Shown here: in pieces, positions 1 to 64,000 of the stretch
How the letters are laid out: each line of letters begins with the position of its first letter
Position numbering within the stretch: position 1 is the first letter of the stretch
Source of the DNA: Croceivirga sp.
GTDB taxonomy: Bacteria > Bacteroidota > Bacteroidia > Flavobacteriales > Flavobacteriaceae
DNA length: 64,000 nucleotides
Direction: 5' to 3'
Assembly (NCBI GenBank): GCA_028284935.1
Contig: JANQQQ010000027.1
Span: 1 to 64,000, forward strand
Translations under genes and position numbers: made by a program
Notes under the pieces: model-generated
The model's input: the letters and a program-made list of their open reading frames with translations, nothing else
Told to the model about the DNA's origin: nothing
The model's database searches: none

Positions 1-885
1 CTCAACCTCGTCAACCCCCATTTGTTGGCAAATCCATTTGGCACCCATAAGATTATTTAAATTGTGCCTTCCAAAAAACTCCAGGGGCATCGGACCATCC
101 CCAGTCTCCAAATAGGTAATTCCATTCTCAACGGAATACTTTGGTGTTCCGTACGGAAATTTTCGGATGGTATTTTCGGTTCGCTGAACTACGTTTTTGA
201 CGTCAATATCCTCTTCGTTGAACGTGATACTGCCCCCGCGAACAATACCATCGACAAAAATCTGAAATTGCTCCAGATAGTTTTCATAGGTCGGAAAAAC
301 GTTGATATGATCCCAAGCAATTCCACTGAGCAAGGCGATATTGGGTTGGTACAAATGAAATTTTGGTCGTCTGTCAATTGGGGAACTTAGGTATTCATCC
401 CCCTCCAACACGATAAAGTCGTTTTCTTCAGTCAAATGGACCATACGTTCAAAACCCTCCAACTGTGCCCCGACCATATAATCCACAGAAATATCACAAT
501 AATCAAGCACATGCAATATCATGGAAGTGATGGTTGTCTTTCCATGACTACCTCCAATGACCACGCGAGTCTTATCTTTTGATTGTTCATATAAAAATTC
601 GGGATACGAATAAATCTTGATGTCCAGTTCCTGTGCCCGCTTCAACTCGGGGTTATCCGGTTTGGCATGCATTCCCAGAATTACGGCATCCAAGTCCGAT
701 GTAATTTTATCAGGAAACCACCCAAATACATTTGGTAACAGGCCTTTTGCTTCCAATCTACTTTTTGATGGGTCAAAAATAATATCATCACTACCCGAGA
801 CTTCGTAGCCTTTGTTCTCAAGTGCAAGGGCCAAATTGTGCATTGCCGCCCCCCCTATGGCAATAAAATGAATTTTCATTGACAT
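1..885 (-). CDS. mpl: Mur ligase family protein (Mpl/MurC-like), partial
   Basis: The frame is open from the start codon to the left edge, so the stop codon and the C-terminal domain lie outside the window. The N-terminus MKIHFIAIGGAAMHNLA is the Rossmann-like uridine-nucleotide loop of MurC/Mpl enzymes. The ATP loop GGSHGKTT follows near residue 109. Mpl ligases attach the L-Ala-gamma-D-Glu-meso-DAP tripeptide released during wall recycling to UDP-MurNAc; MurC adds L-alanine. The variant GSHGKTT loop and the AAMHNLA N-terminus fit Mpl better. Two ATG codons compete: 885 (adds Met-Ser) and 879; I list the longer one. The missing C-terminal domain would settle Mpl versus MurC. Confidence 0.8.
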   Translation of the reverse strand, partial: MSMKIHFIAIGGAAMHNLALALENKGYEVSGSDDIIFDPSKSRLEAKGLLPNVFGWFPDKITSDLDAVILGMHAKPDNPELKRAQELDIKIYSYPEFLYEQSKDKTRVVIGGSHGKTTITSMILHVLDYCDISVDYMVGAQLEGFERMVHLTEENDFIVLEGDEYLSSPIDRRPKFHLYQPNIALLSGIAWDHINVFPTYENYLEQFQIFVDGIVRGGSITFNEEDIDVKNVVQRTENTIRKFPYGTPKYSVENGITYLETGDGPMPLEFFGRHNLNNLMGAKWICQQMGVDEVE

Positions 886-952
886 TATTTTCCTGTCAAA
901 GATAACCATTGGCCTTCAAGAATATTTTTAACTTCAGGGCAAATTAGCAGCC

Positions 953-1264
953 ATGAACCTAAAAGATATCCCTTCCAAAGAAATCATGCCCGGCTATCAC
1001 GGGAAATTGGTGCACGGTGAGAAAATGAGTTGGGCGTTTTGGACTGTGGAAAAAGATGCGGAAGTACCTGTACACCAGCACCATCATGAGCAAATTATGC
1101 ATGTCGTCAAAGGGGATTTTGAGTTTAGCCTAAACGGAAAAACAAAAGTGTACCACCCTGGGGATGTTGTAATCATTCCCTCAAATACCCCACATGGTGG
1201 CAAAGCATTGACCGAATGTGAATTGATGGATATTTTTAGCCCAGTACGGGACGAGTATAGATAG
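953..1264 (+). CDS. small cupin-domain protein
   Basis: A 103-aa single-domain cupin. The metal-binding motif is visible as HQHHHEQ near residues 41-47, followed by GDVVIIPSNTPHG near 70-82 with the second histidine. Such stand-alone cupins bind a metal ion, but the substrate cannot be told from sequence. There is no signal peptide, so it should be cytoplasmic. It is followed after 19 bases by an SDR gene and then a CPBP protease gene on the same strand, so the three probably form one transcript. Confidence 0.85.
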   Translation: MNLKDIPSKEIMPGYHGKLVHGEKMSWAFWTVEKDAEVPVHQHHHEQIMHVVKGDFEFSLNGKTKVYHPGDVVIIPSNTPHGGKALTECELMDIFSPVRDEYR

Positions 1265-1283
1265 CTATTGGAAAAGTACTGTT

Positions 1284-2069
1284 TTGAAGATTAGTTTAGA
1301 CGGAAAAAAAGCAATTATCGGCGGAAGCAGTCAGGGTATCGGCAAGGCTATAGCCCTGCAATTGGCCGAAAGTGGGGCCAGTGTGACTTTGATGGCCCGT
1401 AGTGAAGATAAGATGCGTGCCATCATCAAAAGCCTCCCAGCCCATAATGGTCAACAACACCGATTTCTAAAGGTGGATTTCACCAATTTTGAAGCCTATA
1501 AAAGCATTATTTCAGCCTTTTTTGAGAAAAACGAGGTCGATATATTGGTTAATAATACCCAGGGACCCGAAGCTGGAGGGGCCTTGGAAAAAAATGTGGA
1601 CGATTATCAGAATGCTTTTGACCTACTCTTCAAATCCGTGGTCCTTACCACGGAACTAGCCCTGAAACACATGCAAGAAAAGGGTTGGGGGCGCATTGTT
1701 AATGTGGCTTCCATTTCGGTTAAGGAACCATTAAACTATTTGGCACTTTCCAACACGATTCGGGCAGCGGTGGTCACCTGGGCAAAGAGCCTTGCTATCG
1801 ATGTTGCCAAGGACGGAATTACCGTAAACAATATTTTAACGGGGTATTTTGATACGGAACGAATCGCCCAACTCAATGTCAAAAAAGCGGAGAAAATGGG
1901 TTTGAGCGAAGCGGAAGTCAGGGCGGCTATGGAAGAACAAGTTCCCCTTAAACGCATTGGAAAGCCGGAAGAGTATGGCTATTTGGTCGCATTTTTAACT
2001 TCTGATAAGGCCGCCTATATCAATGGTACCAATATCCCGATTGATGGGGGTTTGTTAAGGTCATTGTAA
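1284..2069 (+). CDS. SDR-family oxidoreductase-like protein lacking the catalytic Tyr-Lys
   Basis: A 261-aa short-chain dehydrogenase fold. The cofactor loop GGSSQGIG sits at residues 13-20, the NNTQG strand motif near 90-94, and a C-terminal PIDGGLLRSL matches the usual PVDGG ending. The active-site YxxxK is not present: the aligned stretch is LALSNTIR near residues 153-160, giving Ser and Arg in place of Tyr and Lys. A subgroup of FabG-like SDRs with this substitution is known, so redox activity is uncertain. The start is TTG, since no ATG lies nearby in frame. Its stop overlaps the start of the CPBP gene by one base. Confidence 0.85.
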   Translation: MKISLDGKKAIIGGSSQGIGKAIALQLAESGASVTLMARSEDKMRAIIKSLPAHNGQQHRFLKVDFTNFEAYKSIISAFFEKNEVDILVNNTQGPEAGGALEKNVDDYQNAFDLLFKSVVLTTELALKHMQEKGWGRIVNVASISVKEPLNYLALSNTIRAAVVTWAKSLAIDVAKDGITVNNILTGYFDTERIAQLNVKKAEKMGLSEAEVRAAMEEQVPLKRIGKPEEYGYLVAFLTSDKAAYINGTNIPIDGGLLRSL

Positions 2070-2815
2070 TGGGGTATTTTAAAAAATTCCTGAATGAGAA
2101 ATTAAGATTCAATTGGCAACTTGGTCTTTTCCTTATTCTCCTGTTGGGAATACCGAGATTTATAACCGTCTTGCAGGCCAGCAAAACTGGGGATTACCAT
2201 TTTACATCCATCATATTCGTAATGATGTGGGTCCTTCCTTTTGTCCTCCTTAACAAAGCGGGAAGAAGGGAAATTGGCATCAAGGGCCCTAGTTCCCTTT
2301 TGGGAGTGTTACTGGGAATTGTGTTGGGGGGCCTGTTCTGTATCCTGGTTTGGTGGCTTGGCGATTTTCTTTATCAGCATTCGGACAGTAACTGGCTGGT
2401 GTACATTTCACAATCCTATCTCATTCCAGATGGGGTGGACCTAGGGGAACAACGGTTGACCTTTTTCATCATATTCGGTGCTGTCAGCATGATTTTTAGC
2501 CCTATTGGGGAGGAATTAATGTATCGAGGGGTGATACACCGTTGTTTTGTCCCAAGATTGGGTGAAAATAAAGCCTCCATAGTTGATAGTTCAGCTTTTG
2601 CGCTCACCCATGTGGCACATTTCGGAATCCTCTTAGTTAATGGAAATTGGGAGTTCAGGTTGGTTCCGGCACTACTATGGGTAGGCTTGACCTTCTTGGC
2701 TGCCCGAATTTTCTTTTTTGCAAAACAAAAATCGGGTTCAATACTAGGTGCTATTTTATCACATGCATCTTTTAACCTAACCATGACTTATTTTATTTTC
2801 TATCATATTTTTTAA
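2069..2815 (+). CDS. CPBP-family intramembrane metalloprotease
   Basis: A 248-aa multi-pass membrane protein with the CPBP (CAAX protease / Abi) signature: GEELMYRG near 147-154, giving paired glutamates and Arg153, then a histidine in LTHVAHFG near 181, and HASFN near 232-236. These residues form the glutamate- and histidine-based active site of Rce1-like proteases. Bacterial members act in membrane protein processing, bacteriocin immunity or unknown roles, and the substrate cannot be inferred here. The ATG overlaps the stop of the preceding SDR gene, indicating translational coupling. Confidence 0.85.
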   Translation: MGYFKKFLNEKLRFNWQLGLFLILLLGIPRFITVLQASKTGDYHFTSIIFVMMWVLPFVLLNKAGRREIGIKGPSSLLGVLLGIVLGGLFCILVWWLGDFLYQHSDSNWLVYISQSYLIPDGVDLGEQRLTFFIIFGAVSMIFSPIGEELMYRGVIHRCFVPRLGENKASIVDSSAFALTHVAHFGILLVNGNWEFRLVPALLWVGLTFLAARIFFFAKQKSGSILGAILSHASFNLTMTYFIFYHIF

Positions 2816-2891
2816 AGCCTTTGATTCGCCTTATTTATCGTATTGCTAACTTTTAATTACATTTATTCGACAACCAATAAATCAATTTTCG

Positions 2892-3266
2892 ATGAATTCA
2901 AAAGTCTTCATGGCCCTTCGCATTCTATTGGGGCTTTTTGTTTTGGTCTTCGGGCTAAATAAATTTTTACAGTTTTTACCTGCATTTGAACTGGAAGGGG
3001 ATCCGTTGCAATACTTTATGGCGCTCGGCAATAGTCAGACCTTAAACCTTGTTGGGGTTGTAGAAACCTTAGCCGGTCTTGCGCTTATATTCAATAAGTG
3101 GGGTGCTCTAATGGCGCTTGTTTTGATGAGCGTTTCGGTCTGTGCGGTGCTGTTCCATGCCACTTTGGACCCACCTAATATTGGTCCGGCATTGGGTCTC
3201 TTATTATTGAATATCCTTGTTTTGGTAGGATACAAAGATCGCTATACCGATATCTTACGGGCATAG
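2892..3266 (+). CDS. DoxX-like membrane protein
   Basis: A 124-aa protein with four hydrophobic segments. It begins with a LRILLGLFVLVFGLNKF helix typical of the DoxX/DUF417-like family, and a polar ETLAGLALIF loop follows. DoxX-type proteins are inner-membrane proteins sometimes linked to redox or lipid processes; no specific role follows from this sequence. It ends just before a hairpin terminator shared with the convergent LytTR gene. Confidence 0.75.
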   Translation: MNSKVFMALRILLGLFVLVFGLNKFLQFLPAFELEGDPLQYFMALGNSQTLNLVGVVETLAGLALIFNKWGALMALVLMSVSVCAVLFHATLDPPNIGPALGLLLLNILVLVGYKDRYTDILRA

Positions 3267-3278
3267 TCAAGAGAACGA

Positions 3279-3302
3279 AAAAGCCCTCATTTAAGGGCTT
3301 TT
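3279..3302. terminator. bidirectional hairpin terminator
   Basis: A perfect 9-bp inverted repeat, AAAAGCCCT and AGGGCTTTT, separated by a six-base loop, lies between the convergent DoxX-like and LytTR genes. The A and T ends give a U-tract on both strands. The right arm overlaps the stop codon of the leftward gene. Confidence 0.8.
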
Positions 3303-4023
3303 ATATGCTCATTTTATCCTTAAAGAGGTAGGATTGCCGTCGTGACACCTCGACATCATCACCATTTTGCATCGTCAATTTTAATTTTCCATTGAACCAA
3401 GGTACTACTTGTGCAATATAATTGGTATTCACTATCTGTTGTCGATTGGCCCTAAAAAAGTAGGCCTCCGGTAATTTTTCCTCAATTTGATTGAGCGATT
3501 TGTAAAGCATGGGGCTTTCATCCGCAAAGAATACCCTTGAATAGTTGCCCACAATTTCAAAATGTGAAATTTCTCCGATTTTTACCAACCAACACTTTTC
3601 GCCATCCTTGATAAAAATCTGACTGTTTTCCGTAAGGCGCCTTTGATTGGAAGGGGATTCCACAGTACCTTCCAACTGCTTTCTTGCCTTATCAATCGCC
3701 AAGTCAAACCGCTTTTGATTGATAGGTTTGAGCAAGTAATCCAAAGCATTGTATTCAAAGGACTTTATGGCATACTCGTCAAAGGCAGTGGTGAATATCG
3801 TAATAGGCACTTCATCCAGCATTTCTAGCAATTCAAAGCCATCTTTTTCGGGCATATTGATGTCCAAAAACAAAATATCGGGATGTGAATTTTGAATCAA
3901 CTCAACTCCCTTGTCCACGTTTTCCGCCTCACCAAGCAGTTCAATATCCGCATGGGGTTTTAGAAGCTCTTTGAGTTCATTACGTGCCAGTCTGGAGTCT
4001 TCAACAATAACCGCTTTAATCAT
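3301..4023 (-). CDS. LytTR-family response regulator
   Basis: A 240-aa regulator. The receiver domain (about 1-120) has the acidic pocket IVEDS, the phosphoacceptor Asp54 in LFLDINMPEKDG, and Lys in LLKPIN near 100. A LytTR DNA-binding domain (about 135-238) includes the typical RANRQQIVN stretch. It is the partner of the histidine kinase encoded immediately upstream, and the genes overlap by 4 bases. LytTR regulators bind direct repeats upstream of their targets; the target is not evident, but the upstream small membrane-protein genes of the same operon are likely regulated with it. Confidence 0.92.
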   Translation of the reverse strand: MIKAVIVEDSRLARNELKELLKPHADIELLGEAENVDKGVELIQNSHPDILFLDINMPEKDGFELLEMLDEVPITIFTTAFDEYAIKSFEYNALDYLLKPINQKRFDLAIDKARKQLEGTVESPSNQRRLTENSQIFIKDGEKCWLVKIGEISHFEIVGNYSRVFFADESPMLYKSLNQIEEKLPEAYFFRANRQQIVNTNYIAQVVPWFNGKLKLTMQNGDDVEVSRRQSYLFKDKMSI

Positions 4024-5078
4024 GGCAATGGAATTTTTACTTTGGCCACTACTTCATGGTCCTCTTCATGTAGACTGAAGGAGGCCTTATCCCCATACAG
4101 TAATTTCAATCGTTGATTAATGTTTTTTAGGCCCAGTTGGGTAGAATCCTTTGCAATACGAAGCTTTCCAGTATTTTTTACTTGAACATATAACGCTTCC
4201 CCATTTTTTCGGGTGCTTAATTCAATAACACCTCCTTTTTTTAAATTGGAAATTCCATGCTTTGCTGCATTTTCTACCAGCAATTGTACAATCATCGGTG
4301 GTATGTGTATGGATAGGGTATCCTGTGCTATTTCCTTTTTAAATTGCAATCGGTCTTCGAGCTGAATTTTGGATAGTGAAATGTAATTATCCACCATTTC
4401 CAGCTCTTCTTCCAACGCAATACCGTCTACACTGTTTTTGGTCAGGGAATAACGTAACATTTCGGATAGTTTCGTCAGCATTTCCCGTGACTTTTCAACA
4501 TCTTCCAGCATTAATCCGCGAATATTATTTAGACTGTTGAACATAAAATGCGGATTAATTTGACCTTTTAAAGTATTCAGTTGTGCTTGCTTAAGGTTGG
4601 CATTGAGTTCCAAGCGTTCAATACGGTTGGCATTAAAACGTAATAATAGCTTAATAACCAAATAACATCCCAACCAAAGCACTATATTGAACAAAGAACT
4701 AAATGCCAATAAACCTATCTTATCGAAAACCTTCAACATCTTCAGCTCCAATTCAGATATTTCTGGCCCATATCTCCCGTAGAGATAACCAAATGCAAAA
4801 TTCAAACCTCCAAAGAGTATGGAAACGACGATAACGGAAACCAAGATTTTTGCGACATCCTTAAGCCCAAAATTGTCAAAACTGAGGTACCGCTTGAGGT
4901 ACCACCGCAATAGCGATGTGGTTATAATCCCAATGCTCGTGCCGGCAATGACTGAATAAAGTATGAATTCACGACTGAGATCACGAATAAGTAAAACTGA
5001 AAAAACATTTAAGCCTCCCCAGCCTAACAATTGGAGCGACCAGAAAAGTCTATTCTGTTTGGTGTCCGTAATATTCAT
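4020..5078 (-). CDS. LytS-type sensor histidine kinase
   Basis: A 352-aa kinase with four predicted membrane helices in the first 150 residues, then the His_kinase domain with INPHFMFNSLNN (His177 the likely phosphorylated residue). An ATPase domain follows, with the N-box LLVENAAKHG and the G-box GLKNINQRLKLLYG. It has no PAS, GAF or other recognisable extracytoplasmic sensor domain, so the membrane part probably senses directly or through a partner. It overlaps the response regulator by 4 bases and follows three small membrane-protein genes. Confidence 0.92.
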   Translation of the reverse strand: MNITDTKQNRLFWSLQLLGWGGLNVFSVLLIRDLSREFILYSVIAGTSIGIITTSLLRWYLKRYLSFDNFGLKDVAKILVSVIVVSILFGGLNFAFGYLYGRYGPEISELELKMLKVFDKIGLLAFSSLFNIVLWLGCYLVIKLLLRFNANRIERLELNANLKQAQLNTLKGQINPHFMFNSLNNIRGLMLEDVEKSREMLTKLSEMLRYSLTKNSVDGIALEEELEMVDNYISLSKIQLEDRLQFKKEIAQDTLSIHIPPMIVQLLVENAAKHGISNLKKGGVIELSTRKNGEALYVQVKNTGKLRIAKDSTQLGLKNINQRLKLLYGDKASFSLHEEDHEVVAKVKIPLP

Positions 5079-5096
5079 TACTTATGTGGTGTTGTT

Positions 5097-5384
5097 TTAA
5101 ATCTGCGACCAAAGATAGATAAGTCTACCAATGGTAAAGCCCAATGCACCAAATACGGCCGTTACAGCAATAGTGACCAATGCTATTTTTCGCGTATTTT
5201 TCGATGTTATGGCACAGCTAACTTTGGCTTTGTCCTTTTGATAGCCCCATACCAACAAAACCATTGAAATGATGACCAGTACCGTGGAACTTATTAAATC
5301 CGCGTGCTCAAATTGTGAGATAATTGCGGAGCCCAATAAAATGGCCCCGGCAATGTAAAGGGAATCCGTTATTGTAAGTCTCAT
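5097..5384 (-). CDS. small membrane protein of the LytSR operon (95 aa)
   Basis: A 95-aa protein with two hydrophobic hairpin halves: helices near residues 8-23, 29-46 and 66-91, separated by a basic loop QKDKAKVSCAITSKNTRK. I do not recognise the family. It lies 6 bases after the stop of the 59-aa gene and 18 bases before the kinase gene, so it is part of that operon. A role as sensory partner or target of the two-component system is inference from position only. Confidence 0.7.
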   Translation of the reverse strand: MRLTITDSLYIAGAILLGSAIISQFEHADLISSTVLVIISMVLLVWGYQKDKAKVSCAITSKNTRKIALVTIAVTAVFGALGFTIGRLIYLWSQI

Positions 5385-5390
5385 GCTATT

Positions 5391-5570
5391 TTATTTTTTG
5401 CAAATTGATTTCTTGTTTCTAATTCTTAGGGCATGTATGATCATAAGCAAACCGGCAATGGCCAGTAGTCCTCCAGATACATACTCTTCCTTGTTGTACA
5501 GCATTAATAGCGCAGAAAATCCGAAAAGGATGCCCGCCAATGTGCTGGCAAAAGCTTCATTGTTCATCAT
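5391..5570 (-). CDS. 59-aa membrane protein of the LytSR operon
   Basis: A reading frame of 59 codons starting MMNNEAFASTLAGILFGFSA and ending IRNKKSICKK. It has two membrane helices (about 9-24 and 33-50) and a basic tail that should face the cytoplasm. The start overlaps the stop of the upstream 60-aa gene in an ATGA arrangement, and the stop lies 6 bases from the next start, which strongly supports real translation. No family is recognised. Confidence 0.72.
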   Translation of the reverse strand: MMNNEAFASTLAGILFGFSALLMLYNKEEYVSGGLLAIAGLLMIIHALRIRNKKSICKK

Positions 5571-5749
5571 AATGCCTTAGGATTTGCTTCTTTATGCAAT
5601 AAGGTGATACCGATTAGGGTGAAACCGGTATATAGGGGAAAGAATTGTTCCATAAGACCGGTAGAATTAAATAAACCTACCACTCCGACGATGATGCCCA
5701 CACTTCCTATGGCAAGAACTACCTTTTTTGTATTGTCCATTGTTTTCAT
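5567..5749 (-). CDS. 60-aa membrane protein, first gene of the LytSR operon
   Basis: Sixty residues with two hydrophobic segments (about 8-26 and 36-51), starting MKTMDNTKK. It may instead start at the internal Met four residues later. It is the first gene of a five-gene leftward operon (three small membrane proteins, kinase, regulator), about 100 bases downstream of a TAnnTTTG promoter core. The family is unknown to me. Confidence 0.68.
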   Translation of the reverse strand: MKTMDNTKKVVLAIGSVGIIVGVVGLFNSTGLMEQFFPLYTGFTLIGITLLHKEANPKAL

Positions 5750-5855
5750 GCTCGTTGTTTTTTGTCTTTGATGAAGATTTAAATAAAAATGCTCAATAAG
5801 AGGCTTACCAAAATTTTTACTACAGTTATCATGCTGTCCGCTTTAATTATGAAAC

Positions 5856-5863
5856 AAATGTAA
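5856..5863 (-). promoter_or_regulatory. Bacteroidota -7 promoter core (TACATTTG)
   Basis: On the minus strand this reads TACATTTG, matching the TAnnTTTG consensus of the primary sigma factor of Bacteroidota. No good TTTG -33 element is visible. It would drive the small membrane protein / LytSR operon with a leader of about 100 bases. Confidence 0.45.
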
Positions 5864-5963
5864 TGGAGGTCTATCCCTGTGGAAATAAAATTATGACGAA
5901 CGGTAAACAGGCTTAACCGAACGGTAGCCTTAAAATACCCAACTGAGTTTTTTAAACTAAAAA

Positions 5964-5989
5964 AGGTCGACCAGCAATGTGGTCGACCT
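5964..5989 (-). terminator. hairpin terminator of the S9 peptidase gene
   Basis: A 9-bp perfect inverted repeat, AGGTCGACC and GGTCGACCT, with an 8-base loop. On the minus strand it is followed by a run of T, about 27 bases past the stop of the leftward S9 peptidase gene. Confidence 0.8.
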
Positions 5990-6015
5990 CATTAAGATTT
6001 GTTTTACGCTAATTA

Positions 6016-8322
6016 TTATCCTTTAATGGGAGCCTTCATTTCTTGATCTTTCAAATGCTTGGCATAAAAGCCCATCATGGCCTTATACAGCTCAATGCGG
6101 TTCTCTTCCTTGCCAAATCCGTGCCCCTCATCATATTTTACCATATAGGGTACATCTTGGCCTTTGGCCCGTAATGCTTCCACAATCTGATCGGATTCAT
6201 CTATGTTTACCCTAGGATCGTTGGCACCCTGAACCACAAATAGCGGCTTTTTAATTTTATCGATATGAAACACTGGAGAAACCTCTTCCATAATTACTTT
6301 CTCTTCAGCCACATCCTCATCGTACCAAATTTCTTTGATAATCTTCAAATAAGGTTTCCAATACGCTGGAATAGTGTTCATAAAAGTAAACAGATTGGAA
6401 ACTCCCACATAATCCACGCCACACGCATAGAGATCTGGTGTTTTGGTCAATCCCCTTAACACCGCATAACCACCATGGCTGCCCCCATATATTGCTGCTT
6501 TATCCTTGTCGACCCAACCTTGTTCGACCACGTATTTTAGGCCATCTTCAACATCATCCATAGCCTTGCGGCCGATTTCTTTAAAGCCCGATTCCAAAAA
6601 TTCACGTCCATATCCACCAGAAATCCTAAAGTTGACTTGAAGGGTGGCATAGCCCCGGCTTGCAAACAGTTGTGCTTCTGGATTGAAGCCCCAAGAATCA
6701 CGAATACCCTGCGGACCTCCATGGGGATTTACGATTACGGGCACTTTTTCACCATTCAAAGCGGCTTTCGGCAAGGTGATATATCCATGAATGGTAAGAC
6801 CATCCCTGCTCGTAAACGTAATAGGACGCATTTCTGCCATGTCCTCCTCTTTCAATTGAGGCATTAAATTGTATAGGAAGGTAAACTCATCTTTCTCAAC
6901 ATCGTAAGAGTGATATTCTCCATAGAGCTTATCACTTTGCAAAAAGACCAAAACCTTATCTTCTTCTTCCGTTGCATCGGCAACGGTATATTGCTTGCCC
7001 GGAAATGTTGACACCACCCTTTCGTGAAACCTTTTATAGGTTTCGCTGATGGGCAATACCACCTCCTTTTCTCCTTCGTAGCTTACATAATCCAATTCAT
7101 AGCCACGCTTTTTTGAAAGGCCCATATCAGAAACATCATACTTGTCATGGGCAAATACTTCTTCCAATACCTTATCTTCTTTAAGGTCATATCGAATAAT
7201 CTTGGCCTTATCGCTATCAAGATTGGAGACTACATAGGCATCGTGCTCGTAAGGCGTTGCATAATCGAAGTAGAGAACACCAAAGGAATCTTTCCAATTC
7301 AAGCGCTTTAAAAGGGCATACCCACCATTCCCATCTTCATAATAGTATTCGCCGTCAACACCGTTTACCAGTTTACTATATCCCTTGAGTTTACCATCCT
7401 TGTCAAAATCATATCCAGTAATCGGTGTGGATGGATCGTCATTGGTAAATAACTGGGTAAGTTCTCCGGTGACCACATTGATTTTGTAGGGTTCAAAAAC
7501 CTGTGGATTGTTCTTGTTTAGATCAACGATGATATGTTCCTTATCATCTTCCAAAAGGTTGGAGAATTGGGCCCTTACACCTTCAAAAGGGGTAAGGTCT
7601 TTGAGGTTGGAACCATCCAAATCTACCGCAAATACATGATAGTTTTCATCTCCGCCCTTATCAGAAGTATACGCCAATCTATTGTTGTTCAACCAAGCAT
7701 AACTACGTACCAATTCTTCACCTTCTTCAATAGCTTTGGTGATTTCACCTGAACCCACATTCTTAACATAAATGTGTCTTTTCCCATTTTCGTCTTTTTC
7801 ACGATAGGACATATACCTGCCATCTGGCGAAAATCTAAAAGTAGATGCTTTGGGCCTAGCAAAATAATCTTCAACCGAATATTTAAAGTCACCCTCAGCC
7901 AATGCTATCAGCGAATTGAGTTCTTCATCTGAACTTGCCAAGTCTGGATTTCCAGGAATGGTCTTCACCGTTTTTTCAAGAACCAAGGGCAATTCCATCC
8001 CTCCTTGATAAAAGGTACCTGTAACTTTTTCATTTTCCAGTGTTCCAACGTATTTAATCCCTGCTTGCTTAAATACAATGGTCAGGGTATTGTCTACAAA
8101 AGTGGTTTCATCCATAGGTATATCCGTTGCTCCCTGGGAAGGACTGTCCATGGTTGAACTTAATGTTCCATCCTCATCGGAAACGGTAAAAAGCAAAGGC
8201 ATCTCTGCACCTTGTACAGAAAGGGTGCCTTTCCATGTCCCAGCAATATCCTGGGCAAATGCGCCAAGGCCTATAAAAAGGCAAAGCATTGTTAAAAATG
8301 ATTGTTTTTTGATTGTCTTCAT
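6016..8322 (-). CDS. secreted S9-family (prolyl oligopeptidase-like) peptidase
   Basis: A 768-aa enzyme with an N-terminal signal peptide (basic MKTIKKQS, hydrophobic core, cleavage after AFAQ). Residues about 25-115 form a small beta-rich domain beginning GTWKGTL that is not part of standard S9 enzymes. A beta-propeller follows (PD40-like repeats, for example FRFSPDGRYMSY), then an alpha/beta-hydrolase domain. The catalytic triad is visible: Ser in GGSHGGYA near 615, Asp in GANDPRVN near 700, His in DEGHGFG near 733. Such enzymes trim oligopeptides in the periplasm. A TAnnTTTG promoter core lies about 70 bases upstream and a hairpin terminator downstream, so it is probably monocistronic. Confidence 0.92.
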   Translation of the reverse strand: MKTIKKQSFLTMLCLFIGLGAFAQDIAGTWKGTLSVQGAEMPLLFTVSDEDGTLSSTMDSPSQGATDIPMDETTFVDNTLTIVFKQAGIKYVGTLENEKVTGTFYQGGMELPLVLEKTVKTIPGNPDLASSDEELNSLIALAEGDFKYSVEDYFARPKASTFRFSPDGRYMSYREKDENGKRHIYVKNVGSGEITKAIEEGEELVRSYAWLNNNRLAYTSDKGGDENYHVFAVDLDGSNLKDLTPFEGVRAQFSNLLEDDKEHIIVDLNKNNPQVFEPYKINVVTGELTQLFTNDDPSTPITGYDFDKDGKLKGYSKLVNGVDGEYYYEDGNGGYALLKRLNWKDSFGVLYFDYATPYEHDAYVVSNLDSDKAKIIRYDLKEDKVLEEVFAHDKYDVSDMGLSKKRGYELDYVSYEGEKEVVLPISETYKRFHERVVSTFPGKQYTVADATEEEDKVLVFLQSDKLYGEYHSYDVEKDEFTFLYNLMPQLKEEDMAEMRPITFTSRDGLTIHGYITLPKAALNGEKVPVIVNPHGGPQGIRDSWGFNPEAQLFASRGYATLQVNFRISGGYGREFLESGFKEIGRKAMDDVEDGLKYVVEQGWVDKDKAAIYGGSHGGYAVLRGLTKTPDLYACGVDYVGVSNLFTFMNTIPAYWKPYLKIIKEIWYDEDVAEEKVIMEEVSPVFHIDKIKKPLFVVQGANDPRVNIDESDQIVEALRAKGQDVPYMVKYDEGHGFGKEENRIELYKAMMGFYAKHLKDQEMKAPIKG

Positions 8323-8388
8323 TCTCTATAGTTTTAATTAATGTTGATAAGACTAAAATTGTTCTTGTTTGTTACCAAATGAACCCAT

Positions 8389-8396
8389 CAAAGTTA
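8389..8396 (-). promoter_or_regulatory. -7 promoter core (TAACTTTG) for the S9 peptidase
   Basis: The minus strand reads TAACTTTG, a full match to TAnnTTTG, 67 bases upstream of the peptidase start. A weak TTTAG lies about 23 bases further upstream as a possible -33 element. Confidence 0.45.
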
Positions 8397-8462
8397 GGAA
8401 AGGACCGCTTTTCACTAAATTAAACTATGGGCAGCGGTAAATTGACCTAAGTGAACGGAAAT

Positions 8463-8990
8463 TTACTTTACTTGAGGTGGAAATTTAGAAAATACTTTTT
8501 CAACAACCTTTCGTAACTGTTCTTCGCGAACCAAAGGACTTGCATTGGACCGAAATCCACTTTCAGAAATCGCCTGCCAATAGAGGGCGTTTTTTTCGGA
8601 ATCGACAAAGTCAAACTGAATGCTACGTTCCAATTGGGAACCACCCACAGGAACACCAATGGATACGCCACCCCCAACATTCCGATTGGTACCTCCCAGT
8701 CCAACGCCAACGGAGTTTTGTGGTGCTTTTCTGTATTCTTCACTGATAATGTTTACCAAAAAATCAGGTTCTTCTGAAAGTAAAAATCCCTTGGCCTGTA
8801 GGGTAGAATCCAAAACACGAAGTAGTCGTTTTTCATCCAACGGACTTAACCCAGTTTCCATATCCCCAAAATAATTGTACGTGGTGTAATTGGAAAAATC
8901 GGTGCTCTTGTCATAATCGTAGTTCACCCTTACAGTAGAACAACCAACAAAAAGTACCAAGGTTAGAAACATTAAAAACAATCGCATCAC
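8463..8990 (-). CDS. DUF4136-family lipoprotein
   Basis: A 175-aa protein with a lipoprotein signal: hydrophobic MFLTLVLFVGC with Cys17 as lipidation site. The body matches my memory of DUF4136: VNYDYDKSTDFSNYTTYNY at the start, LDSTLQAKGF in the middle, and a conserved end with LRKVVEKVFSKFPP. The central stretch VGVGLGGTNRNVGGGVSIG is glycine rich, as is usual in this family. It is probably anchored in a membrane facing the periplasm; its function is unknown. Confidence 0.85.
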   Translation of the reverse strand: MMRLFLMFLTLVLFVGCSTVRVNYDYDKSTDFSNYTTYNYFGDMETGLSPLDEKRLLRVLDSTLQAKGFLLSEEPDFLVNIISEEYRKAPQNSVGVGLGGTNRNVGGGVSIGVPVGGSQLERSIQFDFVDSEKNALYWQAISESGFRSNASPLVREEQLRKVVEKVFSKFPPQVK

Positions 8991-9050
8991 AAAAAACTAC
9001 ATCTACTTAAAATTACAAAATGTTGAGGTGCAAAATCATTAAAAGGAACG

Positions 9051-10052
9051 TTAATCGTTCAAAAGCGACCATAACCTATCCTTCAGCTCTTGAATCCCCT
9101 TCTCCGCTACCGAGGAGATAAAAAGATACTCCACTTCCTTTAAATCCTCTTTCAAAAGGGCATCCATTTCTTCCTGGAGTTCCTCATCAAGCATATCAGC
9201 TTTTGAAATGGCCACCAAGCGCTGCTTGTCCAGAAGTTCAGGATTATACCTTCTTAGTTCATCCAACAGAATTTGATATTCTTTGGAGATATCCTTACTA
9301 TCGGCTGGAATGAGAAAAAGTAAGGTTGCATTCCGCTCGATGTGCCTTAAGAAATAATGGCCCAACCCTTTCCCCTCGGCAGCTCCCTCAATAATACCGG
9401 GAATATCAGCCATCACAAAACTCTTGAAATCTCGGTATTCCACAATCCCCAAATTTGGTTTTAGGGTGGTAAACTCGTAATCGGCTATTTTTGGTTTTGC
9501 CGAGGTAATTACCGACAGTAGGGTGGATTTACCCGCATTGGGAAAGCCTACCAAACCCACGTCAGCCAAAACCTTAAGTTCAAGGGTGATATTTTTTTCC
9601 TGTCCTTCAATTCCTGATTGGGCATAACGTGGCGTTTGGTTGGTAGCACTTTTAAAATGCCAATTGCCCCGACCTCCCTTACCGCCTTTGACCACTATCT
9701 TTTCTTCGTCATGTTCCGTAATTTCAAAGCGTATGGCATTGGTCGCCGTATCCCTCACCACAGTTCCCAAAGGCACCTCCAGCACTACATCCTCGCCGTT
9801 TGAACCGGTGCTGCGCTGTTTACCGCCATGTTCACCATGACCTGCTTTAAAGTGCCTTTTAAACTTAAAATGGATAAGCGTCCAGAGGTTTTGGTTCCCT
9901 TTGATGATGATATGCCCCCCTCGGCCACCATCTCCACCATCAGGTCCACCCATCGCCACATACTTTTCCCGCCGTAAATGCGTGGAGCCTTTCCCTCCAT
10001 TCCCCGAAGTGACATGGATTTTCACATAATCGACAAAATTACCTTCGGTCAT
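9051..10052 (-). CDS. obgE: GTPase ObgE/CgtA
   Basis: A 333-aa Obg GTPase. The glycine-rich Obg fold covers about 1-158 ([26 protein letters not shown]). The GTPase domain has G1 GFPNAGKST near 168-176, G3 DIPGIIEGA and G4 SKAD. Obg proteins associate with the large ribosomal subunit and link ribosome assembly to (p)ppGpp levels; they are essential. There is no extra C-terminal OCT domain. It lies downstream of a 46-aa membrane protein and the Hpt-Adk gene on the same strand. Confidence 0.97.
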
Positions 10053-10132
10053 TGCTCAATACTTATTGTTCGTTCAAAGGTTGGAATCCGATCAGCGCTG
10101 AAATCTAGATTCTCATGTTGCAGCATTGGAAT

Positions 10133-10273
10133 TTACAGGGAGTCATTAAAATAGAAGAGGTAAATCAAGTATCCTATGGCCACCAAAATAAATAGTAGAA
10201 TTGCAGAACCCAAGGTGATGAGGCACCCCTTAAAAGCGTATCGTGGTGGTATCATCTCCTCTCTGTCACCCAT
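10133..10273 (-). CDS. 46-aa single-helix membrane protein
   Basis: A 46-codon frame starting MGDREEMIPPRYAFKGCLIT, with one long hydrophobic helix (about 18-41) and a short polar tail. It sits 11 bases downstream of the Hpt-Adk stop and 80 bases upstream of obgE, all leftward, so it is plausibly part of that transcript. The clean N-terminal polar / helix / tail pattern favours a real gene. The family is unknown. Confidence 0.6.
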   Translation of the reverse strand: MGDREEMIPPRYAFKGCLITLGSAILLFILVAIGYLIYLFYFNDSL

Positions 10274-10284
10274 CCCCTAAAGCA

Positions 10285-11394
10285 TTAGGATAAATCATCA
10301 ATGACCTTGGACAGTCTGGCCGTTATTTCAGCAATATCCCCAATTCCGTTCACCGCATGAAATTTCCCTTGTTTTTCATAATAGTCCTTAAGTGGAGCGG
10401 TCTTTTGATTATACTCTTCAAAGCGATTACGGATTTTATCCTCGTCCTGGTCATCGCTTCGACCACTTTCCTTTCCCCGTTCCAACAGCCGTTGAATCAG
10501 AATTTCATCATCGGCCTCCAAGGCTATGGTAGCATCAATCTTCATATCCTTTGAATCCAGAAAATTGTCCAGTGCCTCTGCCTGGGCTGTCGTTCTTGGA
10601 AAACCATCAAAAATAAAACCAGCAGCCTCGGGATTCTTTTCCACTTCATCCTGCAACATTTTAATGGTGACTTCATCAGGTACCAAATCACCCTTATCCA
10701 TATAGGATTTTGCCAGTGTTCCCAGTTCCGTGCCGTTTTTAATATTGTAACGGAATACATCACCGGTAGAAATGTGTTTTAGGTTATATTTTTCTTTTAA
10801 AAAGCCCGCTTGAGTTCCCTTTCCGGCACCCGGTTTTCCAAAAAGAACGAGGTTAATCATATTGGTTTGTTTTATTTGATAGACTTCATTTAAGTTTCTT
10901 CCGTGTTCGTTATAGTCAAGACCGTAACCAACAATAAATTTGGAGGGTATTTCCAACCCCACATAGTGAATGGGATATTCACCGTTATATATTTCCGCTT
11001 TATAAAAAAGAGAGGCAATTTTGAACTCTTTGACATTGGTATCGGAGAATAGGTGTACCAGTTGCTGTAATGTCCGTCCAGTATCAATAATATCCTCTAA
11101 TATGATAACACTCCGCCCCTTAATATCTTCCGAAACGTCCAACAAGGTTTCCACAATACCTGTTGACGTTAAACCCTGATAAGAACTTAGTTTTACAAAA
11201 GTGACTTCACATGGGTGCGGATAGGCTTTCATTAAATCTGATACAAACATAAAAGCACCATTGAGCACTCCCACAAAAATTGGGACCTCATCTTTGTAAT
11301 CCGCTGCTATTTCCCCAGCAATTTTGGTGACTGCCCTTTTAATTTCCTCTTCACTGAGAAAAGGCTCAAAATATTTATCGTGTAATTTGATCAC
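10285..11394 (-). CDS. fused hypoxanthine phosphoribosyltransferase - adenylate kinase
   Basis: One uninterrupted 369-aa frame joins two enzymes. Residues about 1-175 are a purine phosphoribosyltransferase (PRPP loop ILEDIIDTGRT near 99-108). Residues 179-369 are a short-form adenylate kinase: P-loop GKPGAGKGT at 186-194, DGFPRT, and the lid arginines GRSDDQ. The junction is VYQIKQTNMINLVLF: the Met at 179 is where a free adenylate kinase would start, so loss of the Hpt stop codon explains the fusion. Hpt salvages hypoxanthine or guanine to IMP/GMP, and Adk balances AMP, ADP and ATP. Both active sites look intact. It is divergent from purK-purE. Confidence 0.92.
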   Translation of the reverse strand: MIKLHDKYFEPFLSEEEIKRAVTKIAGEIAADYKDEVPIFVGVLNGAFMFVSDLMKAYPHPCEVTFVKLSSYQGLTSTGIVETLLDVSEDIKGRSVIILEDIIDTGRTLQQLVHLFSDTNVKEFKIASLFYKAEIYNGEYPIHYVGLEIPSKFIVGYGLDYNEHGRNLNEVYQIKQTNMINLVLFGKPGAGKGTQAGFLKEKYNLKHISTGDVFRYNIKNGTELGTLAKSYMDKGDLVPDEVTIKMLQDEVEKNPEAAGFIFDGFPRTTAQAEALDNFLDSKDMKIDATIALEADDEILIQRLLERGKESGRSDDQDEDKIRNRFEEYNQKTAPLKDYYEKQGKFHAVNGIGDIAEITARLSKVIDDLS

Positions 11395-11481
11395 CGTGTA
11401 ATGTTAAAATTGAGGTGGGCTAAGATAGTGTTTTAGGGTGTCTTTTGCAGCTTCAATTCCAATGGAGTGCGGAATTCCATG

Positions 11482-11489
11482 TATTTTTG
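11482..11489 (+). promoter_or_regulatory. -7 promoter core (TATTTTTG) for purKE
   Basis: A full TAnnTTTG match ends 18 bases before the ATG at 11508. The same distance is seen for the ECF sigma gene. It excludes the longer frame starting at 11445, which would begin upstream of this promoter. Confidence 0.45.
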
Positions 11490-11507
11490 TCATCATTTCA
11501 ATACGGT

Positions 11508-12662
11508 ATGGAATATTTTTCATCCAATTTTAGATTGGGCATTCTAGGCGGGGGACAATTGGGCAAAATGATGCTCTATGAAACGCGAAAATGGGACGTC
11601 TTCACTAAGGTCATGGACGCCTCTCCCGACGCGCCGTGCAAAATAGCATGCGACCAATTTGTATTAGGGAATCTGATGGATTTTGATACGGTCTACAACT
11701 TTGGCAAGGATGTGGATGTATTGACCATAGAAATTGAAAACGTCAACGTTGATGCCCTGGAGCGACTGGAAAGCGAAGGGGTTGCGGTCTATCCACAATC
11801 CAAGGTGCTGCGGACCATCCAAAACAAGGCCAAACAGAAGCTTTTCTATGTTGACCATGACGTCCCTACTTCTGAATTTTCAAGATTTGCTTACACCTCC
11901 GAAATCGATGAAAGCATTGCGAATGGCGGTTTAAAACTTCCCTTTGTATGGAAAAGTGCCCAGTTCGGTTATGATGGGCAAGGCGTAAAAATCATACGAA
12001 AAGTAAAGGATCTGGAAGGACTGCCCAATGTGGAATGCATTGCGGAAGCCCTGGTACCTTTCAAAAACGAACTGGCAGTAATCGTTGCCCGGAATTCGAA
12101 AGGGCAGTCAAAGGTATACCCTGTAGTGGAAATGGAATTTCATCCTGAAGCCAATCAAGTGGAATACGTGATCTGTCCAGCACGAATCGAAGGCGGAGTC
12201 GCTCAAAAAGCCCAAGAAGTGGCAGTAAAGGTTTCTGAAGGTTTTGGTCACATAGGATTGTTGGCAGTGGAGATGTTTCAGACCCAAGAAAATGAAATAT
12301 TGGTCAATGAGGTGGCGCCAAGACCCCATAACAGTGGGCACTACAGTATAGAGGCCAGTTACACCAATCAATTTGAGCAACACATTCGATGCATTTTAGG
12401 TTTACCATTGGGACAAACAGAAAGCAAAGTCGCAGGGGTTATGGTCAATTTAGTGGGAGCTGAAGGCCATACCGGTGATGTGATCTATGAAAATATTGAA
12501 ACCATTTTAGCGAAAAGAGGGGTTACCCCCCATATTTACGGTAAAAAACAAACTCGACCATTTCGCAAAATGGGGCATGTGACCATCGTTAATGAGAATA
12601 TTGATAGGGCAAGGGAAATAGCGCAACAAGTAAAAGAAAAAATCAAAGTAATAAGCAAATGA
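11508..12662 (+). CDS. purK: 5-(carboxyamino)imidazole ribonucleotide synthase PurK
   Basis: A 384-aa ATP-grasp enzyme starting MEYFSSNFRLGILGGGQLGKMM, whose LGILGGGQLG loop is the family hallmark. The later EVAPRPHNSGHYSIEA is the conserved PurK/ATP-grasp metal and substrate segment. It makes N5-CAIR from AIR, bicarbonate and ATP in de novo purine synthesis. The frame is open further upstream to 11445, but those 21 residues do not resemble PurK and the promoter core lies inside them. It overlaps purE by 4 bases. Confidence 0.96.
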   Translation: MEYFSSNFRLGILGGGQLGKMMLYETRKWDVFTKVMDASPDAPCKIACDQFVLGNLMDFDTVYNFGKDVDVLTIEIENVNVDALERLESEGVAVYPQSKVLRTIQNKAKQKLFYVDHDVPTSEFSRFAYTSEIDESIANGGLKLPFVWKSAQFGYDGQGVKIIRKVKDLEGLPNVECIAEALVPFKNELAVIVARNSKGQSKVYPVVEMEFHPEANQVEYVICPARIEGGVAQKAQEVAVKVSEGFGHIGLLAVEMFQTQENEILVNEVAPRPHNSGHYSIEASYTNQFEQHIRCILGLPLGQTESKVAGVMVNLVGAEGHTGDVIYENIETILAKRGVTPHIYGKKQTRPFRKMGHVTIVNENIDRAREIAQQVKEKIKVISK

Positions 12663-13150
12663 GCAAAGTAGCCGTCATTATGGGCAGCACTAGTGACCTA
12701 CCGGTCATGCAGGAAGCCATTGATGTTTTAAAAGGATTTGATATTGAAGTGGACGTGGATATCGTTTCTGCCCACCGCACTCCTGAAAAACTATTCGATT
12801 TTGGAAAAAATGCACACAAAAATGGCTATTCAGTCATTATTGCTGGCGCAGGAGGAGCGGCACATTTACCGGGAATGGTCGCCTCATTATCCCCCCTTCC
12901 TGTTATTGGAGTGCCCGTAAAAAGTTCAAACTCCATCGACGGTTGGGATTCGGTTTTATCCATTCTTCAGATGCCCGGAGGTGTCCCGGTAGCCACCGTT
13001 GCTTTGAATGGGGCTAAAAATGCTGGAATCCTGGCGGCCCAAATCATTGGAAGTTCCGATCAATGTGTACTTGATAAGATTGAAGTCTACAAAGAAGGCC
13101 TGAAGCAAAAGGTAATGAAAGGAGCAGAATCCGTTAAGAGTTCCAAATGA
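12659..13150 (+). CDS. purE: 5-(carboxyamino)imidazole ribonucleotide mutase PurE
   Basis: A 163-aa class I PurE. It has the N-terminal IMGSTSDLPVM loop, the SAHRTPEKL motif with the catalytic His, and the GAGGAAHLPGMVA glycine-rich segment. It converts N5-CAIR to CAIR, directly following the PurK step. The ATGA overlap with purK shows translational coupling. Confidence 0.97.
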   Translation: MSKVAVIMGSTSDLPVMQEAIDVLKGFDIEVDVDIVSAHRTPEKLFDFGKNAHKNGYSVIIAGAGGAAHLPGMVASLSPLPVIGVPVKSSNSIDGWDSVLSILQMPGGVPVATVALNGAKNAGILAAQIIGSSDQCVLDKIEVYKEGLKQKVMKGAESVKSSK

Positions 13151-13188
13151 CAAAACCCAAATTTTAAGCCTTGAAAATCGAAGCATCC

Positions 13189-15213
13189 ATGAATCCATTG
13201 CTACAGGAATTTGACCAAGCGCCCTTTTCCAAAATTAAGAACGAACATTTCAAACCTGCTTTTCTTGAGGCCATTGAATTGGCCCGCAAGGAAATTGATG
13301 CCATCATTGAAAATCCAGAACCTCCAAGCTTTGAAAACACCATTGAGGCTTTGGATTATTCTGGTTATCAGCTGGATAGGGTTTCAGCGGTATTTTTTAA
13401 CCTAAATTCTGCAGAAACCAACGAGAACATCCAAAAAATAGCTCAAGAGGTTTCCCCATTGCTTTCGGAGTTCAGTAATGATATTACGCTCAATGAAGCA
13501 CTTTTCGCTAGGGTGAAATCGGTTTACGAACAAAAGGAAAGTCTCAACCTGAACCCAGAGCAGGGTACTTTGCTCGAAAAACGCTATAAGAGTTTCAGTC
13601 GTAATGGGGCCAATCTTCCGCCTTCCAAGAAGCAACAACTTCGGGAAATTGATGCAGAATTGGCCAAGCTAAAATTGAAATTTGGTGAAAATGTTCTTGC
13701 AGAGACCAACAAATATGAAATGCATCTCACCGATGCAGCAGATTTGGATGGATTACCGGAAGCCGCTAAGGAAGCGGCAGCGCAATTGGCCAAATCAAAG
13801 GATAAGGAAGGATGGATGATTACCCTTCAATATCCCAGTTATATTCCTTTTATGAAGTATGGCAAAAATCGTGGTCTCAGAAAAGAACTCGCTATGGCTT
13901 TTGGTAGTAAGGGCTTTCATAAAGATGAACTGGATAATAAAGGGAATGTGCTTCGTATTGCAAATCTCCGCCATGAGAGGGCAAGCCTTTTGGGGTATAA
14001 GAGCCATGCGCATTTTGTACTGGAAGAGCGAATGGCACGGACTCCAGAAAAGGTATTTGATTTCTTAAATGAATTGCTACAAAAGGCAAAACCTGCAGCA
14101 GAAAGGGAGTTCACCGAGCTACAGCAATTTGCGAAAGAACTGGACGGTATTGAAAACCTCCAAAAATGGGATGGGTCCTTTTACTCCGAAAAGTTAAAAC
14201 AGCAAAAGTTTGAATTGGATGATGAGAAATTGAAGCCCTATTTTAAGTTGGAAAATGTTATTGACGGTGTTTTTAAAGTCGCTGAAAAGTTATTTGGCCT
14301 GAACTTCAAGGAGGTTTTTGATGTGGATAAATATCATGAGGAAGTGAAAACCTACCAAGTGTTTGACCAAGAGAATAATTTTGTTTCCCTTTTCTACGCT
14401 GATTTCCATCCTAGATCAGGAAAACGTGGTGGGGCTTGGATGACCTCTTTCAAATCACAATTTAGAAAAGCAGGCAAAAATGTACGGCCGCACGTTTCCA
14501 ATGTCTGTAATTTCACCCCTTCAACCCCAACCCAACCTTCACTACTAACGTTTAATGAGGTAACCACACTATTTCATGAATTTGGTCATGCCCTACATGG
14601 TATGTTGGCCAATACCACCTATCCAGGCCTTTCAGGAACTTCAGTGTATTGGGATTTTGTGGAATTGCCCAGTCAAATCATGGAAAATTGGTGTTACGAA
14701 AAAGAAGCTTTGGAACTATTTGCCTATCATTATGAAACAGGGGAATTGATTCCCATGGATCTTGTTCAAAAGATAAAGGAATCAGCCACATTCCAGGAAG
14801 GGATGCAGACCCTTCGTCAGCTTAGCTTTGGATTATTGGATATGGCATGGCATGGTCAAGACCCCTCTGATGTAAAAGATGTGAAAGCATTCGAAACCAA
14901 CGCTTTTGGGGACACCCAGTTGTACCCGGACACCCCGGAAACCTGTATGAGTACATCCTTTGCCCATATATTTCAGGGCGGCTACTCCTCTGGATATTAT
15001 AGTTACAAATGGGCCGAGGTATTGGATGCCGACGCCTTTGCCTATTTTAAGCAAGAAGGAATATTTAATTCTGAAATTGCCAAGAGATTTAAGGACCATG
15101 TTCTTTCCAAGGGCGGCACTGAAAGTCCTATGACGCTATATAAGCGCTTCCGAGGGCAAGAACCCAGGATCGAAGCCTTATTGGAACGCGCAGGGCTTTT
15201 GACCGCTAATTAG
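13189..15213 (+). CDS. M3-family metallopeptidase (peptidyl-dipeptidase Dcp-like)
   Basis: A 674-aa M3 peptidase. The zinc motif FHEFGHALHG lies near residues 461-470, and the third ligand is probably the Glu in SGTSVYWDFVELPSQ just after it. The N-terminus MNPLLQEFDQAPFSKI matches Dcp-type enzymes, so I start at ATG 13189 rather than the TTG at 13171. There is no signal peptide, so it should degrade oligopeptides in the cytoplasm. It follows purE by 38 bases. Dcp versus oligopeptidase A cannot be fully separated by eye; length and N-terminus favour Dcp. Confidence 0.92.
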   Translation: MNPLLQEFDQAPFSKIKNEHFKPAFLEAIELARKEIDAIIENPEPPSFENTIEALDYSGYQLDRVSAVFFNLNSAETNENIQKIAQEVSPLLSEFSNDITLNEALFARVKSVYEQKESLNLNPEQGTLLEKRYKSFSRNGANLPPSKKQQLREIDAELAKLKLKFGENVLAETNKYEMHLTDAADLDGLPEAAKEAAAQLAKSKDKEGWMITLQYPSYIPFMKYGKNRGLRKELAMAFGSKGFHKDELDNKGNVLRIANLRHERASLLGYKSHAHFVLEERMARTPEKVFDFLNELLQKAKPAAEREFTELQQFAKELDGIENLQKWDGSFYSEKLKQQKFELDDEKLKPYFKLENVIDGVFKVAEKLFGLNFKEVFDVDKYHEEVKTYQVFDQENNFVSLFYADFHPRSGKRGGAWMTSFKSQFRKAGKNVRPHVSNVCNFTPSTPTQPSLLTFNEVTTLFHEFGHALHGMLANTTYPGLSGTSVYWDFVELPSQIMENWCYEKEALELFAYHYETGELIPMDLVQKIKESATFQEGMQTLRQLSFGLLDMAWHGQDPSDVKDVKAFETNAFGDTQLYPDTPETCMSTSFAHIFQGGYSSGYYSYKWAEVLDADAFAYFKQEGIFNSEIAKRFKDHVLSKGGTESPMTLYKRFRGQEPRIEALLERAGLLTAN

Positions 15214-15215
15214 AA

Positions 15216-16472
15216 TCAGGTCAGTTTATCAATTTCCTTGGTGATTAACATCAAAGGATCGTAAGATTTAATTTCTGCCTGTAATCGTTTTGCGTTATTG
15301 CGGTAGTTGGAATCCTTCAAAACCGATTTGACGGCAGTTTTGATTTCTTTCGGGGACGGTCTCAGTTTTTTCAAGTTGATTCCACAACCAGAATATGCCA
15401 CTCTAGCAGACACTTCCATTTTATCTTCACTGCCGCCTGAAGATACCATAGGAATGCCATGGGCCAAGGCCATATGGGTCGCTCCATAACCACCATTGGT
15501 GACCATAACATCAACATGGGGCAATAGGTTGGCAAAGGGAATGAACTCTGCTACCTTTACATTGTTTGGCAAATCATTTATTTCTTGCCTAACAGGTACG
15601 GCAATCACCAAGACATTTTCTTCTTTTAGTGCTTCTATAGTTGGAAGTATAAGTTCCGTAATGTCATTGGCAATGGTACCTTGGTTGACCAAAATAACCT
15701 TCCGCTCATCCTGCAACTCAAACCACCACTTAGGTTCCATAAAATTGGGATTGGCATTAGGTAAAATGGGGCCCAAGAATTTAATGTTGTTGGGCATATC
15801 ACTTCTTTGGTATTCAAACCCAGGAACAGTGGTGGCAAAAACAGTTGTAGCACTTTCCAAAAAACTATTGAAGATATGGTCATAGGGCTTCAATCCCACT
15901 TCTTTTCTCAACTGGTCATTGTACCTTTTTAAATCCTTGAACACTATGCTTTCCAACATAAAATTCAAGAAACATATTCTGAGTTTTCCCAACAACGAAT
16001 TCGTAGGGCCAATACCCGTGCCAAACGGACCATGGTCCTTGCTGGACAAGGTCAATGGAATAACATGCAAATTTATACTGGGGGTATTGAATTTTTCAGT
16101 AAAAAAGTAAGGTCCATAAACCATAGGGTCACTGATGTAAATATCAGGCTCGAAGTCTTTATGTAGTTCATTGATGATGTCAATAGTAGGTATACCCATA
16201 TCATAGCACCACGTTTTTATATAGAACTTGATTTGAGCAATACCCTTTAATTTTTTTAACTCAGGTTTAAAATCATAAAGGTCCATTCCCTTTGGGTCAA
16301 ACTCCTCTGGCAAGCCCAAAAAAGTTGCTCCGGACCTTTCAATTTTTGGTTGATATGCCCTTCCGCACATCCAAACGATTTCATGGCCTTGCTTGACCAA
16401 ATGGGACACTACGGATAAAAAGGGATTGACATGGCCGTCAGCAGCAGCACAGGCAACTAGTATTTTTGGCAT
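15216..16472 (-). CDS. GT1-family glycosyltransferase (MGT/UGT-like)
   Basis: A 418-aa GT-B enzyme. The N-terminal acceptor half begins PKILVACAAADGHVNPFLSVV. The C-terminal nucleotide-sugar half contains VNQGTI and TNGGYGATHMALAHGIPMV, the equivalent of the UGT donor-binding signature. Relatives glycosylate lipids, macrolides or small hydrophobic acceptors using UDP- or TDP-sugars; the acceptor is unknown. It is the last gene of a leftward run with an AraC regulator, two SnoaL-like proteins and a secreted protein, so the natural substrate may be a small metabolite handled by those proteins. Confidence 0.88.
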   Translation of the reverse strand: MPKILVACAAADGHVNPFLSVVSHLVKQGHEIVWMCGRAYQPKIERSGATFLGLPEEFDPKGMDLYDFKPELKKLKGIAQIKFYIKTWCYDMGIPTIDIINELHKDFEPDIYISDPMVYGPYFFTEKFNTPSINLHVIPLTLSSKDHGPFGTGIGPTNSLLGKLRICFLNFMLESIVFKDLKRYNDQLRKEVGLKPYDHIFNSFLESATTVFATTVPGFEYQRSDMPNNIKFLGPILPNANPNFMEPKWWFELQDERKVILVNQGTIANDITELILPTIEALKEENVLVIAVPVRQEINDLPNNVKVAEFIPFANLLPHVDVMVTNGGYGATHMALAHGIPMVSSGGSEDKMEVSARVAYSGCGINLKKLRPSPKEIKTAVKSVLKDSNYRNNAKRLQAEIKSYDPLMLITKEIDKLT

Positions 16473-16475
16473 GCT

Positions 16476-16925
16476 TCATTCTTTAAAAATGTAATCCGTA
16501 TAGTTTTGAATGGATTCCAGGGGTTTTACATATTTGGGCAAACTGTCCAATAGCATAATCTGACCAGGCCGCCATAGTTTTAGTGCCACTTCTGGAATAT
16601 TGGCCTCTCCAGAGTGTTCCCAAGGAAAATAGAAATCCCGGGTCGCCCTATTATCAAAAATGAGCAAATGCACATATCTGCCTTTATTATCACCACGCTC
16701 TCCTTTTATGATATATGAATCTACTCCAGGGACATACCTTTTGAATGTTGGGGTCAACTGCTCCCTGGCAAATCGTTCCAAATCGGCAGGTTCGGTATTT
16801 TCCAATAAGGTCAGCGGACGAAAAGCCATAATTTTTCCTGATGACTCTTTGGCATCTTGGCCAATACCCACTAATGAACAAAGTATCAAACAGAATACCT
16901 GTAAGACTTTAGATGAAATATTCAT
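16476..16925 (-). CDS. secreted protein of unknown function (149 aa)
   Basis: Starting at ATG 16925 the protein begins MNISSKVLQVFCLILCSLVG and has a clear signal peptide ending near GIGQ. The frame is open upstream to 16952, but that start would overlap the previous gene by 20 bases and disrupt the signal peptide. The mature part (MAFRPLTLLENTEPADLERFA, then a VHLLIFDNRATRDFYFP segment) has alternating short strands and helices reminiscent of a dimeric alpha/beta barrel, but I cannot assign a family. It lies 3 bases before the GT1 gene. Confidence 0.75.
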   Translation of the reverse strand: MNISSKVLQVFCLILCSLVGIGQDAKESSGKIMAFRPLTLLENTEPADLERFAREQLTPTFKRYVPGVDSYIIKGERGDNKGRYVHLLIFDNRATRDFYFPWEHSGEANIPEVALKLWRPGQIMLLDSLPKYVKPLESIQNYTDYIFKE

Positions 16926-16932
16926 GATGTAA

Positions 16933-17481
16933 CTAGTTTTCAACATAACCACTTGGCACTCCTTCGACCTTTAAATCTGTTAGGATTTTGTAGTTGTCCT
17001 TTAACATGTCCCATTTGTCCCCGAACTTGCCATCTACCGCATTAAAGTACCACGACTCTTGCCAACTTATAGGTTGATCTTTGGCCTCAATACCCCTAAC
17101 CACCTCAAATCCCTGATCATAGTCATAGGTTTTTGCATAGTTAGCATTGATTTCAAGCCACGCAATGGCTTCATTACCATCAATGGTTATATGCTTTATT
17201 GTGAATGTGTAATTGGGAAAAGACGCTCTAAATGCAGCATGTTCCTTTAAAAATGCCTCTGGGTTTGGCTGAAGGTACTTACGGATTTTTGATTTCCAAT
17301 CGGCTCCACTTAAATCCTTTAAATAGTCTTCTATAAACTTTTTGGTCTTTGCCTCTTGATTTTGTTTTGTTTCAAATTCCGAAAGTGCCAACCGAACCCT
17401 TTCCAGTTCTTCCAAAGTTTTCGTGTCCGTGCATGAGCAGAAAAAAAGTATTGCGAGAAATAAGGCTATATAATTTTTCAT
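16933..17481 (-). CDS. SnoaL/NTF2-like lipoprotein
   Basis: A 182-aa protein with a lipoprotein signal (MKNYIALFLAILFFCSC; lipidated Cys near 15-17), a short coiled-coil-like stretch near 25-45, then an NTF2-like fold with FPNYTFTIKHITIDGNEAIAWLEI. It is related in layout to the 130-aa SnoaL-like protein encoded 12 bases upstream, which suggests duplication with gain of a lipoprotein signal. NTF2-like proteins bind small molecules or act as simple enzymes; the ligand is unknown. Confidence 0.75.
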   Translation of the reverse strand: MKNYIALFLAILFFCSCTDTKTLEELERVRLALSEFETKQNQEAKTKKFIEDYLKDLSGADWKSKIRKYLQPNPEAFLKEHAAFRASFPNYTFTIKHITIDGNEAIAWLEINANYAKTYDYDQGFEVVRGIEAKDQPISWQESWYFNAVDGKFGDKWDMLKDNYKILTDLKVEGVPSGYVEN

Positions 17482-17492
17482 GATTTGGCCTT

Positions 17493-17885
17493 TTAGAGTG
17501 TCGTTTCTTCCTTGGGCATGACCCCCAATTGTTCCATTAGAATCATCTGATCAGCCAGTAACCAATGGTCAGAAATCGTTCCATTTTCAATGGTGTATCG
17601 AATAATAAAGGGTAAATCCATCTTTTTCCCTGTAGGTGGTATTCCATTTAAAGCACCATTGTGAATGCCAGTAGCCCTCCCGCGAACCACCACCTTGCTA
17701 TCTTCGGTCACCATTTCTTCGATAAAGAGTTCGTACTTGGGAAAAGCCCCTTCAAAGAACTGAATGTGTTCTATGAGTTTTTCGTCATTGGTAAACTGCT
17801 CACAAAGTTCTCGGGACTTTTCCGTTCCTGATATGGCATTATAGTAACGAATGATGAATTCGCGATTTTTCTTAAGATTTTCCAT
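17493..17885 (-). CDS. SnoaL-like (ester cyclase / NTF2 fold) protein
   Basis: A 130-aa cytoplasmic protein with the SnoaL pattern: HIQFFEGAFPKYELFIEEMV, a VVVRGRATGIHNG segment, and GIPPTGKKMDLPF near the centre. SnoaL-type proteins include polyketide cyclases and many of unknown activity. A TAnnTTTG promoter core lies about 32 bases upstream, so the four-gene run may have its own promoter separate from the AraC gene. Confidence 0.82.
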   Translation of the reverse strand: MENLKKNREFIIRYYNAISGTEKSRELCEQFTNDEKLIEHIQFFEGAFPKYELFIEEMVTEDSKVVVRGRATGIHNGALNGIPPTGKKMDLPFIIRYTIENGTISDHWLLADQMILMEQLGVMPKEETTL

Positions 17886-17916
17886 ACTGTTAATTCATTA
17901 GATTTTACAACTACTT

Positions 17917-17924
17917 CAAAATTA
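17917..17924 (-). promoter_or_regulatory. -7 promoter core (TAATTTTG)
   Basis: The minus strand reads TAATTTTG, a full TAnnTTTG match, 32 bases upstream of the SnoaL-like gene. No strong -33 element is visible; activation by the adjacent AraC-type regulator would fit, but that is inference. Confidence 0.4.
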
Positions 17925-17983
17925 GAGCGCAAGAAAATTGTTGATTTGACCCTAGGTTGCATTTTTTTGTCATTGGGTTGCAG

Positions 17984-18838
17984 TTATGCCACCAAACTGG
18001 ATGGATTCATACCAAATTGCCTTTTAAACGAACGGGTAAAATGACTAACATTTGCAAAACCTACGGAATAGCTTACCTCTGTCACATTGCAATCCACCTT
18101 TTTGCTTTGTAGAAGGCGTTTGGCCTCCTCTAACCTAGTGAATCTAATGTAAGTACTGGGGGACATTTGTGTAAGTTGCTTCACCTTTCTAAACAACTGC
18201 GCCCTACTCAGGGCCATGGCGTCTGCCAAGCCATCCACCGAAAAGTCACAATTATCCAAATTGGAATGGATAACAGCATTTACCTTTTTCATGAATACGC
18301 CATATTCCGGACTTTTTGCTTCTGCCGCCTTCTGAATCTTATCTGTATGATCAAAATGATTTGTTAGGCGCTTATGTATGGTACTGAAATATTGCGGATA
18401 TTGTTTGGGTAGTAATTTATCCTTGCTATTGAGATTTGTAATCTTTTTTTCCTCATCAATGGGAATCTCTACCACAAAGCGTGTGCCCCTCGTAAGTTCT
18501 TCAATTGAAAGTCCACGGGACACCGAAGCTATAATCTCTCCCAGTTTTGAAAGGTTTACGCCTGAATTTTCAATAACAAGTGTACATTTACCAATATCTT
18601 CATCACAATTGCCAACACTTACACTAATCTGATAAGATTGCGGAGTAAACGTAATCACCCGGCTTAAAAGCACGGTAATCTCTGACAGCACCTTTTGAGG
18701 ATTATAGGAGGCGTGCAACGTTTCCACCTTAGGCTGAAACCTCAGTTCCACGTCCTGTGCTTGGGCATAAGGCATCAGACCCATGACCAAACCCTTAAAG
18801 AGGGGAATCAAATCCGCCTGGACATCAAAATCCATCAA
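17984..18838 (-). CDS. AraC-family regulator with a degenerate kinase-ATPase-like N-terminus
   Basis: A 284-aa protein. The C-terminal third (about 183-284) is a two-HTH AraC domain: DFSVDGLADAMALSRAQLFRKV and then EVSYSVGFANVSHFTRSFKR. The N-terminal part resembles the ATP-binding domain of histidine kinases: KVLSEITVLLSRVITFTP sits where the N-box NLLSNAIKFTP would be, and LVIENSG plus RGTRFVVEIPI resemble the G-boxes. The key Asn is missing, so ATP binding is doubtful. No His-phosphorylation or receiver domain is present. It probably regulates the following SnoaL-GT1 run, from which it is separated by 98 bases. Confidence 0.85.
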   Translation of the reverse strand: MMDFDVQADLIPLFKGLVMGLMPYAQAQDVELRFQPKVETLHASYNPQKVLSEITVLLSRVITFTPQSYQISVSVGNCDEDIGKCTLVIENSGVNLSKLGEIIASVSRGLSIEELTRGTRFVVEIPIDEEKKITNLNSKDKLLPKQYPQYFSTIHKRLTNHFDHTDKIQKAAEAKSPEYGVFMKKVNAVIHSNLDNCDFSVDGLADAMALSRAQLFRKVKQLTQMSPSTYIRFTRLEEAKRLLQSKKVDCNVTEVSYSVGFANVSHFTRSFKRQFGMNPSSLVA

Positions 18839-19029
18839 ATACTATATTTTAGTTAGTGTCGGGAGATGTTCCAAGTTACTAAAAAACCACAAGTCCCTAT
18901 TTAAATATGAAGCCAAATAAAAGGTACCCCTCAAATCTGTTAACAATTGCCTAAAGTATTGACTTGTAATGATTTTGTGATATTTCAATGGGTTATTTGT
19001 TCCAAACAAAATTCATTAACTAAAAATCG

Positions 19030-19037
19030 TAATTTTG
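19030..19037 (+). promoter_or_regulatory. -7 promoter core (TAATTTTG) for the ECF sigma gene
   Basis: A full TAnnTTTG match 18 bases before the ATG at 19056. It overlaps the alternative TTG start at 19035, which argues for the ATG. Confidence 0.45.
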
Positions 19038-19055
19038 ATACCGCTAAAAAACCAA

Positions 19056-19607
19056 ATGCCCGCACACGAGCTACAACCAGATAATTGGGTCGACCTCTAT
19101 GCCGATTACCTTTTTAACTATGCCATAGCGAGGGTAAGCGATTCTGAATTGGCCAAGGACTTGGTACAGGAAACGTTTATTGCCGGACTTAAGTCAGCCA
19201 AGAATTACAAAGGGGATGCTGCCGAAAGAACATGGTTGATTGCTATTCTGAAACGAAAGGTGATTGACCATTACCGAAAAATAAATTCAAAAAAAGGTAA
19301 AGCCGAAGTAAGGATTAACTACGCTACCGACGAAGGCGAAGGCGATTGGCTTGAAGAGCGTGTTGCCGACCCATTTAGCAAGGGAGGAGATGATTCCATT
19401 GAAAACGAGGAATTGGGGTTGGCCATACAGGATTGCATTGCCAAATTGCCCAAAAAACAGGCAATGGTGTTCAATATGAAGACCATTCAAGGCATGAGCA
19501 CGGAAGATATTTGTAATGAATTGGGAATTAACCCGTCCAACTTATGGGTTATGGTCCACAGAGCGCGCACAGCACTTATGGGCTGTATGAATCAAACATG
19601 GTTTTAA
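19056..19607 (+). CDS. ECF-type RNA polymerase sigma factor
   Basis: A 183-aa sigma-70 family factor. Region 2 has YADYLFNYAIARVSDSELA and DLVQETFIAGL; region 4 has LPKKQAMVFNMKTIQGMSTE, a helix-turn-helix with ICNELGINPSNLWVMVHRAR. Domain order and length are typical for ECF factors. It is followed after 4 bases by a 75-aa protein that resembles the zinc-binding part of anti-sigma factors. ECF factors usually respond to envelope or oxidative stress; the signal is not evident here. Confidence 0.93.
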   Translation: MPAHELQPDNWVDLYADYLFNYAIARVSDSELAKDLVQETFIAGLKSAKNYKGDAAERTWLIAILKRKVIDHYRKINSKKGKAEVRINYATDEGEGDWLEERVADPFSKGGDDSIENEELGLAIQDCIAKLPKKQAMVFNMKTIQGMSTEDICNELGINPSNLWVMVHRARTALMGCMNQTWF

Positions 19608-19611
19608 ACGT

Positions 19612-19839
19612 ATGAAAATTTCACTTGAAAAAGCAAAGAAGATTTGCACCAAAAGTCAATACGGGGAAGCTTCTTGGTGGGAATTACTGCAGCTAAATAT
19701 GTATTTATTATTTTTCAAGGAGTGTGCGGAATTCTCTTCAAAAAACAAAAAGCTATCCTCTTTGTGTGAACAGGCCAACCTGCACGTAATTTCAGAAGAA
19801 GAAAAAGAAGCCATGAAGGAAAAACTTAAGGATTGTTAA
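19612..19839 (+). CDS. small anti-sigma-like partner protein (75 aa)
   Basis: A 75-aa soluble protein with the layout of a minimal zinc-binding anti-sigma domain: Cys12 in KKICTKSQ, a GEASWWELLQLNMYL helix, and KECAEF. The usual HxxxCxxC zinc site is incomplete, since the expected His is replaced within NMYLLFFKEC. Its position 4 bases after the sigma gene supports a regulatory role. Similar small proteins have, as far as I recall, sometimes been labelled glycine dehydrogenase in databases because of nearby gcvP; nothing in this sequence supports that. Confidence 0.7.
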   Translation: MKISLEKAKKICTKSQYGEASWWELLQLNMYLLFFKECAEFSSKNKKLSSLCEQANLHVISEEEKEAMKEKLKDC

Positions 19840-20660
19840 TGCCCTTCGTTCACTAGCATCATTGACAAAGCCCAGAAAATTGGGATTCCCTCTACCCAAA
19901 AAGAAGAAAAATACAGTGGTTGCTTTTTTTTGGTACGGTACAGTACCAAAACTAGAAGGATGCACAGCAAGGATTCCTTCAAGACCATTGCCCCTGTAGC
20001 CGTATCCCTAAGACAAGCTACGATGAAGTAGACAAGGACCAAGCAATGGCCTATAATCTTTGTTTTACCAATTCCAAAGCGCTGCGGTAAGGTTTTCAAA
20101 TCGTGGGCATCATATTGCAAGTCCCTGATTTCAAAAGGTATAATCAATACCAACACCAATACAAAATGCTGAACTCCCAGCAATAGGACTTGTTTTGATA
20201 ACCCAAGTTGATGCTCAACCGCCGGAAGGACCACGGTAAAACCTACCCAAACTGCCGCTACCAAAAATATTTTAAGTCCTCCCAAACTTCTCAAATTTCT
20301 TGAACTGGGTAGAAAAGGAATTGCATATAGCCCTGAAACTACGGTTAAAACAGCGATAACAAGCCAAAGCTTCATTGGAAGTTGAAAAAAGAAATACAGG
20401 CAAAACCCAAACGCCAAAAAGCTAAAAAATTGAATAGGCCTGTGCGCCGGCTTGGCTACAATGAGATACTTATCCGCTTCCACCCCATACTTCACAAAAT
20501 TGTAACACACAATCGTCGCAAAAAAAAGGAATCCAACTACGTTTTTGTTGAACACAATGTTTAAGTTTTGGGTACCTAGCATGTAAAGCGATACAACTGC
20601 TAAAGCAACATGGATACTGGCATTGATGTAAAACCGAAATAATTGTTTCAAACCCAACAT
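19836..20660 (-). CDS. UbiA-like prenyltransferase-fold membrane protein
   Basis: A 274-aa protein with seven to eight hydrophobic helices. The second aspartate-rich motif of the UbiA superfamily is visible as EIRDLQYDAHDLKTLPQRFG, typical for enzymes that bind prenyl diphosphate with Mg2+. The first motif (usually NDxxDxxxD) is weak: only NFVKYGVEAD occurs at that place. The substrate is unknown and activity is uncertain. Its stop overlaps the stop of the convergent small anti-sigma-like gene. Confidence 0.75.
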   Translation of the reverse strand: MLGLKQLFRFYINASIHVALAVVSLYMLGTQNLNIVFNKNVVGFLFFATIVCYNFVKYGVEADKYLIVAKPAHRPIQFFSFLAFGFCLYFFFQLPMKLWLVIAVLTVVSGLYAIPFLPSSRNLRSLGGLKIFLVAAVWVGFTVVLPAVEHQLGLSKQVLLLGVQHFVLVLVLIIPFEIRDLQYDAHDLKTLPQRFGIGKTKIIGHCLVLVYFIVACLRDTATGAMVLKESLLCILLVLVLYRTKKKQPLYFSSFWVEGIPIFWALSMMLVNEGH

Positions 20661-20758
20661 TAAACAAAGGTAATACGCTTATGTTCAAGGTGAATTTCTA
20701 AGTTAACAACTTTGATTCGTCACACCTTTGAATTGCAGTTTTTCAGGGATTTATTCGC

Positions 20759-20766
20759 TAATTTTG
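20759..20766 (+). promoter_or_regulatory. -7 promoter core (TAATTTTG) for gcvP
   Basis: A full TAnnTTTG match, 22 bases before the gcvP ATG, with a TTG about 23 bases upstream as a possible -33 element. A second near match (TATTTTG) follows closely. Confidence 0.45.
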
Positions 20767-20788
20767 TACACTTTATTTTGCACTACAA

Positions 20789-23629
20789 ATGAACACGGAA
20801 TCTTTTGCACTCCGCCATATAGGCATACGGGAGGAAGACCTCAAAAAAATGTATGAAATCGTTGGTGTTAAATCTTTGGACGATTTAATAAATCAGACCA
20901 TTCCAGACGATATTCGATTAAATAAAAGCCTTGCGTTGCCCAAGGCCATCAGCGAGCATGAATTTTTATCCCATGTGCGATTCCTGGGCGAAAAAAATAA
21001 GGTTTTTAAAACCTACATCGGTATGGGCTATCATGAATGCCTAACCCCTTCGCCCATAAAAAGGAACATCCTTGAAAATCCAGGTTGGTATACCGCCTAT
21101 ACGCCCTATCAAGCCGAAATAGCTCAGGGACGTTTGGAAGCTTTGTTGAATTACCAGACCATGGTATGTGATTTGACCAGTATGGAAATTGCAAACGCTT
21201 CCTTACTTGATGAAAGTACCGCAGCGGCTGAGGCCATGACCATGTTATTTGATGTTCGTTCTCGGCAGCAGAAGAAAGATGGTGTCCTAAAGTTTTTTGT
21301 TTCTGAGGAAGTAATGCCCCAGACCTTAAGTTTATTAAAGACTCGGGCGACTCCTTTAAACATAGAACTCGTTGTGGGAAACCATGAGGATTTCAATTTT
21401 GATTCCAGTTTTTATGGCGCCTTATTGCAATATCCTGGAAAATATGGACAAGTACATGATTATTCGGATTTTGCCCAGAAAGCCCAAAATAACGATATTA
21501 AAGTGGCCGTGGCCGCAGATATCCTAAGTTTGGTCCTTTTGACCCCTCCAGGGGAATGGGGAGTAGATGTAGTTGTGGGCACTACCCAGCGATTTGGGAT
21601 TCCTTTAGGATATGGCGGCCCTCACGCAGCTTTCTTTGCTACAAAAGAGGCCTATAAAAGACATATTCCCGGTCGAATCATTGGAATGACCAAGGATACC
21701 GATGGCAACCCTGCACTTCGCATGGCACTTCAAACCCGTGAACAACATATAAAACGGGATAAAGCCACTTCCAACATATGTACAGCACAGGTGCTCTTGG
21801 CCGTAATGGCGGGTATGTATGCCGTCTATCATGGACCTGAAGGACTTAAATACATTGCCAATCAAGTCCATGGAAAAACCAGGAAATTGGCCACTTTGTT
21901 GTCCGAAATAGGTTTCGAACAACAAAACACTGCCTTTTTTGATACCCTTACATTCAAAACACAACATACAAAGGCTTTAAAGGACAAAGCACTTCATAAA
22001 GAAATTAACCTCAACTTCATTAATGAAGAAACGGTATCGATTTCCTTGAACGAGGCCACCTCAGAAAGTGACCTTCAGGAACTGGTTTCCCTCTTTAAAG
22101 AAGTGGACAGTTCGAAATCCACTACTTCCAATACTGAAGGGATTCCATTTTCGCTATCAAGGAATTCCAACTTTTTGGAACACGAAGTCTTCAATTCATA
22201 CCATTCAGAAACGGAATTGATGCGCTACATCAAAAAATTGGAACGCAAAGACCTTGCCTTGAACCACAGCATGATTTCCTTGGGTAGCTGCACCATGAAG
22301 CTCAATGCCGCTTCTGAAATGCTTCCTTTGAGTTGGACCAATTGGGGGAGTCTACATCCTTTTGTTCCTCTCGATCAAGCTGAGGGCTACCAAATTATGC
22401 TAAGGGAATTGGAAGATTACCTTACTGAAATAACGGGATTTGCAGGAACTTCACTTCAACCCAATTCCGGAGCGCAAGGGGAGTATGCCGGTTTAATGAC
22501 CATTCGGGCCTATCATGAATCCAGGGACGAGGGACATCGAAATATCTGCATCATTCCAGCGTCTGCACATGGTACCAATCCTGCTTCTGCAGTCATGGCC
22601 GGTATGACGGTAGTGGTGACCAAAACCGATGAAAAAGGAAACATTGATGTCATGGATTTGGAGGAAAAAGTCAACCAACACTCCAAGAATCTTGCGGCCT
22701 TGATGGTCACATATCCTTCCACACATGGTGTGTTTGAGTCTTCCATCCGCTACATTACAAAATTGATTCATGATAATGGAGGTCAAGTGTATATGGATGG
22801 GGCCAATATGAATGCCCAGGTAGGGTTGACCAACCCGGCTGCCATAGGTGCTGATGTGTGCCATTTAAACCTACATAAGACCTTTGCCATACCTCACGGC
22901 GGTGGTGGTCCAGGGGTTGGCCCCATCTGTGTGGCAGCACAATTGAAACCCTTCTTACCTGGAAACCCATTGGTGAAAACTGGAGGTGAAAAGGCTATTA
23001 CCGCTATTTCGGCCGCTCCATGGGGCAGCGCACTCGCATGTTTAATATCCTATGGATACATTAAAATGCTCGGGGCACAAGGTGTGACGGATGCTACCAA
23101 AATTTCCATTTTAAATGCTAACTACATCAAAGAACGACTCCATGGGTCTTACGAAGTGCTCTACGCCGGGGAACAAGGCCGTGCTGCCCATGAAATGATT
23201 ATTGATTGCCGTCCTTTCAAGGAACATGGTATTGAGGTCACGGATATTGCAAAACGATTAATGGACTACGGGTTTCATGCACCAACAGTATCCTTCCCGG
23301 TAGCGGGCACTATGATGATCGAGCCTACGGAAAGTGAAAGTTTGGCGGAATTGGACCGTTTCTGTGATGCCATGATCAGCATTAGAAAGGAAATTGACGG
23401 AACTACTTTGGATGACCCAAACAATGTATTGAAAAATGCGCCGCATACGCTATCCATGGTTACATCGGATAATTGGGATTTTCCCTATTCCCGCCAGAAA
23501 GCGGCCTTTCCTATGGACTACGTTGCAGAAAACAAGTTCTGGCCCTCGGTAAGGCGTACGGACGAAGCCTTTGGAGACCGTAATTTAATCTGTACCTGTC
23601 CTGCCATCGAAGAATACGCGGAGGCCTAG
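20789..23629 (+). CDS. gcvP: glycine dehydrogenase (decarboxylating), P protein
   Basis: A 946-aa single-chain P protein of the glycine cleavage system. The N-terminal half starts ESFALRHIGIREEDLKKM, and the C-terminal half carries the PLP lysine in LHKTFAIPHGGGGPG near residue 696. It decarboxylates glycine and passes the aminomethyl group to the lipoyl H protein. Length is normal, and no frameshift is seen. It is monocistronic, with its own promoter core and a strong hairpin terminator. GcvH and GcvT are not in this window. Confidence 0.98.
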   Translation: MNTESFALRHIGIREEDLKKMYEIVGVKSLDDLINQTIPDDIRLNKSLALPKAISEHEFLSHVRFLGEKNKVFKTYIGMGYHECLTPSPIKRNILENPGWYTAYTPYQAEIAQGRLEALLNYQTMVCDLTSMEIANASLLDESTAAAEAMTMLFDVRSRQQKKDGVLKFFVSEEVMPQTLSLLKTRATPLNIELVVGNHEDFNFDSSFYGALLQYPGKYGQVHDYSDFAQKAQNNDIKVAVAADILSLVLLTPPGEWGVDVVVGTTQRFGIPLGYGGPHAAFFATKEAYKRHIPGRIIGMTKDTDGNPALRMALQTREQHIKRDKATSNICTAQVLLAVMAGMYAVYHGPEGLKYIANQVHGKTRKLATLLSEIGFEQQNTAFFDTLTFKTQHTKALKDKALHKEINLNFINEETVSISLNEATSESDLQELVSLFKEVDSSKSTTSNTEGIPFSLSRNSNFLEHEVFNSYHSETELMRYIKKLERKDLALNHSMISLGSCTMKLNAASEMLPLSWTNWGSLHPFVPLDQAEGYQIMLRELEDYLTEITGFAGTSLQPNSGAQGEYAGLMTIRAYHESRDEGHRNICIIPASAHGTNPASAVMAGMTVVVTKTDEKGNIDVMDLEEKVNQHSKNLAALMVTYPSTHGVFESSIRYITKLIHDNGGQVYMDGANMNAQVGLTNPAAIGADVCHLNLHKTFAIPHGGGGPGVGPICVAAQLKPFLPGNPLVKTGGEKAITAISAAPWGSALACLISYGYIKMLGAQGVTDATKISILNANYIKERLHGSYEVLYAGEQGRAAHEMIIDCRPFKEHGIEVTDIAKRLMDYGFHAPTVSFPVAGTMMIEPTESESLAELDRFCDAMISIRKEIDGTTLDDPNNVLKNAPHTLSMVTSDNWDFPYSRQKAAFPMDYVAENKFWPSVRRTDEAFGDRNLICTCPAIEEYAEA

Positions 23630-23652
23630 AACCCTATTAAACACTTGGATTG

Positions 23653-23683
23653 ACCCATTTATGACACCATAAATGGGTTTTTG
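23653..23683 (+). terminator. hairpin terminator of gcvP
   Basis: An 11-bp perfect inverted repeat, ACCCATTTATG and CATAAATGGGT, with a 4-base loop, followed by a T-run. It starts 24 bases after the gcvP stop. Confidence 0.88.
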
Positions 23684-23789
23684 CTTTTTTAAAATAGCGG
23701 TCATACGATGTGTTGAACATCATTGAATGTATTATGCGTGCATATCACTTAGTTACCTATCCTTTACCTTGCATAAATAATTCAGTAAC

Positions 23790-24848
23790 ATGGAAATTGC
23801 AATCACGGGCACTGGAAGCTATTTGCCATCGGTTATTACAAAAAACGAAGATTTTTTGGACCACAATTTTTTGGAAAGGGATGGAACGTCCATTGCCTAC
23901 GGTAATGCCACCATTATCGAAAAGTTCACCGCAATTACTGGGATTGTGGAAAGGCGGTATGCAAAGGAAGAACATAAAACTTCCGATCTTGGGTTTTTGG
24001 CCGCCCAAAAAGCCATAGAAGATGCCAATATTGACAAGGAAGCTATTGACTACATCATTTTTGCCCACAATTTTGGGGATCTATCAAAAGGAAAAACTCA
24101 GGGAGATACCCTACCCAGCCTTGCAACTCGGGTCAAACACTTGTTGCAGATAAAGAATACCTCTTGTGTGGCTTATGATATGATTTTTGGATGTCCGGGA
24201 TGGGTGGAAGGTGTAATCCAAGCAAAGGCATTCATTGCTAGTGGCATGGCGCAAACTTGTCTGGTTATCGGCGGAGAGACCCTCTCAAGAATTATCGATC
24301 CCAATGACCGGGATAGCATGATCTATGCCGATGGAGCGGGAGCCACCATTGTTCAAAAAACCAAAGGAGAAGGAAAAATCCTGTCCCATGCCAGTCAAAC
24401 CCATGCCAATGGGGAAGCCTATCATCTCTTTTTTGATAAAAGTTACCATCCAGATAGCTCTCCAGATACGCGATATATTAAAATGTATGGTAGAAAGGTC
24501 TATGAGTTTGCCTGTACCCATGTGCCGCAGGCCATGAAAGCTTGTCTGGATAAAAGCGAAGTTGAAATTGATAGGATAAAAAAGATATTTATCCACCAAG
24601 CCAATGAAAAGATGGATGAGGCCATCATTAAAAGGTTTTATCGCTTGTACAAAAAAACACCTCCACAAGATGTAATGCCCATGATGATTCAGGAGACAGG
24701 TAATAGCTCGGTAGCTACCATTCCCACGCTTTATGACAAAGTTAAACGTGGTGAACTATATGGGCACTCCATTGAAAAAGGCGACATCGTCATTTTTGCA
24801 AGCGTAGGTGCGGGCATGAATATCAACGCCATTGTCTACCAAGTTTGA
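23790..24848 (+). CDS. 3-oxoacyl-ACP synthase III family (FabH-like) protein
   Basis: A 352-aa KAS III-type thiolase-fold enzyme. The catalytic Cys is in FGCPGWVEG near residue 135, His in IHQANEKMDEA near 269, and Asn in ETGNSSVAT near 304. The N-terminus MEIAITGTGSYLPS is typical. It condenses an acyl-CoA with malonyl-ACP or a related acceptor. It heads a run with a methyltransferase and a GT2 glycosyltransferase, so it may supply an acyl chain for a glycolipid or other secondary product rather than housekeeping fatty acid synthesis; this is inference. Confidence 0.9.
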   Translation: MEIAITGTGSYLPSVITKNEDFLDHNFLERDGTSIAYGNATIIEKFTAITGIVERRYAKEEHKTSDLGFLAAQKAIEDANIDKEAIDYIIFAHNFGDLSKGKTQGDTLPSLATRVKHLLQIKNTSCVAYDMIFGCPGWVEGVIQAKAFIASGMAQTCLVIGGETLSRIIDPNDRDSMIYADGAGATIVQKTKGEGKILSHASQTHANGEAYHLFFDKSYHPDSSPDTRYIKMYGRKVYEFACTHVPQAMKACLDKSEVEIDRIKKIFIHQANEKMDEAIIKRFYRLYKKTPPQDVMPMMIQETGNSSVATIPTLYDKVKRGELYGHSIEKGDIVIFASVGAGMNINAIVYQV

Positions 24849-24873
24849 CATCAAAATTTCCAACTATCAAGCA

Positions 24874-24946
24874 ACAAATTCCAAAGTGCCTTAATGTAGA
24901 TTTCTTCACTAAATCTTGGAATTTGTAAATTGTTTTTTGGAATTTG
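24874..24946 (+). repeat. hairpin-forming intergenic element, copy 1
   Basis: ACAAATTCCAA (24874-24884) pairs perfectly with TTGGAATTTGT (24916-24926), and a further TTGGAATTTG follows at 24937-24946, directly before the methyltransferase start. A related element lies in the next intergenic gap (25488-25534), with matched changes in both arms. It looks like a dispersed flavobacterial intergenic element; a role in RNA processing or attenuation is possible but unproven. Confidence 0.6.
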
Positions 24947-24952
24947 GCACCT

Positions 24953-25483
24953 ATGTATGAAGGTAAGTATCCGCACAAACGGTATCGGCTCACGTTAGAA
25001 TTTCTAAAAAAGCACATTGCCCCTAATGCATCCATACTCGATTTAGGGGTTGACAATCCATTCTCAAAAATCATGAAGGCCGAAGGTTATCAGGTCAACA
25101 ACACGAAGGGAGAAGACTTGGATCATGACTTTAGCACCATTAAGGACTTCAATGCTGAAGTGGTGACCGCTTTCGAGATTTTTGAGCATTTGGTGGCGCC
25201 CTATAACGTGCTTCGTGAAATCAAAGCCAATAAATTAGTGGCCAGTATCCCCATGCGATTATGGTTTGCCCCTGCCTACAAAAGCAAAACAGACCCTTGG
25301 GACCGCCATTATCATGAATTCGAGGACTGGCAATTTGATTGGTTGTTGGAGAAATCGGGGTGGGAAATCAAGGATTCCATGAAATGGACCAATCCTGTCA
25401 AAAAAATTGGGTTTCGTCCTTTGCTTCGGTTGTTCACCAATAGGTATTACCTAGTTTATGCCGAAAGAAATCCCAAATCCTAA
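24953..25483 (+). CDS. class I SAM-dependent methyltransferase
   Basis: A 176-aa protein starting MYEGKYPHKRYRLTLEFLKK. The SAM loop is visible as ASILDLGVDNPFSKIM, and a later motif as EVVTAFEIFEHLVAPYNVLRE, which matches motif II/III of Methyltransf_11-type enzymes. The substrate is unknown. The frame is open back to a TTG at 24944, but the ATG at 24953 is the better start. It lies between a KAS III gene and a GT2 gene on the same strand. Confidence 0.82.
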   Translation: MYEGKYPHKRYRLTLEFLKKHIAPNASILDLGVDNPFSKIMKAEGYQVNNTKGEDLDHDFSTIKDFNAEVVTAFEIFEHLVAPYNVLREIKANKLVASIPMRLWFAPAYKSKTDPWDRHYHEFEDWQFDWLLEKSGWEIKDSMKWTNPVKKIGFRPLLRLFTNRYYLVYAERNPKS

Positions 25484-25487
25484 ATTG

Positions 25488-25534
25488 CAAATTCGAACCC
25501 CTAAAATTGGGATTTCGAATTTGTTTTTGGAATT
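25488..25534 (+). repeat. hairpin-forming intergenic element, copy 2
   Basis: CAAATTCGAA (25488-25497) pairs with TTCGAATTTG (25514-25523), followed by TTGGAATTTT just before the GT2 start. Compared with the copy at 24874-24946, the C-to-G change in one arm is matched by a G-to-C change in the other, so pairing is kept. Confidence 0.6.
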
Positions 25535-25541
25535 TTAACAC

Positions 25542-26411
25542 ATGCATATCAGTGTAATCATCCCAGCCCATAACGAAGCCAAATACATTAGTGATTGCCT
25601 GTATTCTTTTGTACACCAAACCCAACCTCCCGAAGAGCTCATTGTAGTGGATGACAACTCTACGGACACTACCTTTGAATTGGTCAAGGACTTTGCCAAG
25701 GACCATCCCTGGATCAAAGTGGTAAAACATCAGAGCTCAACGGAACACCTTCCAGGGGAGAAGGTCATTCGGGCTTTTAATTTTGGGCTGGAGTATGCTT
25801 CCAATGAGTATGACCTCATTGGGAAGTTTGATGGGGACATTGTCCTTCCTCCCAACTATTTTGAGCAAATGCGCGGCCATTTTCAATCCAATTGGTTATT
25901 GGGGATGTGTTCAGGATTACTATATGTGGAAAAAGAGGGGCAATGGGTGTACGAACGCATAGCCAAGAAAAGTCACGTCCGCGGACCTATTAAACTTTAT
26001 TACCGACAAGTATTTGAACTCATGGGTGGTTTGCGATTGGGAGTGGGTTGGGATACGGTCGATACGCTACTGTGCCAATACCATGATTTTGAAGTTAAAA
26101 CGGATTCCAGTTTAATGGTAAAACACCTCAGGCCCACGGGACATGGCTATAGCGCCAAAAACTACCGTGCCAAGGGTGAGGCCTTATATAAAATGCGATA
26201 TGGGTTGCCCTTAGCCAAACTCGCCCTTTTGAAAATGGCATTGCGAGCAAAAAGTGTAAAATTGTTTTTACAAGGAATTTTTGGTTATATTTCAGCAGCC
26301 ATTAACAAATCCCCCCATTTTGTTGAGCCCGAAGAGGGAAAATTTATTCGTCGATACAGGTTCGATGGTATGAAAGTGAGGAATTTAAAGAGTGTATTTC
26401 GTATATGTTGA
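25542..26411 (+). CDS. GT2-family glycosyltransferase
   Basis: A 289-aa GT-A fold enzyme. It starts MHISVIIPAHNEAKYISDCL, with the nucleotide-binding DDNSTDTT near 33-40 and the metal-binding DxD in GKFDGDIVLPPNYF near 97. A hydrophobic region near 225-255 may associate with the membrane. It transfers a sugar from a nucleotide donor to an unknown acceptor. It ends the KAS III - methyltransferase - GT2 run; 100 bases later the composition becomes much more AT-rich. Confidence 0.9.
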   Translation: MHISVIIPAHNEAKYISDCLYSFVHQTQPPEELIVVDDNSTDTTFELVKDFAKDHPWIKVVKHQSSTEHLPGEKVIRAFNFGLEYASNEYDLIGKFDGDIVLPPNYFEQMRGHFQSNWLLGMCSGLLYVEKEGQWVYERIAKKSHVRGPIKLYYRQVFELMGGLRLGVGWDTVDTLLCQYHDFEVKTDSSLMVKHLRPTGHGYSAKNYRAKGEALYKMRYGLPLAKLALLKMALRAKSVKLFLQGIFGYISAAINKSPHFVEPEEGKFIRRYRFDGMKVRNLKSVFRIC

Positions 26412-26481
26412 AATGTCTAAATTCACTTTTTACTACCTCTCAACAATTACATGGCACAATATTTTTTAAAAGAACACACCT

Positions 26482-26493
26482 TTAATCGATTAA
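26482..26493. promoter_or_regulatory. 12-bp palindrome upstream of the NTPase operon
   Basis: TTAATCGATTAA is a perfect palindrome ending 19 bases before the NTPase start codon. Its place between a likely promoter and the start fits an operator, but no binding protein is known. Confidence 0.4.
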
Positions 26494-26512
26494 TAAAAAT
26501 TGACCAACATAG

Positions 26513-28777
26513 ATGACCTTAAATCTTGAGAATCAGCTGCAAGAATTAAAAAATAATAAAAGTTCAATAGACGATTTTTTTACCTCTACCCCATATGATC
26601 AAGACCTAAATTCAGATGGATTTCTTACAAAAGAACTTTTTGGAAAAAAACTAAGAAGTGATGAAGGGTTTCATAAACCCATGAAAATACTTACCAACGC
26701 AATTTTTTCTTATCAAAAGGGGAAAAAAATAATTTTACTCAATGGTTTTTCGGGTACAGGCAAGACAACTTTCATACACTACTATTCCGAACGCAATGAA
26801 GACTTTCATCACATCTTTATAGATTTCGAAGAAATTGATGAAAATTTACGTTTTAAGGACGGTGTTAACACTGAAGATATTTATAAAAGCAGTGGAGAAC
26901 ATTTATTAAAGCTTTTTAAGGGTTATTTATTACAAAATGGATTCTTAAATCCTGAGATTTTTGAAAAAACCTACGAAACATTTTTTTTTATTTTGAATAA
27001 TAAAGAGAGGTTTTCAAAATTTGGATTGATATCCCGTCAATTTTATCTAGACCTTAGCTCTTTAGAACCAGACTCCATATCTAACCAAACGGTAATTGAG
27101 TTTATAAATAAGTTCAATTACAATGATATTTTTATTTTCTTCTTTACTCTCTGCTTTAAATTTTACTCTGTCAAGGAAAAGGTGATAATATATTTTGACA
27201 ACCTAGATAAAGTGGATTTAGAGTATTTAACCGATACTTTTCTGGAAAACTTTCAATCCGCAATTTCTAAAGCGAATATTTTGTCTCAATCAAGTCTTTT
27301 TAAAGAGGATAAAATTAAGTTCAATCAACGATTCAGATTCATTTTTTGCCTCAGGGATGCTAATGGAATCCTATTTAATCAGCATATTGCTGATAGAGTC
27401 AAAATGAAAATTAAAGTTATACCTGTTTTTTTAGGTTTTAACCAGAAACACTTTGAAAAAATTATATCCAAACGACTTGAGGTTCTGAAAGAAATTTATG
27501 ACCTAAAAGACCTTGGAGATCATGAAAATTATTCGGGTAAGCATTTTTTGGGAAATCTTAATACTTTAATAAGTGACGATTATTTCAAGAAAGTTTTTAT
27601 TCCTTTATTCAATAATGATTATAGAAATTCCGTACTTGCTTTATTAGATGCAGTTAGAAATATTTCAAGCAATGACAATTTTTTCTACAAGGATGAACGA
27701 CTAGAATTTGGAGCTAGGGGTTACTTGCTTTTTGAATTGATTCAAAAATTTTTTAAGGAAAACTTTATTTCAGATTACCCATTTCTGACAGGAAAAATTG
27801 ATGGTTTACCAAATGGCCATTATTGTTTCATAGACAGAATGATTATCACGGTCTTGTGCCATAACACAAGATATACTGTAAAAAACATAGGGCAAGAAAC
27901 CGGTAGAAGCTGCAAGTTTTATAGTCAATTAATTAAGGAACTAGAAGTACTATACAATTATGATTACGAGTTAATTTTAGATTCAATAAGTAGGCTATTT
28001 ACCTATCATGAATCCGAAAATTGGGTCCATTTGATTAGCATTCTAAATAAAAAAATTAGGTCAGCAGATGATTTCAGAGAAGAAAAAGAACTGTTAAATG
28101 AGTTGAAATCTCTTAAAGAAATTTCTGAAAACAGAAACGAACATCGGATAAAACAAATAATTGACAGCCTTGATAGAATTAGAATTAAGCTGAATCCATC
28201 TGCTTATATTTATGTTAAATATATTCTACCACACTTTGAGTTTTATTCTAATCTTTCGAATAACGAACAAGCGCTTTATCAAAACTTCTACGTCAAAGAA
28301 AATTTGCATAGTTACAAATACGAGTTAATCCTTAAAAGTGTTTTTGAACATATTTCGAGACATAAAAATAGAATGGAATTGTTCTATGAATATCAAATGC
28401 AAAATGTTATATCAAAATCTAATTTTTACAATTCACAATACTGTTTCAAACTTATAGGAGAAGGAGATACCCCTTTAAAGGGGTATTTTCATTTGACCAG
28501 GATAATCACATCACATATAGATTATTTGGACAGGTTTAGGAGAAAAATGTTAGTATTTAATCAAGACAAACCCTTGTTTGACAAATTAAAATTCAACGAA
28601 ATTCTTGTAAAACAAATTGAGAAATATATCCTCCTTTTGGAAAATAGTATTGACATAAGAGCAAAGAAACATTTGGTCCCAAGCTTAAGAGAAAAAGCAA
28701 ATGACATTATATCCAGCAAATACAGGGATTTTAAAATCCAAATAAGACTTCCCAAAGAGCACAACCTAAGAAAATAA
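26513..28777 (+). CDS. large P-loop NTPase of unknown family (candidate defence ATPase)
   Basis: A 754-aa cytoplasmic protein. Walker A is GFSGTGKTT at residues 78-86, Walker B is VIIYFDNLDKV near 226-236, and RFIFCLRDAN near 274-283 may be a sensor-like arginine strand. This DNLDKV form is typical of STAND, KAP or ORC-like AAA ATPases. The remaining 450 residues are helical and carry no domain I recognise; SAYIYVKYILPHFEFYSNL near 563-581 is the most distinctive stretch. It is much more AT-rich than its neighbours. It is followed 5 bases later by a small membrane protein gene, so the two form an operon. Large NTPases paired with a membrane-tethered small protein often act in phage defence, but this assignment is inference. 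Confidence 0.72.
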   Translation: MTLNLENQLQELKNNKSSIDDFFTSTPYDQDLNSDGFLTKELFGKKLRSDEGFHKPMKILTNAIFSYQKGKKIILLNGFSGTGKTTFIHYYSERNEDFHHIFIDFEEIDENLRFKDGVNTEDIYKSSGEHLLKLFKGYLLQNGFLNPEIFEKTYETFFFILNNKERFSKFGLISRQFYLDLSSLEPDSISNQTVIEFINKFNYNDIFIFFFTLCFKFYSVKEKVIIYFDNLDKVDLEYLTDTFLENFQSAISKANILSQSSLFKEDKIKFNQRFRFIFCLRDANGILFNQHIADRVKMKIKVIPVFLGFNQKHFEKIISKRLEVLKEIYDLKDLGDHENYSGKHFLGNLNTLISDDYFKKVFIPLFNNDYRNSVLALLDAVRNISSNDNFFYKDERLEFGARGYLLFELIQKFFKENFISDYPFLTGKIDGLPNGHYCFIDRMIITVLCHNTRYTVKNIGQETGRSCKFYSQLIKELEVLYNYDYELILDSISRLFTYHESENWVHLISILNKKIRSADDFREEKELLNELKSLKEISENRNEHRIKQIIDSLDRIRIKLNPSAYIYVKYILPHFEFYSNLSNNEQALYQNFYVKENLHSYKYELILKSVFEHISRHKNRMELFYEYQMQNVISKSNFYNSQYCFKLIGEGDTPLKGYFHLTRIITSHIDYLDRFRRKMLVFNQDKPLFDKLKFNEILVKQIEKYILLLENSIDIRAKKHLVPSLREKANDIISSKYRDFKIQIRLPKEHNLRK

Positions 28778-28782
28778 TTAGT

Positions 28783-29256
28783 TTGAATTTCGAATCAATA
28801 CTTGACAAAATTTATGTCGGCCCTAAAAGCAGACAGATTAGGAAAGAAGTAATTGATGCATATTTCAATTATGTCAAGCCGATATTTAAATCCTTTAGAC
28901 ATTCTGAATTATCCTTAGCAAATTCAGATATTATTATGTTAAATAGAAAGCTAGAATCAAATCAATGCTCTTTTCTTGAAGTACATATTAAATCAACAAA
29001 GCTCAAAAGGGAACTATCAAAAGAAGAATTTTCCCATATCAAATCCCTATTCAATCAAAAGAACTTGAATGAAGATCAAAAAACTATTATCAGGACAATT
29101 TTTTTAAGCAAACTCGATTACATACAAGAATCATGTTTGATACTGGAAATTTTAATTAAGCAGAATAAGAAAAAAACTTTGTTATGGTTAATCGGAGTCA
29201 TCATTGGGAATGCAGGATTGATTTCCTTATTGTTAAGATTTTTTAATTGTCCATAA
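28783..29256 (+). CDS. small protein with a C-terminal membrane helix, partner of the NTPase
   Basis: A 157-aa protein starting at TTG 28783 (MNFESILDKIYVG); the next in-frame ATG is about 50 codons later, so TTG is the likely start. The first 130 residues are charged and helical. One hydrophobic helix, TLLWLIGVIIGNAGLISLLL, follows at the C-terminus and would leave the bulk in the cytoplasm as a tail-anchored protein. No family is recognised. It lies 5 bases after the NTPase gene and shares its AT-rich composition. A membrane-acting effector controlled by the NTPase is plausible but unproven. Confidence 0.65.
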   Translation: MNFESILDKIYVGPKSRQIRKEVIDAYFNYVKPIFKSFRHSELSLANSDIIMLNRKLESNQCSFLEVHIKSTKLKRELSKEEFSHIKSLFNQKNLNEDQKTIIRTIFLSKLDYIQESCLILEILIKQNKKKTLLWLIGVIIGNAGLISLLLRFFNCP

Positions 29257-29549
29257 CAATGAGAAGATAGTTTTAAAATTATCAGCAGTACAAAAAATTA
29301 AATTCTGAATGTTTTAACTGCATTACCCTCTCATTAGTAACACTCGAACAATTATACCCATGAAATTTTGCCCATAAAATTACTGATTAATGTAAATCTT
29401 AAAGAGTGCACACATTTCATTAAGAAAAGTGTCATCTACAATGGTGTCTTTTAATATTAAGATAACAACAGGTTGTTAACTTAGTGTAATATTTATAGCT
29501 ACTGGATAAACACATCCCGGACCTTAACAACTATTAAATTCGACGCTTT
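29257..29549. other. 293-base intergenic region without a gene
   Basis: No reading frame with coding character on either strand. It holds one 16-bp interrupted palindrome at 29463-29478, listed separately, and otherwise AT-rich sequence leading to the PhoX gene. I see no repeat linking this edge to the left edge of the NTPase insert. Confidence 0.6.
29463..29478. promoter_or_regulatory. interrupted palindrome upstream of the PhoX gene
   Basis: TAACAAC and GTTGTTA form a perfect 7-bp inverted repeat with a 2-base spacer, 71 bases upstream of the phosphatase ATG. It could be an operator for a dimeric regulator; a phosphate-responsive one would make sense but nothing shows this. Confidence 0.35.
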
Positions 29550-31250
29550 ATGGAAAGTCCCAAAAAAACATATAATCGAAAAGAGTTTATTTCCTTTTTA
29601 GGGAAAGCCGGTCTAGGCGCGGCGATAGTTCCTCCCTTTTTAGTACGCTGCGGCAATACCAGCACACCAACTGCAACAGGCGGTACATCCAATGAGCAAC
29701 TTGAAAAGCTAAAGAACCTTGCGTTGGAGGGATTACCAGCTTCAGACAAGGATGATTTACTTTTAAGCAAAGGGTTGGATTATCACACGGTGATCAAATG
29801 GAATGATAAAATCAGTACCCAAGATACATTTGGGTTCAATTGTGATTTTACCTGCTTTATTCCCCTTGATGACAATAACCCAAAAGACGGTTTGTTATGG
29901 GTAAACCACGAATACATCGACCCGCTTTTTGTTTCCGGTTATGATCCAAATATCCCGGAACTATCAAGAACTATGGAGCAGGTCGATAAAGAAATGTATA
30001 ATGTTGGCGGGAGCATCGTAAGAATTCGTCAAGAAAATAACATATGGCGAATAGTACACAATGACCCGCACAACATAAGAATTACGGCAAAGACACCAAT
30101 AGAATTGAATTGGGATACCCCTATTAAAGGAAAAACTACGGTCATCGGATCTCTTGCCAATTGTTCTGGAGGAATTACGCCATGGAACACCTTTTTAACC
30201 TGCGAAGAGAATTATGATGGCTTCTATGGAGAGACCCTATATGATGAAAACGACCAAACCACCCATAAGCCAAGCAGGTATTATGGATGGGAAAACTTTT
30301 ATGATTACCCTCCTGAGCATTATGGTTGGGTGGTTGAAGTGGATCCAAAAGATGGAACTGCACAAAAGCACATTGCGTTGGGAAGGTTCTCCCATGAATG
30401 CTGCACACTATATCAATTGAATGATGGTCGGGTAGTTGCCTATACCGGTGATGATAAAAACGATGAACACCTCTATAAATTCGTTTCTTCCCAACCAAAT
30501 TCCTTAAAGGAAGGAACCCTTTATGTGGCGGATACGGTAAATGGTAAATGGTTGGCCATGGACTGGGAGAATCAAGCGGTGTTAAAAAACAAATTTAAAG
30601 ACCAGACCGAGGTCCTTATTCGAGCAAGGGAGGCTGCAAAATTATTGGGAGCCACGGAACTGAATCGACCTGAAGATATCGAAATCGACCCCATTACCGG
30701 CAACATTTTTGTATCACTCACCAACAATAAGGGTAAGGGAGATAATCACGGTTCCATTTTAAAGATTGAAGAAGCCAATGGTGCGTTTGATGCTCTAGAT
30801 TTTGAAGCGTCCACCTATATTGCCGGAGGGGAAGAAAATGGCTTTTCCTGTCCTGATAATCTAGCCTTTGATATGTCTGGCAACCTTTGGATGACCAGTG
30901 ATATGTCAGGAAGTGCCATGAACAGACCTGATGGTCCTTATATGGCATTCAAGAACAATAGTTTATTTGTGATACCACGATATGGTAAGGATGCAGGAAA
31001 AGTTATACGTGTAGCTTCGGCACCTAGGGATGCCGAGCTCACGGGGCCTTGGTTTTCGCCAGATGGGAAAACCTTGTTTTTAAGCGTTCAACACCCAGGT
31101 GAACAGACAACAGATCTGAGCAATCCAACAAGTCTTTGGCCCTTTGATGAAGATCGCATTCCAAAACCTTCGGTGGTTGCCATTACCGGCGATTTAATAG
31201 AAAAAATGAACAAGCTAAGTCAAATTGAGACAGAGGGTTCAAAAAGTTAA
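29550..31250 (+). CDS. PhoX-family (DUF839) alkaline phosphatase-like protein
   Basis: A 566-aa exported protein. The family signature is clear: NCSGGITPWNTFLTCEEN near residues 203-220 and LGRFSHECC near 277. PhoX enzymes are Ca/Fe-dependent phosphatases releasing phosphate from organic esters, common in marine bacteria. The N-terminus NRKEFISFLGKAGLG resembles a Tat signal with RK in place of RR, and VRCGN at about 33-37 looks like a lipobox, so it may be a Tat-exported lipoprotein. A second phosphatase gene follows 137 bases later. Confidence 0.9.
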   Translation: MESPKKTYNRKEFISFLGKAGLGAAIVPPFLVRCGNTSTPTATGGTSNEQLEKLKNLALEGLPASDKDDLLLSKGLDYHTVIKWNDKISTQDTFGFNCDFTCFIPLDDNNPKDGLLWVNHEYIDPLFVSGYDPNIPELSRTMEQVDKEMYNVGGSIVRIRQENNIWRIVHNDPHNIRITAKTPIELNWDTPIKGKTTVIGSLANCSGGITPWNTFLTCEENYDGFYGETLYDENDQTTHKPSRYYGWENFYDYPPEHYGWVVEVDPKDGTAQKHIALGRFSHECCTLYQLNDGRVVAYTGDDKNDEHLYKFVSSQPNSLKEGTLYVADTVNGKWLAMDWENQAVLKNKFKDQTEVLIRAREAAKLLGATELNRPEDIEIDPITGNIFVSLTNNKGKGDNHGSILKIEEANGAFDALDFEASTYIAGGEENGFSCPDNLAFDMSGNLWMTSDMSGSAMNRPDGPYMAFKNNSLFVIPRYGKDAGKVIRVASAPRDAELTGPWFSPDGKTLFLSVQHPGEQTTDLSNPTSLWPFDEDRIPKPSVVAITGDLIEKMNKLSQIETEGSKS

Positions 31251-31387
31251 GTTCATTAATACCGTTGCTGGCAAAGCCTCAATGGATGGATTTCCTTTAT
31301 AAATATTTAATGTGTTAATAATACCAATAAGGGATTTAGGAGTCTTTTTAATTCATAATTTGCCAGTTAAATTGACCAATAAAAAGA

Positions 31388-32737
31388 ATGAGAACACATA
31401 AGTATTACAAAGTAACCTTACTTTTAGTTGTAGGTTTCCTAGCGGTAGGCTTGAGGGCCCAACATCAGCATCATGATGACCATGAAGGACTGCACCATTG
31501 GGAAATTCCCAGTAAGGATCCGGATCGGGTCATTCTTACGTTTCATGGAGATCCGGCAACCAGTAGAGCAGTAACGTGGCGTACCGATAAGAGCATTACG
31601 GATGCTGTGGCCCAAATTGCCGAAGCCACTGTAAATTCAGGATTTACGGATAACGCCACTACGGTAAATGCGGTCACTGAACCATTTGACCTAGGCCGGT
31701 ACAAGTCCAATGCTTCCCTGGTGGTCCATTACCATAATGCCCTATTTGAAGGGTTGAAGCCCAATACGCTTTACGCCTACCGTGTAGGGGATGGTGATAC
31801 CTATTGGTCGGAATGGATTCAGTTTCGAACCGCTAAACCCGATTACTCCCCTACTCAATTTGTATATTTTGGTGATGCACAGAACGATGTACTTGCCCAT
31901 TGGTCACGAGTCATCCGAATGGCCTATCAAACGGCTCCCAATTCATCCTTCGTAATACATGCCGGTGATTTAATAAATAATGCCCATCAAGATTATGAAT
32001 GGGCACAATGGTACAAGGCCGGGGGCTTTATACATAGCCAATGGACTGCGATACCAGTAGTAGGAAACCATGAGTTCAGACCACTCACTGAAGGAGAGGG
32101 AAGGAAACTTTCCATCCAGTGGAAACCACAGTTCACACTACCCGTTGAAAAAGACTTGCCACCAGAACTGCATGAAACCGTCTACACGGTGGATTACCAG
32201 GATATTCGGATTATCGTCCTTAATTCCAATGATAAGTTGGAAGAGCAAACGGAATATGTCGAGAAACAACTTGAAAACTCCACGGCCAAATGGCATATTC
32301 TTACCTGCCACCATTCCATTTTCTCCCCCGCTAGGGGTAGGGATTTTCAATTTGCACGTGAAAATTGGAAGCCGCTTTTGGACAAATACAATGTTGATTT
32401 GGTGCTTAATGGACACGATCACACCTATGCAAGAGGCCATGTTCCCATGCGAACAGCGGATACTGCAAGTGATGATGGTCTAGGGACAGTTTATGTAACC
32501 TCCGTAAGTGGACCAAAACAGTACAGTTTGGATAGGGAGCAACTCAAATCCTATTCCGCCAATGGCTACCAACCCGACAAGACTGCTGAACAGACCCAAT
32601 TCTTTCAGGTTATTACCGTAGAGGAAAACAAACTTACTTATGTGGCCTATACCACACTAGGAGAAGAATATGACCGGGCAGTAATTACCAAAGACTTTGA
32701 AACCGGTAAGAAAGAACTTTCGCAAATCGAAGAGTAG
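31388..32737 (+). CDS. purple-acid-phosphatase-like metallophosphoesterase
   Basis: A 449-aa secreted protein with a signal peptide ending near GLRAQ and a histidine-rich mature start (HQHHDDHEG). Residues about 40-150 form an N-terminal fibronectin-like domain (VILTFHGDPATSRAVTWRT). The catalytic domain has the dinuclear metal motifs YFGDAQND, HAGDLINN, VVGNHEF, CHHSIF and NGHDHTYAR. This domain order is that of purple acid phosphatases. It sits after PhoX, so both may serve organic phosphate use. Confidence 0.9.
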   Translation: MRTHKYYKVTLLLVVGFLAVGLRAQHQHHDDHEGLHHWEIPSKDPDRVILTFHGDPATSRAVTWRTDKSITDAVAQIAEATVNSGFTDNATTVNAVTEPFDLGRYKSNASLVVHYHNALFEGLKPNTLYAYRVGDGDTYWSEWIQFRTAKPDYSPTQFVYFGDAQNDVLAHWSRVIRMAYQTAPNSSFVIHAGDLINNAHQDYEWAQWYKAGGFIHSQWTAIPVVGNHEFRPLTEGEGRKLSIQWKPQFTLPVEKDLPPELHETVYTVDYQDIRIIVLNSNDKLEEQTEYVEKQLENSTAKWHILTCHHSIFSPARGRDFQFARENWKPLLDKYNVDLVLNGHDHTYARGHVPMRTADTASDDGLGTVYVTSVSGPKQYSLDREQLKSYSANGYQPDKTAEQTQFFQVITVEENKLTYVAYTTLGEEYDRAVITKDFETGKKELSQIEE

Positions 32738-32886
32738 TATTTATAATTCTTAGGTTGAAGAGTAGGTATGCCTATAATCACTTTCCAGGAGTCTTTCAAT
32801 AGAATTTGATATAATGCTTACAAAGGATAAAATGAGGGGTTAATGCTATCAATATTCTTATTTTTACGGGGCACAAGCAAAAGTCC

Positions 32887-33624
32887 ATGAAATATATTGC
32901 TGCTGTTGGCAAGTACTTTATTATGATTTGGGAGGTTTTTAAAAAGCCTACGAAATGGACCATGATGCGCTCCCTGATTTTTAAGGAAATTGATGAGTTG
33001 ATTTATGGTTCTATGGGCATCATTATCTTCATTTCCTTTTTTATTGGGGGGGTAGTAACCATTCAGACGGCGCTGAACCTTACCAGCCCTTTTCTTCCAA
33101 AAAGTTTGATTGGATTTGCTACCAGACAGTCTGTTATTTTAGAATTTGCCCCTACATTCACTTCCATCATAATGGTTGGGAAAGTGGGCTCCTATATCAC
33201 ATCAAGTATCGGAACCATGAGGGTTACGGAACAAATAGATGCCCTGGAGGTCATGGGAATTAATTCATTGAATTATTTGGTCTTTCCTAAAATTATTGCC
33301 ATGTTGTTTTTCCCATTTGCCGTTGCTATCGCCATGTATATTGGCGTCCTTGGTGGATGGATAGCAGCAGTTTTTGGCGGCTATGCCCCAAGTGGTGAAT
33401 TTATTAAAGGACTTCAAATTGATTTTAATGCTTTTCACGTGACCTATGCCTTTATTAAAACGTTGGTTTTTGCCTTTGTAATCGCTACCATCCCTTCCTA
33501 TTTCGGGTACTACATGAGAGGTGGGGCTTTGGAAGTGGGGAAAGCGGCCACCACATCCTTTGTTTGGACCAGTGTGGTCATCATTATCCTGAATTATGTA
33601 CTCACCCAATTACTGCTTGGCTAA
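32887..33624 (+). CDS. MlaE-family ABC transporter permease
   Basis: A 245-aa inner-membrane permease of the MlaE/YrbE type. It has the amphipathic N-terminal segment, the conserved GFATRQSVILEFAPTFTSIIMVGKVGSYI loop region and EQIDALEVMGI, the coupling sequence. It has about five helices. MlaEF complexes move phospholipids between inner and outer membrane together with an MCE protein; no MCE gene is in this window. Its stop overlaps the ATG of the ATPase gene by one base. Confidence 0.92.
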   Translation: MKYIAAVGKYFIMIWEVFKKPTKWTMMRSLIFKEIDELIYGSMGIIIFISFFIGGVVTIQTALNLTSPFLPKSLIGFATRQSVILEFAPTFTSIIMVGKVGSYITSSIGTMRVTEQIDALEVMGINSLNYLVFPKIIAMLFFPFAVAIAMYIGVLGGWIAAVFGGYAPSGEFIKGLQIDFNAFHVTYAFIKTLVFAFVIATIPSYFGYYMRGGALEVGKAATTSFVWTSVVIIILNYVLTQLLLG

Positions 33625-34391
33625 TGATTGAAGTTCAAGACATTCATAAATCCTTTGGTGACACTCATGTTTTAAAGGGCATCTCTACCACCTTCGAACA
33701 GGGAAAAACCAACTTGGTCATAGGGCAAAGTGGCTCTGGGAAAACCGTATTCCTTAAGTGTTTGCTGGGGCTCTTTACTCCGGAAAAGGGAAATATATGT
33801 TATAGCGGAAATAATTACGCCGATTTGACCAGCGATGAACAACGGGATCTAAGACAAGATATGGGTATGGTATTTCAAGGAAGTGCCCTATTTGATTCTA
33901 TGACCGTTGAGGAAAATGTACGTTTCCCATTGGAAATGTTCACCAAAAAGGAAAGAGCTGAAATGCAAGAACGCGTGGATGTGGTCCTACAGCGGGTCAA
34001 TTTGGTCGATGCCCATAAAAAATACCCCTCCGAGATTTCTGGTGGCATGAAAAAAAGGGTGGCCATTGCACGGGCCATAGTCATGAATCCCACTTATTTG
34101 TTTTGTGATGAACCCAACTCCGGATTAGATCCCAAGACGGCTATCCTTATTGATAACCTCATTCAGGAAATTACCCAAGAGTTCAATATTACAACCGTCA
34201 TCAATACCCATGATATGAACTCTGTTATGGAAATTGGTGAGAAAATCATCTTCTTGAAAAATGGGTATAAGGAATGGGAAGGTACCAAGAATGAGATTTT
34301 TAAAACGGATAATGAAGCGGTAACCAACTTTGTCTACTCCTCCGAGTTATTCAAAAAAGTACGGCAGATGTATATTGAGGAACGGAATTAA
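33624..34391 (+). CDS. MlaF-family ABC transporter ATP-binding protein
   Basis: A 255-aa ABC ATPase starting MIEVQDIHKSFGDTHVLKGI. Walker A is GQSGSGKT, the signature is ISGGMKKRVAIARAI, and Walker B is YLFCDEPNSGLDP. The PNSGLDP D-loop and GMKKR signature are typical for MlaF. The frame is open back to 33564, but that part overlaps the permease and is not conserved. It forms the lipid transporter with the preceding permease. Confidence 0.94.
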   Translation: MIEVQDIHKSFGDTHVLKGISTTFEQGKTNLVIGQSGSGKTVFLKCLLGLFTPEKGNICYSGNNYADLTSDEQRDLRQDMGMVFQGSALFDSMTVEENVRFPLEMFTKKERAEMQERVDVVLQRVNLVDAHKKYPSEISGGMKKRVAIARAIVMNPTYLFCDEPNSGLDPKTAILIDNLIQEITQEFNITTVINTHDMNSVMEIGEKIIFLKNGYKEWEGTKNEIFKTDNEAVTNFVYSSELFKKVRQMYIEERN

Positions 34392-34402
34392 CGACCAGTA
34401 CA

Positions 34403-35167
34403 ATGATAAGACCTTATGTGCTGGCAGACACCAATTGGAAACATCTTAAGGATGAGAACCTTGAATTGGCCGTATTGCCGTGGGGCGCTACGGAAGCCCA
34501 TAACTATCACCTTCCGTATGCGACCGATACCATCGAAGGTACGGCGATAGCCGAGGAAGCCGGAAGACTGGCTTGGGAAAAGGGGGCTAAAGTGATCATT
34601 TTGCCCACAATACCGTTCGGCGTGAATACCGGACAAAAGGATATTTATCTGGATATCAACCTTAACCCGAGTACCCAATTGGCCATGTTAAGGGATATTT
34701 TGACCGTTTTGGACCGACAGGGTATCAAAAAATTCATGTTGCTCAATAGCCATGGCGGAAATAATTGGAAGGCTATCATTAGGGAACTTGGCCTTGAGTT
34801 TCCAGAAATGTTCCTATGCGTTAGCCACTGGTTCAAATTGGCCGATGCTTCCAATATCTTTGAAAACCCTGGGGACCATGCCGGTGAAATGGAAACCAGT
34901 ATGCTCCTGCACCTAGCCCCAAAACTGGTACTTCCCGGAAAGGAATGGGGCACAGGAAAAGAACGAAAAAATAGTATTAAGGCTTTTGAGGAGGGATGGA
35001 CGTGGACGGAAAGACCTTGGTCAAAAATCTCCAAGGATACGGGGGTGGGCAATCCTAAGGAAGCTACCGCGGAGAAAGGAAAAGCGTTCTTTGGTATAAT
35101 CTGTCAAAAAATGGCACAGCTCTTTATAGATATTGCCAAGTCAAATCGTGATGAACTTTACGAATAA
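34403..35167 (+). CDS. creatininase-family protein
   Basis: A 254-aa protein with the creatininase fold: LPWGATEAHNYHLPYATD (metal-binding Glu and His), LPTIPFGVN, LLNSHGGNNWKAI and DHAGEMETSMLL. Members are Zn/Mn amidohydrolases acting on creatinine or on cyclic and formyl amides in pathways such as riboflavin or cofactor synthesis; the substrate is unknown. It follows the ATPase gene by 11 bases. Confidence 0.88.
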   Translation: MIRPYVLADTNWKHLKDENLELAVLPWGATEAHNYHLPYATDTIEGTAIAEEAGRLAWEKGAKVIILPTIPFGVNTGQKDIYLDINLNPSTQLAMLRDILTVLDRQGIKKFMLLNSHGGNNWKAIIRELGLEFPEMFLCVSHWFKLADASNIFENPGDHAGEMETSMLLHLAPKLVLPGKEWGTGKERKNSIKAFEEGWTWTERPWSKISKDTGVGNPKEATAEKGKAFFGIICQKMAQLFIDIAKSNRDELYE

Positions 35168-35263
35168 ATGGGAAGGTAGTATTCCTTCCTTAACCATAGT
35201 TTAAATCTAAAACAGGATTTACTTCATTTTTTATGGCTATCCTTACATCATAATTTTCTTGCC

Positions 35264-37090
35264 ATGCGACTCTTATCCTTTTATCTTATAGTTTTATCGT
35301 TGACGACCTCCATAGGTCAAGATCAACCCACCATTTACATTGATATTCCAACGGAACAAAAACCTTGGAACCACATCGATTGGAATAATGCCGATGATCA
35401 GTTTCAATTTGCCATTGTCACCGATCGTACCGGTGGAAGACGACCTGGGGTCTTTCCGATTGGAATAAAAAAATTAAACCTTTTACAACCAGAATTCGTC
35501 ATGAGTGTTGGTGACCTCATTGAAGGGTATACCAAAGACACCGTTCAAATCAATAAGGAGTGGGAGGAATTCATGGGGTTTATTGACATGTTGGAAGCTC
35601 CCTTCTTTTATGTTCCCGGCAACCATGACATCACCAATCAAGTCTTGGAAGACAAATGGAAGGAACTTTTTGGGGTTTCCTACTATCACTTTGTCTATCA
35701 TGACGTGCTCTTCCTCTGCTTAAACTCTGAAGACAACCTTCGTGGGGCCGGAAGGGGAACCATTGATGATGAACAATTTGAATACATCAAAAAAACCTTA
35801 GCTGAAAATTCGGATGTTAAGTGGACCATGGTGTTTATTCACCAACCCCTTTGGGTGCAGGAAGATACCAAGCGTTGGAAAGATGTGGAAAAATTATTGG
35901 AAGGAAGAAAACACAATGTGTTTGCTGGACATTATCATCGCTATTGGAAAAGTCAAAGAAATAATGGTAGGTATATTGCTTTGGCAACAACGGGCGGAGG
36001 AAGCCCCCTTCGAGGAAAAGCCTATGGGGAATTTGATCATGTAGTATGGGTAACGATGACTGAGGAGGGGCCCATTTTAGCCAATCTATTTTTGGATGGA
36101 ATTTGGGACGAAAATGTGGTTACGGATGAGTTGGTGGACTTGGTTCGAAACCGACCTTTTCCTGTGCGGATGGAACCCATTTATTTAGAAGCCTCCCATC
36201 CTGAAAGGATGACATCCATAGTAAGGGCAACCAATGATAGTGATGGTAAAATGCATGTGAAATTAACAGGAACGGCAAATAAAGAGTTACATTACCAACT
36301 GGAAAAAACAGCTTTTACTGTAGAGCCGAATGACGTGGTCACCTTTAATCTCAACTTAAAAAATGTCAATAAAGAGGCCATTCAGGACTTTACCGTGGTT
36401 AAGGTTAACGTGGAGATTACCTATGAAATGAAAAATACTCCCGATATCAGTTTTTCCTCAATCTTAAATTTTAAGCCCTTTCAAAAACACCGAATCTCAA
36501 GGGTACCTAAGATTAAGTTGGACGGTAACCTTAAAGAATGGAAGGAAGCGCGTTGGAAGACCATTGATGCCATGGATGGAGCTCCATTTGATTATGATGG
36601 TGAGGATGACTGTTCCATAAAATTTGCTACGGCATTGGATGAGTCCAATTTCTACATCGCTGTGGACATCACTGATAATGATTTTTACATTAAGGAAGAG
36701 GGATCGTATTGGAATCAGGATGCCATCATCTTGGGATTGGATGCGCGACCCAAAAACCAAAGCGCCTTCAATAGGGGCGAAGGACGTGGAAGGGATTGGT
36801 TCTCTTACCTAAGAACCTTCAAAAAGGAAAATCCGGTGTATGGAGAAAACAGGCTACCCTTGAAGGTAACTACCGAAGTTTTGCGAAGGGAAAACGGTGC
36901 TACCCTCGAAATGGCTTTTCCATTGGATTACATTCAAAAAATGGGGGGTGATAATTGGTCCAGCCTTCGATTTGGGTTGGGATACTATGACTACGATTCG
37001 GATGACGAAAATCCAACAACGCACTTTTGGTTTCCCGCTTGGAACTCCAACGAGGATATTCCCGGGTCGGGTATTTTATTTAAGGAGTGA
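35264..37090 (+). CDS. secreted metallophosphoesterase with C-terminal CBM9-like domain
   Basis: A 608-aa exported protein (signal peptide MRLLSFYLIVLSLTTSIG). Residues about 45-280 are a calcineurin-like phosphoesterase: VTDRTGG, SVGDLIEGY, VPGNHDITN, FIHQPLW, and AGHYHRYW. A linker domain (about 300-410) follows. The C-terminal third (about 415-608) resembles CBM9-like/DOMON sugar-binding domains: KLDGNLKEWKEARW, FYIAVDITDNDFY and WNQDAIILGLD. The combination suggests phosphate removal from a sugar-containing polymer. No type IX sorting domain is obvious. Confidence 0.85.
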   Translation: MRLLSFYLIVLSLTTSIGQDQPTIYIDIPTEQKPWNHIDWNNADDQFQFAIVTDRTGGRRPGVFPIGIKKLNLLQPEFVMSVGDLIEGYTKDTVQINKEWEEFMGFIDMLEAPFFYVPGNHDITNQVLEDKWKELFGVSYYHFVYHDVLFLCLNSEDNLRGAGRGTIDDEQFEYIKKTLAENSDVKWTMVFIHQPLWVQEDTKRWKDVEKLLEGRKHNVFAGHYHRYWKSQRNNGRYIALATTGGGSPLRGKAYGEFDHVVWVTMTEEGPILANLFLDGIWDENVVTDELVDLVRNRPFPVRMEPIYLEASHPERMTSIVRATNDSDGKMHVKLTGTANKELHYQLEKTAFTVEPNDVVTFNLNLKNVNKEAIQDFTVVKVNVEITYEMKNTPDISFSSILNFKPFQKHRISRVPKIKLDGNLKEWKEARWKTIDAMDGAPFDYDGEDDCSIKFATALDESNFYIAVDITDNDFYIKEEGSYWNQDAIILGLDARPKNQSAFNRGEGRGRDWFSYLRTFKKENPVYGENRLPLKVTTEVLRRENGATLEMAFPLDYIQKMGGDNWSSLRFGLGYYDYDSDDENPTTHFWFPAWNSNEDIPGSGILFKE

Positions 37091-37096
37091 GAAGGA

Positions 37097-38539
37097 CTAT
37101 TCTACGGATTTGACGACCAAAGTAGAATCCTGCAATCTGGTTTTCAGCCAGTTGGAAAGTTTGGATTGATCAATGTCTTTTTGTGACTGTGATACAGTAT
37201 TGTTCCATTTAACTTCAAAAAACGGAACTGTATCGATTTTGTTAAAATCTGTTCGTATTTGATAGGCAAAACCTATTTCCGTCAAGTTTTCATAATTGAT
37301 TTTAGCCTCTTGGACCACCTCTTGGAAAGGAATTTTCATACGTTCCAAGGCGGTCAACTCCCTCACCTTGTTCTGCAAAAAGGTAATTTGCTCCGTACGG
37401 CTCAATAGGTCCAAAGAATCCCGTTCCCGGACAGCTTGCAGGTACTTTAGTTCATCCAAACTGCTGTTCTTGGATTGATTGACAGTAACCACCGTCTTTT
37501 TTAATCCGGAGTAATCTTTCAGTCTGGAATTCAACATGCCTAGAGTTGTTTCCGCAATTTGATATTCCCCAAATGAGAACAGCTCTATCCTACTTTCCCC
37601 ATCGCGGTTATACTCCACATTGACATTGCGTTTCAAATAGGAAGCATTGGGCAGGGTTTCCAACTCCGTATTTACAAACCGCTGGGCATCCGCAGAAAAT
37701 CGACTTTCTTGCAACGCATTATAAAAAGTGTATCCAGCAGGTAACATTACCGCCAAGCCTACCACGGAAGCCACCCTGGCTATAAACCGCCGTCGTCTGG
37801 AATTGGCATAGCGCACCATCGGAAATCTTAGGTATTTTATGACCAAAAAGGTGGCTAAACCAATAAAAATGGTATTAATGGTAAACAAGTACATGGCACC
37901 AAGAGCATACATGGGTTTGCCTATGGCCAGGCCAAAACCAACGGTACAAAGCGGAGGCATCAAGGCCGTGGCAATGGCCACTCCAAAGATAACACTGGCT
38001 ATGGTCCCTTTTTTTGCTCGGGCGATGACCAAAGCCAGTCCACCAAAAAAGGCAATCAATACATCACGAATATCCGGTTTTGTCCGAGCCAAAAGCTCTG
38101 AAGACTCATCCCTTAGCGGAAAAAAGGCAAAAAATAAATAGGCGGTAAGCACACTGAGCACTACCATCACCACAAAGTTCTTTATGGAACGTCTCAGTAA
38201 GTCTACATCATTGATGGCAAGGGACATCCCCATACCCAAAATAGGGCCCATAAGGGGCGAAATCAACATGGCCCCAATAACGACGGCCGTAGAATTGGCA
38301 TTTAAACCTACTGATGCAATAAAAATGGAGCAAATAAGAATCCAAGAGGTGTGGCCTTTAAAAGGAATGTCCGCAATAATGGATTCCTTGGTTGCTGTGG
38401 GATCCGTATTGCTTCGAATTTCGAGCAATTCCATAGTGAACTTTCGGACGCTTCCCAAAAGTCCCTTAAAATCCTTTTTTACCTCTTCAGAATTGGCTTC
38501 TGAAGGATTCTCCTCCTCTTTGAATAAATTATGGCTCAT
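37097..38539 (-). CDS. DUF389-family membrane protein
   Basis: A 480-aa protein. An N-terminal soluble stretch precedes a hydrophobic region (about 60-275) with the family pattern SIFIASVGLNANSTAVVIGAM and LISPLMGPILGMGMSLA, then GVAIATALMPPLCTVGFG. The last 200 residues are a soluble, partly coiled domain. The function of DUF389 proteins is unknown. It lies 3 bases downstream of manC on the same strand. Confidence 0.88.
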   Translation of the reverse strand: MSHNLFKEEENPSEANSEEVKKDFKGLLGSVRKFTMELLEIRSNTDPTATKESIIADIPFKGHTSWILICSIFIASVGLNANSTAVVIGAMLISPLMGPILGMGMSLAINDVDLLRRSIKNFVVMVVLSVLTAYLFFAFFPLRDESSELLARTKPDIRDVLIAFFGGLALVIARAKKGTIASVIFGVAIATALMPPLCTVGFGLAIGKPMYALGAMYLFTINTIFIGLATFLVIKYLRFPMVRYANSRRRRFIARVASVVGLAVMLPAGYTFYNALQESRFSADAQRFVNTELETLPNASYLKRNVNVEYNRDGESRIELFSFGEYQIAETTLGMLNSRLKDYSGLKKTVVTVNQSKNSSLDELKYLQAVRERDSLDLLSRTEQITFLQNKVRELTALERMKIPFQEVVQEAKINYENLTEIGFAYQIRTDFNKIDTVPFFEVKWNNTVSQSQKDIDQSKLSNWLKTRLQDSTLVVKSVE

Positions 38540-38542
38540 GCA

Positions 38543-39622
38543 TTAAGCGTATTGGTCACCAAAGGTCTCACTGACCTGGTTACGAACTTTTTTAATATCC
38601 TGTTCTTTGGATTTTGGGTAAATCAAAAGCACATCTTCCTTATCCACTATAATGTAATTTTCCAAGCCATCAACCACCACCACTTTGTTTTTGGGGGAAC
38701 GAATCATGTTTCCTTTGGAATCCAGCAACATGGTCTTGGCATTGACCACGGCATTATCGTTATCGTCTTTTTCCAGTTTTTCATATAAGGCCCCCCAAGT
38801 ACCCAGATCATTCCAATCAAAGGTTGCTGGTAGTGTATAAATAGCTTTGGACCGTTCCAATATAGCATAATCTATTGATATGTTGTCCGCTTTGGGATAG
38901 TTCTCCTTGATGAATTTACGCTCATCAGGGGTATTGTAGCAGGAAAGACCTTCTTGAAAAAGTTGGTACTGACTGGGCTGATGTGCCTTAAAGGCATTGA
39001 CAATGGTTTCCACGCTCCACATAAAAATCCCAGCGTTCCATAAGAAGTTTCCCTGGGCCAAAAAATCCTTTGCTGTTTCTAAATTGGGCTTCTCACGGAA
39101 CTGGGCCACTTTTTTGAGTTGATTGTTATCGGGCTTCTCATACTCAATATAGCCGAAACCCGTGTTTGGATATGTGGGCTGAATTCCCAAGGTGCAGAGT
39201 ACGTTTTCTTCCTCGCACTTTTTAAAACAGGTTTGTACATCATTGGCAAAGGCTTCTTCATCTTCAATCCAATGGTCACTGGGAGCTACAATCATTATCC
39301 CATTAGGGTTCATTTTTTGAATCTTCAAAGCCGCATATAAAATGCATGGCGCGGTATTTCGCATGGCAGGCTCCAATACCACTTGATCTTGAGTGAGTTG
39401 GGGCAATTGCTCCAGCACCAGATTATTGTAGCGCTCATTGGTCAGAATTAAAATGTTTTCCGTGGGGATAAAACGATTCAATCGGTCAAATGTCTTTTGA
39501 ATTAGGGTTTTTCCCGTTCCCAACATATCATGGAACTGTTTGGGATTATCAGTAGTACTCACAGGCCAAAACCGTGATCCCACGCCTCCCGCCATCAAAA
39601 CGGCATAGTAATTCTTGTTCAT
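38543..39622 (-). CDS. manC: mannose-1-phosphate guanylyltransferase
   Basis: A 359-aa nucleotidyltransferase. The signature GGVGSRFWPVSTTDNPKQF occupies residues 13-31, with the later motifs FREKPNLETA and FDWNDLGTWGALYE. It makes GDP-mannose from mannose-1-phosphate and GTP for surface polysaccharides. There is no phosphomannose isomerase domain, so it is the short monofunctional type. It sits between a DUF389 gene and a SprT-like gene on the same strand. Confidence 0.94.
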   Translation of the reverse strand: MNKNYYAVLMAGGVGSRFWPVSTTDNPKQFHDMLGTGKTLIQKTFDRLNRFIPTENILILTNERYNNLVLEQLPQLTQDQVVLEPAMRNTAPCILYAALKIQKMNPNGIMIVAPSDHWIEDEEAFANDVQTCFKKCEEENVLCTLGIQPTYPNTGFGYIEYEKPDNNQLKKVAQFREKPNLETAKDFLAQGNFLWNAGIFMWSVETIVNAFKAHQPSQYQLFQEGLSCYNTPDERKFIKENYPKADNISIDYAILERSKAIYTLPATFDWNDLGTWGALYEKLEKDDNDNAVVNAKTMLLDSKGNMIRSPKNKVVVVDGLENYIIVDKEDVLLIYPKSKEQDIKKVRNQVSETFGDQYA

Positions 39623-39632
39623 GATTTCTTTT

Positions 39633-40241
39633 TTAGTCGGTTATCAATTCCACTTCGGCATTGGGTTGAAACAAATACATGCGTCCCGTTCCCATTTCCA
39701 GACATTCATAGCGTTTTATCCGTTTATTCCCTTTTTTGAATAGCTTCCCATTATAAATGCGAAAAACACTGCCCAAGGGCAGTTCAAAAACGTAAGATTT
39801 TTCTGTATGTTGTATCTCGTCATAGGCTTGAAGTGCTATGGATAAATTCGCATCGGTACTACTGCTTGCTTTTGGGTTTTTAAAATGTTTTGCAATCAAT
39901 GGCAGAAGCTGATTGGGAAAAATGTCCGGTCGGATAAAGGGGACCATCAATTCCTGAAAAGTTCGTTTCCACTCATTTCCATGAGGTTTTATATGTCGTC
40001 CAAAGCGTTCAAAGGCCACCAAATGGGCAATCTCATGCACCAAAGTGATTAAAAATCGGTATTTGTTAAGCGTTGCATTGACGGTGATTTGATGTTGGCC
40101 ATTGGAAAGTCTTCTATAGTCCCCATGCCGTGTGACCCTATGGTTCACGATTTTGAGGTGGACTCCGTGTTCCCTGATAAGATGCAAACAGGAAGGAACG
40201 GCACGCTCGGGAAGATATTTTTGCAATGTGGAATCCCCCAA
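39633..40241 (-). CDS. SprT-like zinc metalloprotease-domain protein
   Basis: A 202-aa protein with the SprT zinc motif HEIAHLVAFERFGRHIKPHG at residues 69-88: HExxH plus a third histidine. The C-terminal part (YVFELPLGSVFRIYNGKLF, RYECLEMGTGRMY) is a small beta-rich domain typical of flavobacterial members. Eukaryotic SPRTN cleaves DNA-protein crosslinks; the bacterial role is not known. It lies 10 bases upstream of manC. Confidence 0.85.
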   Translation of the reverse strand: MGDSTLQKYLPERAVPSCLHLIREHGVHLKIVNHRVTRHGDYRRLSNGQHQITVNATLNKYRFLITLVHEIAHLVAFERFGRHIKPHGNEWKRTFQELMVPFIRPDIFPNQLLPLIAKHFKNPKASSSTDANLSIALQAYDEIQHTEKSYVFELPLGSVFRIYNGKLFKKGNKRIKRYECLEMGTGRMYLFQPNAEVELITD

Positions 40242-40277
40242 CTTGGAATTATTTTTTACGAAGTTACAAGCTCATCA

Positions 40278-40285
40278 TAAATTTG
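40278..40285 (+). promoter_or_regulatory. -7 promoter core (TAAATTTG) for the glycosidase lipoprotein
   Basis: A full TAnnTTTG match 47 bases before the ATG at 40333, with a T-rich TTTT about 20 bases upstream as a weak -33 element. Confidence 0.42.
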
Positions 40286-40332
40286 AGCATAGAAAAAGTA
40301 CTTTCTCCCTATTTTTAAGAAAATTTAGCCGT

Positions 40333-42657
40333 ATGGAATCCCGTTTCACGATGTTACTTTTGGTAGCTACCCTTTTCATTTCCTGTACTTCCATCCAAGA
40401 GTCACCTGCCATCAGCGATTTGGTTTTGGATAGCCCACACATTGAAGGAAAAGAGGAATATCTGTCCTCTCCCTATGTCACAGCAGGAAATCGGGCATAT
40501 ATGGTAGGCCATCAAGATGGCTCTTTTCCGGAACTGGGATGGCACATCAAAGGGGAAATGGGAGGTATTTGGAACCATCCCATAAAATTGATGGATGGTT
40601 TTAACATTACCCTGAATTGGGATGATTATTCTTTCCCCCTAGATAAGGCTAGAAAGTTCACCAACTACCCCATGGCCAATGTCCATCACTATTCCATACC
40701 CGAAAAAGGATTGGAAGTCAAACGATGGCAGTTTGTCCCTGACGATGAGGAAGGTGTTTTTGTTCAAGTGGAGATGGAGAATACGGGGAGCGAAAACCAA
40801 CATTTTTTTATTGATTTTGTGGGCCATGCGGATGTAAGGCCAACCTGGCTGGGCGAGCGTACTGATATGATTGATGGTCAGGATGAAGCTGAGTTTCATG
40901 AAGACATTGATGGTTGGGTGGTAAAAGATGCCAATAATCCTTGGCTTGTTTGCTTTGGAACTTCGTTAAAACCGACTAGAACATCAGAAGTCAAAAGCAC
41001 ATTTATGGGCATGGGGTCTTCCAATACTATGGAGTTCCCATTTGAACTGGAACCAAATACGACCAAAGTCATCAATTTTATCATATCCGGTTCCTATACT
41101 TCAGAACAAGAAGCCATTGACACCTATAAAAGGATAAAAATGGAATGGCCCACGCTATTTGAAAGCAAAAAGCAGCGGTATCAAGCTTTGGCACAACAGA
41201 CCAAACTGACCGTTCCGGACAAAACAATGCAACAGACCTTTGAGTGGTTAAAATACAATTGCGATTGGCTAGTGCGGACCGTGCCCGAACTTGGGAGCGG
41301 GATTGGTGCAGGCATCCCTGATTACCCCTGGTATTTTGGGGTGGACAGTGAATACGCACTAATGGGCTATATGGCCGTTGGTCAAGACGATGTGGTGTAT
41401 AATACCATACAATTGTTGGATAGTGTATCCAATGCGGTCAATGGCAACGGAAAAATTATCCATGAAATGTCGACGAACGGAGCGGTCTTTAATGATGGAA
41501 ACATCAATGAAACGCCACAGTATTCCTCTTTGATCTGGTACATCTATCAATGGAACGGGGATAAGGAGTTTCTAAAAAGTTACTTTCCTACCATCAAAAA
41601 GGGCCTGGAGTGGCTTTTGAAGGAAAATGATGCCGATGGCAATGGATTTCCTGAAGGCTTTGGGATGATGGAGATTCATGGTTTGGATAGTGAAATGATT
41701 GATGTGGCCGCCTATTCCCAAAAGGGCTTTGCGGATGCCGCCAAAATAGCTGACGTCCTTGGCGATGCTGCCTTAGCGAACGCCTATGAAGCCGTAGCTG
41801 CCAACCTAAAGGAAAAGATCAATACGCAATTCTGGTCGGAGGATTTTAATTCCTATGCCGATTTTATGGGAACTGACGAACAGGCCTTGCATTTGATCGA
41901 AGACGCCATTGTCCGTGCGGATACCTTGGACAAGCCTTGGGCGATCGAAGAACTGAAGGCTACACGACGCTTTATAAAGAACAACCCTTCTTCCAAACCA
42001 AGGCCCTTTGTCATGCACCACAATTGGGTGGTCAACACCCCTATGGAGGTAGGCATTGCAGATTCCACAAGAGCGATAAAGGCCTTGGAAACGGCTAAAG
42101 ACTATGTAAATCCCTTTGGGGTGTTTGTCACGGGAATCGACCGTGATGCCTCTGCAGGTTCCAATGATGGTGCCTACAAAGCCCCACCCATTTTTACTTA
42201 TACCGGTGCGGTCATGACCTTGCCTACAGGAGTACAGGTACGAGCGGAAAACAACTATGGGCGGCCTAACGAAGCCTTGGACTATTTGGAGCGTATGACG
42301 CGTTCTTTTAGCTATGCCCTACCCGGGAGTATGTACGAGGTTTCCCCTGATTTTGGGATGATGGTACAGGCATGGAACATCTACAGCTTTGCCTACCCCA
42401 TCGTGCACCAATTTTTTGGTATACAGCCCGACGCTGCAGAAAAGGAAATTACTATTGCTCCCCAAATGCCGGATGCTTGGGACGAAGCGGCATTGGAACA
42501 GGTAAAAGTCGGGGAAAATATCATTTCCGTTTTTTACAAAAAGGAAAATGGGGAACCTAAAATAAAAGTGACGCAAACTATTCCTGAGTGGACCTTGAAA
42601 CTAGTAACACCCGATGGAGAAATCTTAAGGGATAAAGGGGAAGGGATTGGAAACTAA
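40333..42657 (+). CDS. six-hairpin glycosidase-like lipoprotein (amylo-alpha-1,6-glucosidase-like)
   Basis: A 774-aa lipoprotein starting MESRFTMLLLVATLFISC (Cys18 lipidated). An N-terminal beta-sandwich region (about 20-340) precedes an (alpha/alpha)6 barrel. The barrel includes IPDYPWYFGVDSEYALMGYM, similar to the WFGRDS region of debranching enzymes, DNDADGNGFPEG-like DADGNGFPEGFG, and WNIYSFAYPIVHQFFGIQPD near the end. Likely an exo-acting glycoside hydrolase facing the periplasm or surface; linkage and sugar are unknown. The frame is open upstream to 40132, but that part is antisense to the SprT-like gene and not real. Confidence 0.82.
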   Translation: MESRFTMLLLVATLFISCTSIQESPAISDLVLDSPHIEGKEEYLSSPYVTAGNRAYMVGHQDGSFPELGWHIKGEMGGIWNHPIKLMDGFNITLNWDDYSFPLDKARKFTNYPMANVHHYSIPEKGLEVKRWQFVPDDEEGVFVQVEMENTGSENQHFFIDFVGHADVRPTWLGERTDMIDGQDEAEFHEDIDGWVVKDANNPWLVCFGTSLKPTRTSEVKSTFMGMGSSNTMEFPFELEPNTTKVINFIISGSYTSEQEAIDTYKRIKMEWPTLFESKKQRYQALAQQTKLTVPDKTMQQTFEWLKYNCDWLVRTVPELGSGIGAGIPDYPWYFGVDSEYALMGYMAVGQDDVVYNTIQLLDSVSNAVNGNGKIIHEMSTNGAVFNDGNINETPQYSSLIWYIYQWNGDKEFLKSYFPTIKKGLEWLLKENDADGNGFPEGFGMMEIHGLDSEMIDVAAYSQKGFADAAKIADVLGDAALANAYEAVAANLKEKINTQFWSEDFNSYADFMGTDEQALHLIEDAIVRADTLDKPWAIEELKATRRFIKNNPSSKPRPFVMHHNWVVNTPMEVGIADSTRAIKALETAKDYVNPFGVFVTGIDRDASAGSNDGAYKAPPIFTYTGAVMTLPTGVQVRAENNYGRPNEALDYLERMTRSFSYALPGSMYEVSPDFGMMVQAWNIYSFAYPIVHQFFGIQPDAAEKEITIAPQMPDAWDEAALEQVKVGENIISVFYKKENGEPKIKVTQTIPEWTLKLVTPDGEILRDKGEGIGN

Positions 42658-42700
42658 GGTGCATGGTAATTCACGATTGTGCCCTAAAATCACCTACCAT

Positions 42701-44152
42701 TCACTTCTCGAACAACACCACCGTCTCAATATGCGCTGTATGGGGGAATTGGTCCACCAAGCTCCATTTTTTGATGGCATAGCCTGCCAAAGCCAATTGT
42801 TCCATATCCCTGGCCTGCGTTGCAGGATTGCAGGAAACATACACCAAACGCTCTGCATCCAATGCTATAATCTTTCGTAAGGTTTTTGGGGCAACTCCTG
42901 CACGCGAGGGATCCAAAATGATGGTCCGTATCTTGCCTTGGAATTCTGGATGTTCCCTTAAAAATGCACCTACATCCGCTGAAAAAAAACGCACCCCTTC
43001 CACCCTGTTCCGTTGCGCGTTCTCCTTGGCATCGGCAATGGCCGAGGCCACAATATCCACCCCAATGATTTCTGCGTTGGTACTCCTGGAGGCTACAATC
43101 TGCCCAATGGTCCCCGTACCACAGAACAGGTCCAAAACCACGGTATTGTCAATGGCCTCCTTTCGCTCCAAGGCATATTCCACCACCTTTTCGTAAAGCT
43201 TTTCAGCCGACTTTGGGTTGGTCTGAAAAAAGCTTTTCATACTGATCTCAAACTGTAATCCTAGCAGTTCTTCCACAATTTTGTCTTCTCCATAGACCAA
43301 TTGGATAGTGCCCGTAGTTGCCAAAACCCGATCACCAATTTCATCATTGATGGTATGCAAAAGCCCAGCTACTCGCTCTCCAAAAATTCCAATCAAAAAA
43401 TCAGCAAATTTTTGTAAACCAAAATGCTGCGAACCATGGGAGGTGGTGACCAGATTGAACAACAACTGATTGGTGCTATAGGATTTACGCACCACAAAAT
43501 ACCGGAAGAACCCTTCTTTTCTGGGCGCATGCCATGGGGATAATCCCATTTTTTCACAATATTCCCTGATATCTTTTAAATGCTCCTCCACCTGTTGATC
43601 GAACAACCCAGAGTCCCCGTCCAAGTTCTCCGCACACCACCAGGTTCCTCTTTTTTTGAACCCAAGGGTAAATTCATCCACATCGGTATTACGCTCCCGG
43701 TCATATCCTATGGCCGAAAAACCGTATTCCATTTTATTACGATAGTGGAAGGTACTTGGGGAGGCAATGAACTCATCAAAAGTATCTTCAATATCAGGTA
43801 CTTTACCAATACGCCGAAATAACTCTAGGGTACTCTTCTTTTTGTAGGTGTGTTGTTTTTCAATGGGCAGTTTGATGTAGGGCGCGCCAGGAATTTCCTG
43901 ATAGGGTACCTCCATCTCATCCTCAGAAGCCGTTATGACTTCCAAAAGCTTACATTCGGCATAATTCCTGCTCGATTTCTTTACTTGCGCCTTTACATAT
44001 TGCCCAGGTAAGGTGTTGGGCACAAATACCACAAATTCCCCCCATTCATTGCGCAGTCTTCCAATACCCTTTCCCCCGAAAGCGTAATCCTCGATCTGGA
44101 TGTCTAGAATCTGTCCCCTTTTCACAAACTTGTTTCGCGCTTTTCTTGCCAT
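42701..44152 (-). CDS. rlmD: 23S rRNA (uracil-5-)-methyltransferase RlmD
   Basis: A 483-aa RNA methyltransferase. A TRAM domain (about 8-70: RGQILDIQIEDYAFGGKGIGR) is followed by a class I SAM domain with VLDLFCGTGTIGQ, LDPSRAGVAPK and the catalytic Cys in YVSCNPATQARD. It methylates U in 23S rRNA at C5. RlmD is the expected member, but RumB/TrmA-like specificity cannot be excluded by eye. It is the last gene of a leftward run. Confidence 0.92.
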   Translation of the reverse strand: MARKARNKFVKRGQILDIQIEDYAFGGKGIGRLRNEWGEFVVFVPNTLPGQYVKAQVKKSSRNYAECKLLEVITASEDEMEVPYQEIPGAPYIKLPIEKQHTYKKKSTLELFRRIGKVPDIEDTFDEFIASPSTFHYRNKMEYGFSAIGYDRERNTDVDEFTLGFKKRGTWWCAENLDGDSGLFDQQVEEHLKDIREYCEKMGLSPWHAPRKEGFFRYFVVRKSYSTNQLLFNLVTTSHGSQHFGLQKFADFLIGIFGERVAGLLHTINDEIGDRVLATTGTIQLVYGEDKIVEELLGLQFEISMKSFFQTNPKSAEKLYEKVVEYALERKEAIDNTVVLDLFCGTGTIGQIVASRSTNAEIIGVDIVASAIADAKENAQRNRVEGVRFFSADVGAFLREHPEFQGKIRTIILDPSRAGVAPKTLRKIIALDAERLVYVSCNPATQARDMEQLALAGYAIKKWSLVDQFPHTAHIETVVLFEK

Positions 44153-44196
44153 AGCTTACCAGGTCTACACCTATACGATTTCTTATCTTGTTACTG

Positions 44197-44877
44197 CTAA
44201 GGCGTACTGCTGCTTACTTGCAATATCTTTCCATTATAAAACTGATTTCCGGTCAACGCAAAATCTTTCATGTATTGCGCCATTTGTTGTGCCGTTAATG
44301 GGGCCTGGTAGTCCGGAAACGCTTCGGCCAACATTTCGGTCTGTACGGCGCCAATGGCCAATACATTAAAGGAAGGACCCGTTTCTTTAAATTCTTCGGC
44401 CCAGAGTTCAGTTAGTGTAATTACGGCTCCCTTACTGGAGCTATAAGCGGACAATCCTGGAAATTTCATGCTTCCTTGAATACCACCCATGGAACTAATG
44501 GTGACCACATGACCGTTTTTGGGCATTTTGGGCACCACTAATCGGGTCAGTTCGGCCACGGCAAACACATTGACCTTGTAAATTGCCTCAAAGTCTTCTG
44601 TGGTGGTCGCTAGAAAAGGTTTATTCAATAGGGTTCCAGCATTATTGATCAGCACATCCACATGGTCCCACTCTGCAATGAATTCTTCTACTTTATCATA
44701 ATCTTCCTGCTGGCATAAATCACAGGAAAATGTGGCGATATTGGAATGGTTGATATCCAGAATCGGTCTGGGATTACGAGAAAGGGCCAATACCTTGTGA
44801 CCTTCATCCGCAAAAATTTGGGCAAGTTCAAAACCAATGCCACGACTGGTACCCGTTATGATAATGTTTTTTGACAT
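44197..44877 (-). CDS. SDR-family NAD(P)-dependent oxidoreductase
   Basis: A 226-aa classical SDR. The cofactor loop is IITGTSRGIGFELA near 5-18, followed by INNAGT, the catalytic Ser in VTISSMGG, and YSSSKGAV giving YxxxK. All catalytic residues are present, unlike the other SDR-like protein encoded at 1284-2069. The substrate is unknown. A large hairpin element lies just upstream, between it and the M28 peptidase gene. Confidence 0.9.
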   Translation of the reverse strand: MSKNIIITGTSRGIGFELAQIFADEGHKVLALSRNPRPILDINHSNIATFSCDLCQQEDYDKVEEFIAEWDHVDVLINNAGTLLNKPFLATTTEDFEAIYKVNVFAVAELTRLVVPKMPKNGHVVTISSMGGIQGSMKFPGLSAYSSSKGAVITLTELWAEEFKETGPSFNVLAIGAVQTEMLAEAFPDYQAPLTAQQMAQYMKDFALTGNQFYNGKILQVSSSTP

Positions 44878-44890
44878 AAAGTAAAACTTC

Positions 44891-44956
44891 TGTCATTTCG
44901 AGCGTATGCGAGAAATCTTCATTTTAGATTTCTCACCCTTTGGGTTCGAAATGACA
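44891..44956. repeat. nested hairpin intergenic repeat (TGTCATTTCGA type)
   Basis: An outer 11-bp inverted repeat, TGTCATTTCGA (44891-44901) and TCGAAATGACA (44946-44956), encloses a second 9-bp one, GAGAAATCT (44910-44918) and AGATTTCTC (44926-44934). This type of element is, to my knowledge, widespread between genes in Bacteroidota. It lies between two leftward genes and may act as an RNA stability or termination element. Confidence 0.75.
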
Positions 44957-44961
44957 ATAGG

Positions 44962-45963
44962 TTAATTCATTTTAATCTCTTGCGTTTCGGCATTGGCAAT
45001 ACCTTCCACCACCGGTATCATTTTATTGATTACACGGGACATATGTTCAAAATTCATTTCCGAGACTTCATCGCCCACTTTATGGTAAAATGAAAAATTG
45101 GTGAAATCAAAGGTGCAATACGTATGGGCTGGGACCCCAAATTCCTTATAAAAATCGTAATTGTCCGACCTTTGGAACAACCCATAGTTCTTTGAAGTGG
45201 GCAAATAACCGATCAAATTCCCTCCAGCATATTTATTACTTACCTCAGCAAGGTTGGATTTATGATAGCCTGTGATAAAGAGTTCATATTTTTTAGATCG
45301 TAAGGATACGCCCAACATTTCAAAATTGAGCATCACATAGAGGTTCAACTCGGCTTCCTTCATATTTTTTGCCATATGTTTGGAACCCAACAACCCCTTC
45401 TCTTCGGCACTGAAAAGGGCAAAAATTAAGCTCCGTTTATTGGATTTTCCCTTGCCAAAATATCGGGCCAATTCCAATACCGCAGTGGTACCGGATGCAT
45501 TATCGTTGGCTCCATTGGCAATATAATCGCCATTTTCGGGCTTTATGGTTCCAATATGGTCATAATGGGCGCCAATAACCATAAATTCATCTTTTAATAT
45601 GGGGTCATTTCCCTCAACCATACCCACAATATTGTAGGCCGGTTTTCTAAAATTGGAGAGCGTATCGCGATAGGTTTCGTAGTACGGTGGTATACCATAT
45701 TCCTCAAAACGCTTTTCAATGTATTGGGCGGCGAGCTCAATACCCTCAGAACCCGTATCCCTTCCCTTTAGTTCATCAGAAGCCAAATAGTTCATAATGG
45801 CCTCCACCTTCTGAACGGAAGTAAATTCTGCGGTTTTTGGGATTTCAGCCTTTAGGCCTTCAGGTCCAGAGGAAAGTATGGACTCGGAATCGGTTTCTAC
45901 TATTTTAGTGGGCCCACAGGCCAAAAAAAGCAGCAAATAGCCATAGGAAAAAAGAGATTTCAT
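44962..45963 (-). CDS. M28-family metallopeptidase lipoprotein
   Basis: A 333-aa lipoprotein starting MKSLFSYGYLLLFLACGP (Cys16 lipidated). The peptidase domain has the dinuclear zinc motifs VIGAHYDHIG, ANGANDNASGTTAVLELAR, and SAEEKGLLGSKHMAK, plus a late HTYCTFDFTN region with the final His. It should be an aminopeptidase in the periplasm. The frame extends upstream to 46044, but that segment covers the pdhC terminator and lacks a signal peptide. Confidence 0.9.
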   Translation of the reverse strand: MKSLFSYGYLLLFLACGPTKIVETDSESILSSGPEGLKAEIPKTAEFTSVQKVEAIMNYLASDELKGRDTGSEGIELAAQYIEKRFEEYGIPPYYETYRDTLSNFRKPAYNIVGMVEGNDPILKDEFMVIGAHYDHIGTIKPENGDYIANGANDNASGTTAVLELARYFGKGKSNKRSLIFALFSAEEKGLLGSKHMAKNMKEAELNLYVMLNFEMLGVSLRSKKYELFITGYHKSNLAEVSNKYAGGNLIGYLPTSKNYGLFQRSDNYDFYKEFGVPAHTYCTFDFTNFSFYHKVGDEVSEMNFEHMSRVINKMIPVVEGIANAETQEIKMN

Positions 45964-45994
45964 TGTTGTAAGAATTTCAACCCTTGTTAAAGAT

Positions 45995-46023
45995 AAAAAA
46001 AGCATCCGCCAATGACGGATGCT
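45995..46023 (-). terminator. hairpin terminator of pdhC
   Basis: AGCATCCG and CGGATGCT form an 8-bp stem. On the minus strand it is followed by a run of T, about 28 bases after the pdhC stop. Confidence 0.85.
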
Positions 46024-46051
46024 CCCATACACTATCATTCTCAAATACGTT

Positions 46052-47692
46052 CTATGCCAACATGGTCACAGGGTTTTCCAAATAAGCACGTAAGGTCTGC
46101 AAAAACTGTGCGCCGGTAGCCCCATCTACCGTTCTATGATCACAGGCCAAGGTCACCTTCATGGTACTTCCTGGAACAATTGCTCCATCTTTTACCACGG
46201 GCTTATCCACAATGGCACCCACTGATAAAATGGCCGAATTGGGCTGATTGATGATGGAAGTGAACTCCAAAATACCAAACATCCCTAGATTGGAAACGGT
46301 AAAGGTACTGCCTTCCATTTCATCAGGCTTGATTTTTTTAGTACGCGCGCGACCTGCTAAATCCTTAACACTGGCACCAATTTGAGTCAAACTCATTTGA
46401 TCTGCGAATTTCAAAACCGGTACCACCAAACCTTCATCCACAGCAACGGCAACACCCATATGTACATGATGGTTATATCGGGTGGTATCACCATTCCACG
46501 AAGTATTCACTTGCGGATGCTTTTTAAGCGCCATGGCACAAGCTTTTAAGACCATATCATTGAAGGACACTTTGGTATCTGGTAACCCATTGATTTGTGC
46601 TCGGGAAGCCTTCGCATTGTCCATATCCACCTCTATGGTCAAATAGTAATGGGGCGCTGAGAACTTGGATTCACTTAATCGTTTAGCAATTACCTTACGC
46701 ATGGTAGAGTTCTTCACCTCTTCAGAACCTTCTTCCCCTACCGGTAAGTTGATTGGGGCCATGGCCGGTGGAGCTGGGCTTTCAGCTGTAGTCGCCGGAA
46801 CGGCCACAGGTACCACTGCAGGTTGATAATTCTCTACATCCCTTTTAATGATCCTACCGTGATCCCCAGAGCCATTGACCTGTGTCAGGTCAATGCCCTT
46901 ATCGGCGGCAATCTTTTTAGCTAGGGGCGAAGCGAAAACGCGACCTGAACTATTGGCAGGTGCACTTTCAACTGGTTGAGAATCCATAGCTACAGGAGCT
47001 TCAACAGTTTTTTCAGCAACCGCCTCCCCTTTTTTATCAGCAGTGCCACTGGCTTTTGCATTCAATATGGCATCCACATTAGTTCCCTCAGGACCAATAA
47101 TGGCCAGTAACGAATCCACGGGTGCACCCTCACCCTCCTGTATTCCGATATGAAGTAAGGTTCCCGAATAGAAAGACTCAAATTCCATGGTGGCCTTATC
47201 CGTCTCAATTTCGGCCAAAATATCACCCTCTTCCACAGTGTCGCCTACCTTTTTCAGCCATGAAGCCACGGTCCCTTCCTCCATGGTATCACTTAAACGG
47301 GGCATGGTAATAATTTCTACGCCTTCAGGCACTTCACCGCCAGAAGCAGGGGCGTCAACAGTAGTTTCTTGTTGTACTTCCTCCTTGACTTGCTCAGCTT
47401 TGGGTTCTTCCGGGGCAGTTCCAGTACCATTCAACAATGCCGAAATATCTTCCCCTTCCTCTCCAATAATGGCCAGTAGCGAATCTACAGGTGCGCCATC
47501 ACCTTCTTGTATACCAATATGCAATAAGGTCCCTTCGTGAAAGGATTCGAATTCCATGGTGGCCTTGTCTGTTTCAATTTCGGCCAGAATATCGCCTTCC
47601 TCAACCTTATCCCCAACTTTCTTTAACCATTTGGCGACAGTCCCTTCTTCCATGGTGTCGCTCAACCTTGGCATGTTGATTACTTCAGCCAT
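46052..47692 (-). CDS. pdhC: pyruvate dehydrogenase E2, dihydrolipoamide acetyltransferase
   Basis: A 546-aa E2 core subunit. Two lipoyl domains (about 2-78 and 128-205) each carry EIETDKATMEFES with the lipoylated Lys. They are near-duplicates, also at DNA level, so recent internal duplication is likely. A peripheral-subunit-binding domain follows (RVFASPLAKKIAADKGIDL), then the catalytic domain with CDHRTVDGATGAQF. Linkers are rich in Ala, Glu and Pro. It transfers acetyl groups to CoA in the pyruvate dehydrogenase complex. It follows pdhA by 4 bases; E1 beta is not nearby. Confidence 0.96.
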   Translation of the reverse strand: MAEVINMPRLSDTMEEGTVAKWLKKVGDKVEEGDILAEIETDKATMEFESFHEGTLLHIGIQEGDGAPVDSLLAIIGEEGEDISALLNGTGTAPEEPKAEQVKEEVQQETTVDAPASGGEVPEGVEIITMPRLSDTMEEGTVASWLKKVGDTVEEGDILAEIETDKATMEFESFYSGTLLHIGIQEGEGAPVDSLLAIIGPEGTNVDAILNAKASGTADKKGEAVAEKTVEAPVAMDSQPVESAPANSSGRVFASPLAKKIAADKGIDLTQVNGSGDHGRIIKRDVENYQPAVVPVAVPATTAESPAPPAMAPINLPVGEEGSEEVKNSTMRKVIAKRLSESKFSAPHYYLTIEVDMDNAKASRAQINGLPDTKVSFNDMVLKACAMALKKHPQVNTSWNGDTTRYNHHVHMGVAVAVDEGLVVPVLKFADQMSLTQIGASVKDLAGRARTKKIKPDEMEGSTFTVSNLGMFGILEFTSIINQPNSAILSVGAIVDKPVVKDGAIVPGSTMKVTLACDHRTVDGATGAQFLQTLRAYLENPVTMLA

Positions 47693-47696
47693 CTAA

Positions 47697-48695
47697 CTAT
47701 AATTTGTGTGGTATAAATGGATAATCTTCTTGTTCGTAAACGGTGTCGTACAATTGCTCAATTGGCGGGAACTCTGATTCTTCCGCAAATTTCTCGCACT
47801 CGGCCACCAAATTTTTGACCTTTTTATCAATTTCTTTTATTTCCTCTTCCGTAGCATACTTCTTCTCCAAAATAACGTCCTTCACCTGAGTAATTGGGTC
47901 AATTTTCTTGTACTCTTCCACTTCCTCTTTGGTTCTGTAATGTTGCGCATCTGACATGGAGTGACCGCGGTAACGGTACGTCTTCATTTCCAGGAACGTA
48001 GGGCCTCCACCGGTTCTTGCGCGTTCTATGGCCTTATCCATTTCCTTGGCCACAATGGCTGGGTCCATTCCATCCACTGGTGCGCAGGGCATTTCATACC
48101 CCAAGCCCAGTTTCCAAATATCCGTCGTATACGCCGTTCTGGCAACCGAAGTTCCCATAGCGTAGCCGTTATTCTCACAAATAAAAACAACAGGTAGCTG
48201 CCACAACATGGCCAAGTTAAAGGTTTCATGCAATGAACCTTGGCGTACCGCACCATCACCCATGTAACAAAGGGTAACGGCATCGCGTTTAAAATACTTG
48301 TCGGCGAATGCCAAACCGGCCCCTAAGGGAATCTGGCCACCAACAATGCCATGACCCCCATAAAATCGATATTCCTTGGAAAAGATATGCATAGAGCCTC
48401 CCATACCTTTGGAGGTACCCGTAACCTTGCCGAACAATTCCGCCATCACTTTTTTGGGGTCAACCCCCATTCCAATGGGTTGCACATGGTTACGATAGGC
48501 CGTTATCATTCGGTCTTTGGTCAGGTCCATGGCATGCAATGCGCCCGCCAAAACGGCCTCTTGGCCATTGTATAGATGTAGGAATCCACGAACTTTTTGC
48601 TGAATGTACACTGCCGCAAGCTTATCCTCAAACTTGCGCCAAAAAAGCATATCCTCGTACCATTTAAGGTAAACCTCTTTTGTGATTTTCTTCAT
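47697..48695 (-). CDS. pdhA: pyruvate dehydrogenase E1 component, alpha subunit
   Basis: A 332-aa E1 alpha subunit. The thiamine-diphosphate motif is YMGDGAVRQGSLHETFNLA through VFICENN. Phosphorylation-loop-like TYRYRGHSMSDAQHYRT is conserved. It decarboxylates pyruvate together with E1 beta, which is encoded elsewhere. A TAnnTTTG promoter core lies 43 bases upstream, so pdhA-pdhC can be transcribed independently of cdd. Confidence 0.96.
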   Translation of the reverse strand: MKKITKEVYLKWYEDMLFWRKFEDKLAAVYIQQKVRGFLHLYNGQEAVLAGALHAMDLTKDRMITAYRNHVQPIGMGVDPKKVMAELFGKVTGTSKGMGGSMHIFSKEYRFYGGHGIVGGQIPLGAGLAFADKYFKRDAVTLCYMGDGAVRQGSLHETFNLAMLWQLPVVFICENNGYAMGTSVARTAYTTDIWKLGLGYEMPCAPVDGMDPAIVAKEMDKAIERARTGGGPTFLEMKTYRYRGHSMSDAQHYRTKEEVEEYKKIDPITQVKDVILEKKYATEEEIKEIDKKVKNLVAECEKFAEESEFPPIEQLYDTVYEQEDYPFIPHKL

Positions 48696-48737
48696 TAACT
48701 TAAAATGTTAGTTACCTGGCTTTTTTTAAGCGAAAAA

Positions 48738-48745
48738 CAAAAATA
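48738..48745 (-). promoter_or_regulatory. -7 promoter core (TATTTTTG) for pdhA-pdhC
   Basis: The minus strand reads TATTTTTG, a full match to TAnnTTTG, in the 90-base gap between cdd and pdhA. Confidence 0.42.
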
Positions 48746-48785
48746 CACAAACATCCTTTGCGGCGAAAAAATAGGTGGTGGAATC

Positions 48786-49268
48786 CTATAAAAAAGAACT
48801 ATTGAAACCCAAGGGTAACAAATCTGAAATGGAGTCGCACTTATAAATTGGACCACTGTACCCTCTCATAAGTATACGAATTGGTTTTTTCTGTTTGTTC
48901 TCATACTCTGAAATGGCTTGCCGGCAAATACCGCAAGGTGCTGCCGGTTCTTTTGAGTGATGTTCTCGGGGAGAGGCGGTAATGGCTATTGCCTTTATTT
49001 CCTCGTCGGGATGGTTAGCTCCGGCATAGAACAAAGGAACTCGCTCCGCACATACCCCCGCAGGGAAGGAGGCGTTCTCTTGATTACTGCCCAAAAGTAT
49101 CTTTCCACTTTCCAACAACAATGCCGCACCAACACTGAAGTTGGAATAGGGTGAATAGGAATTTGCCATCGCCCTTTTTGACTCCATGACAAGATTTGCA
49201 TCTTCTGGGAGCATTTCATCCAGGGAATTGAATATGGTAAGCTCAAAACTGATTTGCTTTTTTTCCAT
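48786..49268 (-). CDS. cdd: cytidine deaminase
   Basis: A 160-aa deaminase. The zinc site is formed by CAERV (the Cys ligand and the catalytic Glu) and PCGICRQ (two Cys), the usual three-cysteine site of homotetrameric cytidine deaminases. SPYSNFSVGAALL is the substrate loop. It deaminates cytidine and deoxycytidine in pyrimidine salvage. It sits between porV and pdhA, an order that I recall as common in Flavobacteriaceae. Confidence 0.95.
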   Translation of the reverse strand: MEKKQISFELTIFNSLDEMLPEDANLVMESKRAMANSYSPYSNFSVGAALLLESGKILLGSNQENASFPAGVCAERVPLFYAGANHPDEEIKAIAITASPREHHSKEPAAPCGICRQAISEYENKQKKPIRILMRGYSGPIYKCDSISDLLPLGFNSSFL

Positions 49269-49290
49269 CTCGTTAGATCTTTTCTAAAAA

Positions 49291-49320
49291 TAAAAAACCC
49301 CGACGATTGTCGAGGTTTTC
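49291..49320 (-). terminator. hairpin terminator after porV
   Basis: AAAACC, then CGAC, loop GATT, GTCG and GGTTTT form an 11-position stem with one mismatch, and a T-run follows on the minus strand. It lies between the porV stop and the cdd start. Confidence 0.78.
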
Positions 49321-49337
49321 TTTCTATTTATATACCA

Positions 49338-50480
49338 TTAATCGTTGATAAACTCTTCGCCAAAATTGAAGGTAAGGGAAAAACGCAGTGTATTCTCCAA
49401 TGGATTTCTCACCTGTGACGTAGAGAACAAATAGGACAAATCTATTTGTGCTGATTTAAATTTAAATCCTGCACCTAATGTAAAGAACTGCCTCGCCCCT
49501 TTATTCTCGTTTTCATTAAAATATCCCGCCCTAAGCATAAAGGATTCCAAATAACGATATTCCGCACCCAAAGCCCAGGTAACTTCTTGTAGCTCCTCAC
49601 TGAAGCCATCCGGTGCATCCCCAAATGATTCGAAGACACCATTGAAGAAACTTATTTGCTGATATTCATCGTTATCTTCGGAATCGATATCGCCATCACC
49701 ATCAAAGTCCCTAGGGGTAGGCACCAACAATTTGTTGAACTCGGTATAAATACCAAGGACATTATCAGGGTCAAAAATAAAATCAAATCCACCACCTAAC
49801 TTTAGATTGGTCGGCAGGAAGTTCTGCTGACCACCTTCATCATACTGTATGCTCCCTCCTAGGTTGGAAATGTTAAAACCTCCGCGCCAACGCCCGTTAA
49901 AGGAATTATAAGCGATTTCCCTAGAACGATAAAATCCTGATATGTCCACTGCAAAGGCATTGGCCGCTTGGGAATCTTGCGTTCCATCCTGAAATCTAAG
50001 ATTGGAACTTATAAAGCGACCACCAACGGCCATGGAAAATGTTGGACTCAACTTTAAAGCATAAGAGCCATCTACGGCAAATTCATTCGGTTTCACAATT
50101 CGTGGGTCTTCATTTGCAGTTTGCCGCAATTCTATCTCTCCAAGACCGAAGTACCTTATGCCAAACGCAAAGGCACTTTGTTCGCCAATTTTATTGTAAA
50201 CGTTGGCACTCAATAAGGAGATATCCGTAACTATACTCTCCAAATAGGGTGTATAGCTCACTCCAATACCCATTTTTTGATTGGCAAAAGCATACTTTGA
50301 AGGATTCCACTGTTGAGAGTAGGCGTCCACAGGGGTTGCCACACCCATATCTCCCATACCAGAAGCTCTGGCATCGGCAGCAATATTCAAAAAAGGTACT
50401 GCGGTGGTAATGGCACGTTCCTGTTGTGCGGTGATCTTGATGGACAAGAGCACAACCGTTAAAAGAAGGTATTTTTTCAT
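49338..50480 (-). CDS. porV: type IX secretion outer-membrane protein PorV
   Basis: A 380-aa beta-barrel of the PorV/LptO family: signal peptide MKKYLLLTVVLLSIKITAQ, then AVPFLNIAADARASGMGDMGVAT, the conserved N-terminal signature, and alternating beta strands to FSLTFNFGEEF. PorV collects substrates from the type IX translocon and hands them to the PorU sortase. An insert with DFDGDGDIDSEDND looks like a calcium-binding loop, within a surface loop. The start at 50480 gives the signal peptide; 50489 and 50534 are longer, less likely starts. Confidence 0.92.
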   Translation of the reverse strand: MKKYLLLTVVLLSIKITAQQERAITTAVPFLNIAADARASGMGDMGVATPVDAYSQQWNPSKYAFANQKMGIGVSYTPYLESIVTDISLLSANVYNKIGEQSAFAFGIRYFGLGEIELRQTANEDPRIVKPNEFAVDGSYALKLSPTFSMAVGGRFISSNLRFQDGTQDSQAANAFAVDISGFYRSREIAYNSFNGRWRGGFNISNLGGSIQYDEGGQQNFLPTNLKLGGGFDFIFDPDNVLGIYTEFNKLLVPTPRDFDGDGDIDSEDNDEYQQISFFNGVFESFGDAPDGFSEELQEVTWALGAEYRYLESFMLRAGYFNENENKGARQFFTLGAGFKFKSAQIDLSYLFSTSQVRNPLENTLRFSLTFNFGEEFIND

Positions 50481-50824
50481 TTTCGTCATCAATTTGAGGG
50501 TCGTCGAATATTCTTGAAACCAATAATAGTCCATGTCAAAGAATATATTAGAGTAAAACGGACTTTTTGTTTAATTCTTATACAGACCTTATACTTTTCG
50601 ACAAAACTAAAAAAATGAACAAATCTGTTAATTCGTGTATTGCCTTATACTATGGTGCTAAATCAAGCGTTTGTAAAGAATACGGGCATTTAAAATTTTT
50701 AGAAACAAATAATTTGGCACCATAAAATATTGTGTGCGATTTTTCGTTTTAATGCCGAAACTGGTTTAAATCAAATGAAACTAAGGTGCCATTTAACGAA
50801 GTTGTGGTACAGAACTCAAGTCTT
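50481..50824. other. porV-gldJ intergenic region, no gene
   Basis: This 344-base divergent gap holds no coding frame. It contains a promoter core for porV (listed) and AT-rich sequence before gldJ. In Flavobacterium johnsoniae the sortase gene porU lies between these two genes; here there is no trace of it. Confidence 0.6.
50602..50609 (-). promoter_or_regulatory. -7 promoter core (TAGTTTTG) for porV
   Basis: The minus strand reads TAGTTTTG, matching TAnnTTTG, about 120 bases upstream of the porV start. Confidence 0.38.
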
Positions 50825-52483
50825 ATGAAAAAATACTTTGCAAAAGTTGTTCTTTCCTCTTTAGTGGTTGCGGGAACCCTTTCTAGCTGTAAAAATTCTT
50901 CGTCTTCCTCTTCCAAAAATATTTCCAGGGCCACAGGTTGGAAAATTAATGCCAAGGAAGGCGGTTTTCAGTACAATTCAGATTTCAAGGAGCAAGAAAC
51001 TCCTCCGGGTACGGTATTTATTGAGGGAGGTACGTTTACCAAAGGAAAAGTACAAGATGATATTATGCACGATTGGAACAATACACCTACCCAACAACAC
51101 GTGCAGTCCTTTTACATGGACGAAACAGAAGTTACCAATGTGATGTATTTGGAATACTTGGATTATCTAAAAGCGGTATATCCGCCAGAAAATCCTATGT
51201 ACGAAAACATTTATAAGGGAGCATTGCCAGACACCTTAGTGTGGAGAAATCGTTTGGGCTTTAATGAAACCATGACCAACAGTTATTTAAGACATCCGGC
51301 CTATGCCGAATACCCTGTTGTTGGTGTAAACTGGGTTCAGGCCACGCAATACGCCGAATGGAGAACGGACAGGGTAAATGAAGCCATGTTGGAAAAAGAA
51401 GGATACTTGGCCCAGGATGCCAAGTACAAAGTCTTGACGGGTGAAGTCAATGGTACGTTCAGTACGGAAGCCTATCTGAACAATCCAGAATCGGTATATG
51501 GAGGTCAAATCGATTCCCTTCAAGGAAAACAGAAAAGGGATTCCATCAATACGTTTGCAAAACGTAGCAGCGGGATTATTCAACCGGAGTATCGCTTACC
51601 TACGGAAACTGAGTGGGAATACGCAGCTCAAGCATTAATAGGCACAAGGGAATACAATAACTACAGAGGAAGAAAAAAATACCCATGGGAGGGGGATTAC
51701 ACCCGAAATGGACAACGTGTCGGTCGTGGTGACCAACTGGCCAACTTCAAACAAGGAAAAGGAGATTACGGAGGGATTGCAGGATGGTCAGATGATGGTG
51801 CAGATATTACAGCCGAAGTGAAGTCATACAAACCTAATGACTTTGGATTATACGACATGGCCGGTAATGTAAGCGAATGGGTTGCTGATGTCTATCGACC
51901 TATCGTTGACGACGAAATCAGTGATTTCAACTACTACAGGGGTAATATCTATTTAAAAAAGGCTATCGGAGAAGACGGGAAAGTAGACGTCCTTCGGGAT
52001 GAAATTGTTTATGATACCTTACCCAACGGTAAGATTGTGGCCGTAAACTTGCCTGGGGAAATCAAGGAAATTCCCGTTGATGAAGAAGAGACTTACTTAA
52101 GGACCAATTTCTCCTCGAGTGACAATAGGGGGTTCCGAGATGGCGACCCTGGTTCTTCCAGATTCTTTGAGCGTTTCAGTGATGATGAGGACAATAGAAA
52201 GATGTATGATTCCCCAAAGCACAAGGTAGAAAGGGATTCCACTGGAAAGCTTCTACGTCAGTATGATACTTCCAATTATAGAACATCCTTGATCAATGAC
52301 GAGGTTAGGGTCTATAAAGGAGGCTCGTGGAGGGATAGAGCATTTTGGTTAGATCCCGGTCAACGCCGGTATTTACCCCAATATATGGCTACTGATGACA
52401 TTGGTTTTAGATGCGCCATGTCAAGGGTAGGTTCAAAATCAAAAACAAAGAATAAGACGGTGAGGCATAAAAAAGCCAAATAA
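50825..52483 (+). CDS. gldJ: gliding motility lipoprotein GldJ
   Basis: A 552-aa lipoprotein starting MKKYFAKVVLSSLVVAGTLSSC, with a serine-rich tether after the lipidated Cys. The body is a formylglycine-generating-enzyme-like domain split by inserts: PPGTVFIEGGTFTKG, FYMDETEVTNVMYLEYL, YPVVGVNWVQATQYAEW, RLPTETEWEYAA and DMAGNVSEWVADVY. GldJ stabilises the gliding / type IX secretion apparatus and is needed for both in F. johnsoniae. The start at 50825 gives the lipoprotein signal. It is followed by a terminator and murF. Confidence 0.95.
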   Translation: MKKYFAKVVLSSLVVAGTLSSCKNSSSSSSKNISRATGWKINAKEGGFQYNSDFKEQETPPGTVFIEGGTFTKGKVQDDIMHDWNNTPTQQHVQSFYMDETEVTNVMYLEYLDYLKAVYPPENPMYENIYKGALPDTLVWRNRLGFNETMTNSYLRHPAYAEYPVVGVNWVQATQYAEWRTDRVNEAMLEKEGYLAQDAKYKVLTGEVNGTFSTEAYLNNPESVYGGQIDSLQGKQKRDSINTFAKRSSGIIQPEYRLPTETEWEYAAQALIGTREYNNYRGRKKYPWEGDYTRNGQRVGRGDQLANFKQGKGDYGGIAGWSDDGADITAEVKSYKPNDFGLYDMAGNVSEWVADVYRPIVDDEISDFNYYRGNIYLKKAIGEDGKVDVLRDEIVYDTLPNGKIVAVNLPGEIKEIPVDEEETYLRTNFSSSDNRGFRDGDPGSSRFFERFSDDEDNRKMYDSPKHKVERDSTGKLLRQYDTSNYRTSLINDEVRVYKGGSWRDRAFWLDPGQRRYLPQYMATDDIGFRCAMSRVGSKSKTKNKTVRHKKAK

Positions 52484-52507
52484 AAAATAATTCATTTGAT
52501 CATAAAG

Positions 52508-52537
52508 GCCCTTGATTTTCATCAAGGGCTTTTTTTA
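52508..52537 (+). terminator. hairpin terminator of gldJ
   Basis: A 9-bp perfect stem, GCCCTTGAT and ATCAAGGGC, with a TTTC loop and a seven-base T-run, 24 bases after the gldJ stop and only 12 bases before the murF start. Confidence 0.88.
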
Positions 52538-52548
52538 TCTTCGAACCC

Positions 52549-53823
52549 ATGGAATTGGAACGACTTCATCAACTTTTTCTACAACATCCCAAAGTATCCA
52601 CGGATACCAGGAAGATAGAAAAAGATAGTATCTACTTTGCCCTAAAAGGACCCAATTTTAATGGAAACGCCTTTGCCAAGGAAGCTCTGGACAAGGGAGC
52701 GGTATACGCTATAATAGATGAGGGGGAATTTAGCATTGGCAATAAGACCATTTTGGTAGGTGATGTCTTGGAGACCCTTCAAAGGCTAGGCACATATCAT
52801 AGGGACTATTGCAAAGCCAAGGTCATCTCCTTAACCGGTAGCAATGGGAAGACGACTACTAAAGAATTGATCAACGCCGTTCTTTCCAAAAAGTATGACA
52901 CCATAGCCACCCAAGGGAATTTGAACAATCACATCGGGGTACCCCTGACCCTTTTGACCATTACCGAAACGACGGAAATGGCCATAATTGAAATGGGAGC
53001 CAACCACCAAAAGGAAATTGAATTTCTTTCAGGTCTCTCCCAGCCAGATTTTGGTTATATCACTAATTTTGGGAAGGCCCATTTGGAAGGCTTTGGAGGG
53101 GTAGAAGGGGTCATAAAAGGTAAAAGTGAGTTGTACGATTATTTACGCACCAATAATCGCCACGTTTTTTTTAATGCCGATGACCCTATTCAAAAAGAAA
53201 AACTATCTACATATAGTAAGAAGTTCGGTTTTAGCCAGAACAATCATGAATTTTACCATATCACCTTTCTGGGAGCCAATCCCTTTGTGGAAATTCAGTT
53301 TGAAGGAACCAAAGTAAAAACCCAACTCACGGGTGCTTATAATTTTCCCAATTGCGCTATCGCCATTTTAATGGGCAACTATTTCAATATGGATTCCGTC
53401 ACGATCAAGGAGGCATTGGAGTCCTATATCCCTGAGAACAATCGCTCCCAAATCTTGAAGAAGAAAGGCCATAAAATTGTTCTTGATGCCTACAACGCCA
53501 ATCCCACCAGTATGCAGGCGGCATTGGAAAGTTTTGCCAAAATTGATGGGAATGAAAAAAGCATTTTTCTTGGTGATATGTTTGAATTGGGAGAAGATGC
53601 ATCAACGGAACATCAGCATATTGCCGATCTTGCTTCAAGTCTCGGATTTAAAAATGTATACTTGGTCGGAGAAAATTTCGCCAAAACAAGCACGGATTTC
53701 CAACAATTCCATTCCTTTAACGCCTTAAAAGAATCCTTTGACTTCTCCTCACTTCCTCAATGTACCATGCTCATAAAAGGTTCAAGGGGCATGGCCATGG
53801 AACGTATTTTGGAAGTCCTTTGA
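52549..53823 (+). CDS. murF: UDP-N-acetylmuramoyl-tripeptide--D-Ala-D-Ala ligase MurF
   Basis: A 424-aa Mur ligase. The first domain binds UDP-MurNAc-tripeptide (STDTRKIEKDSIYFALKG). The ATP loop is SLTGSNGKTTTKELI near 99-113, and the carbamylated-Lys region and YNANPTSM motif follow in the C-terminal half. It adds D-Ala-D-Ala in the last cytoplasmic step of muropeptide synthesis. The length is slightly short but normal for flavobacteria. Confidence 0.95.
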   Translation: MELERLHQLFLQHPKVSTDTRKIEKDSIYFALKGPNFNGNAFAKEALDKGAVYAIIDEGEFSIGNKTILVGDVLETLQRLGTYHRDYCKAKVISLTGSNGKTTTKELINAVLSKKYDTIATQGNLNNHIGVPLTLLTITETTEMAIIEMGANHQKEIEFLSGLSQPDFGYITNFGKAHLEGFGGVEGVIKGKSELYDYLRTNNRHVFFNADDPIQKEKLSTYSKKFGFSQNNHEFYHITFLGANPFVEIQFEGTKVKTQLTGAYNFPNCAIAILMGNYFNMDSVTIKEALESYIPENNRSQILKKKGHKIVLDAYNANPTSMQAALESFAKIDGNEKSIFLGDMFELGEDASTEHQHIADLASSLGFKNVYLVGENFAKTSTDFQQFHSFNALKESFDFSSLPQCTMLIKGSRGMAMERILEVL

Positions 53824-53908
53824 TTTACTAAACTTTTCCTAAAATCTACATGTTTTGAAATGAAAAGGGTTTCAAAACGAACTAAATCCCAACGCAACCA
53901 ATTAAAAA

Positions 53909-54280
53909 ATGGAAAAGAACATCATTATTTTCGATGGGGAATGCAACCTCTGCAATGGGGTCGTTGGGTGGTTACTAAAATTTGCCCCTGCCGACTTATT
54001 TCAATTCATCCCTTTTCAATCCCCCAGGGGTCAAGCATTATTATCGGAACATGGCTTTCCAACCAGGGAACTGACCACAGTTATCCTTTTTGATGAGAAT
54101 GGACCGCATACCCATTCCGACGGCTTCCTGGAAATAGTGTCCAAAATTCCAAAATGGCGTTTGGTTGCCGCGCTTCTTGCCTTTATCCCCAAAATCGTCC
54201 GGGATACCATTTATAATATGGCTTCAAGAAATCGGGTACGTTGGTTTGGGAAATCGAACGCGTGCACAGTAAGCTTTTAG
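53909..54280 (+). CDS. DCC-family thiol-disulfide oxidoreductase-like protein (DUF393)
   Basis: A 123-aa protein with the family-defining IIIFDGECNLCNG near 5-17, where the CxxC is preceded by Asp-Gly, and a later DGFLEIVSKI helix. The fold is thioredoxin-like; the partner is unknown. It lies 85 bases after murF on the same strand. Confidence 0.88.
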   Translation: MEKNIIIFDGECNLCNGVVGWLLKFAPADLFQFIPFQSPRGQALLSEHGFPTRELTTVILFDENGPHTHSDGFLEIVSKIPKWRLVAALLAFIPKIVRDTIYNMASRNRVRWFGKSNACTVSF

Positions 54281-54294
54281 TTCTCAATACCATA

Positions 54295-54798
54295 CTATTT
54301 GCGGGTTAAACGGGTTATCATATCCTTAAAGGCGGGAAACCGGGACATTAGCTGTTTACGTTGCGCCAGTTCAAAATCTTCAAAACTAAAACCGGGAGAA
54401 ACCGTGCAACCCACTAGGCAATACTCCCCATTCCCAACTACCTCAGCGGCAAACCAATGGCCGGCAGGCACCACATATTGAGGTACTTCGCCCTTTAAAA
54501 CATCACGACCGATTGTTTGATGGGTGTATTGTCCATCTTCTGATATGATGTGAAGTAACAATGGGGAACCATCATAAAAATGCCACATTTCATCTTGCTT
54601 AATCCTATGGAATGATGAGAAGTTATTAGCAGTCAGAAGAAAGTAAATCCCCGTACAATACTTTCTATTTGATGAAAACCCCTCTCCTAGGGAAGTCTGA
54701 TCGATTTCACCGTTGGCACGGTAGGTTTCCTTAAAAAACCCGCCTTCAGGGTGTGGATCTAAATCCAATTGCGCAATGAGTTGTTCCGATTTGGTCAT
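54295..54798 (-). CDS. DUF985-type cupin protein
   Basis: A 167-aa cupin. The start LIAQLDLDPHPEGGFFKETYRA is the DUF985 signature, and SSFHRIKQDEMWHFYDGSPL and VPAGHWFAAEV contain the cupin metal-site residues. A related family member has been assigned to sugar or cofactor chemistry, but the role here is unknown. It runs convergently to the DCC gene and divergently from phzF. Confidence 0.88.
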   Translation of the reverse strand: MTKSEQLIAQLDLDPHPEGGFFKETYRANGEIDQTSLGEGFSSNRKYCTGIYFLLTANNFSSFHRIKQDEMWHFYDGSPLLLHIISEDGQYTHQTIGRDVLKGEVPQYVVPAGHWFAAEVVGNGEYCLVGCTVSPGFSFEDFELAQRKQLMSRFPAFKDMITRLTRK

Positions 54799-54897
54799 AG
54801 ATAATGAAAAACTTTAACCTGAATTCATGGTCCATTCCAAGAGCAAACCTAAAGATATTTAAATGATAGCTAACTTTGATTTTTAATAACGCGGACC

Positions 54898-55689
54898 ATG
54901 GAATTAAAAATGTATCAAATCGATGCCTTTACGGATAGATTGTTTGGAGGAAATCCTGCCGCGGTTTGTCCCTTAAATGAATGGCTAGAACCTACCTTGA
55001 TGCAAAAAATAGCTGAGGAAAACAATCTTGCTGAAACCGCTTTTTTTGTCAAAAATGGAGATAGCTATGAAATACGATGGTTTATGCCCCATGATGAGAT
55101 TGATTTATGTGGGCATGCAACCTTAGCTTCCGCATTTGTCATTTTCAACTACTTGGAACCTAATCTAAAAACAATCTACTTTACATCACAAAGTGGGCCT
55201 TTAGAGGCACAGGTGGAAAATGGGAGAATAGTTCTTGATTTTCCATCCCGTCCGCCAAGGATGGTTGATATCCCCGAAGAAGTTCATGCTTCATTTAACC
55301 ACAAACCCATTGCTGCTGGGGCGAGTAGGGATTTATTGTTGCTGTTTGAAAGCGAGAACGAAATCAAAACGTTGGAGTATGATTTAAGTCCTCTAAAGGA
55401 TTTACCTTATTTGGGAATCATTGCCACCGCAAAAGGCAATGAAGTTGATTTCGTATCCCGCGTATTTGACGCCAATGCCACCATGCCCGAAGACCCTGTC
55501 ACCGGTTCATCCCATTGCACGCTTGCACCTTTTTGGAGCAAAAAACTCAACAAAACGACACTGAGCGCAAAGCAATTGTCCGCACGTCATGGGGATTTGA
55601 TCTGTACCTTGAAAAAGGATAGGGTCTATTTGGCAGGAAATGCTGTGCTTTATTCCAAGGGGACAATCTATTTAGATAGGTTTGCATAG
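54898..55689 (+). CDS. PhzF-family isomerase
   Basis: A 263-aa protein with the PhzF/diaminopimelate-epimerase-like fold. The first motif is QIDAFTDRLFGGNPAAVCPL; NNLAETAFF holds the conserved acidic residue; DLCGHATLAS, then DPVTGSSHCTLAPFW follow in the second half. In phenazine producers PhzF isomerises a DHHA intermediate; no phenazine genes are present, so the substrate here is unknown. Confidence 0.92.
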   Translation: MELKMYQIDAFTDRLFGGNPAAVCPLNEWLEPTLMQKIAEENNLAETAFFVKNGDSYEIRWFMPHDEIDLCGHATLASAFVIFNYLEPNLKTIYFTSQSGPLEAQVENGRIVLDFPSRPPRMVDIPEEVHASFNHKPIAAGASRDLLLLFESENEIKTLEYDLSPLKDLPYLGIIATAKGNEVDFVSRVFDANATMPEDPVTGSSHCTLAPFWSKKLNKTTLSAKQLSARHGDLICTLKKDRVYLAGNAVLYSKGTIYLDRFA

Positions 55690-55732
55690 GCTGATGACGT
55701 TTCAGAACCTGTTCGAATTAAGGAGAAAAACC

Positions 55733-55764
55733 GCGAAACCCCCTGAATTATAAGGGGGTTTCGC
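55733..55764 (+). terminator. hairpin after the phzF-like gene
   Basis: A perfect 12-bp stem, GCGAAACCCCCT and AGGGGGTTTCGC, with an 8-base loop, 44 bases after the stop. The T-tract is weak (CGTTATTTG), but the stem is very stable. It marks the left edge of the putative island. Confidence 0.75.
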
Positions 55765-55772
55765 CGTTATTT

Positions 55773-55794
55773 GTGGAGTACACTGGCATTGAAC
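55773..55794. repeat. attL-like degenerate copy of the tRNA-Val 3' end
   Basis: GTGGAGTACACTGGCATTGAAC matches the plus-strand tRNA end GTGGAGTATACTGG..GAAC at 18 of 22 positions, in the same orientation. It may be an attachment-site remnant or a chance match. Confidence 0.4.
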
Positions 55795-56034
55795 TTTTTA
55801 TAACTATTTGTTTTCTTTAAATATATTTGGCTTAAATGTTCATTGATTTTCAGATGATTAGTATTTTTATTACTGTTAGATTAGAAGATATAACTAACAT
55901 TAATAAAACTGTCAACTCATTGTCTACAGCTTCCTCAACATTCAATTTAAAGGTACCTAATCAGAAAGTGAAACACTGATACTCTTCTCGTGCTTTTTCA
56001 AGTATGAGGGAAAACCTAAAAACTTATTCAACTG
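55795..56034. other. AT-rich region, no feature seen
   Basis: Together with the terminator and repeat on its left this is the longest gene-free stretch near the island (about 345 bases from the phzF stop). I see no convincing reading frame, promoter consensus or repeat in it. Confidence 0.5.
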
Positions 56035-56200
56035 ATGGAAAAAAGGAAGAAATTACAAATAAAACTCATGGAATCGGGTCTTTTTGAATCTAAAGACATG
56101 TGGGACATTCGTCATTAGAAAGTCTATTCGAGAATCTCGAAAACTAAAGAAAAAGAAACTAAAAAAAGCTACTAATCATTTTTTTACATTTAATGAATGA
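56035..56200 (+). pseudogene. small basic protein gene with a frameshift
   Basis: The frame MEKRKKLQIKLMESGLFES ends at a TAG (56116-56118) after 27 codons. If one T of CATTAG is ignored, it continues as RKSIRESRKLKKKKLKK to a TGA at 56198-56200, giving a 54-residue basic protein with uniform character. The restored stop overlaps the ATG of the membrane protein gene at 56193. A palindrome TTCGAGAATCTCGAA (56127-56141) lies within it. It looks like a recently broken small gene, or a sequencing error; the family is unknown. Confidence 0.45.
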
Positions 56201-56807
56201 AATAAAATTTGTTGAAACCTTTATAATCGAAGAGTACAAAACACTTTGGAACTATTATCAGCGTACACTAACCGAAAGAAAACATCTTTTTGATTGGTAT
56301 CTTAAAATTATTACTCTCCCATCTTCACTACTTGGTTTTCTTATTATCAACAAGTCCAATTCGATTGAACTTCCTCTGGACATTGCAGCTGGGATTTTAA
56401 TGGCAATATTTTTTATAGGCTTTTCCTTGTTCGTAACCTACAGTAAGGAAAGTAGAAATGCCGAAAACTATTTAGAATCAATTAAGAGGATTAGGAATTA
56501 CATCTGTCAGGTCAATCCCAATTTAGCAGATGTCTTAATAATCGAAAAAACAAGAAGGAAGAACTCATATTTTTTTGGTATAGACATCATCAAATTTTTC
56601 AGAAGTCTTGTCTTTGTTATTGTAAATTCTATCGTCCTATCATCATCAATAGAGCTTTTCTACGACAGAAAAAACTGGATTACAATCTCAATATTTTTTG
56701 GAGTTTCCTTATTCGTCCATTCATTAATCTATGTCTTATTACATAGAGATGCGTATTATCACGATTACGTTGAGGTTCAAGCAGAGAAAGTCCATGAAGA
56801 AAATTAG
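56193..56807 (+). CDS. four-helix membrane protein of unknown function
   Basis: A 204-aa protein. A charged N-terminus (about 1-35) is followed by two helices (about 36-54 and 62-83), a cytoplasmic loop of about 45 residues (YSKESRNAENYLESIKRIRN), and two more helices (about 132-150 and 160-183). The 2+2 helix layout with a coiled linker is reminiscent of membrane effectors such as SLATT proteins, but I cannot assign a family. It overlaps the broken small gene upstream. Confidence 0.6.
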   Translation: MNEIKFVETFIIEEYKTLWNYYQRTLTERKHLFDWYLKIITLPSSLLGFLIINKSNSIELPLDIAAGILMAIFFIGFSLFVTYSKESRNAENYLESIKRIRNYICQVNPNLADVLIIEKTRRKNSYFFGIDIIKFFRSLVFVIVNSIVLSSSIELFYDRKNWITISIFFGVSLFVHSLIYVLLHRDAYYHDYVEVQAEKVHEEN

Positions 56808-56886
56808 ATAGGGACACTAAGTTGGTGCAATGAGGCATGATGGATATCGATTGCATTCATAAATCAAGGAATAACCTATTTGATTG

Positions 56887-57110
56887 ATGGAAATCTACGA
56901 ATACCTCAGCCTTTCGGAAAACGAACAATTGGAGACACTACGGGATTCCGGTCAATTTATTGCCCATCGTCCTAGCACACACTTTGTGCCATTGACAGGT
57001 TCTTAGTTGAGGTTGAGCTTAGGAAGTCGGACAAAATCATTGGGAAGAAGGTTGTTGAGAAAGGGGAAACCCTTGAAAAATATACATTGGACCTCAATAT
57101 TGAGTTATAA
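56887..57110 (+). pseudogene. frameshifted small conserved flavobacterial protein
   Basis: The frame MEIYEYLSLSENEQLETLRD stops at TAG 57004-57006. Shifted by one base, the sequence goes on as CAIDRFLVEVELRKSD and GKKVVEKGETLEKYTLDL to a TAA at 57108-57110. Together they resemble a small protein type common in Flavobacteriaceae (about 75 aa) that begins MEIYEYL and has FFVEV in the middle. The shift falls at an ACACAC run, where slippage is likely. The total length (224 bases) is not a multiple of three. Confidence 0.65.
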
Positions 57111-57151
57111 GTAATATTTTCGAATTCTATACCTCTTTTAAGTTTTACCAA

Positions 57152-58483
57152 ATGAAGAAATTCAAGCTCCCGTTTATTCTGATTGTTACAGTGACTATTT
57201 CGCTAAGCGCATTTTCTCAATCCAGTTCAAACAAATCATGGGAAATGAACCTTTCGAATTGGGGATATGATAACAATCACAAAGTGAAACTTTTATTTAA
57301 AGAAGCCACTGTTAGATACTATTATAAACCTTCTGGTCTTAGATATAACATTGTTATTATTGCAGTCCATGATATTGGTGATAATGTTCCTTTTTTTGGA
57401 GAACCTGGTACAGAAAGCAATAGAGAAAAATACCTGTATACTCTGAAAGATAGAATCATGGAAATTGTCAATGATTCTTCGGATGATCGTCTAAATTTCA
57501 ACAAAACTATTTATGGCATCAATACAAGACATTATGTAAAAGGGTTCTCAATACCAGAACCGGATGTTACTGATTCCGGAGGATTTGAAGATCCCATCTC
57601 ATCGTACAGCATACAACTAGATCCCCAAGATTTCTATGATGCCACATATGAAATTGAGGCCATTAATAGAATTAATTCAAATCCCTTAACAAACTACAAT
57701 ACCGTTAACGAGGCCAGAGTGGGTAGAATGAAAGAATATTCTACATACTTGGATAAAAAGGAGGAGAAAAAACAAAAAATACTTTCTGAGTTGGCACCAA
57801 GAAACCCTTCAAATATAATCTTGGAACTTGATACATCTCCAAAAGGTAGAAGAAAGGTCTTGGATGAATTGCTGATGGGCAAAAAGACAAGTGATTATGT
57901 TCTAGGTACGTTTAACGCGCTTAGAATTGAATTGGAGAGGGAACGGGCAAGGAAGGAAATGACAATAGGGAATGATCCATTATTTATGAAAGATTATTTC
58001 GAAAGTATTTTCTATGGCCATTTCGATAGGATTAAATCAGACAAAACTAAATTGGTCTTCATATTTAACAATGATAAAGCCAGGGCCTTTAGACAAATGC
58101 ACAATGGTTTTCTTTATTATGCCAGCACTGTTTATTCAAAATACTACAAGAATAATATATTGGATGCATTTACAATTTACCAAACCAAACGGAACAAATA
58201 TTCAGGAGAAGAACGAAGAACAGGAATTGAGACTGATTATGTTATTTGGATACCTAATAAGCTGAATCCAAAATTTCAAGAATATTGGGATAATGACTGG
58301 GAACACCAATTCGGTTCCGACAACGAGAGTTTTTCGCCAGAATTTGAATGGTTGGCATTATCATTCCTCAGCCAACACAATCCGGATAGTTTGGCCTTCA
58401 AACAATTGTTGGAAAACTTATACAGGTACTCAAATGACCTTGACCCTGTTACTTCGAAAAGTAGTTTGATGGATTACAATTAG
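57152..58483 (+). CDS. secreted protein of unknown function (443 aa)
   Basis: The signal peptide MKKFKLPFILIVTVTISLSA is cleaved near AFSQ. The mature protein starts with NKSWEMNLSNWGYDNNHKVK and is rich in Asn, Tyr and Lys, with a helical charged middle (MKEYSTYLDKKEEKKQKIL) and a more globular C-terminus containing DYVIWIPNKLNPKFQEYW. I recognise no domain, repeat or sorting signal. Composition is AT-rich like the rest of the island. Confidence 0.68.
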   Translation: MKKFKLPFILIVTVTISLSAFSQSSSNKSWEMNLSNWGYDNNHKVKLLFKEATVRYYYKPSGLRYNIVIIAVHDIGDNVPFFGEPGTESNREKYLYTLKDRIMEIVNDSSDDRLNFNKTIYGINTRHYVKGFSIPEPDVTDSGGFEDPISSYSIQLDPQDFYDATYEIEAINRINSNPLTNYNTVNEARVGRMKEYSTYLDKKEEKKQKILSELAPRNPSNIILELDTSPKGRRKVLDELLMGKKTSDYVLGTFNALRIELERERARKEMTIGNDPLFMKDYFESIFYGHFDRIKSDKTKLVFIFNNDKARAFRQMHNGFLYYASTVYSKYYKNNILDAFTIYQTKRNKYSGEERRTGIETDYVIWIPNKLNPKFQEYWDNDWEHQFGSDNESFSPEFEWLALSFLSQHNPDSLAFKQLLENLYRYSNDLDPVTSKSSLMDYN

Positions 58484-58589
58484 GTTAAAAACCAACCTCT
58501 TTGTCAACCGTTTGAGGGAAGTCTCTGATTTCAAGTATTATCGTCCCTTACAGCGGAACCAGAAGGTATTGAACCCTGTTTTTTTGAGG

Positions 58590-59585
58590 TTATTTCACCT
58601 TGTACGCCTTCCAGTTTATTCCTGATATATAAAGTGTATCATTGGATTTAGTGAGGAACATATATGTTCCAAATTCAGATATGAAGTTTTTTTCATCGAG
58701 TTGGTATAGTCGAAGTTGCAATTCCCCAAAATCCCCATAAATCGAATCTTGGGTACGCACCAACTGCCAATCCATTATCGGAGAGTTATTTGAATTGGAT
58801 TCCAACATTTTATATGTCCCAAAGTAATTGGAATCAATCTTCTTTTCTGATTTGTTGACCTCAAAACCGGCATCCTCCAGCGTTGACTGTAGTTCCAATA
58901 GTCTGAAGGCAAATTTAACATGCGCCCCTTGAACAAAATTTAGGGCGTCTTTAGTATTGTAAGCAATATTTCTATATTCGGTTTTGGTAAGATAGTTCAC
59001 CAGCAATGTTGAATCTTGTTCATAAGCCCAAGAAATATCGTCCCGGAATGCAATCCTTTTTTTGGCCTCAATACCAGCATTCCTGGCCTCAAAAGACCCA
59101 TCATCGACAGCGTCCAATCCATGTTCGTAGGCATCTTTTAATTTTTCAAAAATGGATTGATACTTTTCAGGGAGTTCCTCGGAATACTGTTTAAGCTTTT
59201 CATATTCATTAAGCTCAAACCCCATCTTTCCCGTTGTAAAGGTAGGTATCCACAGCAACCTATTTAACCTAGGCAAATCATATGTTTTGATTAAACTGTC
59301 ATACCCAAAATTCGCTTGGATGTCCAGGTTTTTTGAATATTCCATATTGCCATAGAAGACTTTATCGCAAATCAAAAGGTTCTCGGTGATCTCATCGGAA
59401 ACCAGATCCATAATATTTTCAACCTTCTCCCTGTTCTTCCTACTTTCATTCCAGTTGTTGAACTGGAGGGCAATTAGTATTCCCAATACGACCAATACAA
59501 TTTCACCAATAGCATAGGTCAGATATTTTGCAACCTTGTAATCCTTTAGAAGTCCCTTCCTGATATTTCTGAAAAACCTTAGCAT
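58590..59585 (-). CDS. DUF6090-family membrane protein
   Basis: A 331-aa protein starting MLRFFRNIRKGLLKDYKVAKY, followed by one helix AIGEIVLVVLGILIALQFNN and WNESRKNREKVE, the diagnostic DUF6090 N-terminus. The remainder is a soluble helical domain. The family is abundant in Flavobacteriaceae and its function is unknown. It is transcribed opposite to its neighbours. Confidence 0.88.
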   Translation of the reverse strand: MLRFFRNIRKGLLKDYKVAKYLTYAIGEIVLVVLGILIALQFNNWNESRKNREKVENIMDLVSDEITENLLICDKVFYGNMEYSKNLDIQANFGYDSLIKTYDLPRLNRLLWIPTFTTGKMGFELNEYEKLKQYSEELPEKYQSIFEKLKDAYEHGLDAVDDGSFEARNAGIEAKKRIAFRDDISWAYEQDSTLLVNYLTKTEYRNIAYNTKDALNFVQGAHVKFAFRLLELQSTLEDAGFEVNKSEKKIDSNYFGTYKMLESNSNNSPIMDWQLVRTQDSIYGDFGELQLRLYQLDEKNFISEFGTYMFLTKSNDTLYISGINWKAYKVK

Positions 59586-59695
59586 AACTAACTATACATT
59601 AGAAAGATAGAAATTAATTGGGTAAGTGAAAATTAATTTATGGACTTTAAAAAACTAATGGTTCAGGTTAAAAAGTGTTTCAGGAACCCATTGAA

Positions 59696-59931
59696 TTCAA
59701 GGCGTAACAGACTTTCCTACAGACCCCATAAGTAGTGAACCAGGGCTATATGCCGTTTCCGTTGTATTAAAAAAAGACAAATTGAATTTTGAAAGACCTA
59801 TTTTAGAAGATGATAAGCTGACTGCTGAAAATGTTAAACGTGAACTGGATAAATTAAACTATTCAAATGATTTCTCTGATGAAGAGTTCTATGGCTATGC
59901 TACATTGGAGAAAATTATAAAAATAGGATAA
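59696..59931 (+). pseudogene. 5'-truncated coding fragment
   Basis: After a TGA at 59693-59695 the frame is open as IQGVTDFPTDPISSEPGLYA and continues VLKKDKLNFERPILEDDKL, ENVKRELDKLNYSNDF to TAA at 59929-59931. It has protein-like character but no ATG; a TTG inside (KDKL) could start a 49-aa protein. It ends 6 bases before the next gene, so it was probably translated with it. Likely the 3' remnant of a larger gene. Confidence 0.45.
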
Positions 59932-59937
59932 CAGAGA

Positions 59938-60246
59938 ATGGAAGAATTTCCTGAAGAATTCGATTTACATGATGTCCTGCTAAACCTTTGGATTCGTCAG
60001 GCAGCTTATCACGATGGTGCCCTAAAAGTGAGTCACAAGGATAGTTACGTGGTTGCGGATAAAGGCAAATATACCTTTTGCGATGAAGGCCATATCAAAA
60101 GGGAGAGGAAACGCCCGGAAGCTATTGAACGAATTTTAAAAGGGCTTATCAAAAAGTATGGTCGGTTGGAGCGAGATGGTTACGAATATTATTTCGACCG
60201 TGATAGGTGGTTAAGGAGAAAGGTTGAATTAGATTTAAGCGATTAA
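59938..60246 (+). CDS. hypothetical acidic-basic small protein (102 aa)
   Basis: A 102-aa soluble protein beginning MEEFPEEFDLHDVLLNLWIR, followed by a VSHKDSYVVADKGKYTFCDEG beta-like stretch and a strongly charged helix RERKRPEAIERILKG. No family is recognised. It follows the truncated fragment by 6 bases, and its end overlaps the end of the convergent Abi-alpha-like gene by 12 bases. Confidence 0.55.
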   Translation: MEEFPEEFDLHDVLLNLWIRQAAYHDGALKVSHKDSYVVADKGKYTFCDEGHIKRERKRPEAIERILKGLIKKYGRLERDGYEYYFDRDRWLRRKVELDLSD

Positions 60247-61032
60247 ATCTTTTATGTCGCCCTCCCTGCAAAGTGTTATGAATTCAAATCCAAATCTGGT
60301 AAGCCTAACCTGTTTGTTTTCATTAGACTCTAGCTTTACATATCGTTCGAAATTCTCCTTTGTTAAAGGAGTATCCTTCCCACCATGATAACTAGTACTT
60401 CGAATGTCAAATTTTAAGTCTTTTTTGTATTCTAGCAAGCCAATGTCAATGAGGTTGTGCAATTCGAATATGGACTTTGGGAGTTGGGCGTTGAAATCAT
60501 GATTAAGAATCCAAACTGAAAAAAAGTATCTTTCAATATATTTATATAAGTCAGAAATCTTTTCTTCCTCCTTAACATTCTTTAAGTAGTTTTCTATTTG
60601 ATGGTTGTTTGCTATTGAATACCTAAAAATAAAATCTAAAACAGTGATATCGCTATTTGTAAGATTACTCAACGCTTCAACCGCTCTCTTTTTTATTACA
60701 TCATTAGAATCTATCGTGACTAGGTTTGATATTAATCTGGCCCACCCGTCTTGTAGATTCGAGTTTTCTTCTAAAGAAATATTGTGTAAAAGAGGTACCA
60801 GTACCTTCAAGTCTAATTTTTTGGCAGTCAAGCCTTTTTTAGAAAGAAACTTTTCGGCTTTTTGAAGAATTTTCACTTGGTTTTTAAATCTTCTCAAGCG
60901 AAAACTATCACCCAAAGTTTCAGCCAATTCCTTCACCGATGGGCCTAAGACGGCCTTAAAAGCTTTTTCACCTTTGTCAAGTAGTTGTTTAGGAATGTTC
61001 AAGCCATCGATTACCTTGCCAATATCGCCCAT
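60235..61032 (-). CDS. Abi-alpha (DUF4393)-like protein
   Basis: A 265-aa protein matching the pattern I know for Abi-alpha/DUF4393: GPSVKELAETLGDSFRLRRF near 30-49, QKAEKFLSKKG, then the central PLLHNISLEENSNLQDGWARLISN near 80-103, which is the most conserved part. The C-terminal half has ELHNLIDIGLLEYK and a winged-helix-like VRLTRFGFEFITLCREG. Members have been linked to abortive infection against phages. It lies directly downstream of tRNA-Val on the same strand, with no promoter consensus visible. Confidence 0.72.
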   Translation of the reverse strand: MGDIGKVIDGLNIPKQLLDKGEKAFKAVLGPSVKELAETLGDSFRLRRFKNQVKILQKAEKFLSKKGLTAKKLDLKVLVPLLHNISLEENSNLQDGWARLISNLVTIDSNDVIKKRAVEALSNLTNSDITVLDFIFRYSIANNHQIENYLKNVKEEEKISDLYKYIERYFFSVWILNHDFNAQLPKSIFELHNLIDIGLLEYKKDLKFDIRSTSYHGGKDTPLTKENFERYVKLESNENKQVRLTRFGFEFITLCREGDIKDLIA

Positions 61033-61141
61033 AATAATTGTTTGCTTTTGATCAGCGTGGGGGTTGAGGCTATTTTTTACTATTCCAAATTGTCAACTAA
61101 ACCTAGAACTACCTATAAACAATGGGGTTAAAAGAAAAATC

Positions 61142-61163
61142 GTGGAGTATACTGGATTCGAAC
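61142..61163. repeat. attR-like repeat at the tRNA-Val 3' end
   Basis: The 22 bases covering the tRNA acceptor 3' strand and T-arm, matched at 18 positions by 55773-55794 in the same orientation. Confidence 0.4.
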
Positions 61164-61217
61164 CAGTGACCTCTGCCCTGTCAAGGCAGCGCTCTAAACC
61201 AACTGAGCTAATACTCC
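61143..61217 (-). tRNA. tRNA-Val (anticodon GAC)
   Basis: The minus strand folds as a full cloverleaf: acceptor GGAGTAT with ATACTCC, D arm AGCTC..GAGC, anticodon stem CTGCC/GGCAG with loop TTGACAG (anticodon GAC), T arm ACTGG TTCGAAT CCAGT. The discriminator base is A and the CCA end is not encoded. It reads valine codons GUC and GUU. Its 3' end is one side of the putative island repeat. Confidence 0.95.
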
Positions 61218-61245
61218 ATAAAAGTGCTGCAATATCGTAAAAATG

Positions 61246-61656
61246 TTACCAATCGCCATATTCAGCCGAATTCTTTTGAGTCTCGTGCAATGTAATGTGT
61301 AGTAATTGCCCTTTGGAAAGCTTGGGCTTCAAAATATCGTAAATGATTTTTACGAAATGTTCTGTTGAGGGAAGAAGGTCCCTAAACTCTGGGCAGTCTT
61401 CATTTAAGTTTTTATGGTCAAAACGTTCTTCTATTTCCTCTTTGATGAGTTTTCCCAAAACGGCCAAGTCAATAATGAATCCGGTATTTGGGTCGACCTC
61501 TCCTCGCACCCGGACTTCCAAATCAAAATTATGCCCATGGTAATAGGGACTATTGCACTTTCCAAAGACCTCTAGGTTCTTTTCATCACTCCAGTCGGGA
61601 TTATGCAATCGATGGGCTGCATTAAAATGAGCTTTTCTACATATGGTGGCAATCAT
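61246..61656 (-). CDS. queD: 6-carboxy-5,6,7,8-tetrahydropterin synthase QueD / PTPS family
   Basis: A 136-aa protein of the PTPS family. Zinc ligands are in HFNAAHRLH near 8-16 and YYHGHNFDLEV near 38-48, and the catalytic Cys in FGKCNSPYYHGHN near 34. CHHLE-type catalytic residues fit QueD, which makes the first pterin intermediate in queuosine synthesis from dihydroneopterin triphosphate. The other queuosine genes are not in this window, so a PTPS role in another pathway is possible. Confidence 0.9.
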   Translation of the reverse strand: MIATICRKAHFNAAHRLHNPDWSDEKNLEVFGKCNSPYYHGHNFDLEVRVRGEVDPNTGFIIDLAVLGKLIKEEIEERFDHKNLNEDCPEFRDLLPSTEHFVKIIYDILKPKLSKGQLLHITLHETQKNSAEYGDW

Positions 61657-61792
61657 CTACAACCGTTTAAAAGGATTGCAAAGTTACCTCAAAAAGATAG
61701 TTCCGTAATGGAATATCCATAGTTTGACAAAATAGTATTTGCCGAACTGCCCTTCCTCCATTACCTTTCTTTATCCAATAACCCTCAACCTC

Positions 61793-63580
61793 ATGTTCAT
61801 TAACAAATACCGTCCATTCCTCCTTTTCATAACAGGAGTGTTATTAGTTTTTGAATCCTGTTCCAAAAAGGAGGCACAAGAAGCAAAACCGCCCAATGTC
61901 ATTATCATTCTTACCGATGACCAGGCCTGGGGCGATGTAAGCTATCACGGTAACACCAATATTTCAACCCCTAATGTGGACAGCATTGCCCTTCAAGGGG
62001 CCGTGATGGAAAACTTTTATGTACAACCTGTTTGTTCACCAACACGAGCGGAATTATTGACAGGTCAGTTTTTTCCCAGATTGGGGGTTTATTCCACTTC
62101 TGCCGGGGGGGAACGGATGAATCTTGGTGTACCGACCATTGCCGAGGTTTTTAAGAAAGCAGGATATGCCACAGCTGCTTACGGCAAATGGCATAATGGA
62201 ACGCAACCGCCGTACCATCCAAACTCACGGGGATTTGATGACTACTACGGTTTCTGCTCTGGTCATTGGGGCAATTATTTTAGCCCCATGATCGAGCACA
62301 ATGGCGAAATCACAAAAGCACAGGGATTTTTGGTGGATGATTTTTTCAACCGAGGGATGGAGTTTATTACCAATCAAAAAGGTACCCCCTTTCTACTCTA
62401 TCTACCCTTAAACACTCCACATAGCCCAATGCAGGTGCCGGATAGGTTCTGGGATGAATTCAAAAATGATTCCCTAAAAATGAACTATCGTGGTTTGGAA
62501 CAAGAGGATACCCAATTTACACGTGCTGCGCTGGCCATGGTCAAAAATATTGATTGGAATCTTGGTCGTTTGATGCAATATTTAACAAAAAACAATTTGG
62601 AGGAAGATACCATTGTTGTATTCATGTCCGATAACGGCCCTGCCGGATGGCGCTGGAATGGAAACCTTCGCGGCAAAAAGGGCTCAACTAATGAAGGAGG
62701 CGTAAAATCCCCTTTCTTTATGAAATGGCCAAAAAAAATAGTAGCTGGGACCAGATCAGACCAGCTTATGGGTTCCGTTGATTTGCTCCCTACCCTTGCC
62801 CACCTGGCCAACATTCCATTAACGGACTCTATAAAACTGGATGGAATGGACATGAGTTCCCAAATCCTGAATGGAAATGTTGGCATCAAGAACAGGGTGG
62901 TCTATAACCACTGGAATGAAAAAACCAGTATCCGAACCCAAAACCACCGTTTGGATCATGAGAATCGATTGTATGATATGATGAATGATATGGGGCAAAC
63001 TGAAGATATTTCGGATAAATTCCCAGAAGTAAGGGATTCCTTGATCGCTATCAAGGATCAATGGATTGAAGAAGTGAATGCTTTGGAAAAACCAAAACAA
63101 AAAAGGTTGTTTCCGATTGGTGATAGCACGCATGGATTTGCACAACTACCCGCAAGGGATGGAAAAGCACATGGTGAAATAAAACGCAGTAATCGCTACC
63201 CCAATGATTCCTTTTTCACCAATTGGACAAAAGAATACGATTCCATCACTTGGAACGTAGAGGTATTAAATGACAGTCGTTTTGAAGTCTATCTCTATTA
63301 TACCTGTAAACCCGAAGATTTGGGAACCGAATTGGAACTCTCATGGAAGAACGAAAAAATCAAAACTGCCATCACTGAAGCCCACGACCCGCCGCTATTG
63401 GGAGCCAATAGGGACCGATCACCAAGAATTGAGTCCTATGTAAAAGAATTTAAACCCATTAAAATGGGGGAACTCCATGCCAAAAAAGGTAGTGGTGTAC
63501 TTAGCTTAACAGCCACGAAAATCCCAGGTAATTCCTCTATTGACTTCCGGTTGCTCTATTTTAAAAGAATAGGGAACTAA
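61793..63580 (+). CDS. S1-family sulfatase lipoprotein (arylsulfatase-like)
   Basis: A 595-aa exported sulfatase. The lipoprotein signal is MFINKYRPFLLFITGVLLVF with Cys near 24 (FESCSKK). The catalytic domain starts PPNVIIILTDDQAWGD (metal-binding Asp pair). The formylglycine site is VCSPTRAELLTG, followed by GYATAAYGKWHNG and FMSDNGPAGW. The C-terminal 130 residues form a separate beta-rich domain. It removes sulfate from a glycan or aryl ester after Cys-to-formylglycine activation. The frame is open back to a TTG at 61739, but 61793 gives the signal. The AraC-type gene that follows on the opposite strand may regulate it. Confidence 0.92.
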   Translation: MFINKYRPFLLFITGVLLVFESCSKKEAQEAKPPNVIIILTDDQAWGDVSYHGNTNISTPNVDSIALQGAVMENFYVQPVCSPTRAELLTGQFFPRLGVYSTSAGGERMNLGVPTIAEVFKKAGYATAAYGKWHNGTQPPYHPNSRGFDDYYGFCSGHWGNYFSPMIEHNGEITKAQGFLVDDFFNRGMEFITNQKGTPFLLYLPLNTPHSPMQVPDRFWDEFKNDSLKMNYRGLEQEDTQFTRAALAMVKNIDWNLGRLMQYLTKNNLEEDTIVVFMSDNGPAGWRWNGNLRGKKGSTNEGGVKSPFFMKWPKKIVAGTRSDQLMGSVDLLPTLAHLANIPLTDSIKLDGMDMSSQILNGNVGIKNRVVYNHWNEKTSIRTQNHRLDHENRLYDMMNDMGQTEDISDKFPEVRDSLIAIKDQWIEEVNALEKPKQKRLFPIGDSTHGFAQLPARDGKAHGEIKRSNRYPNDSFFTNWTKEYDSITWNVEVLNDSRFEVYLYYTCKPEDLGTELELSWKNEKIKTAITEAHDPPLLGANRDRSPRIESYVKEFKPIKMGELHAKKGSGVLSLTATKIPGNSSIDFRLLYFKRIGN

Positions 63581-63711
63581 AGACATTCTAACCAGTTGCC
63601 GTGAATTGTTTTGCAACAGCAGTCTCCATTGTCTTCACGGCACAGTGTAATACTTTGCGCAATGATCTTAGCTGTATGGGGTTACTCCGAGGTTCGGTCC
63701 TTAAGGAAGCC

Positions 63712-64000
63712 TTATTGTACGTGTTTGAAATTGTAGAATTTCTTACGATACGCGCTTGGGGTCAATTTTTTTATCTTTTTGAAGATTCTATTGAAATTGG
63801 CAATATTGTTGAAACCGCACATATAAGCAATCTCAGATATACTGTAGTCCATCCCTGCCAATAACCTAGCGGCATTGTCAATTCTAACATCGTTCAAATA
63901 TTCAATAAAAGTGTGGTTCGTTGTTTTCTTCATGAACCTGTTAAAAGAGACTTTGCTCATATTTAGTAGCTGCGCTACCTCATCCAAAGTAATCTTTTTA
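63712..64000 (-). CDS. AraC-family DNA-binding protein, 3' part only
   Basis: The frame is open through the right edge, so the N-terminus lies outside. The visible 95 residues are an AraC-type double helix-turn-helix: ITLDEVAQLLNMSKVSFNRF and ISEIAYMCGFNNIANFNRIF, ending KLTPSAYRKKF. The effector domain is missing. It runs toward the sulfatase gene, with 131 bases between. Confidence 0.85.
   Translation of the reverse strand, partial: KKITLDEVAQLLNMSKVSFNRFMKKTTNHTFIEYLNDVRIDNAARLLAGMDYSISEIAYMCGFNNIANFNRIFKKIKKLTPSAYRKKFYNFKHVQ

Follow-up and report, generated by a model that had tools for sequence, protein, structure and literature searches.

The window, the 64,000-nucleotide stretch of Croceivirga sp. 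DNA analysed here, contains an AT-rich pair of genes flanked by those for a GT2 glycosyltransferase and PhoX. The two genes lie 5 nt apart, and they and the gaps around them are placed as follows:

26513..28777, + strand: NTPase gene, 754 aa (P0001), from the ORF list, with full-length homologues known
28783..29256, + strand: gene for a small tail-anchored membrane protein, 157 aa, TTG start (P0002), from the ORF and hydropathy
26412..26512, no strand: 101-nt gap from the GT2 stop to the NTPase start, which holds the left edge of the module unless that edge lies within the last GT2 codons (similarity to the congeners ends at GT2 residue 277 in nine of ten and at residue 284 in one)
29257..29549, no strand: AT-rich gap from the P0002 gene to phoX, from the sequence

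An earlier note, made from the letters of this DNA, had described a 754-aa and a 157-aa gene 5 bases apart, and both ORFs, including the TTG start of the second, were confirmed. It had also called both genes far more AT-rich than their neighbours, and this holds: GC content is 29.2% in the NTPase gene and 28.3% in the P0002 gene, versus 40.8-45.4% in the eight neighbouring genes measured, and its count of 12 G/C in the 60-base line at 26941 agrees with the sequence on a count by eye. The background of the window, taken over 2.7-kb stretches (step 100) that exclude the module, has a mean GC content of 41.6% (sd 2.5, minimum 33.6%). The pair is a two-gene unit of foreign composition, at ~29% GC. 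No convincing repeat pair or attachment repeats were found flanking it.

The following features were assigned in P0001, with invariant residues taken from an alignment of four family members (the window protein and the three relatives described below):

26744..26770, + strand: Walker A / P-loop GFSGTGKTT (residues 78-86); G78, S80, G81, G83, K84, T85 and T86 invariant in 4/4
26873..27166, + strand: predicted all-helical insertion between the P-loop and Walker B (residues 121-218), from a low-confidence model
27188..27208, + strand: Walker B IYFDNLD (residues 226-232); F228-D232 invariant in 4/4
27353..27364, + strand: candidate sensor-1 region R281-x-x-N284, after a strand at residues 274-280; R281 and N284 invariant, strand from the model, role putative
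27608..27625, + strand: FN-x-x-YR motif (residues 366-371) with candidate sensor-2 arginine R371; F366, N367, Y370 and R371 invariant, role putative
28193..28540, + strand: conserved C-terminal region (residues 561-676), with R663-x4-H668 at 28499-28516; 21 invariant columns from N561 to R676 in 4/4

R402-G403 is also invariant, and the Walker A GFSGTGKTT of the earlier note was located at residues 78-86, with a Walker B, IYFDNLD, at 226-232. Hydropathy indicated no transmembrane helix in P0001 or in the L037 and L038 proteins among its relatives, with a borderline value (1.69) for the L006 protein. P0001 passed no Pfam or NCBIfam cut-off, its P-loop matches being weak (best AAA_22, E 9.4e-4, 19.9 bits, cut-off 27), and the earlier statement that neither protein has a recognised domain outside the NTPase core was borne out. 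PADLOC families at E up to 10 gave no match for P0001 or for the L038 and L039 NTPases. The L037 NTPase gave three weak PADLOC rows, PDC-M16A, Csx3 and TRIP13, none of them RdrA, and its assignment to PDC-M16A was rejected because the match is weak (E 3.5e-4) and covers the P-loop alone. Searches of PDB sequences returned nothing beyond weak P-loop or chance rows.

The structure model of the NTPase is poor (pLDDT 49). ORC-like proteins were the top fold matches of this model in Foldseek, with two ORC chains ranked first and RdrA third and fourth (8hrb, E 9.9e-4, and 8hra, E 1.1e-3; prob 0.98-0.99, TM-score 0.18). RdrA was absent among the 50 VIA rows listed for the model, and the viral fold library gave nothing with E < 0.001. 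Together these searches provide leads from a P-loop ATPase to ORC/STAND/KAP-like ATPases, and the core of the NTPase may be ORC/AAA+-like, as the model suggests. Of the earlier description as a STAND/KAP/ORC-like NTPase, the P-loop NTPase stands and the three families are retained as leads, but P0001 has no match to the KAP profile, PF07693, at E up to 10.

P0002 has a single hydrophobic helix (Kyte-Doolittle mean 2.33), so that the one C-terminal helix of the earlier note now has a position:

29179..29235, + strand: C-terminal transmembrane helix (residues 133-151), with KKK just before it, from hydropathy

Because KKK precedes the helix, the N-terminal part of P0002 is probably cytosolic. 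Searches with P0002 returned nothing in Pfam or PADLOC and weak unknown families alone in PHROGs, and homologues were found in one of 90 genomes, its own. A fold search with P0002 was dropped because the model was too poor (pLDDT 44).

Among 60 genomes (its own, ten congeners, and others of the family and order), the NTPase was found in its own genome alone. Conservation of the pair in all close relatives, homologues occurring mainly as single genes in a housekeeping context, or a clear match to a metabolic or structural family would have spoken against the defence role proposed in the earlier note. None of these was observed: the comparison of related strains that the note had suggested found the NTPase in 0/10 congeners, and no Pfam or NCBIfam cut-off was passed. 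A phylum sample of 395 genomes held one real NTPase homologue besides the window's own (G217). Profile searches returned as full-length members solely the window's own and that of G217, with counts of 1/123, 1/249, 1/294, 1/395 (excluding one false row) and 2/326 genomes (excluding 31 short P-loop matches). These draws are neither independent nor exhaustive because they overlap and few candidates were scored per genome (two or three in the large draws, up to four in the 249-genome draw), and misses are possible. Several candidates were rejected as family members. G329/L003 was taken by eye for an ABC transporter and G958/L036 for a CobW-like GTPase, and 31 of the 33 matching genomes (all but G000 and G217) have short P-loop matches. 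Eighteen of these 31 were rescored (L041-L058), and their significant matches all fall in the P-loop part of the profile (positions 6-195), in stretches short enough that long frames may be cut; in the other 13, the matches span <100 profile positions.

A GTDB contig scan gave at least three loci, in metagenome-assembled genomes (MAGs) of Ferruginibacter (L037), Prevotellaceae (L038) and Candidatus Kapaibacterium (L039, G217). These three relatives align with P0001 over nearly the full length at 26-27% identity. Further family members may exist, because the scan needs an exact seed and the matches listed are at least three. Homologue searches with P0001 and P0002 found none in plasmids, phages, viral contigs or the first genome-contig scan, and NTPase profiles of two, three and four rows had no match in viral contigs. 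In plasmids, no match was found for the G217 protein, while the L038 and L037 proteins gave sub-threshold fragments alone (E 6e-2 and 8e-2, respectively); the L037 protein had none in phages. The NTPase family is apparently rare and its distribution sporadic, and horizontal acquisition of the foreign pair is the best reading.

All three relatives have a gene for a small membrane protein directly next to that for the NTPase; these proteins measure 223 aa (3-nt gap), 165 aa (14-nt overlap) and 182 aa (16-nt gap). Such a gene is thus present in 4/4 NTPase family members, at distances of -14 to +16 nt. As a control, 33 ORFs of at least 600 aa were collected from 15 stretches (window, L006, L007, L026-L035, L037, L038) and scored for whether they abut an ORF that is no longer than 230 aa and encodes a hydrophobic helix; this was found for one of the 29 other large ORFs, a figure that is indicative only, because the 29 include many repeats of the same syntenic genes from different congeners and the 230-aa limit was chosen after the partners had been seen. 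The actual test of pairing is provided by the three relatives, because the window pair prompted the idea, and since these distant homologues keep both the full length and the abutting gene, the pairing in the window appears to be more than chance. The partners themselves differ. In the three relatives the partner gene lies upstream and its product has hydrophobic stretches in the N-terminal half, whereas in the window it lies downstream and encodes a C-terminal helix. Among the upstream partners of the three relatives, the cytosolic parts are weakly alike (the observed score is reached by 0, 5 and 12 of 500 shuffles). For P0002, 3/500 shuffles reach the score against the Kapaibacterium partner, and 283/500 and 336/500 against the other two; hhalign supported no pair among the partners (best probability 2.3%). 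The architecture is kept, and on the shuffle and hhalign comparisons homology of the partners with P0002 is not demonstrable. The earlier note had asked whether homologues always occur as a pair, and the answer is divided: an abutting small membrane-protein gene accompanies every NTPase, but the partner is not demonstrably one conserved protein. Our best reading is that the small membrane partner is exchangeable.

The main rival within the same class is an ATPase that carries its own effector, in which the helical C-terminal region with R663-x4-H668 would be a divergent HEPN-like ribonuclease and the membrane protein an anchor, sensor or antidote. The RNase motif of HEPN proteins is R-x4-6-H. 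T662, R663, T666, H668, D673, R676, H574 and E576 are invariant in 4/4 members; the family has two invariant histidines only, one of them at the R-x4-6-H spacing, and the region is predicted by the model to be mostly helical. The model is poor here, however (block pLDDT 33-67), searching Pfam with five C-terminal fragments gave no HEPN family up to E 10 (at best a sub-cut-off Glyco_transf_17), and no PDB sequence match to the region fell below E 0.49. A motif spacing of this kind is ~5% likely to arise by accident, by a hand estimate. We regard an in-built ribonuclease as quite unlikely.

The surroundings of the relatives were compared as well. Two of the three have a tyrosine integrase near the pair, at ~0.1 or 1.1 kb, together with an OLD-type nuclease gene at 0.2 or 7.3 kb (PADLOC Old, E 7.4e-64 and 3.5e-65). 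The Ferruginibacter pair has the integrase 114 nt upstream, and genes for ArdC, a serine recombinase and the OLD-type nuclease within 10 kb downstream. In the Kapaibacterium contig, the OLD-type nuclease gene (AAA_15 + OLD-like TOPRIM) is 164 nt upstream and the integrase ~1.1 kb downstream. A 204-aa HTH-like protein of that contig was not counted as defence context, its PADLOC match to RmrA being partial (E 3.5e-8, 106/397 positions). The Prevotellaceae pair (L038) is neighboured by genes for an HU-like protein, a DUF5675 protein and an epimerase, and no defence gene was recognised near it. A separate observation concerns the Ferruginibacter contig, where a gene for a 147-aa protein (L037:12383-12826) follows 127 nt downstream of the NTPase gene; neither Pfam (E up to 1) nor PADLOC (E up to 0.01) gave a match to the protein, and the gene is possibly a third one of that module. 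In the window, none of the four neighbours scanned had a PADLOC match. The clustering with defence genes sought by the earlier note is therefore present, as integrase plus OLD-type nuclease, in two of three relatives and absent beside the window pair.

The same surroundings would suit a module that maintains, replicates or transfers an integrative element, with an ORC/TniB-like ATPase acting on DNA at the membrane, rather than a defence system. ORC-like proteins are the best fold matches, and two relatives sit on integrase-bearing stretches, one of them with ArdC and a serine recombinase. Against this, no integrase or relaxase was seen among the window ORFs listed at 22-34 kb, no flanking repeat was found, and the family appears too rare and scattered for the core of an element. 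We consider such a maintenance function rather unlikely.

The locus was also compared with the corresponding junction in ten congeners. The order gcvP - FabH-like - methyltransferase-like - GT2 is kept in 10/10 congener stretches (names except GT2 assigned by eye; one stretch starts inside gcvP, and that of G001 ends with its contig). Genes for MlaE-MlaF follow downstream within the stretch in eight of the ten. The space between GT2 and MlaE-MlaF holds one opposite-strand gene in 6/8, and extra genes as well in 2/8; the opposite-strand gene presumably encodes a PafA-type phosphatase. One congener, G008 (L030:7208-10004), has an AT-rich block of 27-37% GC directly after GT2. It encodes a CBS-domain protein whose HEPN_Swt1 match stays below cut-off (23.0 vs 27.5), a 293-aa protein without an assigned family (27% GC) and a nucleotidyltransferase/HepT-like (MntA/HepT-type) pair, so that one gene set at the junction looks like a toxin-antitoxin pair. 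Because its contents differ among congeners, the GT2 junction can be regarded as a place of gene turnover.

The pair might instead encode an ordinary ATPase with an envelope or stress function, specific to this strain and joined by a membrane adaptor, and lie by chance in a phosphatase/glycosyltransferase region. This would fit the envelope and phosphate neighbours (GT2, PhoX, purple acid phosphatase) and the epimerase gene that follows one relative. Its foreign composition, its absence from 10/10 congeners and the different neighbours in each of the three relatives argue against this explanation, which we hold to be very unlikely. On the phosphatases themselves, PhoX and a purple-acid-type phosphatase occupy 29550-32737 of the window, where six of eight congeners have a different phosphatase-like gene (by eye); PhoX was matched in 2/11 genus genomes, the other being G008 (31% over residues 190-520).

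A second AT-rich block (33-38% GC) was noted elsewhere in the window, at 55500-61100, beside a tRNA-Val gene (61142-61217, - strand). One of its genes, at 60235-61032, encodes a protein of the Abi_alpha (abortive infection) family (Pfam E 6.8e-19; PADLOC PDC-S47 1.6e-7). A 204-aa protein at 56193-56807, membrane-spanning by eye, and a 443-aa protein at 57152-58483 have no Pfam match at E 0.01.

Comparison with known systems yielded resemblances to three groups. Avs proteins are STAND/NACHT-type sensor ATPases and, like the window family, combine a large sensor ATPase with a separate output. Unlike them, P0001 has no repeat sensor or N-terminal effector domain recognised by Pfam, and its P-loop lies near the N-terminus; AAA_16/AAA_22/nSTAND matches are weak, below cut-off and mostly from one relative. 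A second group is the KAP-family NTPases, of which the defence protein PifA is one. Like the window family, these are P-loop ATPases linked to the membrane, in which a long stretch is inserted between the two Walker motifs, and the Ferruginibacter member passes Pfam KAP_NTPase (25.0 bits vs cut-off 20), as the one of four family members to do so. Tmn, described as one of the KAP-family NTPases, has two transmembrane domains and inhibits several phages (PMC11846954). In contrast to KAP proteins, the membrane part here is on a separate gene and the NTPase has no transmembrane helix. The KAP cut-off is not specific, because it is also passed by a 1694-aa frame of the same genome (L060:628-3528, G000 C38) that reads as a kinase-AAA hybrid; PF07693 cut-offs were passed in 9/14 control genomes. 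P0001 is not among the nine PF07693 matches in its own genome (E up to 10), and KAP membership was not adopted, since P0001 fails this profile and lacks an internal membrane helix.

The third resemblance is to RADAR, which has Csx27- or SLATT-associated subtypes (rdrABC and rdrABCD) and whose RdrA adopts a heptameric AAA+ fold with a helical crown insertion and a C-terminal lobe. Csx27 and SLATT-type products are membrane proteins. Genes of these two types are added in some RADAR loci (PMC7699616). RdrA, as P0001 may be, is a large AAA+ ATPase (851-852 residues in RdrA PDB chains; 754-764 aa in the window family), and the poor model of P0001 suggests a similar ORC/Cdc6-like core, a helical insertion after the P-loop and a helical C-terminal lobe. 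Walker positions are also similar, with K84 and D229 in P0001 versus K82 and D221 in E. coli RdrA (PMC9994260). In contrast to RADAR, the RdrB deaminase gene is absent from the two-gene unit, and no deaminase gene was found in this unit or among the scanned neighbours of the relatives; the helix of the window partner is single and C-terminal, and the partner varies from one family member to another. Sequence alone is a weak test for RdrA, because the E. coli and S. suis proteins are <20% identical (PMC9994260). RADAR membership was not adopted, given no RdrB in the unit and no sequence match, and is kept as a resemblance. An unlikely reading that we nonetheless entertain is a relative of RADAR in which a membrane effector takes the place of the RdrB deaminase: an RdrA-like AAA+ ring would be the constant part, and the effector that it drives would be swapped between lineages, being tail-anchored and downstream in the window but upstream, with helices in its N-terminal half, in the relatives. 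No description of this pair was found in the literature searched, with most subscription journals outside its scope, and the available part of PMC7159879 holds nothing that fits it.

With moderate confidence, we interpret the pair as a horizontally acquired two-gene conflict module, most likely directed against phages or mobile elements and composed of an AAA+/STAND-type sensor ATPase and a small membrane partner. The ATPase, with its predicted ORC-like core, helical Walker A-B insertion and conserved helical C-terminal lobe, would serve as an ATP-dependent sensor and switch that may detect infection via this lobe. The helical cytosolic part of the small protein would be tethered to the inner membrane. 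Once infection is signalled, the ATPase could assemble or change shape on its partner, which would then carry the output at the membrane, be it depolarisation, arrest or recruitment of the ATPase to incoming DNA. We infer the defence role from this combination of features; the fold details come from the model and are provisional, and oligomerisation, direct contact of the two proteins and the division into sensor and actor are presumed.

Should the pair prove to be a defence module, the sensor ATPases would gain an apparently rare family that has gone unrecognised and is missed by the PADLOC library used. The family offers a comparison in which the ATPase is constant while the partner varies in sequence, anchoring end and gene order, and this may inform on the role of the partner. 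A link to RdrA, should it hold, would bear on what RdrA senses and on whether its output is exchangeable; the structure paper leaves the activating signal of RADAR open (PMC9994260). Were the RADAR-related reading true, RdrA would be a general phage sensor with interchangeable outputs.
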